Notes: generated by a model not told the origin, from the sequence alone. DNA of 64,000 nucleotides from Cognaticolwellia mytili (GCF_002104475.1 NZ_NBOF01000007.1:124001-188000), one strand, 5' to 3'; shown: positions 1 to 64,000, counted from the first letter of the stretch. A program made the numbers and translations.

Positions 1-578
1 CACCTATGCTCTACAAGTTCCTTTGGATGTATGGGTTCACCATAGCGCGCTAAATAATCAGGACTAGCAACAAAATTTACTTTGATATCACCGTATCGTC
101 TAGCGATATAACTTGAATCTGGCAATTCGCCAATTCTGACGCTTAAGTCAACGCCCTCTTCCACCATGTTGACAAAGCGATTGAGAAACAACCAAGATAT
201 TTTAACTTCTGGATGTATTGCCATAAACTCACTGGCTACTTTTAAAAAACCAAGTGACACTGAGCCTCGTGGCGCTGAAATAGTAAGTTGTCCAGATAAT
301 TCAGCATCTGACTGTTGGGTACTATTTTCAAGAGTAGATATTCGGCCTAACACTTCTTTAAACTCTTCTAAGTAACGATTCCCTTCGGCCGTTAAGTGCA
401 TAGCTCTGGTGGTACGATATAAAAATTGACATGAAAAGTGCGCTTCAAGATCTGAAACCTGACGGCTGATCGCAGAGGTGACAATATCAAGTTCTCTTGA
501 AACAGCACTAAAACTGCCTTTTTCAGCCACCATAACAAAAGTATTCATGGCTTTAAGTAAGTCTATCTTTCTCTTCAT
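1..578 (-). CDS. LysR-family transcriptional regulator, C-terminus cut by window edge
   Basis: The first 192 residues are visible; the gene runs off the left edge. The N-terminus (MKRKIDLLKAMNTFVMVAEK) and the following TSAISRQVSDLE stretch are the winged helix-turn-helix of LysR regulators. From about residue 90 the start of the type-2 periplasmic-binding-like effector domain is seen (LSGQLTISAPRGSVSLGFL). The start is taken at 578; an in-frame ATG at 590 would add four residues. It is divergent from the short-chain dehydrogenase at 689 across about 110 bp, the classic LysR arrangement, so that gene is the likely target (inference). The ligand cannot be predicted. Confidence 0.9.
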   Translation of the reverse strand, partial: MKRKIDLLKAMNTFVMVAEKGSFSAVSRELDIVTSAISRQVSDLEAHFSCQFLYRTTRAMHLTAEGNRYLEEFKEVLGRISTLENSTQQSDAELSGQLTISAPRGSVSLGFLKVASEFMAIHPEVKISWLFLNRFVNMVEEGVDLSVRIGELPDSSYIARRYGDIKVNFVASPDYLARYGEPIHPKELVEHR

Positions 579-688
579 GAGAACAATCATTTCTTTTTAT
601 CATTATTTATCTCATTAAACATCTTAAATATACTTGTTTCAAGCTTAATTATTGAAAACCTAATTCCTTAAAACACTTGGAGATAAAG

Positions 689-1288
689 ATGAAAATTTTA
701 CTTATTGGCGCAAGCGGTACTATCGGCAAAGCAGTAACGACAGCATTAGCAAACCAACACGACGTTATAGCAGCAAATTATTCTGGTGGTGATGTTAGTG
801 TTGATATCGGCAATCAAGCCTCTATCAAAGCAATGTTTGAACAAGTAGGAAATGTTGACGCTATTGTTTCTACCGCTGGCTTAGCAAACTTTTCTGCCTT
901 AGCTGAATTAACTGACGCAGACTACGACCTTGCACTGAATAATAAATTGATGGGACAAATTAACTTAATGCGTTTAGGTAAAAATTACCTGAATGACAAT
1001 GGCTCAGTTACCCTTACTTCTGGTGTTTTATCTCAAGAGCCGATGCAAGGTAGTAGCGTTATCAGCATGGCCAACGGTGCTTTAGAAAGCTTTATTAAAG
1101 CGGCCAATTTAGAATTAGAAAACATGCGCATAAACGCCGTAGCGCCTATTTTTGTTAAAGAAACTATGGCAATGATGGGTATGGATACACAAGACGGCTT
1201 ATCTGCAAAAGACACAGCCAAAGCTTATGTTGCAGCTGTCACAGGTACTATGAGCGGTACAACACTTGCCGTTACAGACTACGTATAA
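689..1288 (+). CDS. Short-chain dehydrogenase/reductase-like protein (atypical SDR)
   Basis: A 199-residue Rossmann protein. The N-terminal dinucleotide-binding motif is GASGTIG (residues 7-13), with the STAGLANF region matching the NNAG position of SDRs. The start is ATG 689, because GGAG at 679-682 is a well-placed ribosome site; an upstream TTG at 677 overlaps that site and is unlikely. The usual Tyr-x-x-x-Lys catalytic pair is absent: the equivalent segment reads SMANGALESFIKAA. From memory this matches a short SDR subfamily annotated only as short-chain dehydrogenase (PRK07578-like), whose other members lack the tyrosine too. Substrate unknown. Probably controlled by the divergent LysR gene. 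Confidence 0.85.
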   Translation: MKILLIGASGTIGKAVTTALANQHDVIAANYSGGDVSVDIGNQASIKAMFEQVGNVDAIVSTAGLANFSALAELTDADYDLALNNKLMGQINLMRLGKNYLNDNGSVTLTSGVLSQEPMQGSSVISMANGALESFIKAANLELENMRINAVAPIFVKETMAMMGMDTQDGLSAKDTAKAYVAAVTGTMSGTTLAVTDYV

Positions 1289-1473
1289 TTTATCCCGTAC
1301 AGATTAGAAAAATTTTCTAGTTCGTACATTGCTACGGTGAAAAATATACGAATGTAAATAAATGTATCTAAAGTGCTTTTTATCGCAAAAAATCTGCACT
1401 TTAGCCTAATATAAGACGCAAAACAGCACGGATATTTTATAATCTCGCTAATGTAGTTTATTGAGATCGTAGA

Positions 1474-4400
1474 ATGAATTTAACGCGTAACGCTTTAAAA
1501 AATCCAGCTGCCATTATCGTGATAGTCGCGTTGGTACTGGTATTTGGCTTAATGAGTGTTTTTAAGCTTCCGATCCAATTAACGCCTGATATTGAACAAC
1601 CACAAATTACTATTTCGACTGGCTGGCGTAGTGCAGCACCTGCAGAAATGGAGTCGGTCATTATTGAACCGATTGAGAATGTTGTAAAAAACACTCAAGG
1701 TGTAACTAAAGTCACCACTAGCATTCAACGTGGTTTCGGCAATATTACCTTAACGTTCGATGTTGGTGCTGATATGCAACGCGCCATGCTCGATGTAATT
1801 AATAATCTCAACCAAGCACCACCATTACCGCTAGACGCCATTGAACCCGTTGTTTCAGCAGGCGGCGGCAGAGGCGGCCCAAATACTGCCTCTTTAATGA
1901 TTAAAACCTTACCTGACAATCCAAATTCAGATTTAGGTATGTATCAAAAGTTGATTGAGGACGTGGTTAAACCACGTTTTGCACGTATTCCTGGCATGGG
2001 ACAAGTCAATTTAAATAGTTCTCGCCCAAGAGAGTTACGTATTACATTTGACCCATTACGCGCTGCTTCATTAGGCTTATCAATCGCCGACATTAGTGCA
2101 ACCATTTCTCGCGCTAGCGATGTTTCTGCCGGTGTAGCAGATGTTGGCCGACGTCAATATACCGTTCGTTTTTCGGGTCAGTACAGTGTTGAAAATTTAT
2201 CAGAAATGATCATCAGTTTTAGTGGTGACCGCCCTATTTACTTAAAAGACATTGCCACAGTAGAGAATACCTTAGTAGATCGTTTTGGTTTTAACTTACG
2301 CAGTGGTCAGCCATCATATTATTTCACCTTAAAACGACAAAACGACGCGAATACTGTTGCCCTGCTCGATGAAATAAATATCGCCATTAAAGAGCTTAAT
2401 GCTGGCCCAATGAAAGTAGCAGGCTTAGTTATTGATCTGAGTTTCGATGCTTCAGTACATATTCGAAACGCCCTAGAACTGGTGCAAAACAATTTGGGAT
2501 TGGGCGTATTGCTAGCATTAATTATTCTGTGGTTATTTTTACGCGGTATACGTAATACATTGATTATTGCTGCCACTATTCCTGTGTCTTTAATGGTGTC
2601 GTTCATTGCCCTCGCAGCATTTGATCGCAGCTTAAATGTTATTTCTCTAGCGGGTTTAGCTTTCTCTGTTGGTTTAGTGCTCGATGCCGCCATCATCGTC
2701 CAAGAAAACATTGTTAGATTACGCAGCCTAGGTATGGATAGCGGTAAGGCAGTTATGCGCGGTGCCTTGCAAGTAACGGGCGCTTTGTTTGCTTCAACAG
2801 CAACAAGTGTCGCAATATTTCTGCCCATTCTTTTTATGAAAGGTATTGAAGGACAGCTATTTTCTGATTTAGCATTAACGCTTTCTATCGCGGTTATTGC
2901 CTCATTAGTTTCCGCTATTACTATTATTCCTATTGCCAGTAAGTATTGGCTTAAAACTGACAAAACTCTCGACCCTTACGCGCATTACTGGGAAAAGTTA
3001 ACTAATTTAGTGATGCGTTTAACCAATTCAACTATCAAGCGTTTCACATGGATAGCAGCATTGTTAGGCGGCTCAATATTGGTGACCATATTAATGATGC
3101 CAAAAACAGATTTTATGCCTAGGGCGCCAACTGATGGTTTTTTCTATAGTTTGAATATGCCCCCAGGCGGAAACGTTAACTTTATCGAGCATGAATTCGC
3201 CAGCTTAGTTAAAGAACGCTTAGCACCTTATTTATCAGGCGAGAAAATGCCAAAAATTAAAAGCTATAACTTCTACTCTTTCGGCTCAGGTGCAACAGGC
3301 GGTTTTGTTTATTCCGACGACCCAACGCGTGTTGAAGAGTTAATGCAAGAAATAAAGACCAATGTTTTTTCTAACTTACCTGATACACAAGTTTTCTTAT
3401 TCCGAGGTTCAATGATCAATGTTTCAGGTGGCGGTAACGGTCGTACTATTGATATTGATATTAAAGGGCCGAATATTGAAAGCTTGATGGCTGTAGCACA
3501 AGCAGGCATAGATGCAGTAAATAAAAATATGCCTGATACAACGGCATTTCCTAATCCAGGGCTAAGCTTGTCAGAGCCTGAATTAAAACTAGTGCCTAAT
3601 GATCAGCGAATTTCTCAAGCAGGCTTAACACGTCGAGATGTCGCAAACGCTATTCGCGCCTATACTAGCGGTTTATTTATTAGTGAATATTTTGATGGTA
3701 ACGAGCGAGTTAACGTTATTTTACGTGGAGAGCAATGGAAAACGCCTGACGAGTTAGCTTCACTACCCATTCATTCTCCTCTTGCTGGTGTACAAACTAT
3801 TGGTGAATTAACAGAAATTACCCGTACTGCCGGCCCAACACAATTGCGTCGTGTTGATGGCAAGCGCACGATTAGTTTACAAGTATCGCCGCCGGCCAAT
3901 ATGTCACTTGAAGAAGCACTAAGTGCTATTCAAGAAAATGTTATGCCATCAATGAACGCATTATTACCTGAAGATTCTTCCATTTTATTAAGTGGTAACG
4001 CTAATGAAATGGCCGCAGCCATTAATGATATGTTAAAAAACTTCATTCTAGCTTTGGTTATACTTTTTCTATTGATGACAGCGTTATTTAAGTCAGCAAA
4101 AGACAGCCTGTTAGTATTGCTAGTGATGCCAATGGCTGTCGCGGGGGGCGTATTAGCATTGAATGCGCTCAACCTTTTTACATTCCAATCACTCGATTTA
4201 ATGACTATGATTGGCTTTATTATTTTACTTGGTTTAGTGGTCAACAACGCCATTTTATTAGTTGACCAAACTCGCGAAGGTGAACGCCAAGGCTTACCTA
4301 CGCGCAGAGCCGTTGCGCAAGCCGTACGAATTCGCGCAAGGCCGGTTTACATGAGCACATTAACCAGTTTATTTGGTATGTTGCCGCTAATGCTAATGCC

Positions 4401-4605
4401 AGGGGTAGGTAGTGAAATTTATCGCGGTTTAGCAGCGGTAATTGTTGGCGGCATGACCATCAGCGCCATTTTTACTTTAGTGCTATTTCCATGTTTATTA
4501 CGATTAAGTGAAAGCAATACCCAACAAAGTAATGCGCAACCAAATAGTAACGACAATGTCGCTAAACTTAACGCTGACCCTACGCCATTAGCAAGTAATC
4601 ACTAA
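1474..4605 (+). CDS. RND-family efflux permease (HAE1-like inner membrane pump)
   Basis: A 1043-residue protein with RND architecture: TM1 at about 12-30, a large periplasmic porter loop, TM2-6 at about 340-490, a second periplasmic loop, and TM8-12 at about 855-1005. In TM4 the proton-relay region reads GLVLDAAIIVQEN, keeping the first Asp (about D404) but with Ala for the second. In TM10 the AcrB Lys940 position is Asn (GLVVNNAILLVDQ, about residue 924). The hydrophilic Gln/Asn-rich C-terminal tail is ordinary. The adaptor gene follows after 9 bp, the reverse of the acrAB order, and no outer-membrane TolC gene is present, so a TolC elsewhere is presumed. Substrate unknown. Confidence 0.93.
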   Translation: MNLTRNALKNPAAIIVIVALVLVFGLMSVFKLPIQLTPDIEQPQITISTGWRSAAPAEMESVIIEPIENVVKNTQGVTKVTTSIQRGFGNITLTFDVGADMQRAMLDVINNLNQAPPLPLDAIEPVVSAGGGRGGPNTASLMIKTLPDNPNSDLGMYQKLIEDVVKPRFARIPGMGQVNLNSSRPRELRITFDPLRAASLGLSIADISATISRASDVSAGVADVGRRQYTVRFSGQYSVENLSEMIISFSGDRPIYLKDIATVENTLVDRFGFNLRSGQPSYYFTLKRQNDANTVALLDEINIAIKELNAGPMKVAGLVIDLSFDASVHIRNALELVQNNLGLGVLLALIILWLFLRGIRNTLIIAATIPVSLMVSFIALAAFDRSLNVISLAGLAFSVGLVLDAAIIVQENIVRLRSLGMDSGKAVMRGALQVTGALFASTATSVAIFLPILFMKGIEGQLFSDLALTLSIAVIASLVSAITIIPIASKYWLKTDKTLDPYAHYWEKLTNLVMRLTNSTIKRFTWIAALLGGSILVTILMMPKTDFMPRAPTDGFFYSLNMPPGGNVNFIEHEFASLVKERLAPYLSGEKMPKIKSYNFYSFGSGATGGFVYSDDPTRVEELMQEIKTNVFSNLPDTQVFLFRGSMINVSGGGNGRTIDIDIKGPNIESLMAVAQAGIDAVNKNMPDTTAFPNPGLSLSEPELKLVPNDQRISQAGLTRRDVANAIRAYTSGLFISEYFDGNERVNVILRGEQWKTPDELASLPIHSPLAGVQTIGELTEITRTAGPTQLRRVDGKRTISLQVSPPANMSLEEALSAIQENVMPSMNALLPEDSSILLSGNANEMAAAINDMLKNFILALVILFLLMTALFKSAKDSLLVLLVMPMAVAGGVLALNALNLFTFQSLDLMTMIGFIILLGLVVNNAILLVDQTREGERQGLPTRRAVAQAVRIRARPVYMSTLTSLFGMLPLMLMPGVGSEIYRGLAAVIVGGMTISAIFTLVLFPCLLRLSESNTQQSNAQPNSNDNVAKLNADPTPLASNH

Positions 4606-4614
4606 GGAAAAACC

Positions 4615-5670
4615 ATGCTTACCATAACAAAAAGACTTACCAACTTACTTAGTGCCACTGTCTTTCTTGCGGGTAGTTGTGTGGCCGCCGAAAGCCCACC
4701 ACCGAAGCCTGTCAAAGTTGATCAAGTAACCGAGATGAATTTATCAGCATCGACAGATTTAATGGCAACCGTTTACAGCCGCTCACATATTCAAATAACC
4801 GCAGGCGTTAACGGCCGTATTGAATGGCTTGCCGAACCGGGGACCCTAGTTCAAAAAGGTGATGCATTGGTAAAAATGGATTTATTACCATTAAAATTAA
4901 TGCAGCTTGAGCAAAAAGCACAACTAAAACGCGCAAAAATTAATGTTCGATATTTAGAGAACGAAGTACAGCGTTTACAAAAATTGAAGCTAAGTAATTC
5001 AGCATCACAGTTTCAATTAGATCAAACCCAATCTCAATACGATTTAGCACAAACAGATATTGAAATTGCTGATTTAAAGTTACAACAAATAGAAGACCAA
5101 ATTCAACGTGCCACCGTAGCAGCACCCTTTTCAGGTGTGATCACCGAACGTCTTGTTCGCGCAGGTAGCGATGTAAATCGCAGTGATTTATTACTAAAAA
5201 TATTAGACACAGAACAGTTAGAAGTTCGCTTATATGTGCCGATTAAATACCTCGCTTATGTGCGTAAAGGTCATGGTTTAGATATCAGTGCAAACGGGCA
5301 ATTGATTAATACAGAAGTCACCTCGCTCATTCCTAGTGCCGATCCGAAATCGCAAACTTTTGAAGTGAGAATTAATATTCCATCACACTTAAATAAATCT
5401 TGGGCAAGCGGACAGTTAGTGAAAGTTACCGTTCCCATTCAAGCAAGTAGCCGAAGTTTAACCGTACATCGCGATGCACTCATTTTACGTAAAGATGGCA
5501 CGTACGTGGTAAAGATTGATATGGAAAATACTGTACATCGCTTACCTGTAGTTGTTGGTAACGGCACATTTGAGCGTGTGAGTATTGAGGGTGAATTAAA
5601 GCATGGCGACAAAGTTGCCATTCGTGGCGCTGAACGATTAACTCAAGGGCAGAAAGTTTTAGTGCAGTAA
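4615..5670 (+). CDS. RND efflux periplasmic adaptor (membrane fusion protein)
   Basis: A 351-residue protein with an N-terminal secretion signal (about residues 1-25, ending near SCVAAES; a Cys in that region could alternatively be a lipid anchor). A lipoyl-like half-motif (ITAGVNGRIEWLAEPGTLV) is followed by a coiled-coil hairpin at about 100-165, the second lipoyl half (APFSGVITERLVRAGSDV) and a beta-barrel domain. It links the upstream RND permease to an outer-membrane channel. The 9-bp spacing after the permease gene indicates co-transcription and probable stoichiometric coupling. Confidence 0.92.
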   Translation: MLTITKRLTNLLSATVFLAGSCVAAESPPPKPVKVDQVTEMNLSASTDLMATVYSRSHIQITAGVNGRIEWLAEPGTLVQKGDALVKMDLLPLKLMQLEQKAQLKRAKINVRYLENEVQRLQKLKLSNSASQFQLDQTQSQYDLAQTDIEIADLKLQQIEDQIQRATVAAPFSGVITERLVRAGSDVNRSDLLLKILDTEQLEVRLYVPIKYLAYVRKGHGLDISANGQLINTEVTSLIPSADPKSQTFEVRINIPSHLNKSWASGQLVKVTVPIQASSRSLTVHRDALILRKDGTYVVKIDMENTVHRLPVVVGNGTFERVSIEGELKHGDKVAIRGAERLTQGQKVLVQ

Positions 5671-5853
5671 GCTTATCAAATCGACTTTACCTTGCTTAAT
5701 TTAACATCAATTTATGGCGTCGAAGGCAGAGTAATGGTATAAACGCCGCCATAATATTTGAATAAGTAGAAAAATTACCTTTCTACTCCAATAAACTAAA
5801 GGTAGCTGCTTTACCACGTGATATTTCACCGTGAAGTAGAGCACTGAAAGATA

Positions 5854-6480
5854 ATGAATTTAACAATAGAATTTAACAAAGCAGAAATAAAAAGCGCATT
5901 CGACTGGCAATTGATGCAAGAAATCAATGTCAAAAATAATGACGGCCAAATAATTGCCAAAGCAGAAGTTGATATCATCACATTAAATAAGCACCGCGGT
6001 GCTGATGAAAGTTATGAATTGCTCGCTCAGGAAGGAGGAACTGACTGGGAAGTGCCGCTCAATGTTTATTTTAAAAAGCAAAACATCGCCGCCGACTTAG
6101 CAGAACAGCTACAAGTAAAAACAGATACAAAAGCGAAAAATCATATCCTGATTGAAGCCATTAGTGTTTTGCCTGAATTCCGCCAAAAAGGTGTAGCAAA
6201 GTTTTTGCTTAATGAAATTGCACAGCACTATTCGAAAGCTCAATCTATTTCTATATTAAGTATGCCGATGCATTTATTTGTTGACGCTGATGATTGTGAA
6301 ACAGAAGAAAACAAGGCTTATTACCAAGCGCTCAATTTATCGGAAAGTGATGCTAATCAAGAAGCGTTAACAAGCTTTTTAACGAAGTCAGGCTTTACCA
6401 ATGTCGCCATTGATGACAGCGCGCTTGAAGAGCCTTTACTATTTAAAGTATTCATTGCTAGTCCGCAAACTATTTTATAA
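5854..6480 (+). CDS. GNAT-family N-acetyltransferase
   Basis: A 208-residue protein. The acetyl-CoA pyrophosphate-binding motif of GNAT enzymes is visible as FRQKGVAKFLLNEI, preceded by the beta-strand ILIEAISVLPE, at about residues 98-120. The N-terminal 90 residues are an acidic, mixed alpha/beta region; the C-terminus (LTSFLTKSGFTNV) fits the closing strand and helix of the fold. The 183-bp gap to the adaptor gene suggests its own promoter. The acceptor substrate cannot be inferred. Confidence 0.8.
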   Translation: MNLTIEFNKAEIKSAFDWQLMQEINVKNNDGQIIAKAEVDIITLNKHRGADESYELLAQEGGTDWEVPLNVYFKKQNIAADLAEQLQVKTDTKAKNHILIEAISVLPEFRQKGVAKFLLNEIAQHYSKAQSISILSMPMHLFVDADDCETEENKAYYQALNLSESDANQEALTSFLTKSGFTNVAIDDSALEEPLLFKVFIASPQTIL

Positions 6481-6537
6481 GTAACCTCAATTCTGGATAG
6501 GTAATAAATTCTGCACATTAGTAAAGCGCTAGTGTGC

Positions 6538-7260
6538 TTACCTACTTTCCCTTATAGCTTTACCTTTCAAAGCTTGTATTAGCAGTTGTGCATTAATTTC
6601 GTTACCTTTTCTATAACCGATAAACTGTGGTTCAGAATATAATAAGGTATCTGCAAGTGTGATCTTAATGTTTTGCCTCAATAGTTCATATTCTGCCCAA
6701 GCTTTATCAACTAATATAGCGTCCACCATCCCAGATTCGACTAATTTAAATAAGTTTTTTACTTCATTTGAAGTACTGGTATAAAAAGATCCATTGAGAA
6801 TTTCAACTGACATAGCCATCAGCTTATCTATCACTTCTTTCGGATAAGTATAATCACGGGCAATCAAAATTTTACTCTGCTTATTATTGCTATTAAAAGG
6901 TAAACTTGCTGTTTTTTCATTCTTATAAGCAAAAAGCAAATCCCAACTTCCCATCGGGTAATCGATTAACTTTATTCCATCAGTTTCATCAACATGTAAT
7001 GCAAAGTCGATATTACCTTGTTGAACTTCTTTCAAACAACGTTTGAAAGGCAACTCAATAAACGTTAATTGATAATCAAATGGTTCTAATGCACTTTTTA
7101 AAAAGTCGATATCTCGGCCATTTGCCAAACCATGCTCATCGACAGAAGAAAAAGGCTGCCAAACTTCAAAACAAAATGAAAACCTATTTTCACCTCTAGC
7201 CTCATTAGAATTCATAAAGAAAAAAAATATAACTAAAATTCTCAGCAGAATAGCACGCAT
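6538..7260 (-). CDS. Periplasmic solute-binding protein, family 3-like (orphan)
   Basis: A 240-residue secreted protein. A hydrophobic signal peptide covers about residues 1-23 (ILLRILVIFFFFMNS, cleavage near ARGEN). The mature part resembles bacterial extracellular solute-binding family 3: an early aromatic segment (FCFEVWQPFSS), GRDIDFLKSALEP as the first helix, and a C-terminal VESGMVDAILVDKAWAEY lobe. No ABC permease or ATPase genes are adjacent, so it may sense or scavenge rather than feed a local transporter. Many Alteromonadales carry such orphan copies (general knowledge). It converges with the GNAT gene across 57 bp. Confidence 0.75.
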   Translation of the reverse strand: MRAILLRILVIFFFFMNSNEARGENRFSFCFEVWQPFSSVDEHGLANGRDIDFLKSALEPFDYQLTFIELPFKRCLKEVQQGNIDFALHVDETDGIKLIDYPMGSWDLLFAYKNEKTASLPFNSNNKQSKILIARDYTYPKEVIDKLMAMSVEILNGSFYTSTSNEVKNLFKLVESGMVDAILVDKAWAEYELLRQNIKITLADTLLYSEPQFIGYRKGNEINAQLLIQALKGKAIRESR

Positions 7261-7428
7261 AATGTCCTTAAAAAGTTAGTTCTATTTTAATAATATGGCA
7301 TATATAGAAAACTGCTAATAAGTTCGGCATTGATATTGATGTGAAACAACATAAGGAGTGATTAAATATTAAGCACACTGCTAATATTTGAATCTAAATA
7401 ATTCGACAATGAAAGTGCGGCATGTAAA

Positions 7429-7452
7429 AAAGCCCCTAAAATAAGGGGCTTT
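7429..7452 (-). terminator. Rho-independent terminator after the PEP-CTERM gene
   Basis: Perfect 8-bp stem, AAAGCCCC at 7429-7436 pairing with GGGGCTTT at 7445-7452, with an 8-nt A/T loop. Read on the minus strand the stem runs into a T6 tract ending near 7426. It lies 26 bp beyond the stop codon of the PEP-CTERM gene. Confidence 0.9.
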
Positions 7453-7477
7453 ATAAATTAGCTAACAAGTATACTTT

Positions 7478-8074
7478 CTAACTTCTACGTAATTTTCTAG
7501 ATACTAACAGCATCATTGCTAAAGCAAAAATGGCCATTGAGCTTGGCTCAGGTACACTCACTTGGTTGCCCAACTGTACGCTCGCACCTCTAGTGTCAAC
7601 AACACTATGCGGCAAAGCAAAGTTATCAAAAGCATTAGCGTTATTCAATGCAAAATTGGCTAAACCATTGCCTAAAACAGTAAAATCAACTGATGCTAGC
7701 AAAAAGCGATTTAATCCACTTTGTGCAAGGTCTAAATCAGAGAAGAATGCAAATGATGTTTCAGCTACCGTAAAAGGTTGACCAGAGATATATGCATCAG
7801 TTCGAAAGCTAGGCAAGGTTGGGTCTACATCAATATTGCTACCAAACATCACTCGCTCAAAGTTCAGCAAGCTTTCTTGAAAGCTAAAATCAAACGTGAA
7901 CCCTGAAACTAGTGCTTGAATACCTAAACTATCTTCAAGTTCTGAAATATATATATTGGCCGTTAAGCTATCATTAATACCATAAGCCTTATCTTCGATA
8001 TCAATAGTAATTAAAGAAGCATTCGCTGATATTGTGGTAAACCATAATGCTAAAAGTATTAGTAATTTTTTCAT
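7478..8074 (-). CDS. PEP-CTERM sorting domain protein, secreted
   Basis: A 198-residue protein starting at ATG 8074 (MKKLLILLALWF), preceded by AGGA; a longer frame upstream has no good ribosome site. The signal peptide ends near ISANAS. The body has alternating beta-strand pattern (LTANIYISELEDSLGIQ, FDFSFQESLLNFE), reminiscent of cohesin-like or choice-of-anchor domains. The C-terminus has the full tripartite sorting signal: VPEPSSMA, a hydrophobic helix (IFALAMMLLV) and a basic end (SRKLRRS). Such proteins are processed by exosortase and usually belong to exopolysaccharide or biofilm matrices, which implies an exosortase elsewhere in the genome. It lies 32 bp after the secreted nuclease gene and may be co-transcribed with it. 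Confidence 0.88.
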   Translation of the reverse strand: MKKLLILLALWFTTISANASLITIDIEDKAYGINDSLTANIYISELEDSLGIQALVSGFTFDFSFQESLLNFERVMFGSNIDVDPTLPSFRTDAYISGQPFTVAETSFAFFSDLDLAQSGLNRFLLASVDFTVLGNGLANFALNNANAFDNFALPHSVVDTRGASVQLGNQVSVPEPSSMAIFALAMMLLVSRKLRRS

Positions 8075-8106
8075 TTTTTTTCCTATTTTTGTAATTATTA
8101 TTGTTC

Positions 8107-11100
8107 TTACATCGCACAGCGATTGCGGGTACAACGCTGCATTAGTCCACGAGCATCAAGTGCATTAATTTGACCGTCATTGTTAAAGTCGTAGCTTAAA
8201 TCAAAGCTTTCACCAGCTCTTAGCATGCCAACAAATATTCTAATATCAGCAATATCAATATCATTATCATTATCAAAATCTCCAACCAATACTTCTGGAG
8301 TACTAAAAGTGAATGATACGATAACAGGGTCATGATCAGACGCTCGATAAGCATCACTACCATAATATGAAGCTAATTGGCTATCAGACTTACGCTCAGT
8401 GTTATAATCAAATGCTCTTGGTTCGTCAGCGTTTATATGCCAAGCATCAACAGAATCGATTAGCGCTGTAAGTGCATTTGACGCTAACGCATGATCTAAA
8501 TAACCCGTTTTACCGCCAAAAGTATAAGAATATGCTCCACGGCCTAGTTTTTCAGCCATTAGGTTGCGGTATCCACTATCTGTAATCTTACGGATAGGAT
8601 CTTCTTTTCCGTAAGCATTCAAATCACCCATAATCAGAACATTATCAGTATCAACGCTAGTTGGTTTCGAATTTAACCAAGATACAAGTTTAGTCGCCGC
8701 TTGAGTTCGAAGCTCATTCCAACAAGCTTGTCCGTCATTTTGATCAGCATTCGCACCTGAAGCGCTACCACAACTTCCTTTAGATTTAAAATGGTTAACA
8801 GCCACAGTGAATGCTTCACCGCTGCTTTTTGACGTGAATGACTGTACAAGTGGTTGACGGTTACCAAAATCAAATGGCACTTCATTGGTTGTTGCCGTAT
8901 TTCCAGCCATAGTTACTGTCGCAGGCTTATACAATATCCCAACAGCAATAGCATCACCACCTAATCCAGCGGCATCTATACTGACGTATTGATAAGTATT
9001 TTCACCCATCACACTGTTCAATTTAGTCGTTAAATCCGCAATGGCAGAAAGCTCACCATAACCATCATTTTCAATTTCCATTAAACCAACAACGTCAGCA
9101 TTAATGGCAGCAACTGCAGCAACTACTTTATCACTTTGACGAGTAAATTCAGTAAACGTATGCGCGCCACGTGCTGTTGGAAAACCACCACCTTGGCCAT
9201 CACCATTAAAGTAATTCAATACGTTAAAGCTAGCGACTTTAATTTCGCTTGCCGAACCAATGGTAGGTGATGCCTTTCGTGCGTTATTAGCAAAAAACGT
9301 TGGAGTCTGAATAGGTAAAATACGATAGGTATTGAAGCTGTAATCAAGAATACCTTCAATATTATCAACTGTATCGCCTAATCTAACACCATTATTGTAA
9401 TCTAGACCGCCATTAGGAAAAGGAATAAAATCAGGGTTTTGACTGTTATTTTTATCATCAAGTACAATAATATTACGGCTATTTCTTTCAGCCAATGCAA
9501 TAGCTTGTTCAGAACCAGGGGCATAAATGTTCGTTGGAATAAGTAAGCGCCCTTTAGATAAACTCAGTTGACCAAATCTTGCCAAGTTAAACGTATCTGT
9601 AACATGTAGTTTTTGATCAAACGTAACTTTCATACCTTCTAATGATTCCCAGTCATTAATATTAGCAATCGGCATAATGATATTAGTTGCCGTTATAGCG
9701 GGACCCACACCACAATCTACAAGGCCTTCTGTCAAAGCAAGTTGTGTACGGTTAAAAAACTCTTTTACGTCACCTTTAGCGCGAACAAGTGAACCTTCAA
9801 TTGGCATAGCCCCTTGGTCATTTAAGAAAACAAATATAGCTTCTGATGTTGCAGTATCTGTATCAGTATCTGTCGCTTCTTCTTGTATGAAAAAGCCAGA
9901 TAAACTATCAACTGCAGAGGTCACAACACCTTCAATAACTTTATTGCTTCCAACCATAGTTGATGCATTACCGTTACCTTGAATGCCACTGATAAGTTCA
10001 GCGCTATCGCCACACATGCCAATTAGTGAAGGTTCCGGCTCAGGATCTGGATTAGGGTTTGGATCAATAATTACACCATCAAAGCTATGCGAGCCCAAAA
10101 AGCTGAAGGTATTCGATGGATAACTATCCCACTGAGTAGCAACAATGAAGTCATCCGTGGCGTTAGTATCGCCTGTACTAACGGAAGATTTTCTCACTAA
10201 TGTGGTATTAGAACCCCAAGTAGTTCTAACACCTTTAATGCCAAATGAGTCTACTATTGCACCATCTTTAACTAGCTCAATATAATCATCACCATTAAAG
10301 TTAACTGCGCTATTAGTGATATCTACTAATGGTTTTAAGGCACTGTCATCTGCTATTTGCGTAGAACCAACAACAATAACATCACTCGCCAAAATTTCTC
10401 CAGAAAGGTCCGCTGTAACGGTTGCTGAGTCATTACCATTACCATAAAGTTTTAGTTGATAGCCCGATAACGAAACAACACTATTAGTTGGGTTAAATAT
10501 TTCTATCGCCTTATTAAAACTACTGCCTTCAACATATTCTGAAATAAACAATGCTGAATTACTTGATGGCGGCGTAGGATCAACAGGGTCTGGAGGTGTT
10601 GGGTCAACCGGATCAACTGGATCTGGCGGCGTAGTACCGTCACAAGCATTAGTGAATACTTGCGTTACCCATTCAGGGTGATCGATAAACGGGTTACGGT
10701 TACCTTGAAATTCATAAATACGGTTATTACGCTCTTGCTCAAAAGTATCAACCGGATCAGCCTCGTGCCATGCGAGCAGTGCACATAATTTACCTAATCT
10801 TGCTTGGCCTGTACTAGTTAGCATATCAACTAAAGTTAAATCAGGTGTTTGAGGATCAGCACCTTCATAGCGCACATCCATATAAAAAGTCATACGCGCA
10901 ACATCACCTTTAACCACATCACGAGGTTCAAAAGAGTTACTGTCAACTTTATTCAGCGGGGCTTCAGGTAGATTATTATCACTGTAATCGAAATCTAAAT
11001 TACCACGTGAAGAGTTAACTGAAATATCGGTTGGTCTTAAGTGATGAATATCAGTATAAGCAGCAGCGCTTGAGCTTGGAAAGCCATGGCTTTTTGCCCA

Positions 11101-12120
11101 TACATGCTCACGATTCCAATTATCAGGATTCGATGATTGTGGGCCACTACCGTTAGAAAATTTTGCTAATGAAATACCTCTATACAACAAAATAACATTG
11201 TCACTATTAAGTGGATCTTCATCAGTCTGAGTTAATGCTGTCCATACTTGCGAATAAGACAATACATTATGGTTAATACTAATCGCACCATTAATTGCGC
11301 TGCGTAAATTAGATGCTGTTGCTTGATTTGCTAACGCGGCATTAACATCTGCATAATAAATGCTATCAACAAAGTCACTAGCTGACGCAACTTTGCTTAA
11401 ATCAGGGCAGTTAAAACAAGCATCTACAATGGTCCCTGTTGCAGGAGGCTCGACTGGCGGCGGATCAATTGGCGGCGGATCTATCGGTGGTGGCTCAACA
11501 GTACCTGCACCACTAGTAACCACAACATCGTCTAGCGTAATATATTCAGAACCAGCATTGTTCTTCATACTAACGCGAATAACCAATGAATTTCCTGCTG
11601 CAATAACAGCTGAAACAACTTCACTTGTAAAGTCATCAACTAAAGTATGCTCTGCACTACCTTTACCTTGCCAATCAGTAATTGTTTCAAAAGCACCGCC
11701 ATCAATCGCGTAAGCGACATCAACAAAATCAGTACCTTCATGGTTACCTCTTTCGGCCAGACTTACTGCCAGCTTAATATCAGCCATATCACTAATATTA
11801 ATCTCTTCAGACTGCCAAATAGCAACTCCGTCTAGATCTCGTCCTTCAAATTTACCACTTTTTACTTTAAACCAATCTGACGTTGCTGTAAGTTGCGCTG
11901 AACTAACATCAATTGACCACTTGGTTACATTACTCAAATCTATTTGATTAAAAACAGCGCCTTTACCATCTATATTCGCCGCATCGAAGTTTTCACTCCA
12001 TATTTCATCCGCATTAACCACAGAAGAAGCTAAAACACTACCGGTAAAAATAGTACATACCGCTTTGCTAGCTAGATTCGACTTAATACTGCTGAAATTT
12101 TTCCGTAAAAAAATATCCAC
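8107..12120 (-). CDS. Secreted double nuclease: endonuclease I domain plus LTD plus ExeM/NucH-type phosphatase-fold nuclease
   Basis: About 1337 residues. The likely start is GTG 12120, because GGAGAG sits 6 nt upstream; an ATG at 12138 would place that site inside the gene. Numbering below uses the longer form. Signal peptide to about 43. A beta-sandwich-like region spans 45-210, followed by a Pro-rich linker. An endonuclease I (EndA/NucM) domain covers about 245-500, with the His-Me finger motif NREHVWAKSHG (342-352) and DIHHLRPTD (363-371). After a second linker comes a lamin-tail domain at 527-650 (LFISEYVEGSSFNKAIEIFN), then an OB-like region. The endonuclease/exonuclease/phosphatase domain is at 965-1276 with MEIEN, GDLNAYGKEDP and SDHDP. 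Two EF-hand/dockerin-like repeats (DFDNDNDIDIAD, DFNNDGQINALD) and a tail ending CTRNRCAM close it. Role: extracellular DNA degradation for nutrients or biofilm remodelling (family knowledge). Confidence 0.92.
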   Translation of the reverse strand: MDIFLRKNFSSIKSNLASKAVCTIFTGSVLASSVVNADEIWSENFDAANIDGKGAVFNQIDLSNVTKWSIDVSSAQLTATSDWFKVKSGKFEGRDLDGVAIWQSEEINISDMADIKLAVSLAERGNHEGTDFVDVAYAIDGGAFETITDWQGKGSAEHTLVDDFTSEVVSAVIAAGNSLVIRVSMKNNAGSEYITLDDVVVTSGAGTVEPPPIDPPPIDPPPVEPPATGTIVDACFNCPDLSKVASASDFVDSIYYADVNAALANQATASNLRSAINGAISINHNVLSYSQVWTALTQTDEDPLNSDNVILLYRGISLAKFSNGSGPQSSNPDNWNREHVWAKSHGFPSSSAAAYTDIHHLRPTDISVNSSRGNLDFDYSDNNLPEAPLNKVDSNSFEPRDVVKGDVARMTFYMDVRYEGADPQTPDLTLVDMLTSTGQARLGKLCALLAWHEADPVDTFEQERNNRIYEFQGNRNPFIDHPEWVTQVFTNACDGTTPPDPVDPVDPTPPDPVDPTPPSSNSALFISEYVEGSSFNKAIEIFNPTNSVVSLSGYQLKLYGNGNDSATVTADLSGEILASDVIVVGSTQIADDSALKPLVDITNSAVNFNGDDYIELVKDGAIVDSFGIKGVRTTWGSNTTLVRKSSVSTGDTNATDDFIVATQWDSYPSNTFSFLGSHSFDGVIIDPNPNPDPEPEPSLIGMCGDSAELISGIQGNGNASTMVGSNKVIEGVVTSAVDSLSGFFIQEEATDTDTDTATSEAIFVFLNDQGAMPIEGSLVRAKGDVKEFFNRTQLALTEGLVDCGVGPAITATNIIMPIANINDWESLEGMKVTFDQKLHVTDTFNLARFGQLSLSKGRLLIPTNIYAPGSEQAIALAERNSRNIIVLDDKNNSQNPDFIPFPNGGLDYNNGVRLGDTVDNIEGILDYSFNTYRILPIQTPTFFANNARKASPTIGSASEIKVASFNVLNYFNGDGQGGGFPTARGAHTFTEFTRQSDKVVAAVAAINADVVGLMEIENDGYGELSAIADLTTKLNSVMGENTYQYVSIDAAGLGGDAIAVGILYKPATVTMAGNTATTNEVPFDFGNRQPLVQSFTSKSSGEAFTVAVNHFKSKGSCGSASGANADQNDGQACWNELRTQAATKLVSWLNSKPTSVDTDNVLIMGDLNAYGKEDPIRKITDSGYRNLMAEKLGRGAYSYTFGGKTGYLDHALASNALTALIDSVDAWHINADEPRAFDYNTERKSDSQLASYYGSDAYRASDHDPVIVSFTFSTPEVLVGDFDNDNDIDIADIRIFVGMLRAGESFDLSYDFNNDGQINALDARGLMQRCTRNRCAM

Positions 12121-12321
12121 CACATACTCTCCAAACATTATTATTATTCAAAATTACCTATCGGTATTCTGTCTATCTAATGTTAAGTTATTGTTACGAA
12201 AAAATGAAGGTTTTTTAATCACTGACCAACTGGTAAGTAAATTTAAAAATAGGTTTATTGTTACTAACAATGAGTTAGAAAATGTATATTTTTAGTTCGC
12301 TTATTCGTAAAATAACTAGTG

Positions 12322-14277
12322 CTATTTTGCACTAGGCTTTGAGCGAGTCACACGCTTTTTTGCTTTTGATTTACGCTTAAAGGGCACTTTGGGTAGACCA
12401 GCAAAAGATTGCTGCTCTGATTGGGCGATCATGGCATGTAATGTTTCGGTAAGTGGAGTAATTAAATCATCGTAGCGGCTGGTTTTTTCACTGATATTGG
12501 TCAGCGTTGCTTCCCAATGAGCAGTCATATCTGGCAATGTCGCGGCAATAGGTAACGCATTAATCAGCGACTTACCGATCGCTGTTGCATGAATACTCTT
12601 ACCTTTTCGCTCCAAATATCCACGCTTGAATAATAAGTCAATAATACCTGCTCGTGTTGCTTCAGTACCTAAACCATCAGTTTCACGTAGCATTTTTTTG
12701 ATCGTACTATCACTAACATAACGAGCAATACCTGTCATTGCCGCTAGTACACTGGCGTCAGTAAAATGCTTTGGCGCTTGTGTCATACGGGAAATTAATT
12801 CGCCGTGACTACAATGCAGTTGTTCACCTTTCGTTAATTTAGGTAGCGATTGCTCGGTTAATTGTTGCTCTGCACTATGGTCAGAACCATCTGCTTTGCG
12901 TGTTTTACTTTTTGCTCGTTGAAACAACACTTTCCAGCCCTGCGCTATCGGGGTTTTCGCGTTCGCTAGAAATGTTCCACCAGCAATTAACACCTCTACT
13001 TTCGACTGGTTGTAAACATAGGCAGGATAAAACTGAGCTATATATTGTCGAACAATCAGAAAATAAATATTCTTCTCAAAGGGGTTTAAGGAAATATTAG
13101 CGGCTGATTTTTCAGTAGGTATTATCGCGTGATGAGCGCTCACTTTAGCGTTATTCCATGCTTTACTTTTCAACGCTGTATTAGCATTTTTGGCAAATTC
13201 TCCATAGCTTTCATTAGAACTAGCCAACATAGTAATAATACTTTTCGCCTGACTATGGTGTTCAGTAGGTAAATAACGACAATCAGAACGCGGGTAAGTA
13301 ATTAATTTATGTTTTTCATACAATGACTGACAAACATCTAATACCAATTTCGCATTTAGCGAATAAATTTTCGCGGCATCAATTTGTAAGCTAGATAAAC
13401 TATAAGGTAATGGCGCGGCTTGTTTCTTCTCTTGCTCACTAACCGAAGTCACTTCTGCACTTTTACTCGTTATTCTGCTAACAACATTCTCAGCCAGTGC
13501 ACGGTTAAGCACTCGCCCTTCTTCATCCATATGCGGCTGACACGCTTCACTCGGTTGCCATTTAGCGATAAATTGCTGGTGATTAGCTGTTTTTAAGTGA
13601 GCATGAACGTCATAAAAGTCTTTTGCGACAAAGTTTTCGATTTCTTGCTGACGCCTAACCACTAAACCCAAAATGGGTGTTTGTACTCGGCCAACGGAAA
13701 GTACGCCATTAAAGCCCGCTTTTTGGCCTTGCAAAGTATAGGCGCGAGTTAAGTTTAAACCGTATAACCAATCAGCCCGAGAACGCGCTAGCGCAGAAAT
13801 TGATAAAGGCATAAAATCTTGATTACTGCGTAAATTGGCTAAAGATTTTTTAACCGCAGGTAGATTGAGATCATTAATTAACAAACGTTTAACTTGTTGT
13901 TTTTTAGCCTTAGATACTTTTAAGAAATCAATTACTTCATCAACAAGCAATTGCCCTTCACGGTCAGGATCACCGGCATGAATAATTTCATCCGCTTGCT
14001 TAACCAGTTTTCGCAATACGGTTAGCTGCGAGCGGGTTTGCGTTTTAGGTTTTAACTGCCATTGCGTGGGTATAATTGGTAAATGCTGCATTTGCCATTT
14101 TTTATAATCAGCATCGTATTGCTCAGGGTCAGCTTGCTCTAACACATGGCCAATACACCAACTCACCACATCACCATTACTTAGCTCAATATAGCCTTTT
14201 TGGTTTTTCTGTGGTTTTGGTAATGCCGCGGCAATAGCTCGGCCTAAACTAGGTTTTTCAGCAATATATAGTTTCAA
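12322..14277 (-). CDS. topB: DNA topoisomerase III
   Basis: A 651-residue type IA topoisomerase. The Toprim start is KLYIAEKPSLGRAIA with the catalytic Glu7; the metal-binding motif is GDPDREGQLL (D103, D105). The active-site tyrosine lies in LITYPRSDCRYLP (about Y328). GFNGVLSVGRVQTP matches the conserved domain II region. The length matches E. coli TopB (653). The C-terminus is short and basic (KRKSKAKKRVTRSKP) with no zinc fingers, as expected for topoisomerase III rather than I. It stands alone; the 201 bp to the nuclease gene hold no clear signal. Confidence 0.95.
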   Translation of the reverse strand: MKLYIAEKPSLGRAIAAALPKPQKNQKGYIELSNGDVVSWCIGHVLEQADPEQYDADYKKWQMQHLPIIPTQWQLKPKTQTRSQLTVLRKLVKQADEIIHAGDPDREGQLLVDEVIDFLKVSKAKKQQVKRLLINDLNLPAVKKSLANLRSNQDFMPLSISALARSRADWLYGLNLTRAYTLQGQKAGFNGVLSVGRVQTPILGLVVRRQQEIENFVAKDFYDVHAHLKTANHQQFIAKWQPSEACQPHMDEEGRVLNRALAENVVSRITSKSAEVTSVSEQEKKQAAPLPYSLSSLQIDAAKIYSLNAKLVLDVCQSLYEKHKLITYPRSDCRYLPTEHHSQAKSIITMLASSNESYGEFAKNANTALKSKAWNNAKVSAHHAIIPTEKSAANISLNPFEKNIYFLIVRQYIAQFYPAYVYNQSKVEVLIAGGTFLANAKTPIAQGWKVLFQRAKSKTRKADGSDHSAEQQLTEQSLPKLTKGEQLHCSHGELISRMTQAPKHFTDASVLAAMTGIARYVSDSTIKKMLRETDGLGTEATRAGIIDLLFKRGYLERKGKSIHATAIGKSLINALPIAATLPDMTAHWEATLTNISEKTSRYDDLITPLTETLHAMIAQSEQQSFAGLPKVPFKRKSKAKKRVTRSKPSAK

Positions 14278-14370
14278 AGCAAATACGTTTTCTAGCGAGT
14301 TAAATGAGTGACTCGTTTAAGCTTAGCACCTAAAACTGTTTATTTATACAGTTAACCGATAAGCTAATCG

Positions 14371-15855
14371 CTAATCTAACACTTTATCTAAAGCAGCTAA
14401 CCAACCTTGATAATGACGAGCGCGACTTTCAGCGCTCATTTGTGACGAGTATTTACTTTCAACTTGCCAATATTTAGCCGCCTGCTCAACATTTTCAAAC
14501 AAGCCTTGCTGTAAGCTAGCAAGCAGTGCCGCGCCTAATGCCGTGGTTTCCGTTACTTTCGGTCGCTCAATTACTAAGTTTAAAATGTCGGCAAGAAACT
14601 GTAGCAGCCAATCATTCATCACCATGCCACCGTCAACACGTAATTGCGTGGTATCGATACCATCTTGCTGCAGCGCCCCTAGCAAATCACGGGTTTGATA
14701 GGCCACAGAAGCCAAAGCCGCTGTTACAATTTCGGTAATACCAGAATCCCGTGTTAGCCCAACAATGGCACCACGCGCATCAGGTTGCCAATGTGGCGCG
14801 CCTAAACCGGTAAATGCAGGCACAAGATAAACATGGTTTTCAGCCGTCATCGACTCGGCAATGGCTTGGCTTTGCTCAACATTATCAATCAGTTTTATAC
14901 CATCGCGTATCCATTGCATGGTAGCGCCAGCCATAAAAATACTGCCTTCAAGCGCGTAAGTTATTTCTCCAGCTAAGCGATAAGCAATAGTAGTTAACAT
15001 CTTATGTTGCGAGTATTGCGCTTGTTTACCTGTGTTAACCATCACGAAACAGCCCGTGCCGTAGGTACTTTTCATCATGCCTTTGTCAAAACAAGCCTGA
15101 CCAACTAACGCCGCTTGTTGATCGCCAATCATTGCGCTAATCGCGATTGGCTGACCAAAGTGTTCAGTTGCGGTAACACCAAAGTCATCAGCACTGTTTT
15201 TTACTTCTGGCAACATGGTTTTAGGAATATTAAATATTGCTAGAAGCTCATCGTCCCAACAATTATCAATAATATTAAACAGCATAGTACGAGAGGCATT
15301 AGTGGCATCAGTAGCGAAGGTTTTTCCCTTGGTTAAATGCCACAGTAAAAAGGTATCCACTGTGCCGAAACATAGCTGTCCAGCTTCTGCTTTTTCACGA
15401 GCGCCATCGACATTATCTAACAACCATTCAACTTTGCTGGCTGAAAAGTAAGGATCAATCAGTAGCCCTGTTTTAGCTTTTACTTGCTCAACAATGTCAG
15501 AGTTTTTCTTTAGATTTTTACAACGTTCAGCGGTGCGTCTATCTTGCCAAACAATGGCATTGTAAATTGGTTCGCCCGTGGCTTTATCCCACACTAAGGT
15601 AGTTTCACGTTGATTAGTAATGCCAATTGCCAGAATGTCTTCAACCTGTAAAGCGCTTTTTTCTATCACTTTTTGACAGGTTGCAAGCGTAGTCTGCCAA
15701 ATGGCTTCTGGCTGATGTTCAACCCAGCCATCGTCAGGAAATATTTGCTCAAATTCTTCTGAGGCACTGGCAATTAAGTCGCCAGCAGCATTAAAAATAA
15801 TAGCGCGACTGCTGGTTGTGCCTTGGTCGATTGCTAGCAGGTAGGATGTTTTCAT
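14371..15855 (-). CDS. glpK: Glycerol kinase
   Basis: A 494-residue FGGY-family kinase converting glycerol and ATP to sn-glycerol-3-phosphate. The N-terminal phosphate-binding loop is AIDQGTTSSRAIIF. Glycerol-specific segments GWVEHQPEAIW, GITNQRETTLVWDK and GALLGDQQAAL-like MIGDQQAALVGQ are present, and the C-terminal ATP-binding lobe has LRVDGGMVMNDWLLQF. Full length and intact. No glpF or glpD is nearby. Its only partner is the SRPBCC gene 13 bp upstream in the same orientation, so the two are probably one transcript. Confidence 0.96.
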   Translation of the reverse strand: MKTSYLLAIDQGTTSSRAIIFNAAGDLIASASEEFEQIFPDDGWVEHQPEAIWQTTLATCQKVIEKSALQVEDILAIGITNQRETTLVWDKATGEPIYNAIVWQDRRTAERCKNLKKNSDIVEQVKAKTGLLIDPYFSASKVEWLLDNVDGAREKAEAGQLCFGTVDTFLLWHLTKGKTFATDATNASRTMLFNIIDNCWDDELLAIFNIPKTMLPEVKNSADDFGVTATEHFGQPIAISAMIGDQQAALVGQACFDKGMMKSTYGTGCFVMVNTGKQAQYSQHKMLTTIAYRLAGEITYALEGSIFMAGATMQWIRDGIKLIDNVEQSQAIAESMTAENHVYLVPAFTGLGAPHWQPDARGAIVGLTRDSGITEIVTAALASVAYQTRDLLGALQQDGIDTTQLRVDGGMVMNDWLLQFLADILNLVIERPKVTETTALGAALLASLQQGLFENVEQAAKYWQVESKYSSQMSAESRARHYQGWLAALDKVLD

Positions 15856-15868
15856 TACAAGTTTTCTC

Positions 15869-16306
15869 TTAATTCGCCAGCGCTAGAAAATGTTTATTGA
15901 TTTTAACTAAGGCTTTTTTCATCGCTTGTGACAATAAAAACTCAACCAATTTATCAGGCAGCCATTTAGGCGCTTCACATACAATAGTATAGCGAACCAA
16001 AGTAGAGGAAGAGCTTTGTTCCTCAAGATAGATGTTACCTTGATGACCACGCAATGGTCGGTCACCAACAATGGCGTAGCGAATGTGATTATCGTTAGCG
16101 ATCAATATTTGTTCAGAAAACTTAACACCGGCAACGTTTAAATTACGAATAGCGCCTTTGCCGCCAAAAACTTCACCTTCATCAGCAGTTTTTGCCATTG
16201 AAAATTTGGCATCAAAAAACTGCCCTGCATTTTGATGATCGAGTAATATTTTACTCACTTCACTTGGCACTGCGGCGATTGTTTGTACCACATCAACATT
16301 AACCAT
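15869..16306 (-). CDS. SRPBCC-fold small protein
   Basis: A 145-residue protein with no signal peptide. The pattern of an N-terminal strand followed by a helix-helix pair (VVQTIAAVPSEVSKILLDH), six antiparallel strands, and a long C-terminal helix (LPDKLVEFLLSQAMKKALVKINKHFL) is that of the START/polyketide-cyclase-like (SRPBCC) superfamily, which binds hydrophobic ligands. It is upstream of glpK with 13 bp between, suggesting co-expression. A role in glycerol or lipid metabolism is only a guess from context. Confidence 0.65.
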   Translation of the reverse strand: MVNVDVVQTIAAVPSEVSKILLDHQNAGQFFDAKFSMAKTADEGEVFGGKGAIRNLNVAGVKFSEQILIANDNHIRYAIVGDRPLRGHQGNIYLEEQSSSSTLVRYTIVCEAPKWLPDKLVEFLLSQAMKKALVKINKHFLALAN

Positions 16307-16666
16307 AATGTTCCTGCATTCGTATAAAGATAATTGCCAGTAACAGTAGCGGATTTAAGTACTTAGGGTCAAGATGCGTGTTTGACGTTGAGTAATCGAG
16401 AAATTAATTGCTAATTCTAGGTTAAGAGTTGCGAATCAACTTAAACATATTCAACGTACTTTAGTGTATTGATAATAAAGGTAATATTGCTAAGTCCCAT
16501 GTTTAATATTACTAAAGCTTCTCTGTAATATTTAAAGATAGGAATTAATTTATTTTTTATAGTTCATAAAGCTTTGAATTTATGTGATATTAATAATTAT
16601 TATATGAGACTAATGTTACTACGAAGTTTTCATAATAATCTATTAGCCGTATAAGGAGATTTGGCC
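16307..16666. other. Intergenic region, A+T-rich, divergent promoters presumed
   Basis: About 360 bp between the start of the SRPBCC/glpK unit (minus) and the start of the two-gene cassette (plus). It must hold promoters for both directions. The right half is very A+T-rich, with several TATTAT/TAATAT-like stretches, but no confident -35/-10 pair, operator palindrome or RNA gene was recognised. A clear ribosome site (AAGGAG, 16653-16658) closes it. Confidence 0.5.
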
Positions 16667-17158
16667 TTGATTGAAAATATTATCGCTGGTGTTATAGCCG
16701 CATTAATTAGTGCCCCTATATTAGCGTTGTTTTTCTTTATACTAAAAGAGAAACTTTTTGGAATACCTGATATCACTGGTAAATGGTATTTTGAAATGAC
16801 CACAGTAAACAGTGATTACAACCCATATAAAGGAATGATTCTTCGCTATATAGCCATTGTTTGGAGAGAAGGAAATAAACTCTCAGGTACTGTGGAGAAA
16901 GTATATGAAAATTCCTCTACCGGCGAGCGTGAGTATGTTGGAGATAAAAGATCTCGCGGTCATTTAGACGGTTATTATGAATTGAATTACTTATCAAAAG
17001 ATAAAATATATATCCACATAAAGGAACAAGGAAATGGAAGAGAATCGACTAATTACTTTGAACTTATCAGAACTAACAGCAACTCTCTTAAAGGTGCCTT
17101 TAATTCTTTTGTAGCAAACCAAGATGGACTATCTAAGTGGCAAAGAGAGCTATTTTAA
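16667..17158 (+). CDS. Unknown membrane-anchored beta-rich protein
   Basis: About 163 residues. The start is most likely TTG 16667, 8 nt after AAGGAG; TTG 16661 is too close to it. A single N-terminal helix (IIAGVIAALISAPILALFFFIL) anchors the protein, apparently with the rest in the cytoplasm after the basic KEKLFG. The remainder is a run of short strands beginning PDITGKWYFEM and including ILRYIAIVWREGNKLSGTVE, YYELNYLSKDKIYIHIKEQ and TNYFELIRTNSNSLKGAF. That pattern suggests a small lipocalin-like barrel. It is loosely reminiscent of the membrane-anchored beta-barrel effectors of CBASS (Cap15 type), but no nucleotidyltransferase is present and I do not claim homology. The gene overlaps the next by 22 bp and is more A+T-rich than its neighbours. 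Confidence 0.6.
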   Translation: MIENIIAGVIAALISAPILALFFFILKEKLFGIPDITGKWYFEMTTVNSDYNPYKGMILRYIAIVWREGNKLSGTVEKVYENSSTGEREYVGDKRSRGHLDGYYELNYLSKDKIYIHIKEQGNGRESTNYFELIRTNSNSLKGAFNSFVANQDGLSKWQRELF

Positions 17159-17823
17159 AATTAAGTTACTTTTTAGCGACTCTGCCAATACTCATTATCT
17201 CAAAGATAATTTATATGTTTAATTGGTGGGACTTTAAAAACGATGTAATAAAATGCTTGGAAGTAGCCTCTAAATATAATGATGTTAAACTTCCTAAAAA
17301 ATTATTGCTTACATTAACGCTAGCTGAAGATCATCGTCATAATTTACATTTTGGAATAGATCAAATAGCCCTTTTCAGAGCAATATTAAAAACTTTGAAT
17401 GGTTCAGTTCAAGGTGCTAGTACAATTGAGCAGCAATTTGTTCGTGTAGTTATTAGTAAATACCAGCGAACCGTAAAACGAAAGCTGTTTGAGCAACTAC
17501 TTGCTGTATATGTATCTTCTTTGTTAAAAAAAGAATCTATCGCTACAGCTTACCTCTGTATTGCTTATTATGGTCAGGATTCTCAAGGAGTTTTAAGGTT
17601 AAAGAATACAACCGATATAGTATTTAATGAACTCAAATATCCTGATGCTATTTCAATTATTGCTCGATTGAAATATCCGGAACCTATTATAAAAAACAAT
17701 CAGTGGTTAGAAAAATTTGATAATCGTAATAAACATCTAATCCAGAAAGTAAATAAGAAAAAAAGACAATTAACTATTTTCATTCCTCAACATTTTAGCC
17801 ATCAGTTTTTTGCCAATTATTAG
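17137..17823 (+). CDS. Minimal GT51-like peptidoglycan glycosyltransferase, membrane-anchored
   Basis: A 228-residue protein; GTG 17137 overlaps the upstream gene by 22 bp, implying translational coupling (next ATG is 17215). One N-terminal membrane helix (FLATLPILIISKIIYMF) precedes a glycosyltransferase-51 core. LTLAEDHRHNLHFGID matches the AxEDxxFxxHxG motif with the catalytic Glu. QGASTIEQQFVRVVI matches the QGGSTITQQ motif but with Glu for the second Thr. KRKLFEQLLAVYVSSLLKKESIATAYL matches the RKxxE...KxxILxxYLN segment. Family role: polymerising lipid II glycan strands. It is slightly smaller than MtgA and lacks a transpeptidase domain. Pairing with an unknown beta-rich membrane protein and A+T-rich composition set it apart from housekeeping mtgA. 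Confidence 0.75.
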   Translation: MAKRAILKLSYFLATLPILIISKIIYMFNWWDFKNDVIKCLEVASKYNDVKLPKKLLLTLTLAEDHRHNLHFGIDQIALFRAILKTLNGSVQGASTIEQQFVRVVISKYQRTVKRKLFEQLLAVYVSSLLKKESIATAYLCIAYYGQDSQGVLRLKNTTDIVFNELKYPDAISIIARLKYPEPIIKNNQWLEKFDNRNKHLIQKVNKKKRQLTIFIPQHFSHQFFANY

Positions 17824-17854
17824 AGCGCTATATTACCTTCATATAGCGCTTTTA
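17824..17854 (+). terminator. Rho-independent terminator between convergent genes
   Basis: Perfect 10-bp stem, AGCGCTATAT (17824-17833) with ATATAGCGCT (17841-17850), loop TACCTTC, followed by TTTTATT on the plus strand. It begins right after the stop codon of the glycosyltransferase gene. The minus-strand exit has fewer T residues, so it mainly serves the plus strand. Confidence 0.9.
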
Positions 17855-17861
17855 TTCCAAA

Positions 17862-18650
17862 TCACTCAACCAAAGTTAACGGGGCAAAAACACCCGCATC
17901 TTTATAACCCAAGTTTTTATCACCATTTTTAGGCTCTATAGCCACTGAACCGATAAAGTGTTCTCGACTAGCACTACCGTCGTTATCGCAATAGGCAAGC
18001 ATAAAACCAAGTTCTTTATTGTTGGTTAATGTCACTGGTTTAGCGTCATTAAATTTTTTAGTTCCCGCTTTAGTGGTTACGTAATCAAAGCTGTCATCGT
18101 AAACATCTAATGCCACTTCCCAAATAAGTTTATGAGGTTCTGTGGCTTGGCGCTTCCATGCACTTTTAAGGTGGTCATTGAGCAACATAAAATCAGGCTG
18201 GCCATCTTTAGTTTTATAACCAATATCAACCGCTTGGTTGTCGAGTGCCACATGGTAGGCAAAGGCATTGAAGTTAAATTGGTGTTCGCCACCTGATCTG
18301 TCTTCATCAATAAAAATTTCTAAGCAATCGTCATCCCAATAGGCATTTAATGGGTCAGGGTGATTATCAAAAAGTACATCGTCCTGAATTTCCGCTAAAA
18401 GGTAAATTTTGTTTTTATCCCACATCACTTTAAAGCGCCCTGAAAAGTCTTCAGCACTGGGCATATCCCCTAAAATATGGTGATTAAGTGGTTGCCATGT
18501 TGCGGTTTTCCATAATGAGTCCATTACGCCATCAATAGCAGGCGCCACATGGGTTTGCTTAGCTTCAAGTGCTTGGCTTGTTGTTGCGAATATTGACAAA
18601 CCACTGAGTAATAACGCTTTAGTTAAACGACTAACTTTGTTTGTTTTCAT
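17862..18650 (-). CDS. CBM9-like carbohydrate-binding secreted protein
   Basis: A 262-residue protein. The signal peptide is about residues 1-28 (KALLLSGLSIFATTSQALEA). The mature part is a single family 9-type carbohydrate-binding beta-sandwich: APAIDGVMDSLWKTATWQPL at the start, VMWDKNKIYLLAEIQDDVLF, then YWDDDCLEIFIDEDRSGG, the signature WxDDxxEIFID segment. No catalytic domain. It is the last gene of the minus-strand operon symporter-GH94-gntK-this gene, so it probably binds the sugar acid or oligosaccharide handled by that operon at the cell surface or in the periplasm (inference). Confidence 0.82.
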   Translation of the reverse strand: MKTNKVSRLTKALLLSGLSIFATTSQALEAKQTHVAPAIDGVMDSLWKTATWQPLNHHILGDMPSAEDFSGRFKVMWDKNKIYLLAEIQDDVLFDNHPDPLNAYWDDDCLEIFIDEDRSGGEHQFNFNAFAYHVALDNQAVDIGYKTKDGQPDFMLLNDHLKSAWKRQATEPHKLIWEVALDVYDDSFDYVTTKAGTKKFNDAKPVTLTNNKELGFMLAYCDNDGSASREHFIGSVAIEPKNGDKNLGYKDAGVFAPLTLVE

Positions 18651-18684
18651 ACTAAAATCCTGAATTTCACCTGCATCATTAATG

Positions 18685-19221
18685 CTATGTGCTACTTGTA
18701 ATAAACTTTATCGCGGCATGTTCAACTTGCGTCACTATCACATTAATACTTTGCTCAATGCTAATAATATTAACATCTAGCTCTTCACCTTTTTCTTGTG
18801 ATAGTTTCGGGTGTTCAAGCGTTTGAAACTGGCTATGTAACAAGTTCACAGGAAAAAAGTGCTCTGAACGTTTTTGCATACGCTCAGCAATTAAACTTTC
18901 ACTGCCCTCTAAGAAGAAAAAGTGCGGTTTAAAGCCTAACACTCTTAGCATATCGCGATGCACTTTCTTCAAGCCTGAGTGCGCTAAAACAACAGATGTT
19001 TCTTGCCTAGCTTTAATGGTTAAAAAACGCTGTAGATGCTGCATCCATTGTGACCTAAGTTCATCGGTGAGCGCTTCACCAGCTGCCATTTTTTCTTTTG
19101 CGTTATCGCTATGAAAATCGTCGGCGTCAACAAAGCTATAACCGATTTTGTCTGCCAGCTGCTCAGCAAGTGTTGATTTACCACTGCCACTGACGCCCAT
19201 AATAATAAATAAATTTGCCAT
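18685..19221 (-). CDS. gntK: Gluconokinase
   Basis: A 178-residue P-loop kinase phosphorylating D-gluconate to 6-phosphogluconate. Walker A is GVSGSGKST (residues 9-17). The substrate region FVDADDFHSDNAKEKMAAGEALTDE matches the gluconokinase DxDxxHPxxNxxKMxxGxPLxD pattern, here with Ser for Pro. LLHSQFQTLEHP is the conserved C-terminal SQFxxLExP motif. It sits 38 bp after the GH94 phosphorylase gene, which supports release of gluconate by that enzyme. The product would enter the Entner-Doudoroff or pentose phosphate route. Confidence 0.93.
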   Translation of the reverse strand: MANLFIIMGVSGSGKSTLAEQLADKIGYSFVDADDFHSDNAKEKMAAGEALTDELRSQWMQHLQRFLTIKARQETSVVLAHSGLKKVHRDMLRVLGFKPHFFFLEGSESLIAERMQKRSEHFFPVNLLHSQFQTLEHPKLSQEKGEELDVNIISIEQSINVIVTQVEHAAIKFITSST

Positions 19222-19259
19222 ATTACTACTCTAGAAAGTCCATAATTTAAACGGTGAAA

Positions 19260-21668
19260 TTAATTAACCTGAGGTAAAGTCACCACTAATGAGTAGTGTT
19301 TTCCTGACTGAATATTTTCAACTTTGTTCTCCATAACATGCACGCCATCAACAAGAGTGACTTGCTGTTCAGTTTTTTCATCACGGCTTATTTTTACGGT
19401 AAAATCAGCACTTAAAAACTTGCGTTTTACTGTCATTTTTTGCCAATGAGAAGGCATTTTAGGCGTAATAATCAAACAACCAGCTTCGCCCTTTAAACCA
19501 CACAATTCTTCAATAATACAACGATAGACCCAAGCTACCGTACCGGTATTAAACAACTGACTTGAGCGCCCTGCCATTTCAGGAAATTGCTGATAGGCAC
19601 CACGATAATAATTAGGAATAAAACCTGGTAGTTGTCGACGAACTAAAACATCTTTTTCACTGCTTAGCATTTGTTGAAGAATTTCTAACGCTTTGTCTGT
19701 TTGGCCAATTTGAAACAAGCTGTAAGCATAGAAAGCACTGGCATGATTATAGACTGAGCCATTTTCTGCCGTACCGGGATATTTTTGCGTTAAACGACCA
19801 ACATCCTCACGCATTTTTGTGTAACTTGGCGCCAGCATCATTGGGCCAAAAGGCGTCGATAGTTGCTGATCAATTTCATGTAACAAGTTATCAGTTTTTA
19901 TTTGGTCGGCGGCACCACTTAACATTGCCCAACTTTGTGGGTTAAGGAAAATTCGCCCTTCTACATCGTCAGCAATACCAAAACAATTATTATCATCAGT
20001 AATGCCTCTAGCGTACCAGCTGCCATCCCATAAATGTTTGTTGACGGCGTCATTCAACGCCTGTGCGGCATATTGATATTCAGCTAATTTTTCATCTTGA
20101 GGTAAACCATAGTTTTCTTTAATGCTACACCACTGCTTTAATGCATAAGCCGTAGCTAGTGATAGCCAACTGGATACACCCTTACCTTTATGGCCAACCA
20201 TATTGAGTGGATCACACCAGTCACCCTGTTCAATAAAACTTAAACCTCGCTCGTCAGTGGCATTAAGCAGATAATCAAGCGCAAGCTCAACATGCTCAGC
20301 GACAGTACGAAATGTTGTGTTATCATTAAAGGCAATTTTTTCTCGCAAAATACTAACGTCATTAGTTTCATCTAAATATACCTTTAAACAAAGCGGCAGC
20401 CATACACAGTGGTCGCTGTGGGGAATTAAATTGATATATTTAATTTCTGCATCAGGGTGTAAAAGAATACCGTCAGGCAAACAGCCATCAAACTTTTGCT
20501 GAGATAACGTAGTTAGCAAAGCCTGCTTAGTTTTCTCTGGCGCAATAAAACATATGCCCATCGCATCTTGTAAATAATTTCGCGTTTGTGGGTCAGTGGT
20601 CAGTCTATTGCTATCACCATGATAAAACACTTGCCGAGGCAGCCAGTGATTAACAAACTGATCAAATGCTTTATCTTCACTTTCAAGACTAAAACTTTGC
20701 TGTGACTGCTGAATATAATCTTGATAATGTCCCTGACTTACTTCAAATGCTTGTTCGCTGTCAAAATAGCGTTGTCTAATATCCCCGACTTCTTGCTCAC
20801 TTTTACAGGCACCAAACACAAACTTAAATTGCTGATTTTCTTGTGCTGATAATTCAACGTCGTATTGCATTACAGCAATAGGGGTTTCGTAACAGGCTTC
20901 GTCGCGCGTTAGCTTTTTCGCCTTGATGCCAACAGGAAATTGTATCGACCCTTCACCTTCGAATAATTGCTGGCTGGTTGTCCAACTGTCAGGCTTACGC
21001 TCAGCAAGTAAAAAGGTATCATCTTTTAATTGCTGATATTTATCGTAATCTTCAAGCTTTTGATAAGGCGTAACACTGCTAGCAATAATGGCATTACTGT
21101 CAGGATAATATGTGGCCGATTGATTCATCCAAGATTTATAGCCAATCGAAAAGCACGGATAAATACTGATATTTTTAACATCATTAGTGAGGTTTTTAAT
21201 CTCTAATTGCCATAACTCATGGCAACCTTCTACCGGTAAAGACAAGGTTAAAATAAATTCAATGGCAAGGTGTTCGATACGCCAAACAATGTCAGCTAGC
21301 CCAACAGAAAAGGTAAACTTATCTAGCGGCTTACGCATAGGCTCGTAAGGTATTGAAAATACTTCGTCAGTATCATGACATTTCACATAAAAAAATCGAC
21401 CGGGATGATGAGCAAAGTAACCTTGTTCAGGTTGCATAAAAGTTTTTGCTTCCATATTCGGTGCCCCCGAATATTTACTAGGCTCAGGCTGCATAAATTG
21501 ACTAACGGCATAGCCTCGACAATTCATGTGCACCATCATGGTTTTATTCCATAAAAAACCACTGGCAAATTTCATCGCTACAGGGTCAAAACAATTTATT
21601 CTTTTAGTAACAACATCATGCTGATAAGGCAGCACCGGTGTCACTATTTCTTGCTTACTGTTCATCAT
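19260..21668 (-). CDS. GH94 family phosphorylase, probable cellobionate phosphorylase
   Basis: An 802-residue GH94-type protein: N-terminal beta-sandwich to about 290, then an (alpha/alpha)6 barrel. Barrel hallmarks are RNYLQDAM (363-370, equivalent to the RDxLQD segment), LIPHSDHCVWLP and EQGDWCDPLNM (480-490), which carries the presumed general-acid Asp where cellobiose phosphorylases have GDWNDGMN. The absence of a signal peptide indicates a cytoplasmic enzyme. The adjacent gluconokinase and a GPH symporter make cellobionate + phosphate giving glucose-1-phosphate + gluconate the best guess, as in the known Xanthomonas and Saccharophagus cellobionic acid phosphorylases. Cellobiose or another beta-glucoside cannot be excluded. 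Its ATG follows the symporter stop codon directly (TAAATG), with GGGGAG inside the symporter gene. Confidence 0.85.
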   Translation of the reverse strand: MMNSKQEIVTPVLPYQHDVVTKRINCFDPVAMKFASGFLWNKTMMVHMNCRGYAVSQFMQPEPSKYSGAPNMEAKTFMQPEQGYFAHHPGRFFYVKCHDTDEVFSIPYEPMRKPLDKFTFSVGLADIVWRIEHLAIEFILTLSLPVEGCHELWQLEIKNLTNDVKNISIYPCFSIGYKSWMNQSATYYPDSNAIIASSVTPYQKLEDYDKYQQLKDDTFLLAERKPDSWTTSQQLFEGEGSIQFPVGIKAKKLTRDEACYETPIAVMQYDVELSAQENQQFKFVFGACKSEQEVGDIRQRYFDSEQAFEVSQGHYQDYIQQSQQSFSLESEDKAFDQFVNHWLPRQVFYHGDSNRLTTDPQTRNYLQDAMGICFIAPEKTKQALLTTLSQQKFDGCLPDGILLHPDAEIKYINLIPHSDHCVWLPLCLKVYLDETNDVSILREKIAFNDNTTFRTVAEHVELALDYLLNATDERGLSFIEQGDWCDPLNMVGHKGKGVSSWLSLATAYALKQWCSIKENYGLPQDEKLAEYQYAAQALNDAVNKHLWDGSWYARGITDDNNCFGIADDVEGRIFLNPQSWAMLSGAADQIKTDNLLHEIDQQLSTPFGPMMLAPSYTKMREDVGRLTQKYPGTAENGSVYNHASAFYAYSLFQIGQTDKALEILQQMLSSEKDVLVRRQLPGFIPNYYRGAYQQFPEMAGRSSQLFNTGTVAWVYRCIIEELCGLKGEAGCLIITPKMPSHWQKMTVKRKFLSADFTVKISRDEKTEQQVTLVDGVHVMENKVENIQSGKHYSLVVTLPQVN

Positions 21669-23018
21669 TTAATTTGACTCCCCGAATGACGTTCGTTGCT
21701 TTAAGTCTTCTTGTAGCTTGATTACTTCGGTATCTGATAAGGAATAAAAACGAATAATTAACACTGAAATGACAGCAAAAAAGCCTGGGATTAAGGTCAT
21801 TAACAAAACAATGCCATGGGATGATTCAAGCGATTGCACCTGATTTGCCACGTAGCCTAATGACGCCAATAGCCAGCCCATCATCGCTCCAGCAAAAGCA
21901 CCGCCAAGTTTTTGAGCAAAAGCTGCGGCAGAAAAAATCATTGCAGTTGCCCTGCGGCCATTTTTCCATTGAGAATAGTCAGCAGTATCCGCATACATAG
22001 AAAAAACCAGTGGGGATTTGGGTCCCAAACAAAAGCCAATCATTATTTGCAAAGCAAACATCAAATTTATCTGGCTTTTATCCACAAAATAAAATGCACT
22101 GGAAAGCACGGCAACAATAATCATCAGGATCGTTAGCAAGGTTCGTTTATCAAAAAACTTGGTCATTAATGGCGTACACGCAGCGCCTACCGCCAGAGCT
22201 ATCATGTAAACAAATGAGAAGCTACCAATAAGGTCTTCTCGGCCAACATAGTATTTAAAATAAAAGGTGCCAGAGCTTGCTCTGAGCGTAATTGTCATCA
22301 TCACGATTAGCGCCAAGCTGAATAAAATCAGCCAAGGTTTGTTATTGAGTAAATCTTTGAGATCGGTGCGAATAGGTGTTGGTTTCGTTTGCGGTGGCGC
22401 AATACGTTCGCGGGTATTGTAAAAACTAATCGCAAACAAAATTGCCGCAATAATACCGTACAGTCCCATGGTTAATTGCCAACCAAACGCCTGATCACCT
22501 TGGCCTAATTGATTCACCAACGTTGGCGTGAAGTAAGCCACTAAGCTACCACCTGAAAATGCACCAATAAAACGAAAGCTAGTCAGTGTTGTTCGTTCTT
22601 GGCTTACGCCCGTCATCACGCCAAGTAGCGCACCGTATGGGACGTTGATAAAAGTGTACGCAAGCATCATAAAAATATAGGTGGCATAAGCCCAAATTAG
22701 CTTACCGTCACTGTCTAAATCAGGCACGGTAAACACTAATACGCCAGCTGCCACTAACGGGATTATCCCCCAAAGTAGATACGGTCTAAATTTGCCAAAA
22801 CGTGTCTGTGTACGATCGGCTAATGCGCCCATAATCGGATCTGAAAAAGCATCAATTAAACGTGTAACTAACATCATGGTGCCAACAGCAGCTGGATGTA
22901 GACCAAAAACATCGGTATAGAAAATGAATAGAAATACGTCAAAAACTCGCCAATAAAAATTGGACGCTACATCACCACAGGCATATGATATTTTTTCTTT
23001 TAATTTAATGACTTGCAT
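21669..23018 (-). CDS. GPH-family sugar:cation symporter (first copy)
   Basis: A 449-residue MFS protein of the glycoside-pentoside-hexuronide:cation symporter type (MelB-like). YACGDVASNFYWRVFDVFLF is the typical start; RLIDAFSDPIMGALADRTQTRFGKFRPYLLWG is the conserved loop 2-3 cation-binding and gating region; DTADYSQWKNGRRATAMIFS marks the second half. Twelve membrane segments. First gene of the operon with GH94, gntK and the CBM9-like gene. Likely imports cellobionate or cellobiose through the inner membrane (inference from context). A LacI-type operator lies 126 bp upstream of the start. Confidence 0.93.
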   Translation of the reverse strand: MQVIKLKEKISYACGDVASNFYWRVFDVFLFIFYTDVFGLHPAAVGTMMLVTRLIDAFSDPIMGALADRTQTRFGKFRPYLLWGIIPLVAAGVLVFTVPDLDSDGKLIWAYATYIFMMLAYTFINVPYGALLGVMTGVSQERTTLTSFRFIGAFSGGSLVAYFTPTLVNQLGQGDQAFGWQLTMGLYGIIAAILFAISFYNTRERIAPPQTKPTPIRTDLKDLLNNKPWLILFSLALIVMMTITLRASSGTFYFKYYVGREDLIGSFSFVYMIALAVGAACTPLMTKFFDKRTLLTILMIIVAVLSSAFYFVDKSQINLMFALQIMIGFCLGPKSPLVFSMYADTADYSQWKNGRRATAMIFSAAAFAQKLGGAFAGAMMGWLLASLGYVANQVQSLESSHGIVLLMTLIPGFFAVISVLIIRFYSLSDTEVIKLQEDLKQRTSFGESN

Positions 23019-23143
23019 TGCTACATTCCTGATAACTAATAAATAATAGCTAACTATTTTCTAGGTGAATCTCGGCCACATGGGTATCAATGCGACAAGA
23101 GAACTGACTATGCTTTTTAGTTTAGTCACATAATAGGAAAAAA

Positions 23144-23157
23144 TGAAAGCGCTTTCA
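23144..23157. promoter_or_regulatory. LacI-type operator TGAAAGCGCTTTCA upstream of the GPH/GH94 operon
   Basis: Perfect palindrome with the central AAGCGCTT typical of LacI/GalR-family operators; the perfect symmetry extends over 20 bp (23141-23160). On the minus strand it begins a few bases after a TAAAAT -10-like hexamer, so a bound repressor would cover the start site of the symporter operon. Half sites are TGAAAGC, differing from the TGTAAGC sites closer to the receptor gene. Confidence 0.85.
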
Positions 23158-23304
23158 TTTTAAATTTTAAGTTACACTTGAAATCACCTTGATTTGGCAA
23201 AGTAAAGCTTATGAATTGTACATTTCAGTTACAATGAATGAAGATTTAATACAATAATAATCAACAAGATAAATAATAAAGTTCATTTTATAAACAAAAA
23301 AATA

Positions 23305-23333
23305 TTGACGTTAATATTTTTTTCATCTAACTT
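23305..23333 (+). promoter_or_regulatory. Putative sigma-70 promoter of the TonB-dependent receptor gene
   Basis: TTGACG (23305-23310), 17-bp spacer, TAACTT (23328-23333). The first downstream LacI-type operator begins 3 bp after the -10 hexamer, so it would overlap the start point. The same arrangement is seen before the GH1 gene (TTGACC, 17 bp, TAACAT), which strengthens the call. Confidence 0.55.
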
Positions 23334-23335
23334 TA

Positions 23336-23349
23336 TGTAAGCGCTTACA
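23336..23349. promoter_or_regulatory. LacI-type operator TGTAAGCGCTTACA, site 1 before the receptor
   Basis: Perfect 14-bp palindrome directly downstream of the putative -10 box of the receptor promoter. It is identical to the sites at 23393 and 34150. Confidence 0.88.
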
Positions 23350-23392
23350 AAGGCAAGTTAACTATCAGTAGCCTTTTTAAAAAAACCCATAA

Positions 23393-23406
23393 TGTAAGCG
23401 CTTACA
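23393..23406. promoter_or_regulatory. LacI-type operator TGTAAGCGCTTACA, site 2 before the receptor
   Basis: Second identical palindrome, 57 bp centre-to-centre from site 1 and about 60 bp before the receptor start. Paired sites would allow cooperative or looped repression. It lies in the untranslated leader. Confidence 0.88.
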
Positions 23407-23463
23407 AAATTACTTATGAATAACTAGGTTGAATGTGATTAAATGTCTCGAGGGGAGATGCAA

Positions 23464-26445
23464 GTGAATAACAAAACATATAAAAAGTCACGCATAGCAA
23501 CAAGCTTATCGCTAATATTAGGCGTTAGCACTGTTGCACCAATATATGCTGAAGAAGCGAGTAACGCAGAAAAAGAAATTGAAGTCATTCAAGTAACAGG
23601 AATGCGTTCAAGTATCAAAGAGTCGACAAGACTAAAACGTGATGCTAGTGGTGTTGTTGATGCAATATCAGCAGAAGATATTGGTAAATTTCCTGATACT
23701 AACCTCGCAGAATCACTACAACGTATTACGGGTGTGTCAATTGACCGTTCTAACGGCGAAGGCAGTAAAGTTACCGTACGTGGTTTTGGTCCAGACTACA
23801 ATATGATCACACTAAATGGCCGTACTATGCCGGGTGCGTCATTAGGTGATAACAGTACGCGTGCCTTTGACTTTGCTAACCTTTCCTCAGATGCTATAAA
23901 GTCAGTTTCAGTTTATAAAACTGGCCGAGCGGATACTGCAACGGGTGGCATCGGCGCAACCATTGATATTGTGACGGGTAAGCCATTAGATAACCCTGGC
24001 ATGCAAGCAAGCTTTGGTGCCAAAGCAATGCATGACTCAACGAATCGTGTGGGTAGTGATGTTACGCCTGAGCTTTCTGGGTTACTCAGCTGGACTGATG
24101 AAGATGAGCGCTTTGGTGCTTCTATCTCAGCTAATTTTCAACGCCGCGATAGTTCAGCCGCTGGCGCCTTTGTAAATCAATGGCGTACTAATGTATATGA
24201 CGATATTTCAAGCATTCCACAGCAACAAGACGGAACCCCTGCGGTGCTAACTAATGCGCCTGCTGCGGGGCAATTATTCTCTTTACCTTCTGATTTACGC
24301 TATTTTGTTCAAGACAATGAACGTGAACGTACCAATGCCCAAGTAACTTTACAGTATCATCCTGTTGACAGCTTAACAGCAACACTTGATTACACTTATT
24401 CAAAGCAAGATATTCACGCTAACCGTGCAGAACAATCTATTTGGATGGATACTTACAAATCAGCATTAACTTTTGATGATAATACCGTTAAAACGCCAAT
24501 TGGTTATAGCGAAGAACGCCGAGACCAAGCGCCTCGAGATCTTGGCTTAGCTCAACAAGAGCTTAATCAAATCAATGAAAATAAATCTATTGGCTTAAAT
24601 TTAGAATACGAAGTGAATGATCAATTCACTATGATATTTGATGGTCATAGCTCTTCTGCCGATAGCCGCCCTGGAGCTCAATACGGTAGTTGGGTAAATG
24701 CCGGCTTAGGTGCCAATGTTTCATCAGCTCAAGGTGTAAACTTCAACAATGGTTTGCCTGAATTACTAATGACTTTTGACGATTGCGCGGCAAGCAGAGG
24801 CTTAAACTGTAATAACCAATTAGACAATGCTGACATTGGTACCTCTATTTTAGATAAAACTCGTGCTTCACAAAAAACCGAAATTGATCAAATTCGTTTA
24901 AGTGGTCTTTATGAGTTTGATGAAGGCAGTATCGAGTTTGGTATCGAGTCTCGCTCGATGGAAAGCCACGCTTTACAATCAAATACTCGTCATACTATGG
25001 GTAACTGGGGTGTTGAAAATCCAGGTGAGTTGCCTGATGATTTCTTAACACCAGTGAATATTCCAAGCTTGATTGATGATTACAGCAGTGCTGGTGCATA
25101 TTCTAGCGGTGTTACCGGAAGTGCTTCACGCATTGGTGCATGGGCTGGTGATAACTATGGTTTTGATTTTTTATCACATGACCCATACAACACTAATCGT
25201 AAAATTGAAGAAGATGTTACCGCAGTGTTTTTTCAATTTGAACTTGCTGGTGAACTTAGCGGTATGCCGTATAACTTGAGCGCAGGTTTACGTTACGCCA
25301 GTACTGATGTAACGTCTACTGACAACATTGCACTACCGACGGCTGTTGTTTGGGAAGGTAACAACGATTTTAATGTTAGGAATGGCGGTAGCATGGAAAA
25401 CTTTTCAGGGTCTGCAAGCTATGATCACCTGCTCCCTAGCTTCGACTTTGATATCGAAGTAGTCGATGATGTTAAGGCTCGTTTTTCTTACAGTAAAACT
25501 ATTGCCCGCCCACGTTATGACCAACTGAGTGCAGCTCCTGGTGGTGTTGGTGGTCCAAGTAACCCAACCATTTTATCTGGTGCCCAGCTAGGTACTGCCT
25601 CAAGTGGTGACCCAGGCTTAGTGCCGCTTGAGTCAGATAACATAGATATTTCTGCCGAATGGTATTTTGAAGATACGAGTTATGTTTCAATTGGTTTTTA
25701 CGATAAACGCGTCAGTAACTTTACCGGCCGCCAACCAGTCACTGAAAATGTTTACGGATTACGTGATGCTACTGCCGGCCCTCGCGCTTTAGCAGCGCAA
25801 GCTGCATTAGAAGCTCGTGGCCTACAAGTAACAGATACCAACCTATTCTCTATGGTTGCTGCGATGGAAAATGGCGTTGATTTTGATTCAATGACCGCAG
25901 AAGAATTTGAGCAAACTTATGATATTATGCCAAACTCTGATGATCCATTAATGGACTTTACCGTATCAAAATATGTTAATAATAAAGAAGCTAACATTTA
26001 TGGTATGGAATTCGCTATTCAACATTTCTTTGGTGATAGTGGCTTCGGCATTCAAGCAAACTACACTACAGTTAATGGCGATATCGGCTTTGATAACAAT
26101 GGTGACCCAACCGTTACACAGTTTGCCTTGGTAGGCTTAAGTGATACTGCTAACCTTGTGGCTATGTATGAAAAAGGTGGCTTTCAAGCACGTATTGCCT
26201 ACAACTGGCGCGATAAGTTCTTAAATACCCAAGCACAGTATATTAATGAACCGGGTTACACTGAGTCTTATTCTCAAATCGACTTTAACGTTGCTTATGA
26301 AATAAATGACGAGTTATCAGTATTCTTTGAAGGGATTAACATTACAGAAGAGTCTTCTCGAACTCATGGCCGAACGCAAGCCCAACTTTGGCGCTTGGAA
26401 GATTTAGGTGCACGCTATGCAATTGGTGCTCGCTATACTTTCTAA
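23464..26445 (+). CDS. TonB-dependent receptor, carbohydrate-locus type
   Basis: About 994 residues. GTG 23464 is preferred because GGGGAG (23452-23457) lies 6 nt upstream; ATG 23458 abuts the site and ATG 23443 would put it inside the gene. The signal peptide ends near APIYAEE. Then come a TonB box-like segment (EVIQVTGMRSS), a plug domain (SAEDIGKFPDTNLAESLQRITGVSI ... VTVRGFGPDYNMITLNGR) and a long beta-barrel finishing ARYAIGARYTF with C-terminal Phe. The plug pattern is the Xanthomonas/Caulobacter type (TIGR01782-like) usually tied to oligosaccharide uptake. It is divergent from the symporter/GH94 operon and preceded by two LacI operators. Substrate presumably beta-glucan oligosaccharides or aldonates (inference). 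Confidence 0.95.
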   Translation: MNNKTYKKSRIATSLSLILGVSTVAPIYAEEASNAEKEIEVIQVTGMRSSIKESTRLKRDASGVVDAISAEDIGKFPDTNLAESLQRITGVSIDRSNGEGSKVTVRGFGPDYNMITLNGRTMPGASLGDNSTRAFDFANLSSDAIKSVSVYKTGRADTATGGIGATIDIVTGKPLDNPGMQASFGAKAMHDSTNRVGSDVTPELSGLLSWTDEDERFGASISANFQRRDSSAAGAFVNQWRTNVYDDISSIPQQQDGTPAVLTNAPAAGQLFSLPSDLRYFVQDNERERTNAQVTLQYHPVDSLTATLDYTYSKQDIHANRAEQSIWMDTYKSALTFDDNTVKTPIGYSEERRDQAPRDLGLAQQELNQINENKSIGLNLEYEVNDQFTMIFDGHSSSADSRPGAQYGSWVNAGLGANVSSAQGVNFNNGLPELLMTFDDCAASRGLNCNNQLDNADIGTSILDKTRASQKTEIDQIRLSGLYEFDEGSIEFGIESRSMESHALQSNTRHTMGNWGVENPGELPDDFLTPVNIPSLIDDYSSAGAYSSGVTGSASRIGAWAGDNYGFDFLSHDPYNTNRKIEEDVTAVFFQFELAGELSGMPYNLSAGLRYASTDVTSTDNIALPTAVVWEGNNDFNVRNGGSMENFSGSASYDHLLPSFDFDIEVVDDVKARFSYSKTIARPRYDQLSAAPGGVGGPSNPTILSGAQLGTASSGDPGLVPLESDNIDISAEWYFEDTSYVSIGFYDKRVSNFTGRQPVTENVYGLRDATAGPRALAAQAALEARGLQVTDTNLFSMVAAMENGVDFDSMTAEEFEQTYDIMPNSDDPLMDFTVSKYVNNKEANIYGMEFAIQHFFGDSGFGIQANYTTVNGDIGFDNNGDPTVTQFALVGLSDTANLVAMYEKGGFQARIAYNWRDKFLNTQAQYINEPGYTESYSQIDFNVAYEINDELSVFFEGINITEESSRTHGRTQAQLWRLEDLGARYAIGARYTF

Positions 26446-26460
26446 CCTAAAGTAAAAATG

Positions 26461-26486
26461 AAAAAGCCGCATGATTGCGGCTTTTT
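26461..26486 (+). terminator. Rho-independent terminator after the TonB-dependent receptor
   Basis: Perfect 10-bp stem AAAAAGCCGC (26461-26470) with GCGGCTTTTT (26477-26486), loop ATGATT, followed by ATTTTT. It separates the receptor from the halogenase-like genes, so these depend on read-through or on a promoter in 26490-26575. Confidence 0.92.
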
Positions 26487-26581
26487 ATTTTTAATGACAG
26501 TATTAAATGCGTGATTAGCGGTTATAAAAATAGCATCAAAGACATATTTACTGGCATTAGTATTCACACTAGGTAATAACG

Positions 26582-28126
26582 ATGGATAAGCCCATTAAAA
26601 AAATAGTCATTGTTGGTGGCGGGAGTGCCGGTTGGTTAACCGCTGGAGTTCTTGCGGCAGAGCACAAAGTTGCTCAGCAGCAATCACTTGAAATCACACT
26701 GGTTGAATCGCCTAATGTCAAAACCATCGGTGTAGGTGAAGGCACTTGGCCGTCAATGCGCAACACGTTAGACAAAATAGGCATTACTGAACTCGAATTT
26801 ATTCAACAATGTGATGCTTCATTTAAGCAAGGCTCAAAGTTTATCAATTGGCAAACAGGGAAAGATGGTGAGTTTTACTATCATCCCTTTATGACGCCTG
26901 AAGGCTATAGCCAAATCGATTTACAAAAGCACTGGCAAGCAACACATTCCCAACAAGCCTTTGCCGACACCATTAATGCTCAATATCACACCTGTGAAAT
27001 GGGCTTAGCGCCAAAACAAATTGCTACACCACCTTATGCCGCAGTTACTAACTATGGCTATCATCTCAATGCAGGAAAGTTTGCCACCCTTTTACAAAAG
27101 CATTGCACCAAAAAGTTAGCTGTTAAACACCTAGTTGCCCATATAGAAAGGATAGTTTCTTCTCCATCAGGCGATATTGAGAAGTTGGCCACACAAGATG
27201 GCCAAACGATTGAAGGTGATTTATTTATCGACTGTTCTGGTAGCGTGGGCTTATTGATTAATAAACATTTTAATATCCCACTCATCAAGCAAGACAATAT
27301 ACTGTTTAATGATTGTGCATTAGCGACACAAGTCCCCTATTTTCAGCAAAACAATATCGCTTCTGCAACATTATCTACTGCGCAAACTAGTGGTTGGATT
27401 TGGGATATTGGCTTACCTTCTCGTCGAGGCGTTGGTCACACATACTCTAGCGCTCATATTAGTGATGCAGAGGCAGAGCAGCAGCTTCGCCAATATATCG
27501 CCAGCTCAATAGGTGATGAAGAGAGTGAAAAGCTTAGCGTACGAAAACTGGCATTTATGCCTGGCTATCGAGAAAAGTTCTGGCATAAGAACTGTGTTGC
27601 CGTTGGTATGTCAGCTGGCTTTATTGAACCACTAGAAGCTTCGGCACTAGCAATGATTGAGCTATCAATCACCATGATCAGCGAACAATTACCGCAAACC
27701 CGCCAGCAAATGGATATTACCGCTAAACGCTTCAACAGTCGTTTTAGTTACCGCTGGCAGCGTGTGATCGAATTCCTTAAATTGCATTATGTGCTTAGCC
27801 AAAGGCGGGATAGTGATTATTGGCGTGATAATCAACAGACAGTAAGTATTCCCGATCGACTCGCTGAATTAATAGAATTGTGGAAATATCAGCCCCCTAG
27901 TCGTTATGACTTTATTGAAAATGAAGAAGTGTTTCCATCAGCAAGTTACCAATATGTACTGTACGGCATGGGCTACCATACTCAGTCACATCAGCATCAA
28001 ACCTTATTTGAAAATAACAAAATAGCAGAACAACTGTTTGCAAAAGTACAATTACAAAAACAACAATTTCAACAAGGTCTACCAACGAACCGCGCATTAA
28101 TAAACCATTACTGCCAACAACAATAG
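26582..28126 (+). CDS. Tryptophan-halogenase-like flavoprotein, copy 1
   Basis: A 514-residue protein of the flavin-dependent tryptophan halogenase family (PF04820). The FAD-binding motif is VGGGSAGW (11-18); GVGEGTWPS follows at about 50. The catalytic Lys of PrnA/RebH (Lys79) aligns with K82 in DASFKQGSKFINW, and the catalytic Glu with E354 in FIEPLEASA. The WxWxIP signature is altered to WIWDIG (274-279), and the chloride-site residues after the Glu are Ala-Ser-Ala rather than Ser-Thr-Gly. No biosynthetic cluster is nearby; instead it sits behind a TonB-dependent receptor in a sugar locus, as is common for this subfamily in Xanthomonas, Caulobacter and Alteromonadales. Its physiological substrate is unknown. 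Confidence 0.88.
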   Translation: MDKPIKKIVIVGGGSAGWLTAGVLAAEHKVAQQQSLEITLVESPNVKTIGVGEGTWPSMRNTLDKIGITELEFIQQCDASFKQGSKFINWQTGKDGEFYYHPFMTPEGYSQIDLQKHWQATHSQQAFADTINAQYHTCEMGLAPKQIATPPYAAVTNYGYHLNAGKFATLLQKHCTKKLAVKHLVAHIERIVSSPSGDIEKLATQDGQTIEGDLFIDCSGSVGLLINKHFNIPLIKQDNILFNDCALATQVPYFQQNNIASATLSTAQTSGWIWDIGLPSRRGVGHTYSSAHISDAEAEQQLRQYIASSIGDEESEKLSVRKLAFMPGYREKFWHKNCVAVGMSAGFIEPLEASALAMIELSITMISEQLPQTRQQMDITAKRFNSRFSYRWQRVIEFLKLHYVLSQRRDSDYWRDNQQTVSIPDRLAELIELWKYQPPSRYDFIENEEVFPSASYQYVLYGMGYHTQSHQHQTLFENNKIAEQLFAKVQLQKQQFQQGLPTNRALINHYCQQQ

Positions 28127-28139
28127 TAAGAGATAAAGC

Positions 28140-29624
28140 ATGAGTGATACTGCAATAAAACATGTTGTCATTACCGGTGGAGGTACCGCAGGTTGGATGA
28201 CAGCCGCCGCCTTTTCAAAGCTACTTGGCAATAACATTAAAGTCACCTTAGTTGAATCTGACGAGATTGGTACCGTAGGTGTGGGAGAAGCAACCATACC
28301 ACCGATCAAAAACTTTCATAAATTGCTCGGTATTAATGAACAAGAAGTCATGAAAGCAACACATGCAACCTTTAAGCTAGGCATTAGTTTTGAAAACTGG
28401 GGGCAAGTGGACGATGAATATATTCATTCATTTGGCGTTACGGGTAAAGAGTGCTGGGCAGGTGAGTTTCACCACTTTTGGCTCGATGGAAAAATGCGTG
28501 GCCATAAAGATGAATTTGGTGAATATTGTTATGAATTACAAGCTGCTAAGCAGAATAAATTCGCACTTAGCAAAGATATGCCGATTAATTATGCCTATCA
28601 CTTAGATGCGACACTTTATGCACAATACTTGCGTAAATTTAGCGAGAAGTTAGGCACAGAGCGTGTTGAAGGGAAAATTTCTCAAGTCGATAAATGCCCA
28701 GCAACAGGTAATATTAGCGCAATCACTTTAGCTTCAGGTAAAACCATATCAGCTGACTTATTTATTGATTGCACGGGGTTTAGAGGCCTTTTAATAGAGC
28801 AAGCATTGCATACCGGTTATGACGATTGGTCACACTGGTTGCCTTGTGACAGCGCTATTGCCGTACAAACGAAGTCAGTGTCAAAACCTAAACCTTATAC
28901 TCGTTCTATCGCTCACAAAGCGGGCTGGCAGTGGCAAATTCCACTGCAACATAGGGTCGGTAACGGTTTAGTTTTTTGCAGTAAATATCTGTCTGATGAT
29001 GATGCGAGAACCTTATTACTTGATAATATTGACGGTGAAACGATCACTGAACCTAGGGTAATAAAATTCAAAACCGGACGCCGCAGAAAAGGCTGGCATA
29101 AAAACTGTGTTGCTATTGGTTTGTCTAGCGGCTTTATTGAGCCATTGGAATCAACCAGTATTCACCTGATCATGACCGCGATTGTACGTTTGCTACGCTT
29201 ATTTCCATACAACGGCGTTACAGAATCAGGCGTTAAGGAATACAATAGTAAATTAGATTCAGAATTAAATGCTGTACGCGACTTTATTGTATTGCACTAT
29301 AAGGTTAACCAACGCCAAGACAGTGAATTTTGGCAACACTGCCAGCAAATGGAAATACCAGAATCACTTGCGCATAAAATAGCTCTATTTAAAGAAACAG
29401 GACGTGTATTTCTAGATGACGGTGATATTTTCCGCGTTGATTCTTGGACACAAGTGATGTTTGGCCAAGGTTTAATACCTACGCAGTATCACCAAATAGC
29501 CAATGTTATGAGCGATGATGAACTTCATAAGTTTTTAGCAAGTATGAAATTAGCCATTACTCAAGCTGTTGAGAAATTGCCTGAACATGATGACTTCATT
29601 AAGCATTACTGCCCTTCAAACTGA
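28140..29624 (+). CDS. Tryptophan-halogenase-like flavoprotein, copy 2
   Basis: A 494-residue paralogue of the preceding gene, 13 bp downstream, so the two are one operon. FAD motif ITGGGTAGWMTA (11-22), GVGEATIPPIKNF (47-59), catalytic Lys K79 in HATFKLGISFENW, an intact WQWQIP signature (263-268) and catalytic Glu E337 in FIEPLESTS. Compared with copy 1 it keeps the canonical halogenase signatures, so it is the better candidate for an active enzyme. A flavin reductase partner is not encoded here. Sequence drift between the copies suggests different substrates or a heteromer; neither is proven. Confidence 0.9.
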   Translation: MSDTAIKHVVITGGGTAGWMTAAAFSKLLGNNIKVTLVESDEIGTVGVGEATIPPIKNFHKLLGINEQEVMKATHATFKLGISFENWGQVDDEYIHSFGVTGKECWAGEFHHFWLDGKMRGHKDEFGEYCYELQAAKQNKFALSKDMPINYAYHLDATLYAQYLRKFSEKLGTERVEGKISQVDKCPATGNISAITLASGKTISADLFIDCTGFRGLLIEQALHTGYDDWSHWLPCDSAIAVQTKSVSKPKPYTRSIAHKAGWQWQIPLQHRVGNGLVFCSKYLSDDDARTLLLDNIDGETITEPRVIKFKTGRRRKGWHKNCVAIGLSSGFIEPLESTSIHLIMTAIVRLLRLFPYNGVTESGVKEYNSKLDSELNAVRDFIVLHYKVNQRQDSEFWQHCQQMEIPESLAHKIALFKETGRVFLDDGDIFRVDSWTQVMFGQGLIPTQYHQIANVMSDDELHKFLASMKLAITQAVEKLPEHDDFIKHYCPSN

Positions 29625-29648
29625 TTTTTAGCGCAGATTTAAGACACA

Positions 29649-29674
29649 AAAAGCAACCCGATGGTTGCTTTTTT
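29649..29674 (+). terminator. Rho-independent terminator after the halogenase-like operon
   Basis: Stem AAAAGCAACC (29649-29658) with GGTTGCTTTT (29663-29672), tetraloop CGAT, continuing into T residues. It lies 24 bp after the second halogenase stop codon, in the gap before a convergent small gene. The A-run on the left would also give a T tract on the minus strand. Confidence 0.92.
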
Positions 29675-29688
29675 AATGATAAAAATTA

Positions 29689-29934
29689 TTACATTGCTTG
29701 AGAGTTTTTTGATGGAAACTCAATACGTTCACCAAATTTATTTAATATCTCTACTCGCCCGTTACAGACTGCGATAATAGACTTACCTTCTTTGTAACTT
29801 TCTGGAATAACTACACGACCATTATTAAGCAGTGGGAAAACCTCAACACTATGCTGCAGTTCAAGTGACTGTTCGCCATAGTAAATAATAGTTACCTCTC
29901 TAGCGCTTGAGTCTGCTGGTACAGAAGTCAACAT
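29689..29934 (-). CDS. Small conserved protein, TIGR02922-like
   Basis: An 81-residue soluble protein: strand VTIIYYGEQSLELQHSVEVF, then NNGRVVIPESYKEGKSIIAVCNGRVEILNKFGERI. AGGGAA precedes the ATG. From memory this matches TIGR02922, a small family described from Colwellia psychrerythraea and relatives, some members of which share an upstream motif with PEP-CTERM genes; I cannot check that here. Function unknown. It is convergent with the halogenase operon and stands between it and the GH3 operon without sharing either promoter. Confidence 0.7.
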   Translation of the reverse strand: MLTSVPADSSAREVTIIYYGEQSLELQHSVEVFPLLNNGRVVIPESYKEGKSIIAVCNGRVEILNKFGERIEFPSKNSQAM

Positions 29935-30093
29935 GGCTATTCCCTGTATAGTTAAGCATAAATAATAGCGCTATTTTAACTAAACCAGAAAAGCAAACTG
30001 TTGTAAAAATAAACAGATACTGCAACAAATTGTAATCGGGTTACAGATAATATTAGCTGAAACCCGATACACACTAACCTTAATTTTTCGCAA

Positions 30094-32694
30094 CTATTGA
30101 CAACTTATAGTCGCGGTTTCAGCGGAGTTAGGCTCAATAATAATATCAGCAAAACTCAAACTCACCACCCCAGTAGTACTTATCTGAAATGGACTAGTTA
30201 CCTGTGAAAAGTCTACGCCAGCATCTTCAAAACATTGCAAATCAATGGAGATGTTTTCCCAGCTATCTAACGTCATAGAATGCAGCACTTTTGTCAGATT
30301 TACTGAGCCTGGGCATTGCTGCTCACAAGCCATAGACAACAAAATTTGCTCATTACTCACAGAATTGACTTTCATCGATAATGTTAATGTCGCATTAGCT
30401 TCTTTATATGCGCGTAAATCTTCAGGAAAGTTGCTCGTTAACACCACGCTAGCCTGTTTACTACCGTCAAAAGATACTGATCTAGCATCTTCTTGCACCG
30501 TTTTATCTAATGTCTGTAATGTAACCGCGCCGAGCGACTGCACGCTAGAAGTGATGTCAGCACTTTCATCCCCTGACTTTAATTGCATTTTCCATGGCAT
30601 TTTTGCTGCACCAACAAACAAGGCTAAATTTGGTAATTGATCATGAGAAACTTGTGATGTTTCATCAAAATCATTGCTTACCATCACCCTATCTTGATAA
30701 CTCAAACCATAACCAAATTTAAATAGCGGCTGATAATTCACATCATAATGATTAGTTGCCGTTTGATCAGCCGTTGCTGGCCAAGAAAAAGATAAGCGAC
30801 CTAAAAAGTCATGGTTCACTTCATTTTCACTATTTTTAAGCAATACTTCTGCAATACCATGACCTTCTGTACCTGGTAACCATGCTGCGACAAAAGCATC
30901 AGAAGCATTCAGCTCAGCATTTACCCACATAGGTCGACCACTAATAAATACGGCTACAACGGGTATGCCTTGTTGCTTAAGACGCTTCAAAAGCGCTAAG
31001 TCTTTCTTATTGCCACGTTGAAACTCTAAATTATCTCGGTCGCCATGACCTTCGGCATAAGGTTCTTCGCCAAAGACGACAATTGCAACGTCAGGCTTTT
31101 TAACGAAACTACCATCAACGCTCAGTGTCGCATTTCCGCCAGTTAAAGATATTTGTTGATTAATACCGTCAAAAATAGACTGAGCACCAGGAAAATCAGA
31201 ATTTTTATTACCTGTACCTTGCCATGTAACCGACCAACCACCTGATTGTTTGCCAATATTATTTGCCGCATCACCAGCAACCAAAATATGACTCTTTGGC
31301 GAGATAGGTAAAATATTGTGATTGTTTTTCAATAAAACCAGTGATTCTCGCACGGCTTGACGAGCAACATCACGATGACTTTTTTGGCCAATCAATTCCG
31401 TTTTACCTGATAACTTACGAGTTGCGGGACTTGGTTTTTCAAATAAGCCCGCACGTAATTTCACTCGTAAAATTCGACTTACTGCATCATCAATTCGGCT
31501 TTGCGCAATTTCACCGGACTTAACTTGCGCAATAGTATTTTCATAAAGCAGCTTCCATGCATCGGTTGGTACCATAAAAATATCAAGGCCAGCATTGACT
31601 GACTGTGGGCAGCTTTCATTAGTACAGCCTTTAACTTGCCCGTGACCATTCCAATCTCCAACCACAAAACCATCAAAGCCCATGCGATCTTTTAGAATGT
31701 CAGTAAGTAAATATTTATTACCATGATTTTTCTTGCCATGCCAGCTGTTAAATGACGCCATAACTGACTGTGCGCCAGCATTTAAGCCGCCAATATAACC
31801 TTGAGCATGAAGTTCAAATAGTTGCTTTTCGGTTGAAATATTATCTCCTTGGTCATCGCCAGCAACTGTGCCACCGTCACCTAGAAAATGTTTTACGGTA
31901 CTGATAACACGGTCGTTAGATAAAAAGTCTTTATCTGGTGAACCTTGTAAACCTTTAACCACTGCACTGGCATAATTTCTCACTATAGCGGGGTCTTCTG
32001 AATAACCTTCATATGTTCTTCCCCAGCGGTCATCTTGCACTACAGCAACGGTTGGAGCGAAAACCCAATCTATCCCGGTCACCATAACCTCTGCCGCGGT
32101 GATAGCAGCAATTTTTTCTATTAAGTCAGGATTATTAGCTGCACCTAAACCAATATTATGAGGAAATAGCGTCGCGCCAATAACATTGTTATGACCATGA
32201 ACCGCATCGGTACCCCACATAGTTGGAATAGCTGAACCATCAATACTGCTATCAATAGACGCTTGGTACATATCTTCTGCAAGTTTTATCCAGTCTTGTG
32301 GTGTTGCCTGTTTGTTATTGTTAGGAAACGACCCGCCACCATTTAAGTATGAGCCAAAGCCATACTTTCGCATGTCTTCAACGGTGATATCTCTTATTTC
32401 AGGCTGGATCATTTGCGCAACTTTTTGCGCTAAGGTCATTTCAGCAACTAAGTTCTTAACCTTGAACTCAAGTGCTTCATCATAGGGTAATGCTTGCGGC
32501 AATTTCGGCCAAAACTCTGCAACTTCATCAACAGCTTGAATGTTATTTTTTTCAAGTTTTTTTTCATTATCAGCACACCCCAGCGCACCCGCTAAAATCA
32601 AGCTCATAGTAAGCTTCACCACTACACTTTGAAACTTGTTATTTTTAAATGCTTTACTATTAACAGCATGTTTTTTATTAATTTTCATCGTCAT
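30094..32694 (-). CDS. GH3 exo-beta-glucanase / beta-glucosidase, ExoP-like, possible lipoprotein
   Basis: An 866-residue GH3 enzyme. A hydrophobic N-terminal segment leads to ILAGALGC (Cys40), an imperfect lipobox, so outer-membrane or periplasmic anchoring is likely. The (beta/alpha)8 domain shows WGTDAVHGHNN (160-170), KHF (268-270) and the nucleophile Asp347 in DGFVVGDWNG. The alpha/beta sandwich follows (LVLLKNNHNILPI), with the PFGFGLSY-equivalent LFKFGYGLSYQD. About 180 further residues form a C-terminal domain like that of marine ExoP exo-1,3/1,4-beta-glucan hydrolases of Pseudoalteromonas (family knowledge). Expected to release glucose from cello- or laminari-oligosaccharides. It follows the FHS permease gene by 28 bp. 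Confidence 0.93.
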   Translation of the reverse strand: MTMKINKKHAVNSKAFKNNKFQSVVVKLTMSLILAGALGCADNEKKLEKNNIQAVDEVAEFWPKLPQALPYDEALEFKVKNLVAEMTLAQKVAQMIQPEIRDITVEDMRKYGFGSYLNGGGSFPNNNKQATPQDWIKLAEDMYQASIDSSIDGSAIPTMWGTDAVHGHNNVIGATLFPHNIGLGAANNPDLIEKIAAITAAEVMVTGIDWVFAPTVAVVQDDRWGRTYEGYSEDPAIVRNYASAVVKGLQGSPDKDFLSNDRVISTVKHFLGDGGTVAGDDQGDNISTEKQLFELHAQGYIGGLNAGAQSVMASFNSWHGKKNHGNKYLLTDILKDRMGFDGFVVGDWNGHGQVKGCTNESCPQSVNAGLDIFMVPTDAWKLLYENTIAQVKSGEIAQSRIDDAVSRILRVKLRAGLFEKPSPATRKLSGKTELIGQKSHRDVARQAVRESLVLLKNNHNILPISPKSHILVAGDAANNIGKQSGGWSVTWQGTGNKNSDFPGAQSIFDGINQQISLTGGNATLSVDGSFVKKPDVAIVVFGEEPYAEGHGDRDNLEFQRGNKKDLALLKRLKQQGIPVVAVFISGRPMWVNAELNASDAFVAAWLPGTEGHGIAEVLLKNSENEVNHDFLGRLSFSWPATADQTATNHYDVNYQPLFKFGYGLSYQDRVMVSNDFDETSQVSHDQLPNLALFVGAAKMPWKMQLKSGDESADITSSVQSLGAVTLQTLDKTVQEDARSVSFDGSKQASVVLTSNFPEDLRAYKEANATLTLSMKVNSVSNEQILLSMACEQQCPGSVNLTKVLHSMTLDSWENISIDLQCFEDAGVDFSQVTSPFQISTTGVVSLSFADIIIEPNSAETATISCQ

Positions 32695-32722
32695 TACTTT
32701 CCCGAAATAAATGATAGAAATT

Positions 32723-33988
32723 TTATTTTTGTATATTGATTTTGTGACCAGTAACGCCGTAATAAGCTATATAGAGATAGCAGAACATCGGCAGAATAAA
32801 TGCGGTATGAACACCAATTTCATCAGCTAGAAACCCTTGCGCTAAAGGCACTATGGCGCCGCCAACAATTGCCAAACACAAAATGCCAGAACCTTGACTA
32901 GTCAACCTTCCCAAACTACTTAAGCTTAAACTGAAGATTGTTGGAAACATAATTGAGTTGCATAAACCAATTAACAAAATAGCTACCATGGCAATATCAC
33001 CATTACTGCAAATAACAATTGCCAATAAGAAAACCGCAACAAATGCATTAAAGGCTAGTACCTTACCGGCCGCTATTTTTTGCATAACAATTGCGCCAGC
33101 AAAACGGCCAACCAGTGCGCCGCCCCAGTAATACGCAATATACTTAGCTCCCTCAGATTCTACTAAGCCAGCAATATTCTCTAGCGACAAGAAGCTTACT
33201 AAAAAGCTGCCAATTGCCACTTCAGCACCAACATAAACAAAAATAGCTAATGCCCCTAAAGACAAATGTCGATGTTGCCAAGCGCTGCCTTTTACTTTTT
33301 CTTCGGTTGCATCAGCAAGGTCTACTTGTTCAACTGCTGGTAGTTTCAACCATGAAAATATTGCCGCTAACAGCAACAAAAGCGCAGCTAATAATAAATA
33401 AGGTAATTGTACTGATTGCGCAGACTCTGCCGCCGACATAGCACTAGCAGCTTGATCTAAAATTAAATAGGCGCCAAAGAAAGGGGCAACCGTTGTGCCT
33501 AGCGAATTAAATGCTTGTGTCATAGTTAAACGAGAAGAGGCAGTTTCTGTTGGGCCAAGCGTACTTACGTAAGGATTGGCAGAAACTTGCAAAATAGTAA
33601 TACCACTTGCCAAAGTGAATAAAGCAGCTAAAAATACCGGATAGCTATGGGATGTGGCCGCAGGGTAAAACATTGCACAACCTATAGCGGCGACAACAAG
33701 TCCAATCACAATACCTTTTTGAAAACCATGCTTTGAGACAATTTTGCTAGCAGGAATTGACACGAGAAAATACGCACCAAAAAAGCAAAATTGGATTAAC
33801 ATCGCTTGACCATAAGATAAGTTAAACACCGCCTTTAAATGCGGGATCAATATGTCGTTCAGGCAGGTTATAAAGCCCCAAAGAAAAAATAGCGTCGTTA
33901 ATGATGTCAACGCAAAACGGTAATCTTTATCTTTTTCATCACTACCATTATTTAGTGTTGTCGATGGTGTTGATTGATTTACCATCAT
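32723..33988 (-). CDS. FHS-family sugar MFS permease (glucose/galactose type)
   Basis: A 421-residue, 12-helix transporter of the fucose-galactose-glucose:H+ symporter group (FucP/GluP). Signature regions are [19 protein letters not shown] in TM1 and loop, [19 protein letters not shown], and [11 protein letters not shown] after TM4. AAGGGGGC precedes the ATG at 33988; a second ATG follows directly. Likely imports glucose released by the GH3 enzyme encoded downstream in the same operon. It is divergent from the GH1 gene across a region with two LacI-type operators, so both directions are probably co-repressed. Confidence 0.92.
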
Positions 33989-34055
33989 GCCCCCTTAGCT
34001 GATACCTGCTGATTTTGGTCATAGCTTTAAATAAGAATGATTAAATAAAAACCAG

Positions 34056-34084
34056 TTGACCTTTTAGTTATTAGCCACTAACAT
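34056..34084 (+). promoter_or_regulatory. Putative sigma-70 promoter of the GH1 operon
   Basis: TTGACC (34056-34061), 17-bp spacer, TAACAT (34079-34084), with a LacI-type operator starting 6 bp later. Spacing and hexamers mirror the promoter before the TonB-dependent receptor. Confidence 0.55.
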
Positions 34085-34090
34085 TTCAAA

Positions 34091-34104
34091 TGTAAGCGCT
34101 TTCA
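34091..34104. promoter_or_regulatory. LacI-type operator TGTAAGCGCTTTCA, hybrid site before GH1
   Basis: One TGTAAGC half and one TGAAAGC half, thus a hybrid of the two operator types found before the receptor operons. Symmetry extends over 26 bp (34085-34110) with one mismatched pair. It overlaps the expected start of the GH1 transcript and is also placed to affect the divergent permease promoter. Confidence 0.85.
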
Positions 34105-34149
34105 TTTGAATTTCATTCTTACAGAAGCCTAAAATTTTTTCAAGTGAAA

Positions 34150-34163
34150 TGTAAGCGCTTACA
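34150..34163. promoter_or_regulatory. LacI-type operator TGTAAGCGCTTACA, second site before GH1
   Basis: Perfect palindrome identical to the receptor sites, 59 bp centre-to-centre from the hybrid site, in the leader of the GH1 transcript. The 57/59-bp pairing in two separate promoter regions points to the same regulator. Confidence 0.88.
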
Positions 34164-34245
34164 GAAAAGAGTTGCTCGTTAAGAAAATGATTTAGCGACG
34201 CTAATTATCAATGTGTTGATTTTACTAAAAGAAGACAATGTAAAA

Positions 34246-35583
34246 ATGATGAACTTATCTCTCCCCGTAAATTCGCCAATGCTCAGTAAAAATTTTACCT
34301 ACGGCGTAGCAACAGCTGCTTTTCAAATTGAAGGCGGTGTCGCTGACAGACTGCCTTGTATTTGGGATACTTTTTGTGCAACGCCCGGCAAAGTTGTTGA
34401 TAATTCAAATGGTGATGTTGCCTGTGATCATTACAATCGCTGGCAAGATGATATCGAGCTTATTACTTCACTAGGTGTTGACGCCTACCGTTTGTCATTG
34501 TCATGGCCAAGAATTATTAAAAAAGATGGTAGCGTAAACCAAACGGGTATTAACTATTACATTGCCATTTTAGACCGACTAAAAGCGAAAGGCATTAAAG
34601 CCTATGTCACACTTTATCATTGGGATTTACCACAGCACATAGAAGATGAAGGTGGCTGGCTTAATCGTAATACTGCTTATAAATTTCAAGATTATGTGAA
34701 AAAAACAGTCGTAGCATTCGGTGACAGAGTGCACTCTTACGCAACACTAAATGAACCTTTTTGTAGCGCTTACCTTGGTTATGAAGCCGGTATTCATGCA
34801 CCAGGTCACGCCGATATCAACTATGGTAAAAAAGCCGCACACCATTTATTGCTAGCACATGGTTTAGCGATAGAAACACTAAAAAAACACAGTCCTAATA
34901 CACAAAATGGCATAGTGCTAAATTTTACGCCAGCTTACCCAGAAACAGACTCAATTAAAGACAAAATTGCGGCTGAATACGCCGATGACTATTTTAACCA
35001 GTGGTACATAAAACCAATCATGGATGGTACATATCCAGCCATTAATCAACAATTACCTAAGCAACAGCAACCTGATATTTTACTCGGTGATATGGAAATC
35101 ATTTCGCAAGAGCTCGACTTTTTAGGTATAAATTTTTACACCCGAGCAGTATATCGACATAACTTAGACAATAGATTTGAAGAAGTACAACTACCTAATG
35201 TTGCGCGTACCGATATTGGTTGGGAAATCTACCCACAAGCATTTACCGAGTTACTGATATCATTAAACACTCGCTATACCCTGCCGCCAATTTACATAAC
35301 AGAAAATGGTGCGGCGATGGATGATCACTGCATAAACGGTGAGGTTAACGACCAAGGACGAGTCGATTATTACAATCAACACCTTAATGCGGTCGCCAGT
35401 GCAATTTCTCAGGGTGTTGATGTGCGAGGATACTTTGCTTGGAGTTTAATGGATAATTTTGAGTGGGCTGAAGGTTATTTAAAACGCTTTGGTATTGTGC
35501 ATGTTGATTATAAAACCCAAATTCGAACTATTAAAGCCAGTGGTTTAGCCTTTCGTAATTTGATAGCCTCAAGAGCAGACTAA
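34246..35583 (+). CDS. GH1 family beta-glucosidase
   Basis: About 445 residues. The start is ATG 34246 or 34249 (MMNLSLPVNS); an upstream GTG at 34213 has no ribosome site. YGVATAAFQIEGG is the GH1 N-terminal signature. The acid/base Glu lies in TLNEPF (about 170) and the nucleophile Glu in YITENGAAMD (about 353). WSLMDNFEWAEGYLKRFGIVHVDY completes the aglycone and glucose-binding site. No signal peptide, so cytoplasmic hydrolysis of imported cellobiose or short beta-glucosides. First gene of an operon with a GPH symporter and, farther on, the LacI regulator. Confidence 0.95.
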   Translation: MMNLSLPVNSPMLSKNFTYGVATAAFQIEGGVADRLPCIWDTFCATPGKVVDNSNGDVACDHYNRWQDDIELITSLGVDAYRLSLSWPRIIKKDGSVNQTGINYYIAILDRLKAKGIKAYVTLYHWDLPQHIEDEGGWLNRNTAYKFQDYVKKTVVAFGDRVHSYATLNEPFCSAYLGYEAGIHAPGHADINYGKKAAHHLLLAHGLAIETLKKHSPNTQNGIVLNFTPAYPETDSIKDKIAAEYADDYFNQWYIKPIMDGTYPAINQQLPKQQQPDILLGDMEIISQELDFLGINFYTRAVYRHNLDNRFEEVQLPNVARTDIGWEIYPQAFTELLISLNTRYTLPPIYITENGAAMDDHCINGEVNDQGRVDYYNQHLNAVASAISQGVDVRGYFAWSLMDNFEWAEGYLKRFGIVHVDYKTQIRTIKASGLAFRNLIASRAD

Positions 35584-35598
35584 TAATAAGAATAAAAT

Positions 35599-37134
35599 AT
35601 GACTAAACTCCCATTTTCTGAAAAAGTTGGTTATGCCGTTGGAGATGCCGCTGCAAATTTAGTGTGGCGTGGTGCTCTTGCGTACTTAGCTGTTTTCTAT
35701 ACCGATACTTTTGGCATAACCGCAGCAGCAACGGCGATGCTATTTTTAGTTGTGCGTTTATCGGATGGTGTCACCGATATTATTATGGGTATGGTTGCTG
35801 ATAGAACACAAACCCGATGGGGGAAGTTTCGTCCGTGGATTTTGTTCTCTGCCCCGGTTTTAGGTTTGTTTATGGTGCTTTGTTTTAGCACCCCAGACTT
35901 TAGCGAAAACGGCAAACTTGCTTACGCATATTTTACTTATATTGGGCTAACGTTAGCCTACACCATCAACAATGTTCCTTATTCTGCATTAATGGGAGTG
36001 ATGACCACTTCTGATACAGAAAGAACCAGCTTATCTGGCTTTCGCTTTGCTGGAGCATTTGCTGGTGGCTTATTAGTTATGGGATTTTTACCAAAATTAG
36101 TTGCATATTTTGGTCAAGGTAATGATGCTGTCGGTTATCAAACTACTATGTATTTGTTTGCTGCCATTTTGGTATTTTTGTTGATAATTACATTCACCAG
36201 CACAAAAGAAAGAATTACTACGCCACAGCAAAAATCTTTAGGGTTATCTCAAGAACTCAAAGACTTAACGAAAAACTTACCTTTAATTATTTTGCCATTA
36301 TTAGCCATGAGCTTGTTTTTCTATTATCGCAATATGATCAGCGGGACATTTTTCGTTTTAGTAATGGCAACAATGTGGTTCATTATCAAACGTTTTATCA
36401 AAACACCAACTGAGAAATTATCAAGTACTCAGCTTGATATGGTTGACTTACTCACTAATAAACCTTGGTTAATACTGTTAGCACTTGGTTTTCTCACTAT
36501 GATGTTCAACGGCATTAAATACGGCGTTATCGCGTATTATTTCAAATACTATATTGGCGACGAATTGATGACCGGACAATATTTTGTGGCGTTATTGCTC
36601 GTGTCTATTTTAGGTGCGCTTTGCACTAATTACCTTGCTAAGCGCTGGGGTAAACCCCAACTATTAATTATCGCCTTGCTGACCAGTACATTATTTACCA
36701 TTCCTTTCTTTTGGTTAGCAAGCGATCAAATAACTGCCATCTTCATTTTAGGCTGCTGTGCAGAATTTTTTGCCGCTATGATTCCAACGCTATATTTCAC
36801 TATGTTGGGTGACTGTGCTGATTACTCTGAATGGAAAAATAAACGCAGAGCTACAGGGTTAATTTATTCAGCAGGAACCTTTGTACAAAAGACTGGTGGT
36901 GGCTTTGCCGGAGCCTTAGTATTATTGGTCTTAGCTGGCTATGGCTACGATGGCATGGACTCGAGCACCATATCAGCATCACTACAGGGGATGAAATTAT
37001 TAATGAGCTGGATACCCGCAGCTTTTGCTGTACTCAGCGCGTTATTAATATTGTTCTACCCACTGAGTAGTGAAAGAAATAGCCAAATCGGTGAAGAGCT
37101 TGAATTACGCCGGAAAAATCGAGTAAACAATTGA
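35599..37134 (+). CDS. GPH-family sugar:cation symporter (second copy, with internal insertion)
   Basis: A 511-residue paralogue of the symporter at 21669. GYAVGDAAANLVWRGALAYL, RLSDGVTDIIMGMVADRTQTRWGKFRPW and DCADYSEWKNKRRATGLIYS are the family hallmarks. Relative to the first copy it carries about 60 extra residues at about 224-282 with two additional hydrophobic stretches (IILPLLAMSLFFYY, FFVLVMATMWFII). The first resembles the following TM7 region (LTKNLPLIIL / LTNKPWLILL), suggesting an internal duplication. Likely brings in beta-glucosides for the GH1 enzyme encoded 15 bp upstream. Confidence 0.92.
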   Translation: MTKLPFSEKVGYAVGDAAANLVWRGALAYLAVFYTDTFGITAAATAMLFLVVRLSDGVTDIIMGMVADRTQTRWGKFRPWILFSAPVLGLFMVLCFSTPDFSENGKLAYAYFTYIGLTLAYTINNVPYSALMGVMTTSDTERTSLSGFRFAGAFAGGLLVMGFLPKLVAYFGQGNDAVGYQTTMYLFAAILVFLLIITFTSTKERITTPQQKSLGLSQELKDLTKNLPLIILPLLAMSLFFYYRNMISGTFFVLVMATMWFIIKRFIKTPTEKLSSTQLDMVDLLTNKPWLILLALGFLTMMFNGIKYGVIAYYFKYYIGDELMTGQYFVALLLVSILGALCTNYLAKRWGKPQLLIIALLTSTLFTIPFFWLASDQITAIFILGCCAEFFAAMIPTLYFTMLGDCADYSEWKNKRRATGLIYSAGTFVQKTGGGFAGALVLLVLAGYGYDGMDSSTISASLQGMKLLMSWIPAAFAVLSALLILFYPLSSERNSQIGEELELRRKNRVNN

Positions 37135-37227
37135 TCATTAACGGGTCTAGCGATTTAAAGTGCAACTATATATGATATTATTCAAAGCTTAGTTTTGACA
37201 CTGAGTCTGAGAAACGAAAGGAAAATC

Positions 37228-38232
37228 ATGGCGACCATTTACCAAGTATCTGAATTAGCAAAGGTATCACTTGCCACCGTTTCACGGGTGATGAATGGTA
37301 ATGCGAAAGTCAGTGATAAAACGCGAGAAAAAGTTTTATTGGCAATGAAAGAACTTGGTTATCGGCCAAATTCAATTGCTCAGTCACTGGCGTCTAGCCG
37401 AGGCAATAGTATTGGCTTATTAGTGTCAGAGCTGCATGGTGCTTTTTTTGGCGAAATGATGGCCGGAGTTGAAAGTGAACTTAGGTCTGCCGGCAAGCAT
37501 ATTATTGTTACTACAGGTCACAGCATTGAAGAAAAAGAAAAAGAAGGTATTGAATTTCTTATTAGTAGAAATTGCGATGCTATTATCTTACATGTTGAAG
37601 CCGTTTCAGATGAATACTTAGAAGAATTAAGTAAGGGTAAAACACCCATTTTTATCATCAGTCGCTATGTCGAAAACCTTGCCGAACAATGTATTAGTTT
37701 AGACAATGAACTCGGCGGATACTTAGCAACAAAATCGTTGTTAGATCTAGGCCACACCGACATTGCTTGTATTGCCGGGCCACAATACAAGTTTGATGCT
37801 AAAGCCAGATTTGAGGGCTACAAACGGGCATTGGCAGAATATAATATCACTTTCAATGAAGAGCTTTTTTATAGCGCCGACTTTAAAGAAACCGGTGGCA
37901 GTGAAGGTATCGCACATTTAATGGCGCAACAGCAAGAATTTACCGGCTTAGTATGTGGTAATGATGAAATGGCCTCTGGTGCAATGAACTTTGCCCGTGA
38001 GCGCGGTTTATCTTTACCTGAAGATCTTTCTGTTGTTGGTTTTGATGATGTTATTTTTGCTCGCTATATTCATCCGAAATTAACCACCATATTAAATCCA
38101 GTTAATGAAATGGGTCGAATGGCAGCTAAGTTGGTATTAAAACAGATATACCAAACCAAAGAACAAACAATTCAGCAAGTATTTAAACCTTCACTCATTG
38201 TGCGTGAATCTACGCAATTGATTCATCGCTAA
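37228..38232 (+). CDS. LacI-family transcriptional repressor
   Basis: A 334-residue protein starting at ATG 37228, preceded by AAAGGAAA; a TTG at 37195 would add 11 residues without support. HTH at residues 1-25 (TIYQVSELAKVSLATVSRVMN), hinge with RPNSIAQSLASSR, then a periplasmic-binding-like sugar-sensing core (IGLLVSELHGAFFGEMMAGV, DGF-like VVGFDDVIFARYIHP). This is the only LacI member in the window and the natural candidate for the five palindromic operators. It lies 93 bp after the symporter gene. Effector probably glucose, cellobiose or an aldonate (inference). Confidence 0.95.
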   Translation: MATIYQVSELAKVSLATVSRVMNGNAKVSDKTREKVLLAMKELGYRPNSIAQSLASSRGNSIGLLVSELHGAFFGEMMAGVESELRSAGKHIIVTTGHSIEEKEKEGIEFLISRNCDAIILHVEAVSDEYLEELSKGKTPIFIISRYVENLAEQCISLDNELGGYLATKSLLDLGHTDIACIAGPQYKFDAKARFEGYKRALAEYNITFNEELFYSADFKETGGSEGIAHLMAQQQEFTGLVCGNDEMASGAMNFARERGLSLPEDLSVVGFDDVIFARYIHPKLTTILNPVNEMGRMAAKLVLKQIYQTKEQTIQQVFKPSLIVRESTQLIHR

Positions 38233-38254
38233 ACGTACTTTTGAGCTTTTACTT

Positions 38255-38464
38255 ATGAATATACCTGTTGATCAGAGCCAATGCCCATTATGTCAACAAA
38301 ACAATTTATGTGGCGTTAACGGTGCAGCGGCTTGTTGGTGTGTTAGCAGTGATATTAAACGTGAGTTGTTAGCACAAGTGCCGCAAGAGTTATCTGGAAA
38401 ATCATGTATTTGTCAACAATGTGTTGATAAGTTTAATGCCGTGGAAATTGTCAATAAGTCTTAA
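38255..38464 (+). CDS. Cysteine-rich CWC family small protein
   Basis: A 69-residue protein with paired cysteines: CPLCQQNNLCG near the start, ACWC in the middle and CICQQC near the end. This is the pattern of the small cysteine-rich CWC family (PF14375), probably metal-binding, function unknown. It begins 22 bp after the LacI stop codon and may be co-transcribed, though such genes are also found in unrelated contexts. Confidence 0.85.
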   Translation: MNIPVDQSQCPLCQQNNLCGVNGAAACWCVSSDIKRELLAQVPQELSGKSCICQQCVDKFNAVEIVNKS

Positions 38465-38525
38465 CATGTGCTGTGAAAGTGTTAATATCGTTAATTCAAT
38501 AAATGACTAAAAACATGGAAGATTT

Positions 38526-38963
38526 GTGCAATATACTCAACAAGACTTAGCATTTAACACGATCACGACACCGCTCGGCGATGAATTAACGTGGCGCTGG
38601 GAGGAGCAAATGTCGGCTTTATTAGCTGAATTTTCTTGGGAAAAAAAAGATCGTATATTAGCAACGCTACGTGAGTTATTCAGTGAGGAATGGAACAAAA
38701 AGAACATTAAAAAAGCTCCTAAGACATTAAAAGAAGAACTTGGAGAGCTCGCCAGCCTAAATAAAGAACAATTGATTTTCACCCGTCCTGCTTCTGATAA
38801 AACACCTACACTTGCTGTTATTTGGTGGCCTTGGGGACATGGTGCAACCTATTCTATGCGTATAAAAGTGTTAGACACAACTTATAGTGCAGCAGAATTG
38901 CAACAAGCCCAAGCCAGCTTAATGACCAAATTAATTAAGCGCATTATGGTGAACCTTAATTAA
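38526..38963 (+). CDS. Conserved hypothetical protein
   Basis: A 145-residue soluble protein; the start is GTG 38526, with GGAAG about 5 nt upstream. Three regions are visible: an N-terminal Trp-rich segment (LTWRWEEQMSALLAEFSWEKKD), a helical middle and a strand pair with IWWPWGHGATYSMRIKVL. No signal peptide or membrane helix. I do not recognise the family. It is 61 bp after the CWC gene, which may share its transcript, and converges with the ABC permease array. Confidence 0.55.
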   Translation: MQYTQQDLAFNTITTPLGDELTWRWEEQMSALLAEFSWEKKDRILATLRELFSEEWNKKNIKKAPKTLKEELGELASLNKEQLIFTRPASDKTPTLAVIWWPWGHGATYSMRIKVLDTTYSAAELQQAQASLMTKLIKRIMVNLN

Positions 38964-39047
38964 CACCAACTTATGAGTGGTTACTCATTTAGCGGCAGCC
39001 ATTGTAGAGTAATAATACGATACAATTGCTACCACTACGGCATTTCC

Positions 39048-41465
39048 TTAATCGCTACCTCGTAATGAATGAATGGCCGGTTTGCGAATATATTGTCTTA
39101 GCGGTACATAACAAGCAAAGAATGCAATGCTAAGAATTACCCCTAATGTCACCATGAAAATGGGGACTAGCGTTAGTGTTATGTATTGAATCAAGCTGTC
39201 ATTAAACAAAACAGACAATGTACTAAGTAAAATCGCACTTACCAAAATCCCCGAAAGTATTGCGCCAGCATTATCTCGAAAAACGAGCTGAACAATATCA
39301 CGACCTTTTGCACCAATGGCCATACGCGTACCAATTTCGAAACGGCGCATTTGGCTAGAATAGCTTAATATACCAAACAGCCCTAATGCCGATAAAAGTA
39401 GCGTTAGAATTGCTAATACTGCTGTCGCAATCGATGTTGTTATCGGTACAAACAATCTTTCACTCTTATAGTCTGTTAAAGCTGCATAGCTAAATAAACT
39501 CAACTGAGTATTAACCCCCTTTAATACCTTAATGAATTCTTCTCTATGTAGTTTTTGTCCTGCTTTTACTTTAATTATTAACATATTACGAGCAAGACTT
39601 GCAGGCATATAAAATCGAGACTCAGCGCGCATTCTACCAGGGACATTAATACTCTTAACTATCCCGATAATTCGTACGCCATTATTAAATGTCATACCTA
39701 TAGCGTTACCGTCAGGAGCAAGCCGCTGCGCGAAAGTATCATTAATGATCATAACGTCATTATCATCTTTAATGTCAGCGGCACTGAAGTTTTCACCGGC
39801 AATTAGACGCTGATTAATTAATGAGAAGTATTTTTCGTCTACATCTTTTCGCTTGGCAGTATAACGCTCTGAATTTGCATCCCCCATCAACGCTGTAATA
39901 GCAAATATTGATGGCCTCATCGCCTGACTAACAGCTGCTGCTTGGGGTAAATTTCTTAGCTCTGTTTTTAATTTCGTTAAGGTAGCAGCACGTGAACTAC
40001 GTTCAATATTCGTCAGTGACAGTACAACAGCAATATTATTATCAGTGTCATACCCTAATGGCTGTTTCACCAATTTCATGGCATCAATATAAAGTACGAT
40101 ATTGATAAACACTAGTGCGCTCGCAATGGCTATTTGGCTACTAATTAAGGTATTTCTGACTCGCTTGGATACTTGAATACCATTACCTTTACCACTGGCT
40201 TGTAAAGTAGCATTCAAATCATGGTAATTAATCATTCTTCTGCATAGCTGCGAAAACATTAACGTTAATAGCACTAACAAGCTCACTGATATTAACAATG
40301 AGAAAGCATTTAGTGATAATTCACCTAGTCGAGGAAGAAAACCACCAAGAGAGTATGCCAATATAGTAAAACCGACATAAGAGAATACCTGTGCTAGCAA
40401 CATCGATAGCAACATAACAACGCCTATTTCCGCCATAATAGTCTTAAATAATTGCGATTTAGACGCTCCAACTGCCGCTCTAATAGCCAATTGTTGCTGA
40501 CGTTCAGCCGTGCGAGAGACAAATAAATTAGCAATATTTGCACAGGCAATAAGTACCAGCCCCAATGCGCCAATAATAAGTAAGTAAACACTACGTTTGC
40601 CCTCACCGATGATATAAGACTTAACCAAGCTTACTTCAATATTGATACGCCAATCTTTAAAAAACGGCCGGTCTGAGACATGACTTTGCCAATTTTCGTT
40701 AATCAGATGAGTTAATTTTTGGTTAATATTTGATGCTGAAAAGTTAGCTACTAAATCAGGTTTAAGTTTACCAATGAAAGTTAAACTGCCATCATCATTC
40801 CCCCAAGATTTACGCTGTTCGTCAGTAAAGGGATTAAAATCCCAAGGCAGGTAAATTTGAGTTTTATAGCCAGGTCCTGCTAACGGCAATTCAACATCAT
40901 CAGGCGCAGTTACGCCGACGACACGATAACTTTTATCACCAAAGGTTATTTTTTCACCCAAAACATTGTCTTTACCGGCAAATTCTTTTTGCCACGTTTC
41001 ATAGCTTAAAATGGCAACAGGGCTATAACTATTAAGCTTTTCTGTTGCTTCAAATATTCGCCCTTTTGCTAGCTTAGTCGCGAAAAGATCGAACCATTGT
41101 GGTGTAACAAACGAAATAGTCATCATTGGCTCGGATGGTATCGATGTCAGCACTGCTGCATCAAAATATGACAACACGCTTTCAGAGAATACCGTTTGAT
41201 TATTATAGAGATGCATTAAGTTAGGGTACGTGTACGCATCGCCATCTACTTTCCCTTCATTGCTAATAAGCTGATGTTCAACCCGAAAGAGCCTATCTTG
41301 ATCGGGGTAAGGAAGTGGCTTTATTAGCATGACATAGGCCAATGTTAATACGCATATAAGTGCACCTAGGGTGATACCCATCGTCGATACAACACTGAAT
41401 ACAAAGCCCGGCTTTTGCTTAAGACTCAGCCACGCTTGTTTAATGTGATAAAAAAACGAATTCAT
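39048..41465 (-). CDS. MacB-like dual-FtsX ABC permease, system A third copy
   Basis: An 805-residue membrane protein: an N-terminal helix (FSVVSTMGITLGALICVLTL), a periplasmic MacB-type domain, three helices (VLIACANIANLFVSRTAERQ begins the FtsX unit), a further helix after SGKGNGIQVSKR, a second periplasmic domain, and a C-terminal FtsX unit (LSALGLFGILSYSSQMRRFEIGTRMAIGAKG). Two FtsX units in one chain mean eight membrane helices. Its ATG overlaps the previous stop codon (TAATG), so translation is coupled along the three-permease array. It ends SLRGSD, a tail echoed by the other copies. Confidence 0.9.
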   Translation of the reverse strand: MNSFFYHIKQAWLSLKQKPGFVFSVVSTMGITLGALICVLTLAYVMLIKPLPYPDQDRLFRVEHQLISNEGKVDGDAYTYPNLMHLYNNQTVFSESVLSYFDAAVLTSIPSEPMMTISFVTPQWFDLFATKLAKGRIFEATEKLNSYSPVAILSYETWQKEFAGKDNVLGEKITFGDKSYRVVGVTAPDDVELPLAGPGYKTQIYLPWDFNPFTDEQRKSWGNDDGSLTFIGKLKPDLVANFSASNINQKLTHLINENWQSHVSDRPFFKDWRINIEVSLVKSYIIGEGKRSVYLLIIGALGLVLIACANIANLFVSRTAERQQQLAIRAAVGASKSQLFKTIMAEIGVVMLLSMLLAQVFSYVGFTILAYSLGGFLPRLGELSLNAFSLLISVSLLVLLTLMFSQLCRRMINYHDLNATLQASGKGNGIQVSKRVRNTLISSQIAIASALVFINIVLYIDAMKLVKQPLGYDTDNNIAVVLSLTNIERSSRAATLTKLKTELRNLPQAAAVSQAMRPSIFAITALMGDANSERYTAKRKDVDEKYFSLINQRLIAGENFSAADIKDDNDVMIINDTFAQRLAPDGNAIGMTFNNGVRIIGIVKSINVPGRMRAESRFYMPASLARNMLIIKVKAGQKLHREEFIKVLKGVNTQLSLFSYAALTDYKSERLFVPITTSIATAVLAILTLLLSALGLFGILSYSSQMRRFEIGTRMAIGAKGRDIVQLVFRDNAGAILSGILVSAILLSTLSVLFNDSLIQYITLTLVPIFMVTLGVILSIAFFACYVPLRQYIRKPAIHSLRGSD

Positions 41466-43921
41466 TATTCAGTTCCTCGTAAACTGTTTATGGCAGGTAA
41501 ATTAATAATTTTTCTTAACGGTAAATAACAAACCAGAAGCGAAAGGCTGGAAATCAAAAAGATAGTCACAGCAAACATTGGGATTAATTGCGAAGTGATA
41601 TAAAACGAGAGTGCATCAATAAAGAAAAAATACCCGCTTACCAAAGTAATTAGGCTAAGTAATACACCAAGAACAATCGGGTTCACATTGTCTTTTATGA
41701 TCATTAAAGTTAAATCGTGCCGCTTTGCACCAACCGCCATACGAGTGCCTAATTCAAGACGGCGCATTTGTGTGCTGTAACTTAAAATGCCGTACAAACC
41801 TATACCAGCAAGAAGAAAAGTAATTAACGCTAACATTGCAGTAGCAATGGCCGTTGTTATTTCAGTAAATAAACGTTGATTAAGATTGTCAGAGATTTTA
41901 TTAAAACTAAAAACAGAGTATCTTGAGTCTATCTTAGCTAATAATGCGGCTAGTTGTTGCCGACTGACTGACTGACCTGGCTTAAATTTAAGCATAAAAG
42001 ATCTGCCACTAAGGCCACTGGGAGCATAAACTCTTGGTACACTTGCAGCGGTATCATCACTGCCAAAAGCTGTATCACCGGGAATAGTAATATCTTTAAC
42101 AATACCAACTATTTTAAAATCAGGCTCACCTATTGATGGCAATAGCATACCGATAACAGCACCATCAGCTTTTAATTGTTGAGCAAAGGCTTGGTTAACA
42201 ATCATCTTATTATTGTTATCACGGCGATCGATGATGGTAAAATTTTCACCTTGTAACAGTGGTTGTTCAATCATATTGAAATATCGTTGATCAACCCTCT
42301 TAAAGTACGGTGTATATTTTTTATTACCAGTCGATTTGGTAAGCGCTTTAATACCAAAACCACCTAAAGGTGAATTGCCTTGTGCAACGGATTCCACTTG
42401 CGGTAAGGCTTCCAACTTTGTCATAATCTCAGCCATAGTAGGTATTGCATCTTCCTGACTATAGGCTTGTGTTGAAGATAAATTTAAAACCAAAGTCGAA
42501 ATATTATTAGTGCTAAAACCTATCGGTGCATTAATAGTCCGCATAGCATTTTTAAGTAAGCTGATGTTGGCAAATACCAATAATGTCGCTAGGGCGACTT
42601 GGCTAGCAATTAATATCTGGCGAGTCTTTTTCGATACCTGTAAACCACTGCCCTTGCCACTGCTTTGCAGCGTAGTATTTAAACCGCGATAATTGATCAT
42701 GTTGGTCGTTAATTTAGCGAAAAATAAGGCCAAAATAGCAGTAATCAGCAAAGCGCTACCAAACGTGATTAGATTGAGTGATAACTCGTTAACTCTAGGT
42801 AATAGCGCGCCCAAATATTGCTGCATCAGATAAAAACCTGTTTTGGCAATAACCAAGGCAAATATAATAGCCATTAGCATTAATAGGCTGGTTTCTGCCA
42901 ACATTGCGCTAAACAATTGTTTTTTAGTGGCTCCAATTGCTGCTTGAATTGACATTTGACGGTGTTTTTCTGCAGTACGTGACATAAATAAATTAGCGAT
43001 GTTTGCACAGGCGATCAATACCAAACCTACAATACCGGCAAGTAACATAACCGCGAAAGACTTACTCTCGCCGAGCATTATGTTCTTAACCGAACGAACA
43101 CGCATATCAACTGACCAGCCTTGGAAAAAATCAAACTTAGCAACAAATTTTTCTTGCCATAGCTCACTCACCAAAGGAGTTATTAGTTGCTGCGCTTGGC
43201 TTTGATTAACACTTTTCTTTAGCTGGCCAATAAAGTGAAAGTTATTTTGAATATTACCAAAGTTATATCTACTCTCGGCGCTCTCTACATTGAAATCCCA
43301 AGGCAACCAAACCTGCGTTTCACGACCAATTTCAGCCAACTCCGGTTCAACAAAATTTTCAGCCAGCACACCAATAACTTGGTAACTAACACCGCGAATA
43401 TTTATTTTTAGATGCAGAATATCAGCACGACCTTCGTATGCTTGTTGCCAAGTAACATAACTGAGCATAGCGACAGGACTATTGGTGTTTAAAGCCTCGC
43501 TCGCCTCAAACATTCGACCTAGCGCCATTGGCGAGGCTAAAATTTGATGTAGCTCAGGTGTAACATAGGTCGTATTAACCAATGGTTGATTACGATGAGA
43601 AGTGATCACATCTTGGCTATAATAGAGCATTGCAGACTGCTCAAATGCAACTCTACTTTTGTATAATTCCACCAAACCTGGATAACTAAAAGCAACTTTT
43701 TGAGTTTCCTTTTTAGCGTCGATAATATGGTGCTGCGCAACAAAAATTCGCTCTTGCTCAGGGTAAGGTAACGGCTCAAGCAATAACAAATAGTTTAAAG
43801 TTAATACACAAAGCAATGCGCCAAGCGTGATGCCCATAGTGGACACAACACTGAAAACAAAACCCGGCTTTTGCTTCAGGCCTGAATACGCCTGCTTTAG
43901 TTGATAGGTAAATAAGCTCAT
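41465..43921 (-). CDS. MacB-like dual-FtsX ABC permease, system A second copy
   Basis: An 818-residue paralogue with the same layout: FSVVSTMGITLGALLCVLTL, periplasmic domain, VLIACANIANLFMSRTAEKH, SSGKGSGLQVSKKTRQ, and the C-terminal LLAGIGLYGILSYSTQMRRLELGTRMAVGAK. The N-terminal 30 residues and first FtsX unit are closest to the third copy, suggesting that these two arose by a recent tandem duplication. Coupled by one-base start/stop overlaps on both sides. Ends SLRGTE. Expected to work with the single ATPase of this operon. Confidence 0.9.
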   Translation of the reverse strand: MSLFTYQLKQAYSGLKQKPGFVFSVVSTMGITLGALLCVLTLNYLLLLEPLPYPEQERIFVAQHHIIDAKKETQKVAFSYPGLVELYKSRVAFEQSAMLYYSQDVITSHRNQPLVNTTYVTPELHQILASPMALGRMFEASEALNTNSPVAMLSYVTWQQAYEGRADILHLKINIRGVSYQVIGVLAENFVEPELAEIGRETQVWLPWDFNVESAESRYNFGNIQNNFHFIGQLKKSVNQSQAQQLITPLVSELWQEKFVAKFDFFQGWSVDMRVRSVKNIMLGESKSFAVMLLAGIVGLVLIACANIANLFMSRTAEKHRQMSIQAAIGATKKQLFSAMLAETSLLMLMAIIFALVIAKTGFYLMQQYLGALLPRVNELSLNLITFGSALLITAILALFFAKLTTNMINYRGLNTTLQSSGKGSGLQVSKKTRQILIASQVALATLLVFANISLLKNAMRTINAPIGFSTNNISTLVLNLSSTQAYSQEDAIPTMAEIMTKLEALPQVESVAQGNSPLGGFGIKALTKSTGNKKYTPYFKRVDQRYFNMIEQPLLQGENFTIIDRRDNNNKMIVNQAFAQQLKADGAVIGMLLPSIGEPDFKIVGIVKDITIPGDTAFGSDDTAASVPRVYAPSGLSGRSFMLKFKPGQSVSRQQLAALLAKIDSRYSVFSFNKISDNLNQRLFTEITTAIATAMLALITFLLAGIGLYGILSYSTQMRRLELGTRMAVGAKRHDLTLMIIKDNVNPIVLGVLLSLITLVSGYFFFIDALSFYITSQLIPMFAVTIFLISSLSLLVCYLPLRKIINLPAINSLRGTE

Positions 43922-46353
43922 TATTCATTACCCTTCAAAGCATGAATAACTGGTTGGTTAATGTATTGTCGTAGCGGTAAATAACAGGCAAGCATTGAAA
44001 ATAACGAAATGACAGCGAGTGTCATAAGAAACAACGGCAGTAATTCTATGCTGATATAAGCAGTTAAGTTGTCACTAAAGCTGAAATATAAAACTAATAA
44101 TATAACCGTACTTATTATTAACCCCATAGATAATGCAGCGATATTATCTTTAAATATCATATTAGTAATATCTTTGCCTTTGGCACCTATTGCTATACGA
44201 GTGCCAATCTCAAAACGACGTATTCTAGTTGAATAACTTGAGATGCCATAAAGGCCGATAGCAGAGAGCACTAAGGTTAAAATAACTAGTATAAGAGCCG
44301 TAGTCATAACCACTACATACTTCATATTGACGACATTAATACTATCACTTAGCTTATCTAACTTAGTTAATGCAAATTGACTATCAATATCATTCAAGGT
44401 TTCTATTATTTGGGCTCGGTTGAGCGTCATATTTTCTTTAAGTTTTAATAGTAAGTATGTTGCCGTACCATAATTGGTTAAATAAAAGCGAGCAGGAACC
44501 TCCCGTTTCGTCGGCAATTGCAAATTGCTAATGACGCCGATAACAGTAAACGGCAGCGAGCCATCAACAGATAATTTATGGCCAATAACATCTAGATGGT
44601 TCAAAGCTAGTTGCTGTGAAAATGCTTCATTGATCAACGCAACAGGTGTCTGGTCACTAACATCTTGCTCACTAAACCCCGTACCGATAAGTATGCGTTG
44701 CTCCACCACTTCTAAATAATGCTGGTCAACATTACGATGAAATGGATAGTATTTTTTCGATGTTTTAATATCGGTCACGGAAAATTTAAAATTGTCATTT
44801 AATGGCGTGCGTGCAAAACTTACTTCTGCAATTTCAGGTAATAAACGTAGCTGCTGAGCCAACTCTTTTGCTTTATCTGCATACTCCTCCCAACCAAGCT
44901 GTTCTAAAGTCGCGACAGAAAATTCCATTTCTACAATATTTTTAGCACTAAAGCCTAAAGGTTTACTTAATTGTTGAACAATGTCTTTAATCAAGACCCC
45001 ACTTGAAAAAACCAATACCACTGAAAATATTATTTGACTACACATCAACCAAAAACTTATAGCTCTAGGGATTTGCTTAGCGTTCCCTTTGCCACTAGAA
45101 GTTAGCGCCTGCAACAAAGAGGTAGCATTAATGGTTTTAATGCTTAATTTAACAAAAAAGTAAGCCAAACACAGAGCAATTAAAGTGATAATAATAATTA
45201 CAAGGGCATGCAAACTTAATTCTTGAACCCTAGGTAACTGATCTGTAAATGCTAACCGTAAAACTTCAAAGCCAAGCTCTGATAAGCTTAATGCCGCAAT
45301 AGTCGACAAAAGCAGCAATAACACAGCTTCAATAAAAAGTGCTTCATTTATCTGCCGTTTATTAGCCCCCATAGCCATGCTTATCGCTATAGACCGATGC
45401 AAGCTGGCAGTACGACCAATAAATAGATTGGTAATGTTACTCGCTGCAATCAACACTAAGCCTATAGCTCCTGCCAATAAAAGCATGAGCACATAATAAT
45501 TATCTTTTATGAACACATCTTTCAATGGAGTAAAAGTAGTCTTTATGGTCCAGTGTTTGACATCTGACTGCCCGCTTACTTGGCTATGATAATAGTCATT
45601 CGCAATATTTGAATATAGCTGTTCAGCTTGTTTAATATTTGTTTTTGGCGCCAGCTTTGCAAACATAACAATATTTTTATCTGGCAATAACCAGTATTGT
45701 TGGTATTCAGAATTATTATAATCCCAAGGGAGCCATAACTGGTTAGCACGACCCTCTTGAAATAGTTGAGGTTCAAAAAATGATGGTGCGGTGACCCCTA
45801 TTATCGGATGGCTAACACCATTAATAATGACGCTTTCATTTAAAATATTGTCTTGACCATTGAATAAATTTTTCCACATTAAAAAGCTAATGACCGCACC
45901 AGGAGTATAATGATTCAAGCTATGTTCTTGGCTAAAGTATCGTCCTTTAGCCATCGGCGGTGTTAATAAGTTGAACCACTCAGGTGTCGTATAAAGTGTA
46001 TTCACCTTCGGCTGTCTTTGGTCTGAGGTTATTATTTCTTCGGTATAAAATGAAATAGCAGTATGGCTAATGATGCTTTTATTTTTATTAAACTCATTGT
46101 AAAGCTCGATTGCAGCAGGGTGGATAAAAGTATTGTTTGTTGCCATTAACTGGTCGTCGTATTGTGAATAAATCACTTTAACAAGTCGTTCTTGTTCAGG
46201 GTACGGTAACGGCTTTAACAACATCACGTAAGCCAATGTTAATACACACAGCAAAGCCCCTAATGTAATACCCATGGTTGAAACCACACCGAGTATAAAA
46301 ACAGGTTTATTTTTTAAACTTAAATATGCTTGTTTGATTAAATATAGACTCAT
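43921..46353 (-). CDS. MacB-like dual-FtsX ABC permease, system A first copy
   Basis: An 810-residue paralogue, the most diverged of the three: FILGVVSTMGITLGALLCVLTLAYVMLL, VLIAASNITNLFIGRTASLHR, SSGKGNAKQIPRA and C-terminal LSAIGLYGISSYSTRIRRFEIGTRIAIGAKG. Same eight-helix plan with two periplasmic domains, which in MacB relatives move substrate or transmit mechanical force rather than forming a transmembrane pore (family knowledge). It is 108 bp after the ATPase gene; a small hairpin (about 46394-46415) sits in that gap. Confidence 0.9.
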   Translation of the reverse strand: MSLYLIKQAYLSLKNKPVFILGVVSTMGITLGALLCVLTLAYVMLLKPLPYPEQERLVKVIYSQYDDQLMATNNTFIHPAAIELYNEFNKNKSIISHTAISFYTEEIITSDQRQPKVNTLYTTPEWFNLLTPPMAKGRYFSQEHSLNHYTPGAVISFLMWKNLFNGQDNILNESVIINGVSHPIIGVTAPSFFEPQLFQEGRANQLWLPWDYNNSEYQQYWLLPDKNIVMFAKLAPKTNIKQAEQLYSNIANDYYHSQVSGQSDVKHWTIKTTFTPLKDVFIKDNYYVLMLLLAGAIGLVLIAASNITNLFIGRTASLHRSIAISMAMGANKRQINEALFIEAVLLLLLSTIAALSLSELGFEVLRLAFTDQLPRVQELSLHALVIIIITLIALCLAYFFVKLSIKTINATSLLQALTSSGKGNAKQIPRAISFWLMCSQIIFSVVLVFSSGVLIKDIVQQLSKPLGFSAKNIVEMEFSVATLEQLGWEEYADKAKELAQQLRLLPEIAEVSFARTPLNDNFKFSVTDIKTSKKYYPFHRNVDQHYLEVVEQRILIGTGFSEQDVSDQTPVALINEAFSQQLALNHLDVIGHKLSVDGSLPFTVIGVISNLQLPTKREVPARFYLTNYGTATYLLLKLKENMTLNRAQIIETLNDIDSQFALTKLDKLSDSINVVNMKYVVVMTTALILVILTLVLSAIGLYGISSYSTRIRRFEIGTRIAIGAKGKDITNMIFKDNIAALSMGLIISTVILLVLYFSFSDNLTAYISIELLPLFLMTLAVISLFSMLACYLPLRQYINQPVIHALKGNE

Positions 46354-46461
46354 ATTCCATTACCCTGCATTAAAACCTAGCTCCTGAGCCTTCCTAAGTC
46401 AGTGTAAACACTTAGAGATAGCCCGTTAAAATTTAATGGTTTTATTCTATTGTTGTCAGTA

Positions 46462-47166
46462 CTAGCTAGCTATTTTCACTAGCGGTGCTTGCAAAATAGT
46501 GCCATCAAGTAATTGAATTTTTGTTTTTGCCATATCCGCATATCTAGGATCATGCGTTACCATGCAAATAGTGGTGCCTGACTCATTAAGTTTTTCTAGT
46601 ACGTCCATCACTAAGTCACCACTTTTAGAGTCAAGGTTTCCTGTTGGCTCATCAACTAGCAATATTGCCGGTTCAGCAACTAGCGCACGTGCTATTGCCA
46701 CGCGTTGCTGCTGACCACCTGAAAGTTGGTTAGGCTTGTGAGCAATACGGTGTGATAAACCCACTTGCTCTAAACATTGTGTAACTCTCTGTTTAATTTT
46801 TTTGCTATTAGGTTTTTCACTGCTATATCTCAGAGGAAGCGCAACGTTATCGAATACTGATAATTCATCAATTAAATTAAATGACTGAAATATAAAGCCA
46901 ATTTTTGCATTTCTTACTTCAGCTGCTTGATCAAGCGTTAGGTCGGTAACATTCACTCCTTCAATAAAATATTCTCCGGTTGTCGATACATCCAATAGGC
47001 CCATAATCGATAGTAATGTTGATTTTCCACAACCCGACGGACCTGATATCGAAACGTAGTCGCCTTTATTGATAGTAAAACTGATATCTTTAAGTGCATG
47101 GGTTTCTAACTCTTCAGTTTCAAATACTTTTGATATTTTCTTCATGGTTAATAGTGCTGTTGTCAT
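46462..47166 (-). CDS. ABC transporter ATP-binding protein, MacB/LolD type, system A
   Basis: A 234-residue ATPase. Walker A is GPSGCGKST; Q-loop region IGFIFQSFNLIDELSVFDNV; signature LSGGQQQRVAIARAL; Walker B ILLVDEPTGNLDS; H-loop MVTHD. The FQSFNL and GNLDS wording is typical of the MacB/LolD/FtsE group that pairs with FtsX-like permeases. It lies between the adaptor gene (44 bp upstream) and three permeases, so one ATPase must serve several permeases. Clearly paralogous to the ATPase at 56239. Confidence 0.95.
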   Translation of the reverse strand: MTTALLTMKKISKVFETEELETHALKDISFTINKGDYVSISGPSGCGKSTLLSIMGLLDVSTTGEYFIEGVNVTDLTLDQAAEVRNAKIGFIFQSFNLIDELSVFDNVALPLRYSSEKPNSKKIKQRVTQCLEQVGLSHRIAHKPNQLSGGQQQRVAIARALVAEPAILLVDEPTGNLDSKSGDLVMDVLEKLNESGTTICMVTHDPRYADMAKTKIQLLDGTILQAPLVKIAS

Positions 47167-47210
47167 TTCATCATCCTTTATTAATTGCTTACATTCGCAT
47201 CTTAAATAAT

Positions 47211-48458
47211 TTAATTAAGCGTAATTTCTTTGTTGGAATAGTTACTTAGATCTGAAATAACAAATCGGTCATCGGTATCAGCCCCTCGTATAATTTCAAT
47301 AAACTTTCCTGTTTTTTCACCAAACTCAATCGACACTTTAGTCGCTTGGTCTTCTGCATTATTAATTTGATAAAGTTCAGTAATAGTTTTTGCTACTGCA
47401 TTTACTGGACGAGCGATATATTTGATATTGCGTAGGGTTTTTGCAGTAATAACAGCATCAACGTTTTGTTGTGGTCTCGCACTATTGGGTAATGATTTTG
47501 GTAGTGACACTTCTACTTCTACCGTGTTGTCTGCAACGATAGGATCAATTCGAGTAACCATTCCCATTATTTTGTCTTGTCGGGTGTCAATTTCTACTTT
47601 TTGCCCAACCACAACATGCTGAACTTGGCTCTGTGGCACACGTATTAAAGCAATAAGTTCTTTCATACTACCAATTAAGGCAACTTCTTGACCCGGTGAT
47701 AAGCTTTGACCTAAAGTGACAGATAGCTTTTGTAGCACACCTTCAAAACCGGCTTTAACATCTAATTTTTCCATACGATTAATGGCAACATTCAACTTAC
47801 CTTGTTGCTGCTTAATGCGTTCAAGTACAATATTAATGCCTTCCTTATGTACGACTGAAAGTTGCGTAACTCTTTTATGTAATATCTCGATTCGCCTACT
47901 AAGCTGTTTCTCATTAAGTACACTTTCTTTATAAGCAAGTTGAGAAACTATGCCTTCACTGACAAGCTTTTCTTCCGCGCTTCGTCTTAACAGTGCCGTT
48001 TCAAACAATGCTTCTAATTCTGCCAATTGGCTTTCTTCATCAAGCAACTCACGTTGTTGGTTAACTTTTAGCTGCCGTAAGTTAGCATTTATTTGTGCTA
48101 GCTCTTGTTGAGCATTTTCAACTTGCTGCAATAGCTCAGGGTTAGCCAGCTTTACAATGACACTTTCTTTCGAGACTTTCGCCCCTGGTTTTAAGCGTAT
48201 TTCTTTAACTGTAGCTCGGGTTAATGTCGTGATCAGTTGTAGTTTTTCAGACGCTAGCTTGCCATAGCCTTCGACAGTAACATCAATATCGCCATTTTTT
48301 ACCGTGGCAAACAATAGCTCTTTCTTTGCAATACTCACCTGATTGAGCGTCGATTTAGTAAAAATTAAAAGCAATAATATGACTAAAGAAATACTAAAAA
48401 TACTGACATTTTTTTTATTAATTAGATTTTTTCTTGCTTTAGTTTTAACTACGTCCAT
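47211..48458 (-). CDS. HlyD/MacA-like periplasmic adaptor, system A
   Basis: A 415-residue protein with one N-terminal membrane anchor (FSISLVILLLLIFTKS, about 20-37). A lipoyl half (TLTRATVKEIRLKPGAKVSKE) is followed by a long coiled-coil at about 105-225, a second lipoyl half (AGFEGVLQKLSVTLGQSLSPG) and beta-barrel domains. MacA-type adaptors link MacB-type permeases to an outer-membrane channel. First gene of the system A export operon; a sigma-54-like promoter lies about 45 bp upstream of its ATG. Confidence 0.9.
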   Translation of the reverse strand: MDVVKTKARKNLINKKNVSIFSISLVILLLLIFTKSTLNQVSIAKKELLFATVKNGDIDVTVEGYGKLASEKLQLITTLTRATVKEIRLKPGAKVSKESVIVKLANPELLQQVENAQQELAQINANLRQLKVNQQRELLDEESQLAELEALFETALLRRSAEEKLVSEGIVSQLAYKESVLNEKQLSRRIEILHKRVTQLSVVHKEGINIVLERIKQQQGKLNVAINRMEKLDVKAGFEGVLQKLSVTLGQSLSPGQEVALIGSMKELIALIRVPQSQVQHVVVGQKVEIDTRQDKIMGMVTRIDPIVADNTVEVEVSLPKSLPNSARPQQNVDAVITAKTLRNIKYIARPVNAVAKTITELYQINNAEDQATKVSIEFGEKTGKFIEIIRGADTDDRFVISDLSNYSNKEITLN

Positions 48459-48499
48459 ATGCGTATTTTCTTTTGTTAAATTACATCACAGCTTTATAT

Positions 48500-48516
48500 A
48501 GCTATTCTTATGCCAA
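48500..48516 (-). promoter_or_regulatory. Putative sigma-54 promoter of export system A
   Basis: Minus-strand sequence TTGGCATAAGAATAGCT. The invariant GG and GC dinucleotides have the required spacing (first G to first G 12 bp), and TTGGCA is a perfect -24 box; the -12 box TAGCT deviates by one base from TTGCT. Predicted start near 48490 gives a leader of about 30 bases to the adaptor ATG. The neighbouring regulator carries a sigma-54-activator AAA+ domain, which fits. Confidence 0.6.
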
Positions 48517-48572
48517 AAATAATTACATTAAAAAACATAAAGATAAAACAAAACTTAAGTTCAAAGAACAAA

Positions 48573-48615
48573 AAAGTCCGATAATGAACTGCAAAAAAGT
48601 TCGTTATCGGACTTT
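48573..48615. repeat. Long inverted repeat upstream of export system A (enhancer or terminator)
   Basis: Arms of 17 bp, 48573-48589 and 48599-48615, with one mismatch; the core is GTCCGATAATGAAC paired with GTTCGTTATCGGAC around a 9-nt loop. Centred about 105 bp upstream of the predicted sigma-54 start, the usual place for an activator binding site. Next to it, GTTCAAAGAAC (48559-48569) is another small palindrome. On the minus strand the second arm runs into T6, so a terminator for the kinase transcript is an equally simple reading. Confidence 0.75.
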
Positions 48616-48713
48616 GGGAGCAACCAAAACAAGAAAACAGTGCCTTCTTATTGAGTGCATTTATATAGTGGCTAGTTGTTTTTTCTCTACAACTAATCGC
48701 TATTTTCTTTACT

Positions 48714-48748
48714 AAAAAAAGCGGAAAAATAGCTCATTAGCTCTCCGC
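48714..48748 (-). terminator. Probable terminator at the end of the system A kinase gene
   Basis: On the minus strand GCGGA (48748-48744) pairs with TCCGC (48725-48721) around an inner AGCT/AGCT pairing, then T7. The stop codon of the kinase lies within the hairpin. Internal bulges make it weaker than the others in the window. Confidence 0.6.
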
Positions 48749-50017
48749 ATGAACAGGTAACACAATCATCACTGTAACACCCTTCTCGTCATTATTATGC
48801 AATTCCAACATGCCATGATGTTGTTCAATAACTCGACGGCAAAAACTAAGTCCGATTCCTTGTCCTTGTAACTTGGTAGTATATAGCGGGACAAAAAGAT
48901 TCTCTAAATGACTAAAGCCTTGACCATTATCAACAATATCAATCACGGTAAATTGTTCTTGTTTAGTGAAGTTTAACTCAACTTTATTTGCGCCAGCCTC
49001 TTGTGCATTTTTAACTAAGTTAATCATAACTTGCTCGAAAAAAGTGCGATCAGCCCAAACTTCAGTAGCATTACCTGTTGAAGTAACAGTAAGGCTAGGG
49101 TACATATTAGCAATCGACTTAGTGATAAATTCAACCGACAGATTTTGGCAGCTCAATTGGTATTCCTGCGACAATGAACTATATCGGTTAACGAAGTTTT
49201 GCAAATGCAGGCAACGCTCAGTGATAACATTGAGTATCATTTTGTCGCGTTCATTATCAGATTTATCCAATAAAGTTTCAGCCATAGAAGAAACCGGCGT
49301 TAGAGAGTTTCGGATTTCATGGGTCAATACTCGTATAATTTGTTGCCAAGCTTTTAGCTGGTTTTCTCGCAGTGCTGATTCGATATTAATAAAAACTAAT
49401 AATTGATGGGTTTGCCCATCATTTAAAAACTCACTACTACGTATTTGCCACATTTTCCGACGACTACCGTCTTTAAACTGCCATGCGCCGCCGGCATACT
49501 CAAGATCGAGTAAATCAGCTGAGGCATGGCGAATCATTTGCCAGGGCTGCTTAAACAGCTGCGAAAAAGCATCGTTTCCAAAGGTTAATTGCTGTTTTTG
49601 ATCGAAAACGAGTACAGGTGTATCTAACTGTCCAATTAATTGATAGACAAGAAAGGCGTGCTGATCATGACGCGACTTTTGCGTTTGTAATTGTATACTT
49701 AGCTGTTTTAACTGTTGATGAAAGTCTTTAACTTTACCGCTAGAAAATGCTGATTTAGCAAATTGGTTATAGTCTTCCTGCGTAATAGCATCGATATGCA
49801 AGGTTGCACGAGTAAACGCCTTTAACACGCGGGTTTTTATGCTGGCATTAAGCCATAAACACAGACCTAAAATGCTAAGCTCACCTAAAAGAATCCATTG
49901 CCATTTAATGGCGAGTTGCCATGTCCATAGGCCAAAAAACAGTGCGATTGGCATAAAGAACCACAAGAGCTTGTATTGTAAATAGCCCTCTAAAGAATCA
50001 GTTTTACGCAAGGTCAT
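48737..50017 (-). CDS. NtrB-like sensor histidine kinase, system A
   Basis: A 426-residue kinase. Two N-terminal membrane helices (LLWFFMPIALFFGLW, WILLGELSILGLCLWL) have almost no periplasmic loop, so it senses within or near the membrane. A PAS-like domain lies at about 125-215 (DTPVLVFDQKQQLTFGNDAF). The phospho-acceptor is in VLTHEIRNSLTPVSSM; ATP-binding N-box MINLVKNAQEAGA, DNGQGFS and GQGIGLSFCRRVIE follow. It overlaps the regulator gene by 14 bp. Such intramembrane-sensing kinases beside MacB-like exporters often respond to envelope or peptide stress (general knowledge). Confidence 0.92.
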   Translation of the reverse strand: MTLRKTDSLEGYLQYKLLWFFMPIALFFGLWTWQLAIKWQWILLGELSILGLCLWLNASIKTRVLKAFTRATLHIDAITQEDYNQFAKSAFSSGKVKDFHQQLKQLSIQLQTQKSRHDQHAFLVYQLIGQLDTPVLVFDQKQQLTFGNDAFSQLFKQPWQMIRHASADLLDLEYAGGAWQFKDGSRRKMWQIRSSEFLNDGQTHQLLVFINIESALRENQLKAWQQIIRVLTHEIRNSLTPVSSMAETLLDKSDNERDKMILNVITERCLHLQNFVNRYSSLSQEYQLSCQNLSVEFITKSIANMYPSLTVTSTGNATEVWADRTFFEQVMINLVKNAQEAGANKVELNFTKQEQFTVIDIVDNGQGFSHLENLFVPLYTTKLQGQGIGLSFCRRVIEQHHGMLELHNNDEKGVTVMIVLPVHAES

Positions 50018-51344
50018 ATTTCTCTATTCTTCTATACATTGATGACTTAGTTAACCCTAAGAGTATTGCTGCTTTGGGCACACTATTTTCTGTTGCAGCT
50101 AATGCTTGTTTGATTAAGTTCACCTCGGCTTCTGCCAATGTCATAAACGGTATCGAGTCATTTGTAGACTTGGGTGATAAATGTAAATCCTCACCGGTTA
50201 TCTCACTTTCTTGCGCCAGCAATAGCGCCCGCTCAACAAGATGTGATAATTCTCGAATGTTACCCGGCCAATGATAATCAAGTAATGCTTTTTTTGCCGA
50301 TAAGCTCAGTACTTTAATTTCACGCTTATATTTAGTGCAAAACTTACTAATAAAGAATTCGGTTAAGGCAATAATGTCCTCGGTTCGTTCTTTTAAAGCT
50401 GGCACGCGAAACTCAATAGTATTCAAACGGTAGTAAAGATCTTCCCGAAACAAGCCTTTTACCAACAGATCAGAAAAATTGCCATTGGTAGCAGAAATAA
50501 TTCGAATATTTGATTTTTTTGTCTCACTAGAGCCCAATACTTCATATTCGCCATTTTCTAACACTCGCAGTAGCTTTGCTTGTTGTGACAACGGAATATT
50601 GGCAATTTCATCAAGAAACAATGTACCTTTTTCAGCAAGTTCAAAACGCCCAACACGAGCGTTTTTTGCATCAGTGAATGCGCCTTTTTTATGGCCAAAC
50701 ATTTCACTTTCAAATAGCATTTCTGAAATTGCGCCCATATTCACAGAGATAAGCGTTTCATTTTTTCGTAAAGATTGCTGGTGAATACTTCGCGCTAAGT
50801 CGCTTTTCCCTGTACCATTATCTCCGGTCAATAACACACTGACATCAGTATCAGCAACCGCTGTTATCTTCTTGTTGAGTTGTATCATACAGGGTGACTG
50901 CCATTGATACTCATCACGCTTACTATCAGATAATTGTTGTTTCAGTTGCGTGTTTTGTTGCTGCAAGGTGTTATAGCTTAGCTGCTGTTCAACGACATGC
51001 AGCAACTGCTTATTTCGCCACGGTTTTTCAATAAAATCTGTAGCCCCCAACCTCATTGCTTGCACAACTAAATCGGTATTTGACCACGCTGTCATCGCCA
51101 CACGTGGAATAGTTATTTTCATGGTTTGTAGCCACGTTAGAAATGCAATGCCCTCATCACCAGATGATGTATCTAACGAATAGTTCATATCCAGAATAAT
51201 CAAAGACACTGGGTGTGACTGCAACATAACTTGTGCCATCTGAGGATTGTCAGCTTCGATGACTTGATAACCTTGTCCTTCAAGTAGAATCGCGAGACTC
51301 AGGCGAATATCAGGGCGATCTTCTACGACTAAAATACAAGCCAT
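50004..51344 (-). CDS. NtrC-like sigma-54-dependent response regulator, system A
   Basis: A 446-residue protein with receiver, AAA+ and Fis-type HTH domains. Phospho-acceptor Asp52 lies in SLIILDMNYSLDTSSGDEG; Walker A is GDNGTGKSD; the sigma-54 contact loop is GAFTDA instead of GAFTGA; Walker B is GTLFLDEI. The C-terminal helix-turn-helix is PKAAILLGLTKSSMYRRIEK. Together with the downstream kinase it probably activates the exporter operon. Paralogous to the regulator at 59555, including the same loop variant. Confidence 0.94.
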   Translation of the reverse strand: MACILVVEDRPDIRLSLAILLEGQGYQVIEADNPQMAQVMLQSHPVSLIILDMNYSLDTSSGDEGIAFLTWLQTMKITIPRVAMTAWSNTDLVVQAMRLGATDFIEKPWRNKQLLHVVEQQLSYNTLQQQNTQLKQQLSDSKRDEYQWQSPCMIQLNKKITAVADTDVSVLLTGDNGTGKSDLARSIHQQSLRKNETLISVNMGAISEMLFESEMFGHKKGAFTDAKNARVGRFELAEKGTLFLDEIANIPLSQQAKLLRVLENGEYEVLGSSETKKSNIRIISATNGNFSDLLVKGLFREDLYYRLNTIEFRVPALKERTEDIIALTEFFISKFCTKYKREIKVLSLSAKKALLDYHWPGNIRELSHLVERALLLAQESEITGEDLHLSPKSTNDSIPFMTLAEAEVNLIKQALAATENSVPKAAILLGLTKSSMYRRIEKYDLA

Positions 51345-51503
51345 GGGGGAACATAACCTAACAATAAATACAATGATGTCGACATGGTAACGTAAAAATT
51401 ACACTAAACGAAAAATTAATTATTCATTTAATTTCAGCTATTGTGAGCAAGACTAGGTCGCTGGGTTGTTTTTAGTTGGCTTCGCCTTTCAAACAAAATG
51501 GCC

Positions 51504-52901
51504 TTAGCCATTAACGAGAAAATGCACCCAAATACTGGCGAAATACCCTAGTGCGATCACCGGAGTCCATTTTAAGTGAGTAAAAAAAGTATACTGGCCG
51601 CGCGCTTGCCCCATTAAAGCAACACCAGCAGCAGAGCCAATTGAGAGTAAGCTTCCACCAACGCCAGCAGTTAACGTAACGAGTAGCCACTGTAGTTGAC
51701 TCATTTCTGGTTGCATCGACAATACCGCAAACATCACCGGAATATTATCAACAATAGCTGACAATATACCCACTAGAATATTAGCTGTTGTTGGCCCAAG
51801 CTCACCATAAATAAAGCTCGAGGTTAATGATAAGTAACCAATAAAACCCAAACCGCCAACGGCAAGAATAACCCCATAGAAAAAGAATAAAGTATCCCAC
51901 TCGGCTTTAGCGATTTTATCGAAGATATCAAAGTCATCTTCCACTTCGTGACTGGTAGGGATGTCTGATTTATCAATGTGTGTGTTGCCAAATTCTCGTA
52001 GGTAGAAACCATAAAATTTCAAATAGGCTAATCCCGTCATCATGCCAAACACTGGTGGTAAATGAAGGAAATTATGGAAGCTAACAGCCGTTACTATTGT
52101 CGCTAGAAATAAGCCAACAATGACCAAGCCACCTTTTTTAATTTTTACTTGTTCCGCTGCGATCGCATCAGGTTTTCCTAATGGTAAAGCAAATTGCATA
52201 ATCAATGCAGGTATTAAAAAGTTGACTACTGAAGGTATAAATAATTTAAAGAATGTTTCAAAATCAATAAGTCCCTTTTGCCAAACCATTAGCGTTGTAA
52301 TATCACCAAATGGGCTAAATGCACCGCCAGCATTTGCAGCAACCACAATATTGACACAGCCAATAGCAATAAATTTTGGCTTTCCTTGCCCAACTGCAAG
52401 TATTACCGCACACATAATCAAGGCGGTTGTTAGGTTATCGGCAATTGGCGAAATGAAAAAAGCCAAAATGCCCGTTAACCAAAATAAAGCTCGATAACTA
52501 AAGCCCTTAATGATTAAAACATCTCGTAAGGCATCAAATACTTGCCGCTCTAACATAGAGTTTATGTAAGTCATGGCAACAAGGAGGAAGAAAAATAGCT
52601 CGGCATATTCTAAAAAATTATGCCTAATCGCCACTTCAGCTGAGTGAATGTCACCCACCTGTTGGTATATTACAGCAATGAATACCCAAATAAGTCCTGC
52701 CGCTAACAACATCGGCTTAGACTTACGCATATGAAATTTTTCTTCAAATATCACGAATACGTAAGCTAGAGCAAAGATCGCTAACGCAGCAAAGCCAACC
52801 CAATGCGAAGTCAACGAGATTGCTTCGGTAGATATTCCATTCGCAAAAGTAGGGAAGCAGGCTAATACACTTAATATGACTAATAATAATTTCAAAACCA
52901 A
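51504..52901 (-). CDS. nhaD: Na+/H+ antiporter NhaD
   Basis: A 465-residue membrane protein with about 12-13 helices after an N-terminal signal-like segment (LLLVILSVLACFPTFA). It shows ion transporter superfamily features: FFISPIADNLTTALIMCAVILAVG and VNIVVAANAGGAFSPFGDITTLMVW, both strongly conserved in NhaD, plus the repeat-related AIVDNIPVMFAVLSM. It exchanges cytoplasmic Na+ for protons and is common in marine and haloalkaliphilic gammaproteobacteria. Located after the AIM24-like gene in the same orientation (51 bp); unrelated to the exporters beside it. Confidence 0.94.
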   Translation of the reverse strand: MVLKLLLVILSVLACFPTFANGISTEAISLTSHWVGFAALAIFALAYVFVIFEEKFHMRKSKPMLLAAGLIWVFIAVIYQQVGDIHSAEVAIRHNFLEYAELFFFLLVAMTYINSMLERQVFDALRDVLIIKGFSYRALFWLTGILAFFISPIADNLTTALIMCAVILAVGQGKPKFIAIGCVNIVVAANAGGAFSPFGDITTLMVWQKGLIDFETFFKLFIPSVVNFLIPALIMQFALPLGKPDAIAAEQVKIKKGGLVIVGLFLATIVTAVSFHNFLHLPPVFGMMTGLAYLKFYGFYLREFGNTHIDKSDIPTSHEVEDDFDIFDKIAKAEWDTLFFFYGVILAVGGLGFIGYLSLTSSFIYGELGPTTANILVGILSAIVDNIPVMFAVLSMQPEMSQLQWLLVTLTAGVGGSLLSIGSAAGVALMGQARGQYTFFTHLKWTPVIALGYFASIWVHFLVNG

Positions 52902-52952
52902 CTACCTTCCACTTTACTCAGAACTTACGTAACTCAATTTTTCATTTAAGAC

Positions 52953-53702
52953 TTAAGACTCTCCAGTATTACTGCCACCAATTTTAGGTGCATGCTGAAT
53001 AATACGGTCAGCTAAACGAGAAAACGGTAAACTCTGCAACCAAACTTTACCATGGCCAGAAAGCGTCGCTATAAATAAGCCTTCGCCACCGAACAGCATA
53101 CTTTTTAAGCCTTTAGTCATTTCAATATCATAATCAACGCCATCACTAAAACCAACTAAACACCCCGTATCAACTCGTAAAGTTTCACCGTTAAGCTCTT
53201 TTTCTATGATTGTACCGCCAGCATGTAAAAATGCTAAACCATCACCTTCAAGACGCTCTAAAATAAAGCCTTCGCCGCCAAAAAAACCACTACCTAAACG
53301 TTTGTTAAAAGTGACATCTATCTTGGTCCCTAACGCTGCACATAAAAAGGCATCTTTTTGACAAGTAACACCACCACCAATATCAGCAAGATCAACACTA
53401 ATAATTGAACCAGGATAAGGTGCGGCAAAGGCTACTGTTTTACGGTTATTATCATGATTGGTAAAATGAGTCATAAATACCGACTCGCCTGTCATCATGC
53501 GTTTCCCTGCAGAGAATAACTTCCCCATAATGCCTTGGTTAACATCTGAACCATCACCCATTTTTGTTTCAAATTCAATGCCATCTTCCATGTAATTCAT
53601 TGCACCGGCTTCAGCAATAACGGTTTCATCTTGGTCGAGCTCAATTTCGACCATCTGCATTGACTGACCAATAATTTTATAATCTATTTCATGGCTTCTC
53701 AT
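52953..53702 (-). CDS. TIGR00266 / AIM24 family protein
   Basis: A 249-residue protein; the start is ATG 53702, 7 nt after AAGGAAAG; an upstream ATG at 53741 is unsupported. Gly-rich beta-helical or sandwich repeats are visible: [57 protein letters not shown]. These are hallmarks of the AIM24/TIGR00266 family, whose molecular role is not known in bacteria. No signal peptide. Divergent from dsbA-like across 233 bp and upstream of nhaD. Confidence 0.9.
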
Positions 53703-53935
53703 TATCTTTCCTTGGTTGTTGGCAACATAAGGTACTATCAAAACAAATTACAACCTCATTGGCTAGTCAAGCTAACTATTAGACATGAATTTTTACATTT
53801 ATTAGTGAACATTTTCACGATGAAACTGTCTATTATTCAACTCATTAAATACCTATAGCCAAACTAATTAAAAATGCGTTTTTAGAGTTAGGCAATATAG
53901 GTTCTTTTTCATTTAGACACTAGGAAGTATTCAGT

Positions 53936-54583
53936 ATGAAAAAAATAGCGACATTAATAACAGGTCTAATGGCAACACTGCTGCTTGCCTCTACGTTTAG
54001 CAGTTATGCCGTAAAGTTTGAAGAAGGTAAGCATTATATCGTTGTCGCCGAGAAAAAGACCACCAAGCCTGAATTAAGTGAATACTTCTCTTATTACTGC
54101 CCTACTTGTCGGGCTTATGAACCTTATTTAGAGGGGTTTATAAAAGTGATGCCAGCGCATGCCAAGCTCAATAAGGTACATGTCGATTTTATGGGCCACA
54201 CTTCACCAGAAATTCAATTTATGCTGAGTAAAGCACTGATAGTTGCTGAAAAAACAGGTGTTGATAAAAAATTCTCTGATGCTGTTTTTAAATACCTACA
54301 AACAGATAGAGCTACAATTAACAATGAAAAAGATATTCGTAATATTTTTGTTTTAAGCGGCGGCGATGAAAAAAAGTTCGATCAAGGCATGAAGAGCTTT
54401 TCAGTGGTTGGCCAAGCTAAAAAAGAAAAGAAAACTCAGGATAAATTATCAAAAAGCCGACAACTTACTAGTGTTCCAACCATGGTAGTAAACGGTAAAT
54501 ATCTAATTGATAGCAAATCACTCGACAGAAATAATTTCTTTGCTGAGTATAATCAATTAGTAACCTATTTATTTACGCTTTAG
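53936..54583 (+). CDS. DsbA-like thiol:disulfide interchange protein with CPTC active site
   Basis: A 215-residue periplasmic thioredoxin-fold protein. The signal peptide ends near TFSSYAVKF. YYCPTCRAYEP holds the redox pair (C55, C58); DsbA normally has CPHC, so His is replaced by Thr. The helical insert (FSDAVFKYLQTDRATINNEKDIRNIF) and the cis-proline loop TSVPTMVVNGKYL (P181) are as in DsbA. No dsbB nearby. The Thr may lower oxidising power relative to classical DsbA (inference from DsbA mutant chemistry). It lies between the two exporter systems, transcribed toward system B. Confidence 0.9.
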   Translation: MKKIATLITGLMATLLLASTFSSYAVKFEEGKHYIVVAEKKTTKPELSEYFSYYCPTCRAYEPYLEGFIKVMPAHAKLNKVHVDFMGHTSPEIQFMLSKALIVAEKTGVDKKFSDAVFKYLQTDRATINNEKDIRNIFVLSGGDEKKFDQGMKSFSVVGQAKKEKKTQDKLSKSRQLTSVPTMVVNGKYLIDSKSLDRNNFFAEYNQLVTYLFTL

Positions 54584-54603
54584 TAACTATTCACCTTAAG
54601 CTC

Positions 54604-54636
54604 TATACCCAAGTCACTTGAAAATTCTTGGGTATA
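54604..54636. repeat. Inverted repeat after dsbA-like gene
   Basis: Perfect 10-bp arms, TATACCCAAG (54604-54613) and CTTGGGTATA (54627-54636), with a 13-nt loop, 20 bp after the stop codon. No T tract follows, so terminator function is uncertain; it could be a dispersed intergenic palindrome. Confidence 0.7.
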
Positions 54637-54766
54637 TACACCTAAAATGTATTCAAGGCTTTCATTTTTCTGAAAGATAACAATCATTATCTTCATGTCA
54701 TTTTTTATCATAGTTTACTCACTAATTTTTGACAATTTACATCTAATTACTACCAACAAAGTACGA

Positions 54767-54801
54767 TTCAAAAGCGAACATTTAACTTTCAAAACCGAAC
54801 A
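54767..54801. repeat. Two direct repeats upstream of export system B, possible activator sites
   Basis: TTCAAAAGCGAACA (54767-54780) and TTCAAAACCGAACA (54788-54801) differ at one base and are 21 bp apart, two helical turns. They lie about 90-125 bp before the presumed system B start. GAAC/TTC words also occur in the inverted repeat before system A. The rest of the 332-bp gap (54584-54915) holds the palindrome at 54604 and no open frame of interest. Confidence 0.65.
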
Positions 54802-54865
54802 AATTCAAACACTCACCAACAATCAAAAAACACTAACCTCATGTTAAATATGACTTTTAAACTTC

Positions 54866-54881
54866 TGGTATAAATATTTCA
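54866..54881 (+). promoter_or_regulatory. Weak sigma-54-like promoter of export system B
   Basis: TGGTATAAATATTTCA: the -24 GG is present and -12 is TTTC in place of TTGC, at the correct 12-bp spacing. The expected start near 54892 leaves a leader of about 24 bases to the adaptor ATG, as in system A. The missing G in the -12 element makes this a tentative call. Confidence 0.35.
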
Positions 54882-54915
54882 ATATTGTATTCAACACTCA
54901 TTAAGAATACTGCCC

Positions 54916-56154
54916 ATGAAAATTGAATTACAGCAAAAAACACAATGGAAAAAGTGGTTAGCCTTTGGACTATTTATACTTTCTCTTGCTTATACAGCCC
55001 AAGCTGTAACTAGCACGAACAACAAAACCATCATGGCAAATGAAATTACCTTGCAAACCGTGCAAAGTGGTGCCGTTGACATATACAGCAATGCCTATGG
55101 CGAGTTTGCCTCAGCACGAGAGCGATTATTAACAGCACCTGCATTAGGGAAAGTCGCCGAAATCCTAGTTCGTCCCGGTACTCAAGTACACGCTGACACT
55201 ATAATCTTAACGCTTGCTAACCCTAAACTAGAACAAGAGGTTGGTCAGGCACGTGGTGAATTAGCGCAATTAGAAGCGCAGCGAGAAGCTTTTAAGTATG
55301 AGCAACAAAGTGAACGACTTGACTATCAAGGACGCATTGCTGATATCGAAGCTGAAATTGAGAAAGCAAAATTAGAGCTCTCTGTTAATGAAAATTTAAT
55401 GACTTTAGGTGTAGCATCAAAAATTGAACTACAAAGAGCGGGCCTCGCCGTAAAACAGCAATCAAAGCGTCTTATCTTCGAAAAAAAGAAGTACCAGCAA
55501 TTTATCGACATGCAGAGCTATCAGCTAACTCAACGTGATATTACGGTATCTCAACAACAAGCCCAATTGTCATTACTTGAAGAGCAACTTGACGACATGC
55601 AGGTAAAAGCAGGCATCGCTGGATCACTACAAAATTTGGCAGTTGAGCTTGGTCAAAGTGTCCAACTAGGTGAGTCATTAGCCAAGGTAGGCAGTAACAA
55701 GCAGTTAATTGCTCGCCTGCGTCTACCACAACATCAAGCAGACCAAATTGATATCAATGCTCCGGTTATTATTGATACTCAAAAAGGAAAAATTGCAGCA
55801 CACATTACTCGCATAGAAAGCGTAGTCACTAATGGCTCAGTGCTAGCAGAAGCAAGCATCGATGACAAATTGACATCAAATGCCCGTCCATCGCTAACGA
55901 TTTCAGCACAAATTTTTGTTAAGCATCAAGAAGATGCCACATTTATTAACCAAGTTTCAGGCATTCGACCACAAAGTAAGCAATCTGTTTTCGTCAAAAC
56001 AGCAGAGAATACCCTAAGCCAACGTGATGTCAGCTTTGCAGAGCTTTCACAAGGTCGATTAGTCATCACTGAAGGCCTAATCTCCGGAGATGAAATTGTT
56101 AGTAGTGACATTTCAAAATATAACCAATTTCAAGAATTAACAATCGAGCATTAG
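54916..56154 (+). CDS. HlyD/MacA-like periplasmic adaptor, system B
   Basis: A 412-residue paralogue of the adaptor at 47211. N-terminal anchor WLAFGLFILSLAYTAQAV (about 15-32); lipoyl half APALGKVAEILVRPGTQVHAD; coiled-coil at about 105-225 rich in Gln/Glu/Leu; second lipoyl half AGIAGSLQNLAVELGQSVQLG; beta-barrel domains to the end (NQFQELTIEH). No lipobox. First gene of the plus-strand operon adaptor-ATPase-permease-regulator-kinase. Confidence 0.9.
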   Translation: MKIELQQKTQWKKWLAFGLFILSLAYTAQAVTSTNNKTIMANEITLQTVQSGAVDIYSNAYGEFASARERLLTAPALGKVAEILVRPGTQVHADTIILTLANPKLEQEVGQARGELAQLEAQREAFKYEQQSERLDYQGRIADIEAEIEKAKLELSVNENLMTLGVASKIELQRAGLAVKQQSKRLIFEKKKYQQFIDMQSYQLTQRDITVSQQQAQLSLLEEQLDDMQVKAGIAGSLQNLAVELGQSVQLGESLAKVGSNKQLIARLRLPQHQADQIDINAPVIIDTQKGKIAAHITRIESVVTNGSVLAEASIDDKLTSNARPSLTISAQIFVKHQEDATFINQVSGIRPQSKQSVFVKTAENTLSQRDVSFAELSQGRLVITEGLISGDEIVSSDISKYNQFQELTIEH

Positions 56155-56156
56155 CG

Positions 56157-56182
56157 TTTGTTGAGCTTTCGAGCCCAACAAA
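56157..56182 (+). other. Intercistronic hairpin with TTCG loop
   Basis: TTTGTTG-A-GCT, TTCG loop, AGC-C-CAACAAA: a 10-bp paired stem with one A/C mismatch, starting 2 bp after the adaptor stop codon. No T tract, so not a standard terminator. In mRNA it would be an unusually stable UUCG-capped hairpin, placed to protect the 3' end of the adaptor message or tune ATPase expression. Confidence 0.65.
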
Positions 56183-56238
56183 CCTAACTAAACCAACAGA
56201 AATACGATATAACGTACAGGGTCATATAAGGAAATCTA

Positions 56239-56946
56239 ATGAAAACAGTCGTAGAAATTAAAAATATCCACAAACACTATGATGGTCAACAGATCGAAAC
56301 TCATGCACTACAAGGAGTGTCACTAACCATTAATCAAGGAGAGTTTGTTGCAATCACAGGACCTTCAGGCTGTGGTAAATCAACCTTGTTATCAATAATG
56401 GGCTTAATGGATACCGCCAGCGAAGGTGATTATAAAATATCTAACATTGATACTCACGGATTAAAGGTTGATCAAAGAACACAAATCAGAAATCAACATA
56501 TTGGCTATGTTTTCCAATCTTTTAATCTTATTGACCATTTAACTGTTTTTGACAATGTTGCTTTGCCATTAGAGCATAGAAAAACAAGCAAGGAAGAAAT
56601 CAAAAAACGTGTAGAAAAGGTACTATCACAGGTTGATATGTTGCATCGAAAAAGTTATCGCCCCAACCAGCTTTCTGGTGGTCAACAACAACGTATCGCT
56701 ATTGCTCGTGCCTTAGTTGGTAGCCCTGATCTCATTTTAGTTGATGAGCCAACTGGTAACTTAGACAGCAAAAATGGCGATCAAGTAATGGCATTATTAG
56801 AAAAGCTTAATAGTGATGGCGCCACTATTGTTATGGTTACTCACGACAGTCGCTACTCTCGTTGTGCCAGTCGTCAAATACAACTGTTAGATGGAAAAAT
56901 TGTTGCTCAAATTAATAGTGAAAAGAGTTTACAGGGGGTTGCATGA
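56239..56946 (+). CDS. ABC transporter ATP-binding protein, MacB/LolD type, system B
   Basis: A 235-residue ATPase. Walker A GPSGCGKST; Q-loop region IGYVFQSFNLIDHLTVFDNVALP; signature LSGGQQQRIAIARAL; Walker B LILVDEPTGNLDS; H-loop MVTHD. Closely matches the system A ATPase along the whole length (for example STLLSIMGL and FQSFNLID blocks). AAGGAAAT precedes the ATG. Its stop overlaps the permease start by 4 bp (ATGA), so the two are translationally coupled. Confidence 0.95.
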   Translation: MKTVVEIKNIHKHYDGQQIETHALQGVSLTINQGEFVAITGPSGCGKSTLLSIMGLMDTASEGDYKISNIDTHGLKVDQRTQIRNQHIGYVFQSFNLIDHLTVFDNVALPLEHRKTSKEEIKKRVEKVLSQVDMLHRKSYRPNQLSGGQQQRIAIARALVGSPDLILVDEPTGNLDSKNGDQVMALLEKLNSDGATIVMVTHDSRYSRCASRQIQLLDGKIVAQINSEKSLQGVA

Positions 56947-59438
56947 GCTTAGTTAAAAAGTCGCTTATTGGCGGTGTTGCCCGTGTATTTTCTCTACCTA
57001 AACTGAGTATTCCATTAATTTTGACGTTAGGCCTGACCTTGGGCGCAGTATTAAGTGTTGTCGCGATTTCTTCTACCTTACTTTACCAACCGCTACAGGG
57101 CGTAAAGAACGAAGCACAGCTACAAACGTTTGAACTTAATTTCAAACCGTCAAAAGTTTTAAGTATTTCCTATTGGAATATGAGAAGACTGGCATCTTTC
57201 CAAGAAACGTTTTCTGATCTAGGAGAATGGGCGGGTATCTCGCCCTCTGAGCAAGAGATTACCGTCGACAACGTCACTTACCCAACAACACTTTACAATG
57301 CATCCGACAATATCCTCGATGTTTTGGGGACTAACTTAATATTAGGTGAAAATACCACTAAAGCGGCACCTGAAAAATATGTTTGGATTTCAGAGAGTTT
57401 ATGGCAATACGTTTTTTCAGGCGCTAAATCAGCATTAGGCAAACAACTAGAAGTGAACAGCCAGTCTTATATTATTGCGGGTATCGTTGAAGATGTTATG
57501 TCAGTTACCAGCAACGATCTAATACTACCGCAACAAATCTGGTTTATAACCAACTTAAAGGCGACTTTATCTGAGCCTGCAGATGTCGGTCAAATAAGAA
57601 ATGACCTAGGCTACCTGGTTAATAAAAGCGTCAGCGGCGCCATTACACTTCCAAGCCAAACACAAACAGAACAATGGCTACTCGACTACGTTAAAAACAA
57701 TATTAATAGCGATAATCTAGAAGAAACATTAAATTTCATGGACAGTATGAATAAGGTTGTTAGGACAGCACCGTATCGTAGTAATCTACTCGGAGACACC
57801 GAAGACCTTATTGTGGCGTTATTTTTCGCGGTATGCGGCTTACTATTTATGGCGACACTAAATTTATTAAATTTATTTATCGCTCATTATCAAAGTCGCA
57901 CCAAAGAGTTCGCCATTCAAATCAGTCTTGGCGCTAGTCTATTTAAGGTTCGAGCATTAGTTTTCTTAGAAAATTTACCAAGCTTCTTACTGGCTGCGAT
58001 TGTTGGCTTACTTGTCGCTGGTTGGGCAATTAAAAGCTTACCGCTAATTGCAGGCGATAGCATGCCTATGATTGACGATATAGGTATTAATATGCTGACT
58101 GTTTTAATGTCGCTGCTCATTATTATAATCTTAAACATCTTATTTAGTGCCTTGTCACTGGTTGATATTAACAAACATGCAATTGCTGATAACCTCAACA
58201 GCAGCGGTAAAGGTATCCAAGCTCAAAGTAACCAATGGCTGAGCAAGGTGTTAATGGTTTCACAGTTATCTATTGCGTCAGTCTTGTTAACCGCTTCAAT
58301 TATGGTGGCTTTACAAAGCTATCAATCAGTATATCGTGATGTTGGTTATAAACTTGGCAATAGTTATAGTGTTGAATTATCCATTAGCGACGAAGAATGG
58401 CGTGAGCAACTGACTGCAGATACTGACAATTACCACAACAGTGAAATGAATCGCCTATTAACAGATATTGCTGCCGTTATTGAAAATAAAGTAGCTAACA
58501 GTGAGGTTATCGTCAATTCTAGCGCACCGCTATCCAATGAAATTAGGTTGTCAGGCTACCGCTCGGAAGAAAACGGTGGTAAACGTATCACTTATCAAAT
58601 GAAACCACTGAGCGCTCAATATTTTAGTGCTTACGAAATTCCATTACTTGCCGGAGCCAATTTAACTCAAGCACAAATTGATAATGACGAGAGTCGCATT
58701 ATTATTGATGAAAACATGGCAAAAGCGTTATTTCCTGACTTAGCTTACCAAGAAATCATCGGTAAGACAGTCGCATTAAATCGAGAAGAAGGCGCTGTTC
58801 AGCCAATAATCAATGGTATTAGCGGCAATACCATTAGCAGAACAGGTATTACAGAGGCATTATCTTTCCCTGCAATTTATTCACATCGGATAAATAGTGC
58901 TTTAATAAACTTTGCTGTGATGATGCCTGCCGGCCAAACCGTGACAACGGCAATGTTAGAAGATGAATTAATGCGTCAGTTTCCTCGTCTTGGTAATCTA
59001 TCTGTTCGATCTTTGGAAGAAGTTTGGGATGAACAAACATTAGAGCAACGCCTCAGTATGTCGATTGTTGTTATCATGACCTTATTAACACTATTTCTAG
59101 CTGCAATCGGTGTTGCTGGGCTAACACAAATGACCACCAATCAACGAAAATATGAACTTGCCGTACGCATGGCGACTGGCGCTAAGCAAATGAAATTGAT
59201 TGGCTTTATTTTAAAAGATGCTTTATGGATGTTAGTGATCGGTTTAGGCTTAGGCTTTGTAATTTCAGTATTTGTTTACCAAACATTGGAACAACAGCTT
59301 GAAATTTTGCCATCATTTAATTGGCTTGCCATGTCAGGTTTAGACATAAGCTTGATTGTTATTGTTATTTTGTCGGTGATAACCCCCGCATGGCGAGTTA
59401 TTAGTACCGATCCAATGCAAGCGTTACGTGAAGAGTAG
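56943..59438 (+). CDS. MacB-like dual-FtsX ABC permease, system B
   Basis: An 831-residue protein with the same eight-helix plan as the system A permeases: N-terminal helix (LPLILTLGLTLGAVLSVVAI-like), periplasmic domain, LFMATLNLLNLFIAHYQSRTKEF, SSGKGIQAQSNQ, second periplasmic domain, and the C-terminal LAAIGVAGLTQMTTNQRKYELAVRMATGAK. It ends DPMQALREE, comparable to the PxxxxLRG tails of system A. Only one permease is present here against three in system A. Most diverged in the first periplasmic domain, where substrate choice is expected. Confidence 0.9.
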   Translation: MSLVKKSLIGGVARVFSLPKLSIPLILTLGLTLGAVLSVVAISSTLLYQPLQGVKNEAQLQTFELNFKPSKVLSISYWNMRRLASFQETFSDLGEWAGISPSEQEITVDNVTYPTTLYNASDNILDVLGTNLILGENTTKAAPEKYVWISESLWQYVFSGAKSALGKQLEVNSQSYIIAGIVEDVMSVTSNDLILPQQIWFITNLKATLSEPADVGQIRNDLGYLVNKSVSGAITLPSQTQTEQWLLDYVKNNINSDNLEETLNFMDSMNKVVRTAPYRSNLLGDTEDLIVALFFAVCGLLFMATLNLLNLFIAHYQSRTKEFAIQISLGASLFKVRALVFLENLPSFLLAAIVGLLVAGWAIKSLPLIAGDSMPMIDDIGINMLTVLMSLLIIIILNILFSALSLVDINKHAIADNLNSSGKGIQAQSNQWLSKVLMVSQLSIASVLLTASIMVALQSYQSVYRDVGYKLGNSYSVELSISDEEWREQLTADTDNYHNSEMNRLLTDIAAVIENKVANSEVIVNSSAPLSNEIRLSGYRSEENGGKRITYQMKPLSAQYFSAYEIPLLAGANLTQAQIDNDESRIIIDENMAKALFPDLAYQEIIGKTVALNREEGAVQPIINGISGNTISRTGITEALSFPAIYSHRINSALINFAVMMPAGQTVTTAMLEDELMRQFPRLGNLSVRSLEEVWDEQTLEQRLSMSIVVIMTLLTLFLAAIGVAGLTQMTTNQRKYELAVRMATGAKQMKLIGFILKDALWMLVIGLGLGFVISVFVYQTLEQQLEILPSFNWLAMSGLDISLIVIVILSVITPAWRVISTDPMQALREE

Positions 59439-59486
59439 TTTAAACAATATTAAGTTAACTATTCTTACTTGAGCACCGTTAAATTC

Positions 59487-59527
59487 ATGGCTACACTCGC
59501 AGCACATACACCGTTGAGTATAGCCAT
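59487..59527. repeat. Inverted repeat between permease and regulator of system B
   Basis: Arms ATGGCTACACTC (59487-59498) and GAGTATAGCCAT (59516-59527), 12 bp with one mismatch, loop 17 nt, no T tract. It lies in the 116-bp gap before the regulator gene, so it could be an attenuator or an operator that separates exporter and regulator expression. Confidence 0.6.
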
Positions 59528-59554
59528 ATTTAATACAAATTAATAAGGAACATT

Positions 59555-60946
59555 TTGAATACAACTAAGTCACAAGCCACTATTTTAATTGCTGATGATG
59601 ACGAAGACATACGTCTTGCACTGGAATTATTGCTATCTGCACATAACTACAAAACTATTGAAGCAGGCACAGCCAAAGAAGTGGTAATTGAAAGCGAAAG
59701 GCAAAAACCTGATCTCATTTTACTCGACATGAACTTTAGTCGTGATACCACCAGTGGACAAGAAGGTTTAGCTATTCTTCAGCAGTTGGATCAAAGTAAT
59801 ATACCTGTTATTTTAATGACGGCATGGGGCAGCATTGAATTAGCAGTCAAAGGCTTACAACAAGGTGCTAGTGATTTTATTGAAAAACCTTGGCAAAAAG
59901 AAAAGTTACTTAACAGTATTGAGCAACAAATAAACTTTTCCCGTATCAAGCAAGAACATCAAGGTTATCGCCAGCTGTTAAGTAAAAGCCAGCACAAAAA
60001 CCTACCCGCAACGAGTAAGCACTGGGTTTGTCAATCATCTGCAATGCAAGCGGTTGAACAGCTGATAAAGCAAATTGCCCCAACTGACGCCAACATACTA
60101 ATCCTTGGCGAAAATGGTACAGGTAAATCAATGCTCGCAGAGCGTATTCACCAATTATCATCTCGCAGCGATCAGCCACTAATTTCTGTAAATATGGCTG
60201 CTATTCCAGATAACTTGTTCGAAAGTGAACTATTCGGTCATCAAAAAGGAGCATTTACTGACGCAAAACAGCAGCGCGTAGGTCGTTTTCAGCTAGCTGA
60301 TCAAGGTAGTTTATTTTTTGACGAAATCGGTTCACTACCAATCAATTTACAACCTAAATTATTACGTGTTTTAGAATCAGGTCAGTATGAAATATTAGGC
60401 TCTAGCCAAACACAAAATACTAATGTTAGATTGATCAGTGCCACTAATGCTGACCTAAATCAACTGGTCAATAATGGTGACTTTCGCCAAGATTTACTCT
60501 ACCGACTTAATACACTCGTGATCACACTACCGCCGCTACGCGAGCGACTCGCAGACATTCCAGCATTAGCTGAAAATTTTATTGTCAGCTTTAGCAAAAA
60601 GTACCACAAACAAACGTTAACACTCGACGACGACGCAATTACAAAATTAAAAAGCCATTATTGGCCAGGCAATGTTCGAGAGTTGGGACATGTGATAGAA
60701 AGAGCCGTACTACTGACGGTAGAAAATGTAATATCTGCGCAAAATCTGCTATTAGATGTCGGTACCAGTACGAACTGCAAGATTGAACTACAACCTTTAG
60801 AAACCGCTGAACGTAAGTTGATCGAAAAAACTATGAAAATCACATCAGGCCACGTAATTGAAGCCGCAAAACTGTTAGAAATATCACGTAACGCCTTGTA
60901 CCGACGCTTAGAAAAATTTAACATAAAGTTTGATGCGAACCAGTAA
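59555..60946 (+). CDS. NtrC-like sigma-54-dependent response regulator, system B
   Basis: A 463-residue protein; start TTG 59555 with AAGGAA 6 nt upstream. Receiver with Asp58 in DLILLDMNFSRDTTSGQEG; AAA+ domain with GENGTGKSM (Walker A), GAFTDA loop in place of GAFTGA, and GSLFFDEIGS (Walker B); C-terminal Fis-type HTH (IEAAKLLEISRNALYRRLEK). Paralogous to the system A regulator. It lies downstream of its exporter, so it may be autoactivated if the transcript reads through. Confidence 0.94.
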   Translation: MNTTKSQATILIADDDEDIRLALELLLSAHNYKTIEAGTAKEVVIESERQKPDLILLDMNFSRDTTSGQEGLAILQQLDQSNIPVILMTAWGSIELAVKGLQQGASDFIEKPWQKEKLLNSIEQQINFSRIKQEHQGYRQLLSKSQHKNLPATSKHWVCQSSAMQAVEQLIKQIAPTDANILILGENGTGKSMLAERIHQLSSRSDQPLISVNMAAIPDNLFESELFGHQKGAFTDAKQQRVGRFQLADQGSLFFDEIGSLPINLQPKLLRVLESGQYEILGSSQTQNTNVRLISATNADLNQLVNNGDFRQDLLYRLNTLVITLPPLRERLADIPALAENFIVSFSKKYHKQTLTLDDDAITKLKSHYWPGNVRELGHVIERAVLLTVENVISAQNLLLDVGTSTNCKIELQPLETAERKLIEKTMKITSGHVIEAAKLLEISRNALYRRLEKFNIKFDANQ

Positions 60947-60961
60947 AATAAGGATAGTTTT

Positions 60962-62224
60962 TTGAGTCATGAAAAGTGGCTAGTCACCGGGTTAAGCCTT
61001 ACGGTGATCACGATTTTATCCTTGGCTGCTGCGCTCACTTGGAAAATGGCATGGAGCACTCTTGCCATTATGACTTTAGTTTTCGTATTAAGCTACCCGT
61101 TGATATGGCTAGCTTGGCGTTGTTACCACTTTTGGTGTCAAACCATTATGCAGTTAACGACCTATACCCAAGTACTGAGGGAAAACGAAACAAACCTTTC
61201 CTTTAAAAAACAGCACCCCGATAATTTACTATTAGAACTACAAAAAGAAATCCACCTGATAGCAACGAAGCGCTTAGATAGCAACAAAGAACAAAAAACA
61301 CTTAATCATATTCTCAGCAATATTTTAGACTCGTGGCCGATACCTGTTTGCTTGTTTGATCAACAATTGAAATTACTTTATCGCAATGAAGCAATGAACC
61401 AACAAATTGCACAGCCAATGCTAGTAAATAATTCCGCACAATCATTAGGGTTTAGTTTAGAAAACGAGCAATTTCTGCATGAAAAGTTTAATAATAAATG
61501 GCAAAGCCAAACCATCAGTTATCAACTCAATAACAATCAGTATGAAAAACAATGGCTATTTACGTCGATCAATATTTCGCCATTATTAAATCAACAACAA
61601 AGCCATAATCAGCAAAACTTGATCCGGGTACTAAGCCACGAACTGCGGAATTCGTTAACGCCAATGTACTCAATGACAGATACTTTGTTATGCTCAGAAC
61701 AACTAGACGAAGCCCAAACTCGTAAGGTTTTGAGTCGAATTCAGCAGCGCAGTCAACGTTTGTTAACTTTCATTAGCGAATATAGCCAATTAACACAGCT
61801 ACCAGCACCAAAAACCCGTTGGTTTTCGTTTAGTGAATTATTAGATGAAGCAAAAGCAATGATTGATACAACCACCTGTAAAGTAACTATGCTAGGTAGC
61901 GATCAATGTTTTGGTGATCGAGCACAATTAACCCAGGTGATCATCAATATTCTTAAGAATGCCGAGCAATGCCAAAAGAACATTAACGTTAATATTAATC
62001 TTTATTATCAAAACGACTTACAAATAGTCGAAATAAATGACACTGGGCCTGGGTTTGCTAACCTTGCCAATGTATTAACACCATTTTACACCACCAAGAA
62101 TAGTGGTTCAGGCATTGGTTTAGCGCTTTGTGTTGAAATTATTCACAACCACAATGGTCAGTTTTCAGTTAATAATAATACTGCTGGAGGGGCAAAAATA
62201 TTGATGAATTGGCCATTAAAGTAA
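60962..62224 (+). CDS. NtrB-like sensor histidine kinase, system B
   Basis: A 420-residue kinase; start TTG 60962 with AAGGA upstream, 15 bp after the regulator. Two N-terminal helices (VTGLSLTVITILSLAAAL, LAIMTLVFVLSYPLIWL) with a minimal loop, a PAS-like segment (WPIPVCLFDQQLKLLYRNEAM), the H-box VLSHELRNSLTPMYSM, and the ATPase domain with INILKNAEQCQ, DTGPGFA and GSGIGLALCVEIIH. Same architecture as the system A kinase, so the pair was duplicated together with the exporter. Confidence 0.92.
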   Translation: MSHEKWLVTGLSLTVITILSLAAALTWKMAWSTLAIMTLVFVLSYPLIWLAWRCYHFWCQTIMQLTTYTQVLRENETNLSFKKQHPDNLLLELQKEIHLIATKRLDSNKEQKTLNHILSNILDSWPIPVCLFDQQLKLLYRNEAMNQQIAQPMLVNNSAQSLGFSLENEQFLHEKFNNKWQSQTISYQLNNNQYEKQWLFTSINISPLLNQQQSHNQQNLIRVLSHELRNSLTPMYSMTDTLLCSEQLDEAQTRKVLSRIQQRSQRLLTFISEYSQLTQLPAPKTRWFSFSELLDEAKAMIDTTTCKVTMLGSDQCFGDRAQLTQVIINILKNAEQCQKNINVNINLYYQNDLQIVEINDTGPGFANLANVLTPFYTTKNSGSGIGLALCVEIIHNHNGQFSVNNNTAGGAKILMNWPLK

Positions 62225-62234
62225 TGACCAATTC
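62206..62234. terminator. Hairpin at the end of system B, possible terminator
   Basis: Arms of 13 bp, 62206-62218 and 62222-62234 (GAATTGGCCATTA with TAATGACCAATTC), one mismatch, triloop AAG. It overlaps the kinase stop codon and lies between convergent genes. There is no T tract on either side, so termination efficiency is uncertain. Confidence 0.5.
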
Positions 62235-62250
62235 ACCTATAAACTAGAGG

Positions 62251-63498
62251 CTAACGTCGACGCTGTCGGTTAGGTTTTGATTTACTTTTATCACCAAAGG
62301 CTTTCTGCCGACCTTGCTTCTTTTGTCGACCTAAGGTGTTTTTGCGAGCGGGCGCTTCTGTTTTAGTTAAATCAGGTTCATAGCCTGGCAACCATTGCTG
62401 CATTAAACGGTTATCAAGTACTTCTTCTACGGCTTCAAGCAGCCATGTTTCCGAAGGGCTCATTAGCGAAATCGCTAAGCCATCATTACCTGCGCGGCCT
62501 GTACGTCCAATACGATGAATATAATCTTCAGCAATATAAGGTAACTCATAGTTAATTACGTAACGTAAGTCACTAATATCAATACCACGAGCAGCAACAT
62601 CTGTAGCCACTAACGCCCGAGTTTTCCCAGCTTTAAATTCAGCAAGTGCTTTATCACGCGCCCCTTGCGATTTATCACCATGTATTGACTGAGTTTTAAC
62701 ACCGTCTTTGCACATTTCCTTTGCTAGCTCGTCCGCACATTGCTTTGTGCGAGTAAAAATAAGCACTTGCTGCCAGTTTTTTGAACCGATAAGAAATGAA
62801 GTTAATTCACGTTTTCGGTCACTATCAACGGTATAAACTATTTGTTCAACTTTGGCGGCAGCTGTATTGCGTTCACTTACTTCAATAAGTTCAGGTTCAT
62901 TAAGTAAGGTTTTGCTTAGCTTAAATATTGCATCATCAAAAGTCGCTGAAAATAATAGTGTTTGCCTTGTTGGTGGCAATCTATTAAGAATTCGATCAAT
63001 TTCATCTTTAAAGCCCATATCTAGCATTCTATCGGCTTCATCAAATACGATGGTTTCAAGGTGAATCAATAAAACACTGCCATTAATGATATGGTCTAAC
63101 AGCCTTCCTGGCGTCGCAACTAAAACATCTACGCCTTTCTCTATCGCTGCTATTTGCGGTTTAATGCTAACACCACCGTATGCAACAGCAATATTGAGTT
63201 CAGTATTTTCCGCATAACGCACAAAGCTTTTATATACTTGCTGAGCAAGCTCACGAGTTGGCGTTAATACTAATGCACGAATGGGCCGCTGAGCTGGGAT
63301 ATTCTCCCCTAAACGCTGTAAAATGGGTAAAGCGAAGGCAGCTGTTTTTCCTGTACCTGTTTGTGCTCCGGCCATAATATCTTTATTGGCAAGAATTGCG
63401 GGAATTGCTTGCTGCTGAATAGGAGTTGGTTGTTCGTAACCTAATGCTTTAACAACATCAGTAAGCGATTTATCTAGGGCTAATGAAGAAAAACTCAT
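62251..63498 (-). CDS. rhlE: DEAD-box RNA helicase, RhlE type
   Basis: A 415-residue helicase. Q motif YEQPTPIQQQAIP; motif I AQTGTGKTAAF; Ia PTRELAQQ; II VFDEADRML; III SATF; motif IV region VLIFTRTK; V VATDVAARGID; VI HRIGRTGRAG. Basic C-terminal tail (KKQGRQKAFGDKSKSKPNRQRRR) for RNA binding. The start MSFSSLALDKSLTDVVKALGY is typical of RhlE. Role in RNA remodelling or ribosome assembly, often cold-related in marine bacteria (family knowledge). Confidence 0.93.
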   Translation of the reverse strand: MSFSSLALDKSLTDVVKALGYEQPTPIQQQAIPAILANKDIMAGAQTGTGKTAAFALPILQRLGENIPAQRPIRALVLTPTRELAQQVYKSFVRYAENTELNIAVAYGGVSIKPQIAAIEKGVDVLVATPGRLLDHIINGSVLLIHLETIVFDEADRMLDMGFKDEIDRILNRLPPTRQTLLFSATFDDAIFKLSKTLLNEPELIEVSERNTAAAKVEQIVYTVDSDRKRELTSFLIGSKNWQQVLIFTRTKQCADELAKEMCKDGVKTQSIHGDKSQGARDKALAEFKAGKTRALVATDVAARGIDISDLRYVINYELPYIAEDYIHRIGRTGRAGNDGLAISLMSPSETWLLEAVEEVLDNRLMQQWLPGYEPDLTKTEAPARKNTLGRQKKQGRQKAFGDKSKSKPNRQRRR

Positions 63499-63504
63499 CG
63501 TAAT

Positions 63505-63891
63505 TTATCGCTTCTTTTTCGATTGTTGCTGTTTAAGATCATGCTCAAGCTCATCAGGATAATACACTAACCCTTGCTCATTCTGACTTGGGAAAACTAC
63601 CACAGCAAGTTCGTCATCTGCTAGGCCATGCGACCAGCGACTAAACCATTTATTGAGCGAAATAGCTTCTGGCTTGCACTCTTGCCACCCGTCTGTTGCC
63701 CAAGCTTCGGCAAACTCTTGGTTTGGCCATACAGGTACACAGTCTTCTTCTTCCGTGTTGAGCATAACGCAGCCATGTTCATCAGTGAGTATCCACAGTT
63801 GATTATTCTCAACGACTTCTTTTAAAAAGTATGTTGCGCGTTGTGCATCATCCATCTGCAGTATTTGCTTTATTCTTGCTTGCTCTAACAC
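63505..63891 (-). CDS. DUF2750 domain protein
   Basis: A 128-residue acidic soluble protein. LWILTDEHGCVMLNTEEEDCVPVWPNQEFAEAWATDGWQ followed by ISLNKWFSRWSHGL is the DUF2750 pattern (Trp-rich, acidic); the function is unknown. It ends with a basic KKKR tail, 6 bp before the RhlE start, so the two are likely co-transcribed, with this gene first. Confidence 0.85.
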   Translation of the reverse strand: MLEQARIKQILQMDDAQRATYFLKEVVENNQLWILTDEHGCVMLNTEEEDCVPVWPNQEFAEAWATDGWQECKPEAISLNKWFSRWSHGLADDELAVVVFPSQNEQGLVYYPDELEHDLKQQQSKKKR

Positions 63892-63930
63892 GGTTTTTCC
63901 TATGAAAAATGAATCTAGGTAATAGTAAGT

Positions 63931-64000
63931 CTATTCTACAAAAATTTGCATCTCTTCGCCGATTTGTTTACGCATTTCCATTAACTTTTTCGCACTTTCA
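63931..64000 (-). CDS. C-terminal end of an unidentified gene, cut by window edge
   Basis: Minus-strand frame ending at TAG (63931-63933); the last residues are LMEMRKQIGEEMQIFVE, a charged helix. The coding frame enters from the right edge. Too short for identification. Called coding because the frame is open to the edge and the 39-bp gap to the DUF2750 gene fits gene spacing here. Confidence 0.45.
   Translation of the reverse strand, partial: ESAKKLMEMRKQIGEEMQIFVE

What the first reader, a model, noticed from the sequence alone, without database searches (positions are those of the whole stretch)
26582..29624. Two tandem flavin-dependent halogenase homologues inside a sugar-uptake locus
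Two adjacent PF04820 genes sit between a TonB-dependent receptor and glycoside hydrolases, with no biosynthetic cluster or flavin reductase. Copy 2 keeps Lys79, Glu337 and WQWQIP; copy 1 keeps Lys and Glu but has WIWDIG and an altered halide-site triplet. The recurrent coupling of such genes with carbohydrate TonB receptors is known from genomes, yet their role is unexplained. They may modify the receptor, its ligand or an aromatic signal.
Basis: partly seen in the sequence, partly recalled or inferred. Interest (0 to 1): 0.7.

Follow-up and report, generated by a model that had tools for sequence, protein, structure and literature searches.

The report
Halogenase pair from receptor-linked oxygenase module
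Two enzymes related to bromine-adding halogenases sit just behind a sugar receptor because they are the remnant of a widespread gene module that travels with such receptors whatever the sugar, which suggests, without proof, that they chemically modify the receptor or another protein rather than make a natural product.

Summary
Window 26582-28126 and 28140-29624 encode two full-length PF04820 flavin-dependent halogenases with catalytic Lys and Glu, directly behind a TIGR01782 TonB receptor in a beta-glucoside locus. They are not a recent duplication. They are about 31% identical and belong to two ancient subfamilies: A (2PYX-like) and B (Xcc4156/BrvH-like). The 'altered' motifs of copy 1 are normal for subfamily A (Lys and Glu 75/75).

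Across alpha-, beta- and gammaproteobacteria the pair flanks two further genes: TBDR > FDH-A > SapC > Cupin_8 (JmjC hydroxylase-like) > FDH-B (> DUF6445, a 2OG-oxygenase fold). The window carries a reduced form that lost SapC and Cupin_8, in one receptor clade. In the order-level sample 37 of 45 halogenases lie within 5 kb of such a receptor (0.8 expected), in beta-glucan, starch and chitin loci alike. A terminator-like hairpin often separates receptor from enzymes.

My best explanation is a cytoplasmic oxidative/halogenating modification system for a protein or peptide, foremost the cognate receptor. That substrate is inferred. No receptor residue tracks the module after correction for ancestry (only 8 independent contrasts). 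I found no paper in the library describing the module; BrvH and Xcc4156 are known and were already suspected to act on peptides.

The parts
23443..26445 (+). TIGR01782-type TonB-dependent receptor (1000 aa), first gene of the module
   Evidence: TIGR01782 649 bits, cut-off 310; Pfam Plug and barrel
26582..28126 (+). FDH-A, flavin-dependent halogenase homologue, subfamily A (514 aa), K82, E352, WIWDIG
   Evidence: PF04820 407.5 bits; best solved relative 2pyx 594 bits, then 9ltb and 9lu2; catalytic Lys and Glu 75/75 in the subfamily
28140..29624 (+). FDH-B, flavin-dependent halogenase homologue, subfamily B (494 aa), K79, E337, WQWQIP
   Evidence: PF04820 633.6 bits; best solved relatives 6y1w (Xcc4156) 599, 9luq 596, 6frl (BrvH) 473 bits
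26461..26486 (+). Terminator-like hairpin between receptor and FDH-A, probable attenuator
   Evidence: 11-pair stem with T tail; such hairpins at 37 of 108 receptor-to-module junctions and 0 of 45 junctions inside modules
23144..23406 (.). Three LacI-type operator palindromes TGWAAGCGCTTWCA (23144-23157, 23336-23349, 23393-23406) upstream of the receptor
   Evidence: 5 exact matches in the window (three here, two at 34091 and 34150), 0.12 expected
34091..34163 (.). Two further operators of the same sequence upstream of the GH1 gene
19260..21668 (-). GH94 phosphorylase, sugar context
   Evidence: PF17167 206.7 bits
21669..23018 (-). GPH-type sugar symporter, divergent from the receptor
   Evidence: TIGR00792 409 bits
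30094..32694 (-). GH3 glycosidase, convergent with FDH-B
   Evidence: PF00933 266.6 bits
32723..33988 (-). GluP-type sugar MFS transporter
   Evidence: TIGR01272 388 bits
34213..35583 (+). GH1 beta-glucosidase
   Evidence: TIGR03356 595 bits
35599..37134 (+). Second GPH-type sugar symporter
   Evidence: TIGR00792 375 bits
37195..38232 (+). LacI-family regulator, probable controller of the operators
   Evidence: PF00356, PF13377; link to the operators is inference

Best explanation
The pair is the reduced form of an ancient receptor-linked oxygenase module (TBDR > FDH-A > SapC > Cupin_8 > FDH-B > DUF6445). Shown here by computation: both enzymes keep the flavin site, the catalytic Lys and the catalytic Glu of halogenases; the module follows TIGR01782 receptors across classes of proteobacteria and across sugar types; and a terminator-like hairpin lies between receptor and enzymes here and in many relatives. 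Inferred: the enzymes are made in smaller amounts than the receptor; they lack a signal peptide (sequence starts at the flavin-binding fold) and work in the cytoplasm with FADH2 from a general flavin reductase; they halogenate, probably brominate, an aromatic side chain of a protein or peptide; and the most likely substrate is the co-encoded receptor before export, with the Cupin_8 and DUF6445 enzymes, where present, hydroxylating side chains of the same protein and SapC acting as an adaptor. The modification would tune receptor assembly, sugar binding, or recognition of the receptor by phages or bacteriocins.
For: Linkage: all 5 full-length PF04820 genes of this genome follow 3 of its 4 TIGR01782 receptors, in beta-glucoside, GlcNAc/chitin and alpha-glucan-like loci. 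Order sample: 37 of 45 within 5 kb, 0.76 expected. Among 68 related loci with at least 6 kb of upstream DNA, 62 have the receptor upstream on the same strand, 56 SapC, 44 Cupin_8, 39 FDH-A. Junctions inside the module are short or overlapping, medians mostly -4 to 15 bp. FDH-A, FDH-B and SapC distances track receptor distances (Mantel r 0.82, 0.72, 0.73) more than the neighbouring LacI (0.39) or GH3 (-0.03) genes do. Catalytic Lys and Glu: 75/75 in A; 170/177 and 171/177 in B. Protein-substrate hints: the Cupin_8 profile's best solved relatives are protein hydroxylases (FIH, JMJD5, JMJD7) with an invariant HxD...H triad; DUF6445 folds like OGFOD1, prolyl hydroxylases and PHD2 (Z 12.4-14.6) with an invariant HxD...H. 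Xcc4156 and BrvH do not accept free Trp, and their authors suspect a peptide substrate (PMC7336383; PMC5945002). Precedents: SrpI brominates a peptidyl Trp (PMC10286304); the flavoenzyme QhpG dihydroxylates a protein Trp (PMC7876137).
Against: No receptor residue marks module-linked receptors. A Trp in the loop at receptor positions 326-355 is in 87% of linked, 41% of unlinked and 28% of halogenase-free-genome receptors, but eight phylogenetically independent contrasts give no support. The cytoplasmic enzymes would have to act on an unfolded secretory protein. The window lacks the two enzymes that argue most for a protein substrate; the genome has no Cupin_8 at all. In the common subset of loci LacI tracks the receptor about as well as FDH-B (r 0.56 against 0.60). 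One genome in the order sample (G051) has a halogenase pair and no TIGR01782 receptor. No activity was measured.
Confidence: 0.4

Rival explanations
1. The enzymes act on a small molecule that enters with the sugar, such as the aromatic aglycone of a plant or algal beta-glucoside, to detoxify or use it.
For: The window locus has GH1, GH3 and GH94 enzymes and sugar symporters suited to beta-glucosides. BrvH and Xcc4156 accept indole or indole derivatives.
Against: The same subfamilies follow receptors in starch-type (GH13/31/97) and chitin (GH20) loci: 30 and 7 loci against 59 beta-glucan loci. Known indole turnover by BrvH is very low. Enzyme distances track the receptor, not GH3.
Confidence: 0.18
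2. The enzymes are protein- or peptide-modifying flavin monooxygenases rather than halogenases, hydroxylating Trp or Tyr as QhpG does.
For: QhpG shares the fold and acts on a protein Trp. Copy 1 lacks the Pro of WxWxIP, a motif proposed to prevent monooxygenase activity (motif role). The module partners are hydroxylase-type enzymes.
Against: Catalytic Lys and Glu are kept in 75/75 A and about 96% of B. Two B-type relatives, BrvH and Xcc4156, are reported to halogenate in vitro. The QhpG model scores far below its cut-off.
Confidence: 0.15
3. The enzymes make a halogenated signal or antibiotic (for example a bromoindole) released when the sugar is sensed.
For: Sugar-type operators lie upstream of the receptor, so expression is probably sugar-controlled. 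BrvH brominates indole at C3.
Against: No other biosynthetic gene is in the window or recurs in the modules. Genomes of this family carry up to 18 copies, odd for one signal.
Confidence: 0.12

Closest known systems
Xcc4156 (PDB 6y1w), Xanthomonas campestris
   Same: Closest characterised relative of FDH-B (599 bits over the whole length); same motifs. A Xanthomonas relative at L248 lies in a TBDR-SapC-Cupin_8-FDH-B module.
   Different: Native substrate unknown. The Xanthomonas L248 locus keeps SapC and Cupin_8; the window has lost them and has FDH-A.
BrvH (PDB 6frl), Brevundimonas
   Same: FDH-B family; also encoded beside a second halogenase gene (PMC5945002); brominates indole, not tryptophan.
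   Different: Its partner is 42.7% identical to it, whereas the window's two copies are about 31% identical and of different subfamilies.
2pyx (structural genomics, annotated tryptophan halogenase)
   Same: Closest solved relative of FDH-A (594 bits), same W.WDIG and EPLEAS motifs.
   Different: No function published in the library.
RebH, PrnA, Thal (free L-Trp halogenases)
   Same: Same fold family, catalytic Lys and Glu.
   Different: Lower similarity (about 215-285 bits); window copies sit outside any biosynthetic cluster.
QhpG (peptidyl Trp dihydroxylase)
   Same: Related flavoenzyme that modifies Trp in a protein.
   Different: Far below the QhpG model cut-off; window copies keep halogenase Lys and Glu.
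SrpI (peptide Trp brominase)
   Same: Flavin-dependent brominase acting on a ribosomal peptide.
   Different: RiPP cluster with a leader peptide; no TonB receptor described. Sequence relationship not tested here.
CUT loci (Blanvillain et al. 2007)
   Same: TonB receptor with glycosidases, inner-membrane transporter and sugar regulator.
   Different: That paper's main text contains no mention of halogenases; the enzyme module is an extra layer.

Membership tests
Flavin-dependent halogenases (PF04820) | Full-length PF04820 match with GxGxxG | tested here: met
   407.5 and 633.6 bits, cut-off 21; GxGxxG present
Flavin-dependent halogenases (PF04820) | Catalytic Lys and Glu | tested here: met
   Copy 1 K82/E352, copy 2 K79/E337
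Flavin-dependent halogenases (PF04820) | WxWxIP motif, copy 2 | tested here: met
   WQWQIP at 263-268
Flavin-dependent halogenases (PF04820) | WxWxIP motif, copy 1 | tested here: not met
   WIWDIG; W.W.I kept, Pro replaced, usual in the subfamily
Flavin-dependent halogenases (PF04820) | Halogenating activity | not testable with these tools
   Needs enzyme assay
BrvH/Xcc4156 clade | Closest to BrvH/Xcc4156 among solved halogenases (copy 2) | tested here: met
   6y1w 599, 9luq 596, 6frl 473, RebH 282 bits
Free-tryptophan halogenases (RebH/PrnA type) | Closest relatives are free-Trp halogenases | tested here: not met
   Closest are Xcc4156/BrvH and 2pyx
Free-tryptophan halogenases (RebH/PrnA type) | Backbone-binding residues for free Trp | not tested
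   Reported absent in Xcc4156 and BrvH; not mapped here
QhpG | NCBIfam QhpG equivalog above cut-off | tested here: not met
   32.5 and 26.4 bits, cut-off 240
CUT locus | TonB receptor with glycosidase, transporter and sugar regulator | tested here: met
CUT locus | TonB-dependent uptake of the sugar | not testable with these tools
   Needs uptake assay
Receptor-linked module TBDR-FDH-A-SapC-Cupin_8-FDH-B | FDH-A and FDH-B behind a TIGR01782 receptor | tested here: met
Receptor-linked module TBDR-FDH-A-SapC-Cupin_8-FDH-B | SapC and Cupin_8 present | tested here: not met
   Absent in the locus; no Cupin_8 in the genome, two SapC elsewhere; the reduced form is one receptor clade of 6

The most novel reading that the evidence does not exclude
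Proteobacteria carry a dedicated cytoplasmic system that halogenates and hydroxylates side chains of outer-membrane TonB receptors, one enzyme set per receptor, before export; the window holds a minimal halogenase-only version.
Probability: 0.28. Interest if true: 0.9.

Novelty: new variant of a known kind. Interest (0 to 1): 0.6.

Why it matters
Very many genes annotated 'tryptophan halogenase' in marine, soil and plant bacteria have no known substrate; 55 of 60 genomes in this bacterial family carry them. The module ties them to a specific outer-membrane receptor and to two protein-hydroxylase-type enzymes, which turns an open question into a direct mass-spectrometry test. If receptors are halogenated, it would be a new kind of outer-membrane protein modification, bearing on nutrient uptake and phage recognition.

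Tried and rejected
Receptor as marked substrate: column-wise contrasts of linked and unlinked receptors, within the window's receptor clade and against genomes without halogenases. The best lead, a Trp in the loop at 326-355, failed the phylogenetically independent contrasts (only 8 pairs). Tyr660 looked specific with 5 receptors but is in 64% of 25 halogenase-free-genome receptors (a few of those rows were wrong-frame ORFs, corrected). Tandem duplication: rejected, 31% identity and two subfamilies. Copy 1 as a decaying enzyme: rejected, catalytic residues invariant in 75 relatives. SapC fold: confident model (pLDDT 97) with no PDB match by Foldseek or VIA-align, so no function follows. Literature: searches pairing tryptophan halogenase with TonB or SapC found no paper on the link. 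Laying out the whole genome was not available.

Full report
Observation. Copy 2 has K79, E337 and WQWQIP; copy 1 has K82, E352, WIWDIG and EAS in place of EST. Upstream is a TIGR01782 TonB receptor; around them are GH94, GPH symporters, GH3, a GluP-type transporter, GH1 and a LacI regulator. There is no biosynthetic cluster or flavin reductase among the window ORFs scanned; one flavin reductase gene lies elsewhere in the genome.

Two subfamilies, not a duplication. The copies are about 31% identical. Copy 1 is closest to 2pyx, 9ltb and 9lu2, copy 2 to Xcc4156, 9luq and BrvH. In subfamily B Lys and Glu are kept in 170 and 171 of 177.

Linkage. This genome has five full-length PF04820 genes, all behind three of its four TIGR01782 receptors above cut-off: the window, a GlcNAc/chitin locus (TBDR-FDH-FDH-SapC-GH20 and sugar-phosphate genes) and a locus with an alpha-glucan-binding protein. 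In 59 genomes of the order, 37 of 45 full-length PF04820 genes lie within 5 kb of such a receptor, against 0.76 expected; some of the remainder are contig ends or lie in a genome where only 13 receptor candidates were scored. Across 259 genomes of the phylum, 39 of 47 genomes with a halogenase also have the receptor, against 20 of 212 without (counts taken by hand; Fisher p 1.3e-23). One search scored only three receptor candidates per genome, so receptor counts there are lower bounds.

The module. Eighty neighbourhoods of FDH-B relatives in alpha-, beta- and gammaproteobacteria show a recurring order: TBDR > FDH-A > SapC (PF07277) > Cupin_8 (PF13621) > FDH-B, sometimes > DUF6445 (PF20043). 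These 80 are the closest relatives, so frequencies are biased to this type. Module genes are nearly contiguous. The window type, FDH-A next to FDH-B without SapC and Cupin_8, is one clade of six receptors nested among receptors with the longer module, so the two genes were most simply lost once. This genome has no Cupin_8 anywhere and two SapC genes elsewhere.

Sugar independence. Loci with these enzymes carry beta-glucan (59), alpha-glucan (30) or chitin (7) enzymes, with 66 unassigned, so a sugar-specific ligand is an unlikely common substrate. FDH-A, FDH-B and SapC distances correlate with receptor distances (r 0.82, 0.72, 0.73), LacI less (0.39), GH3 not; in a common subset of 39 loci LacI is about as good as FDH-B, so this is moderate evidence.

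Expression. Five operator palindromes TGWAAGCGCTTWCA lie in the two intergenic regions before the receptor and the GH1 gene (0.12 expected), probably bound by the LacI regulator at 37195-38232 (inference). A strong hairpin with a T tail separates receptor and FDH-A. Such hairpins occur at 37 of 108 receptor-to-module junctions and at none of 45 junctions inside modules. This suggests much receptor and little enzyme, fitting catalysts.

Chemistry of the partners. Cupin_8 of the module has the HxD...H triad and its closest solved relatives are FIH, JMJD5 and JMJD7, hydroxylases of protein side chains. DUF6445 was predicted at pLDDT 93 and matches OGFOD1, a bacterial prolyl hydroxylase and PHD2, with an invariant HxD...H. 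A shared fold does not prove function. SapC has a confident model with no match in the PDB. Together with the peptide hypothesis for BrvH and Xcc4156, the peptide brominase SrpI and QhpG, this favours a protein or peptide substrate. The receptor is the one non-enzyme partner that recurs.

Test of the receptor as substrate. No residue distinguishes linked receptors. Trp in the loop at 326-355 is the strongest Trp contrast (0.87, 0.41, 0.28) but comparable contrasts exist for other residues elsewhere, and independent pairs do not support it. With eight pairs the test has little power, so the receptor is neither shown nor excluded.

Known and new. The enzymes are members of known halogenase subfamilies. 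The library I could search holds no paper on their link with sugar TonB receptors, SapC or Cupin_8; subscription papers and annotation databases were not searched, and from memory regulon databases have listed such neighbours in sugar regulons.

Noticed in passing
L083:6268-7704, L088:9040-10527, L070:7885-9345, L086:5493-6980, L090:6480-8213, L098:10034-11530, L099:8739-10217: Seven FDH-B paralogues have lost the catalytic Lys and/or Glu, all inside tandem FDH-B arrays beside other copies; possible pseudoenzyme partners.
   Followed up: partly
L195:8192-8917 and 48 relatives: SapC (PF07277) of the module has a very confident predicted structure with no match among solved structures.
   Followed up: yes
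L217:11512-12201 and 10 relatives: DUF6445 (PF20043) looks like a Fe(II)/2-oxoglutarate oxygenase of the prolyl-hydroxylase type.
   Followed up: yes
L037:8260-16652: Third halogenase locus of this genome: receptor, a halogenase closer to Th-Hal than to BrvH, an FG-GAP/ASPIC protein and a vanadium-chloroperoxidase-like protein, next to an alpha-glucan-binding protein.
   Followed up: partly
   Followed up: no
MT835646.1:12003-15221: A record labelled bacteriophage (human faecal sample) carries both an FDH-B relative (50% identity) and SapC, possibly a mislabelled bacterial contig.
   Followed up: no
phage collection: Cyanophages and Pelagibacter phages carry distant halogenase homologues, about 30% identical to copy 2.
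   Followed up: no
window:35599-37134: The second GPH symporter matches its family in two separate stretches, unlike the first; it may carry an insertion.
   Followed up: no
window:8107-12138: A 1343-aa protein combining endonuclease I, lamin-tail, endonuclease/exonuclease/phosphatase and dockerin domains.
   Followed up: no
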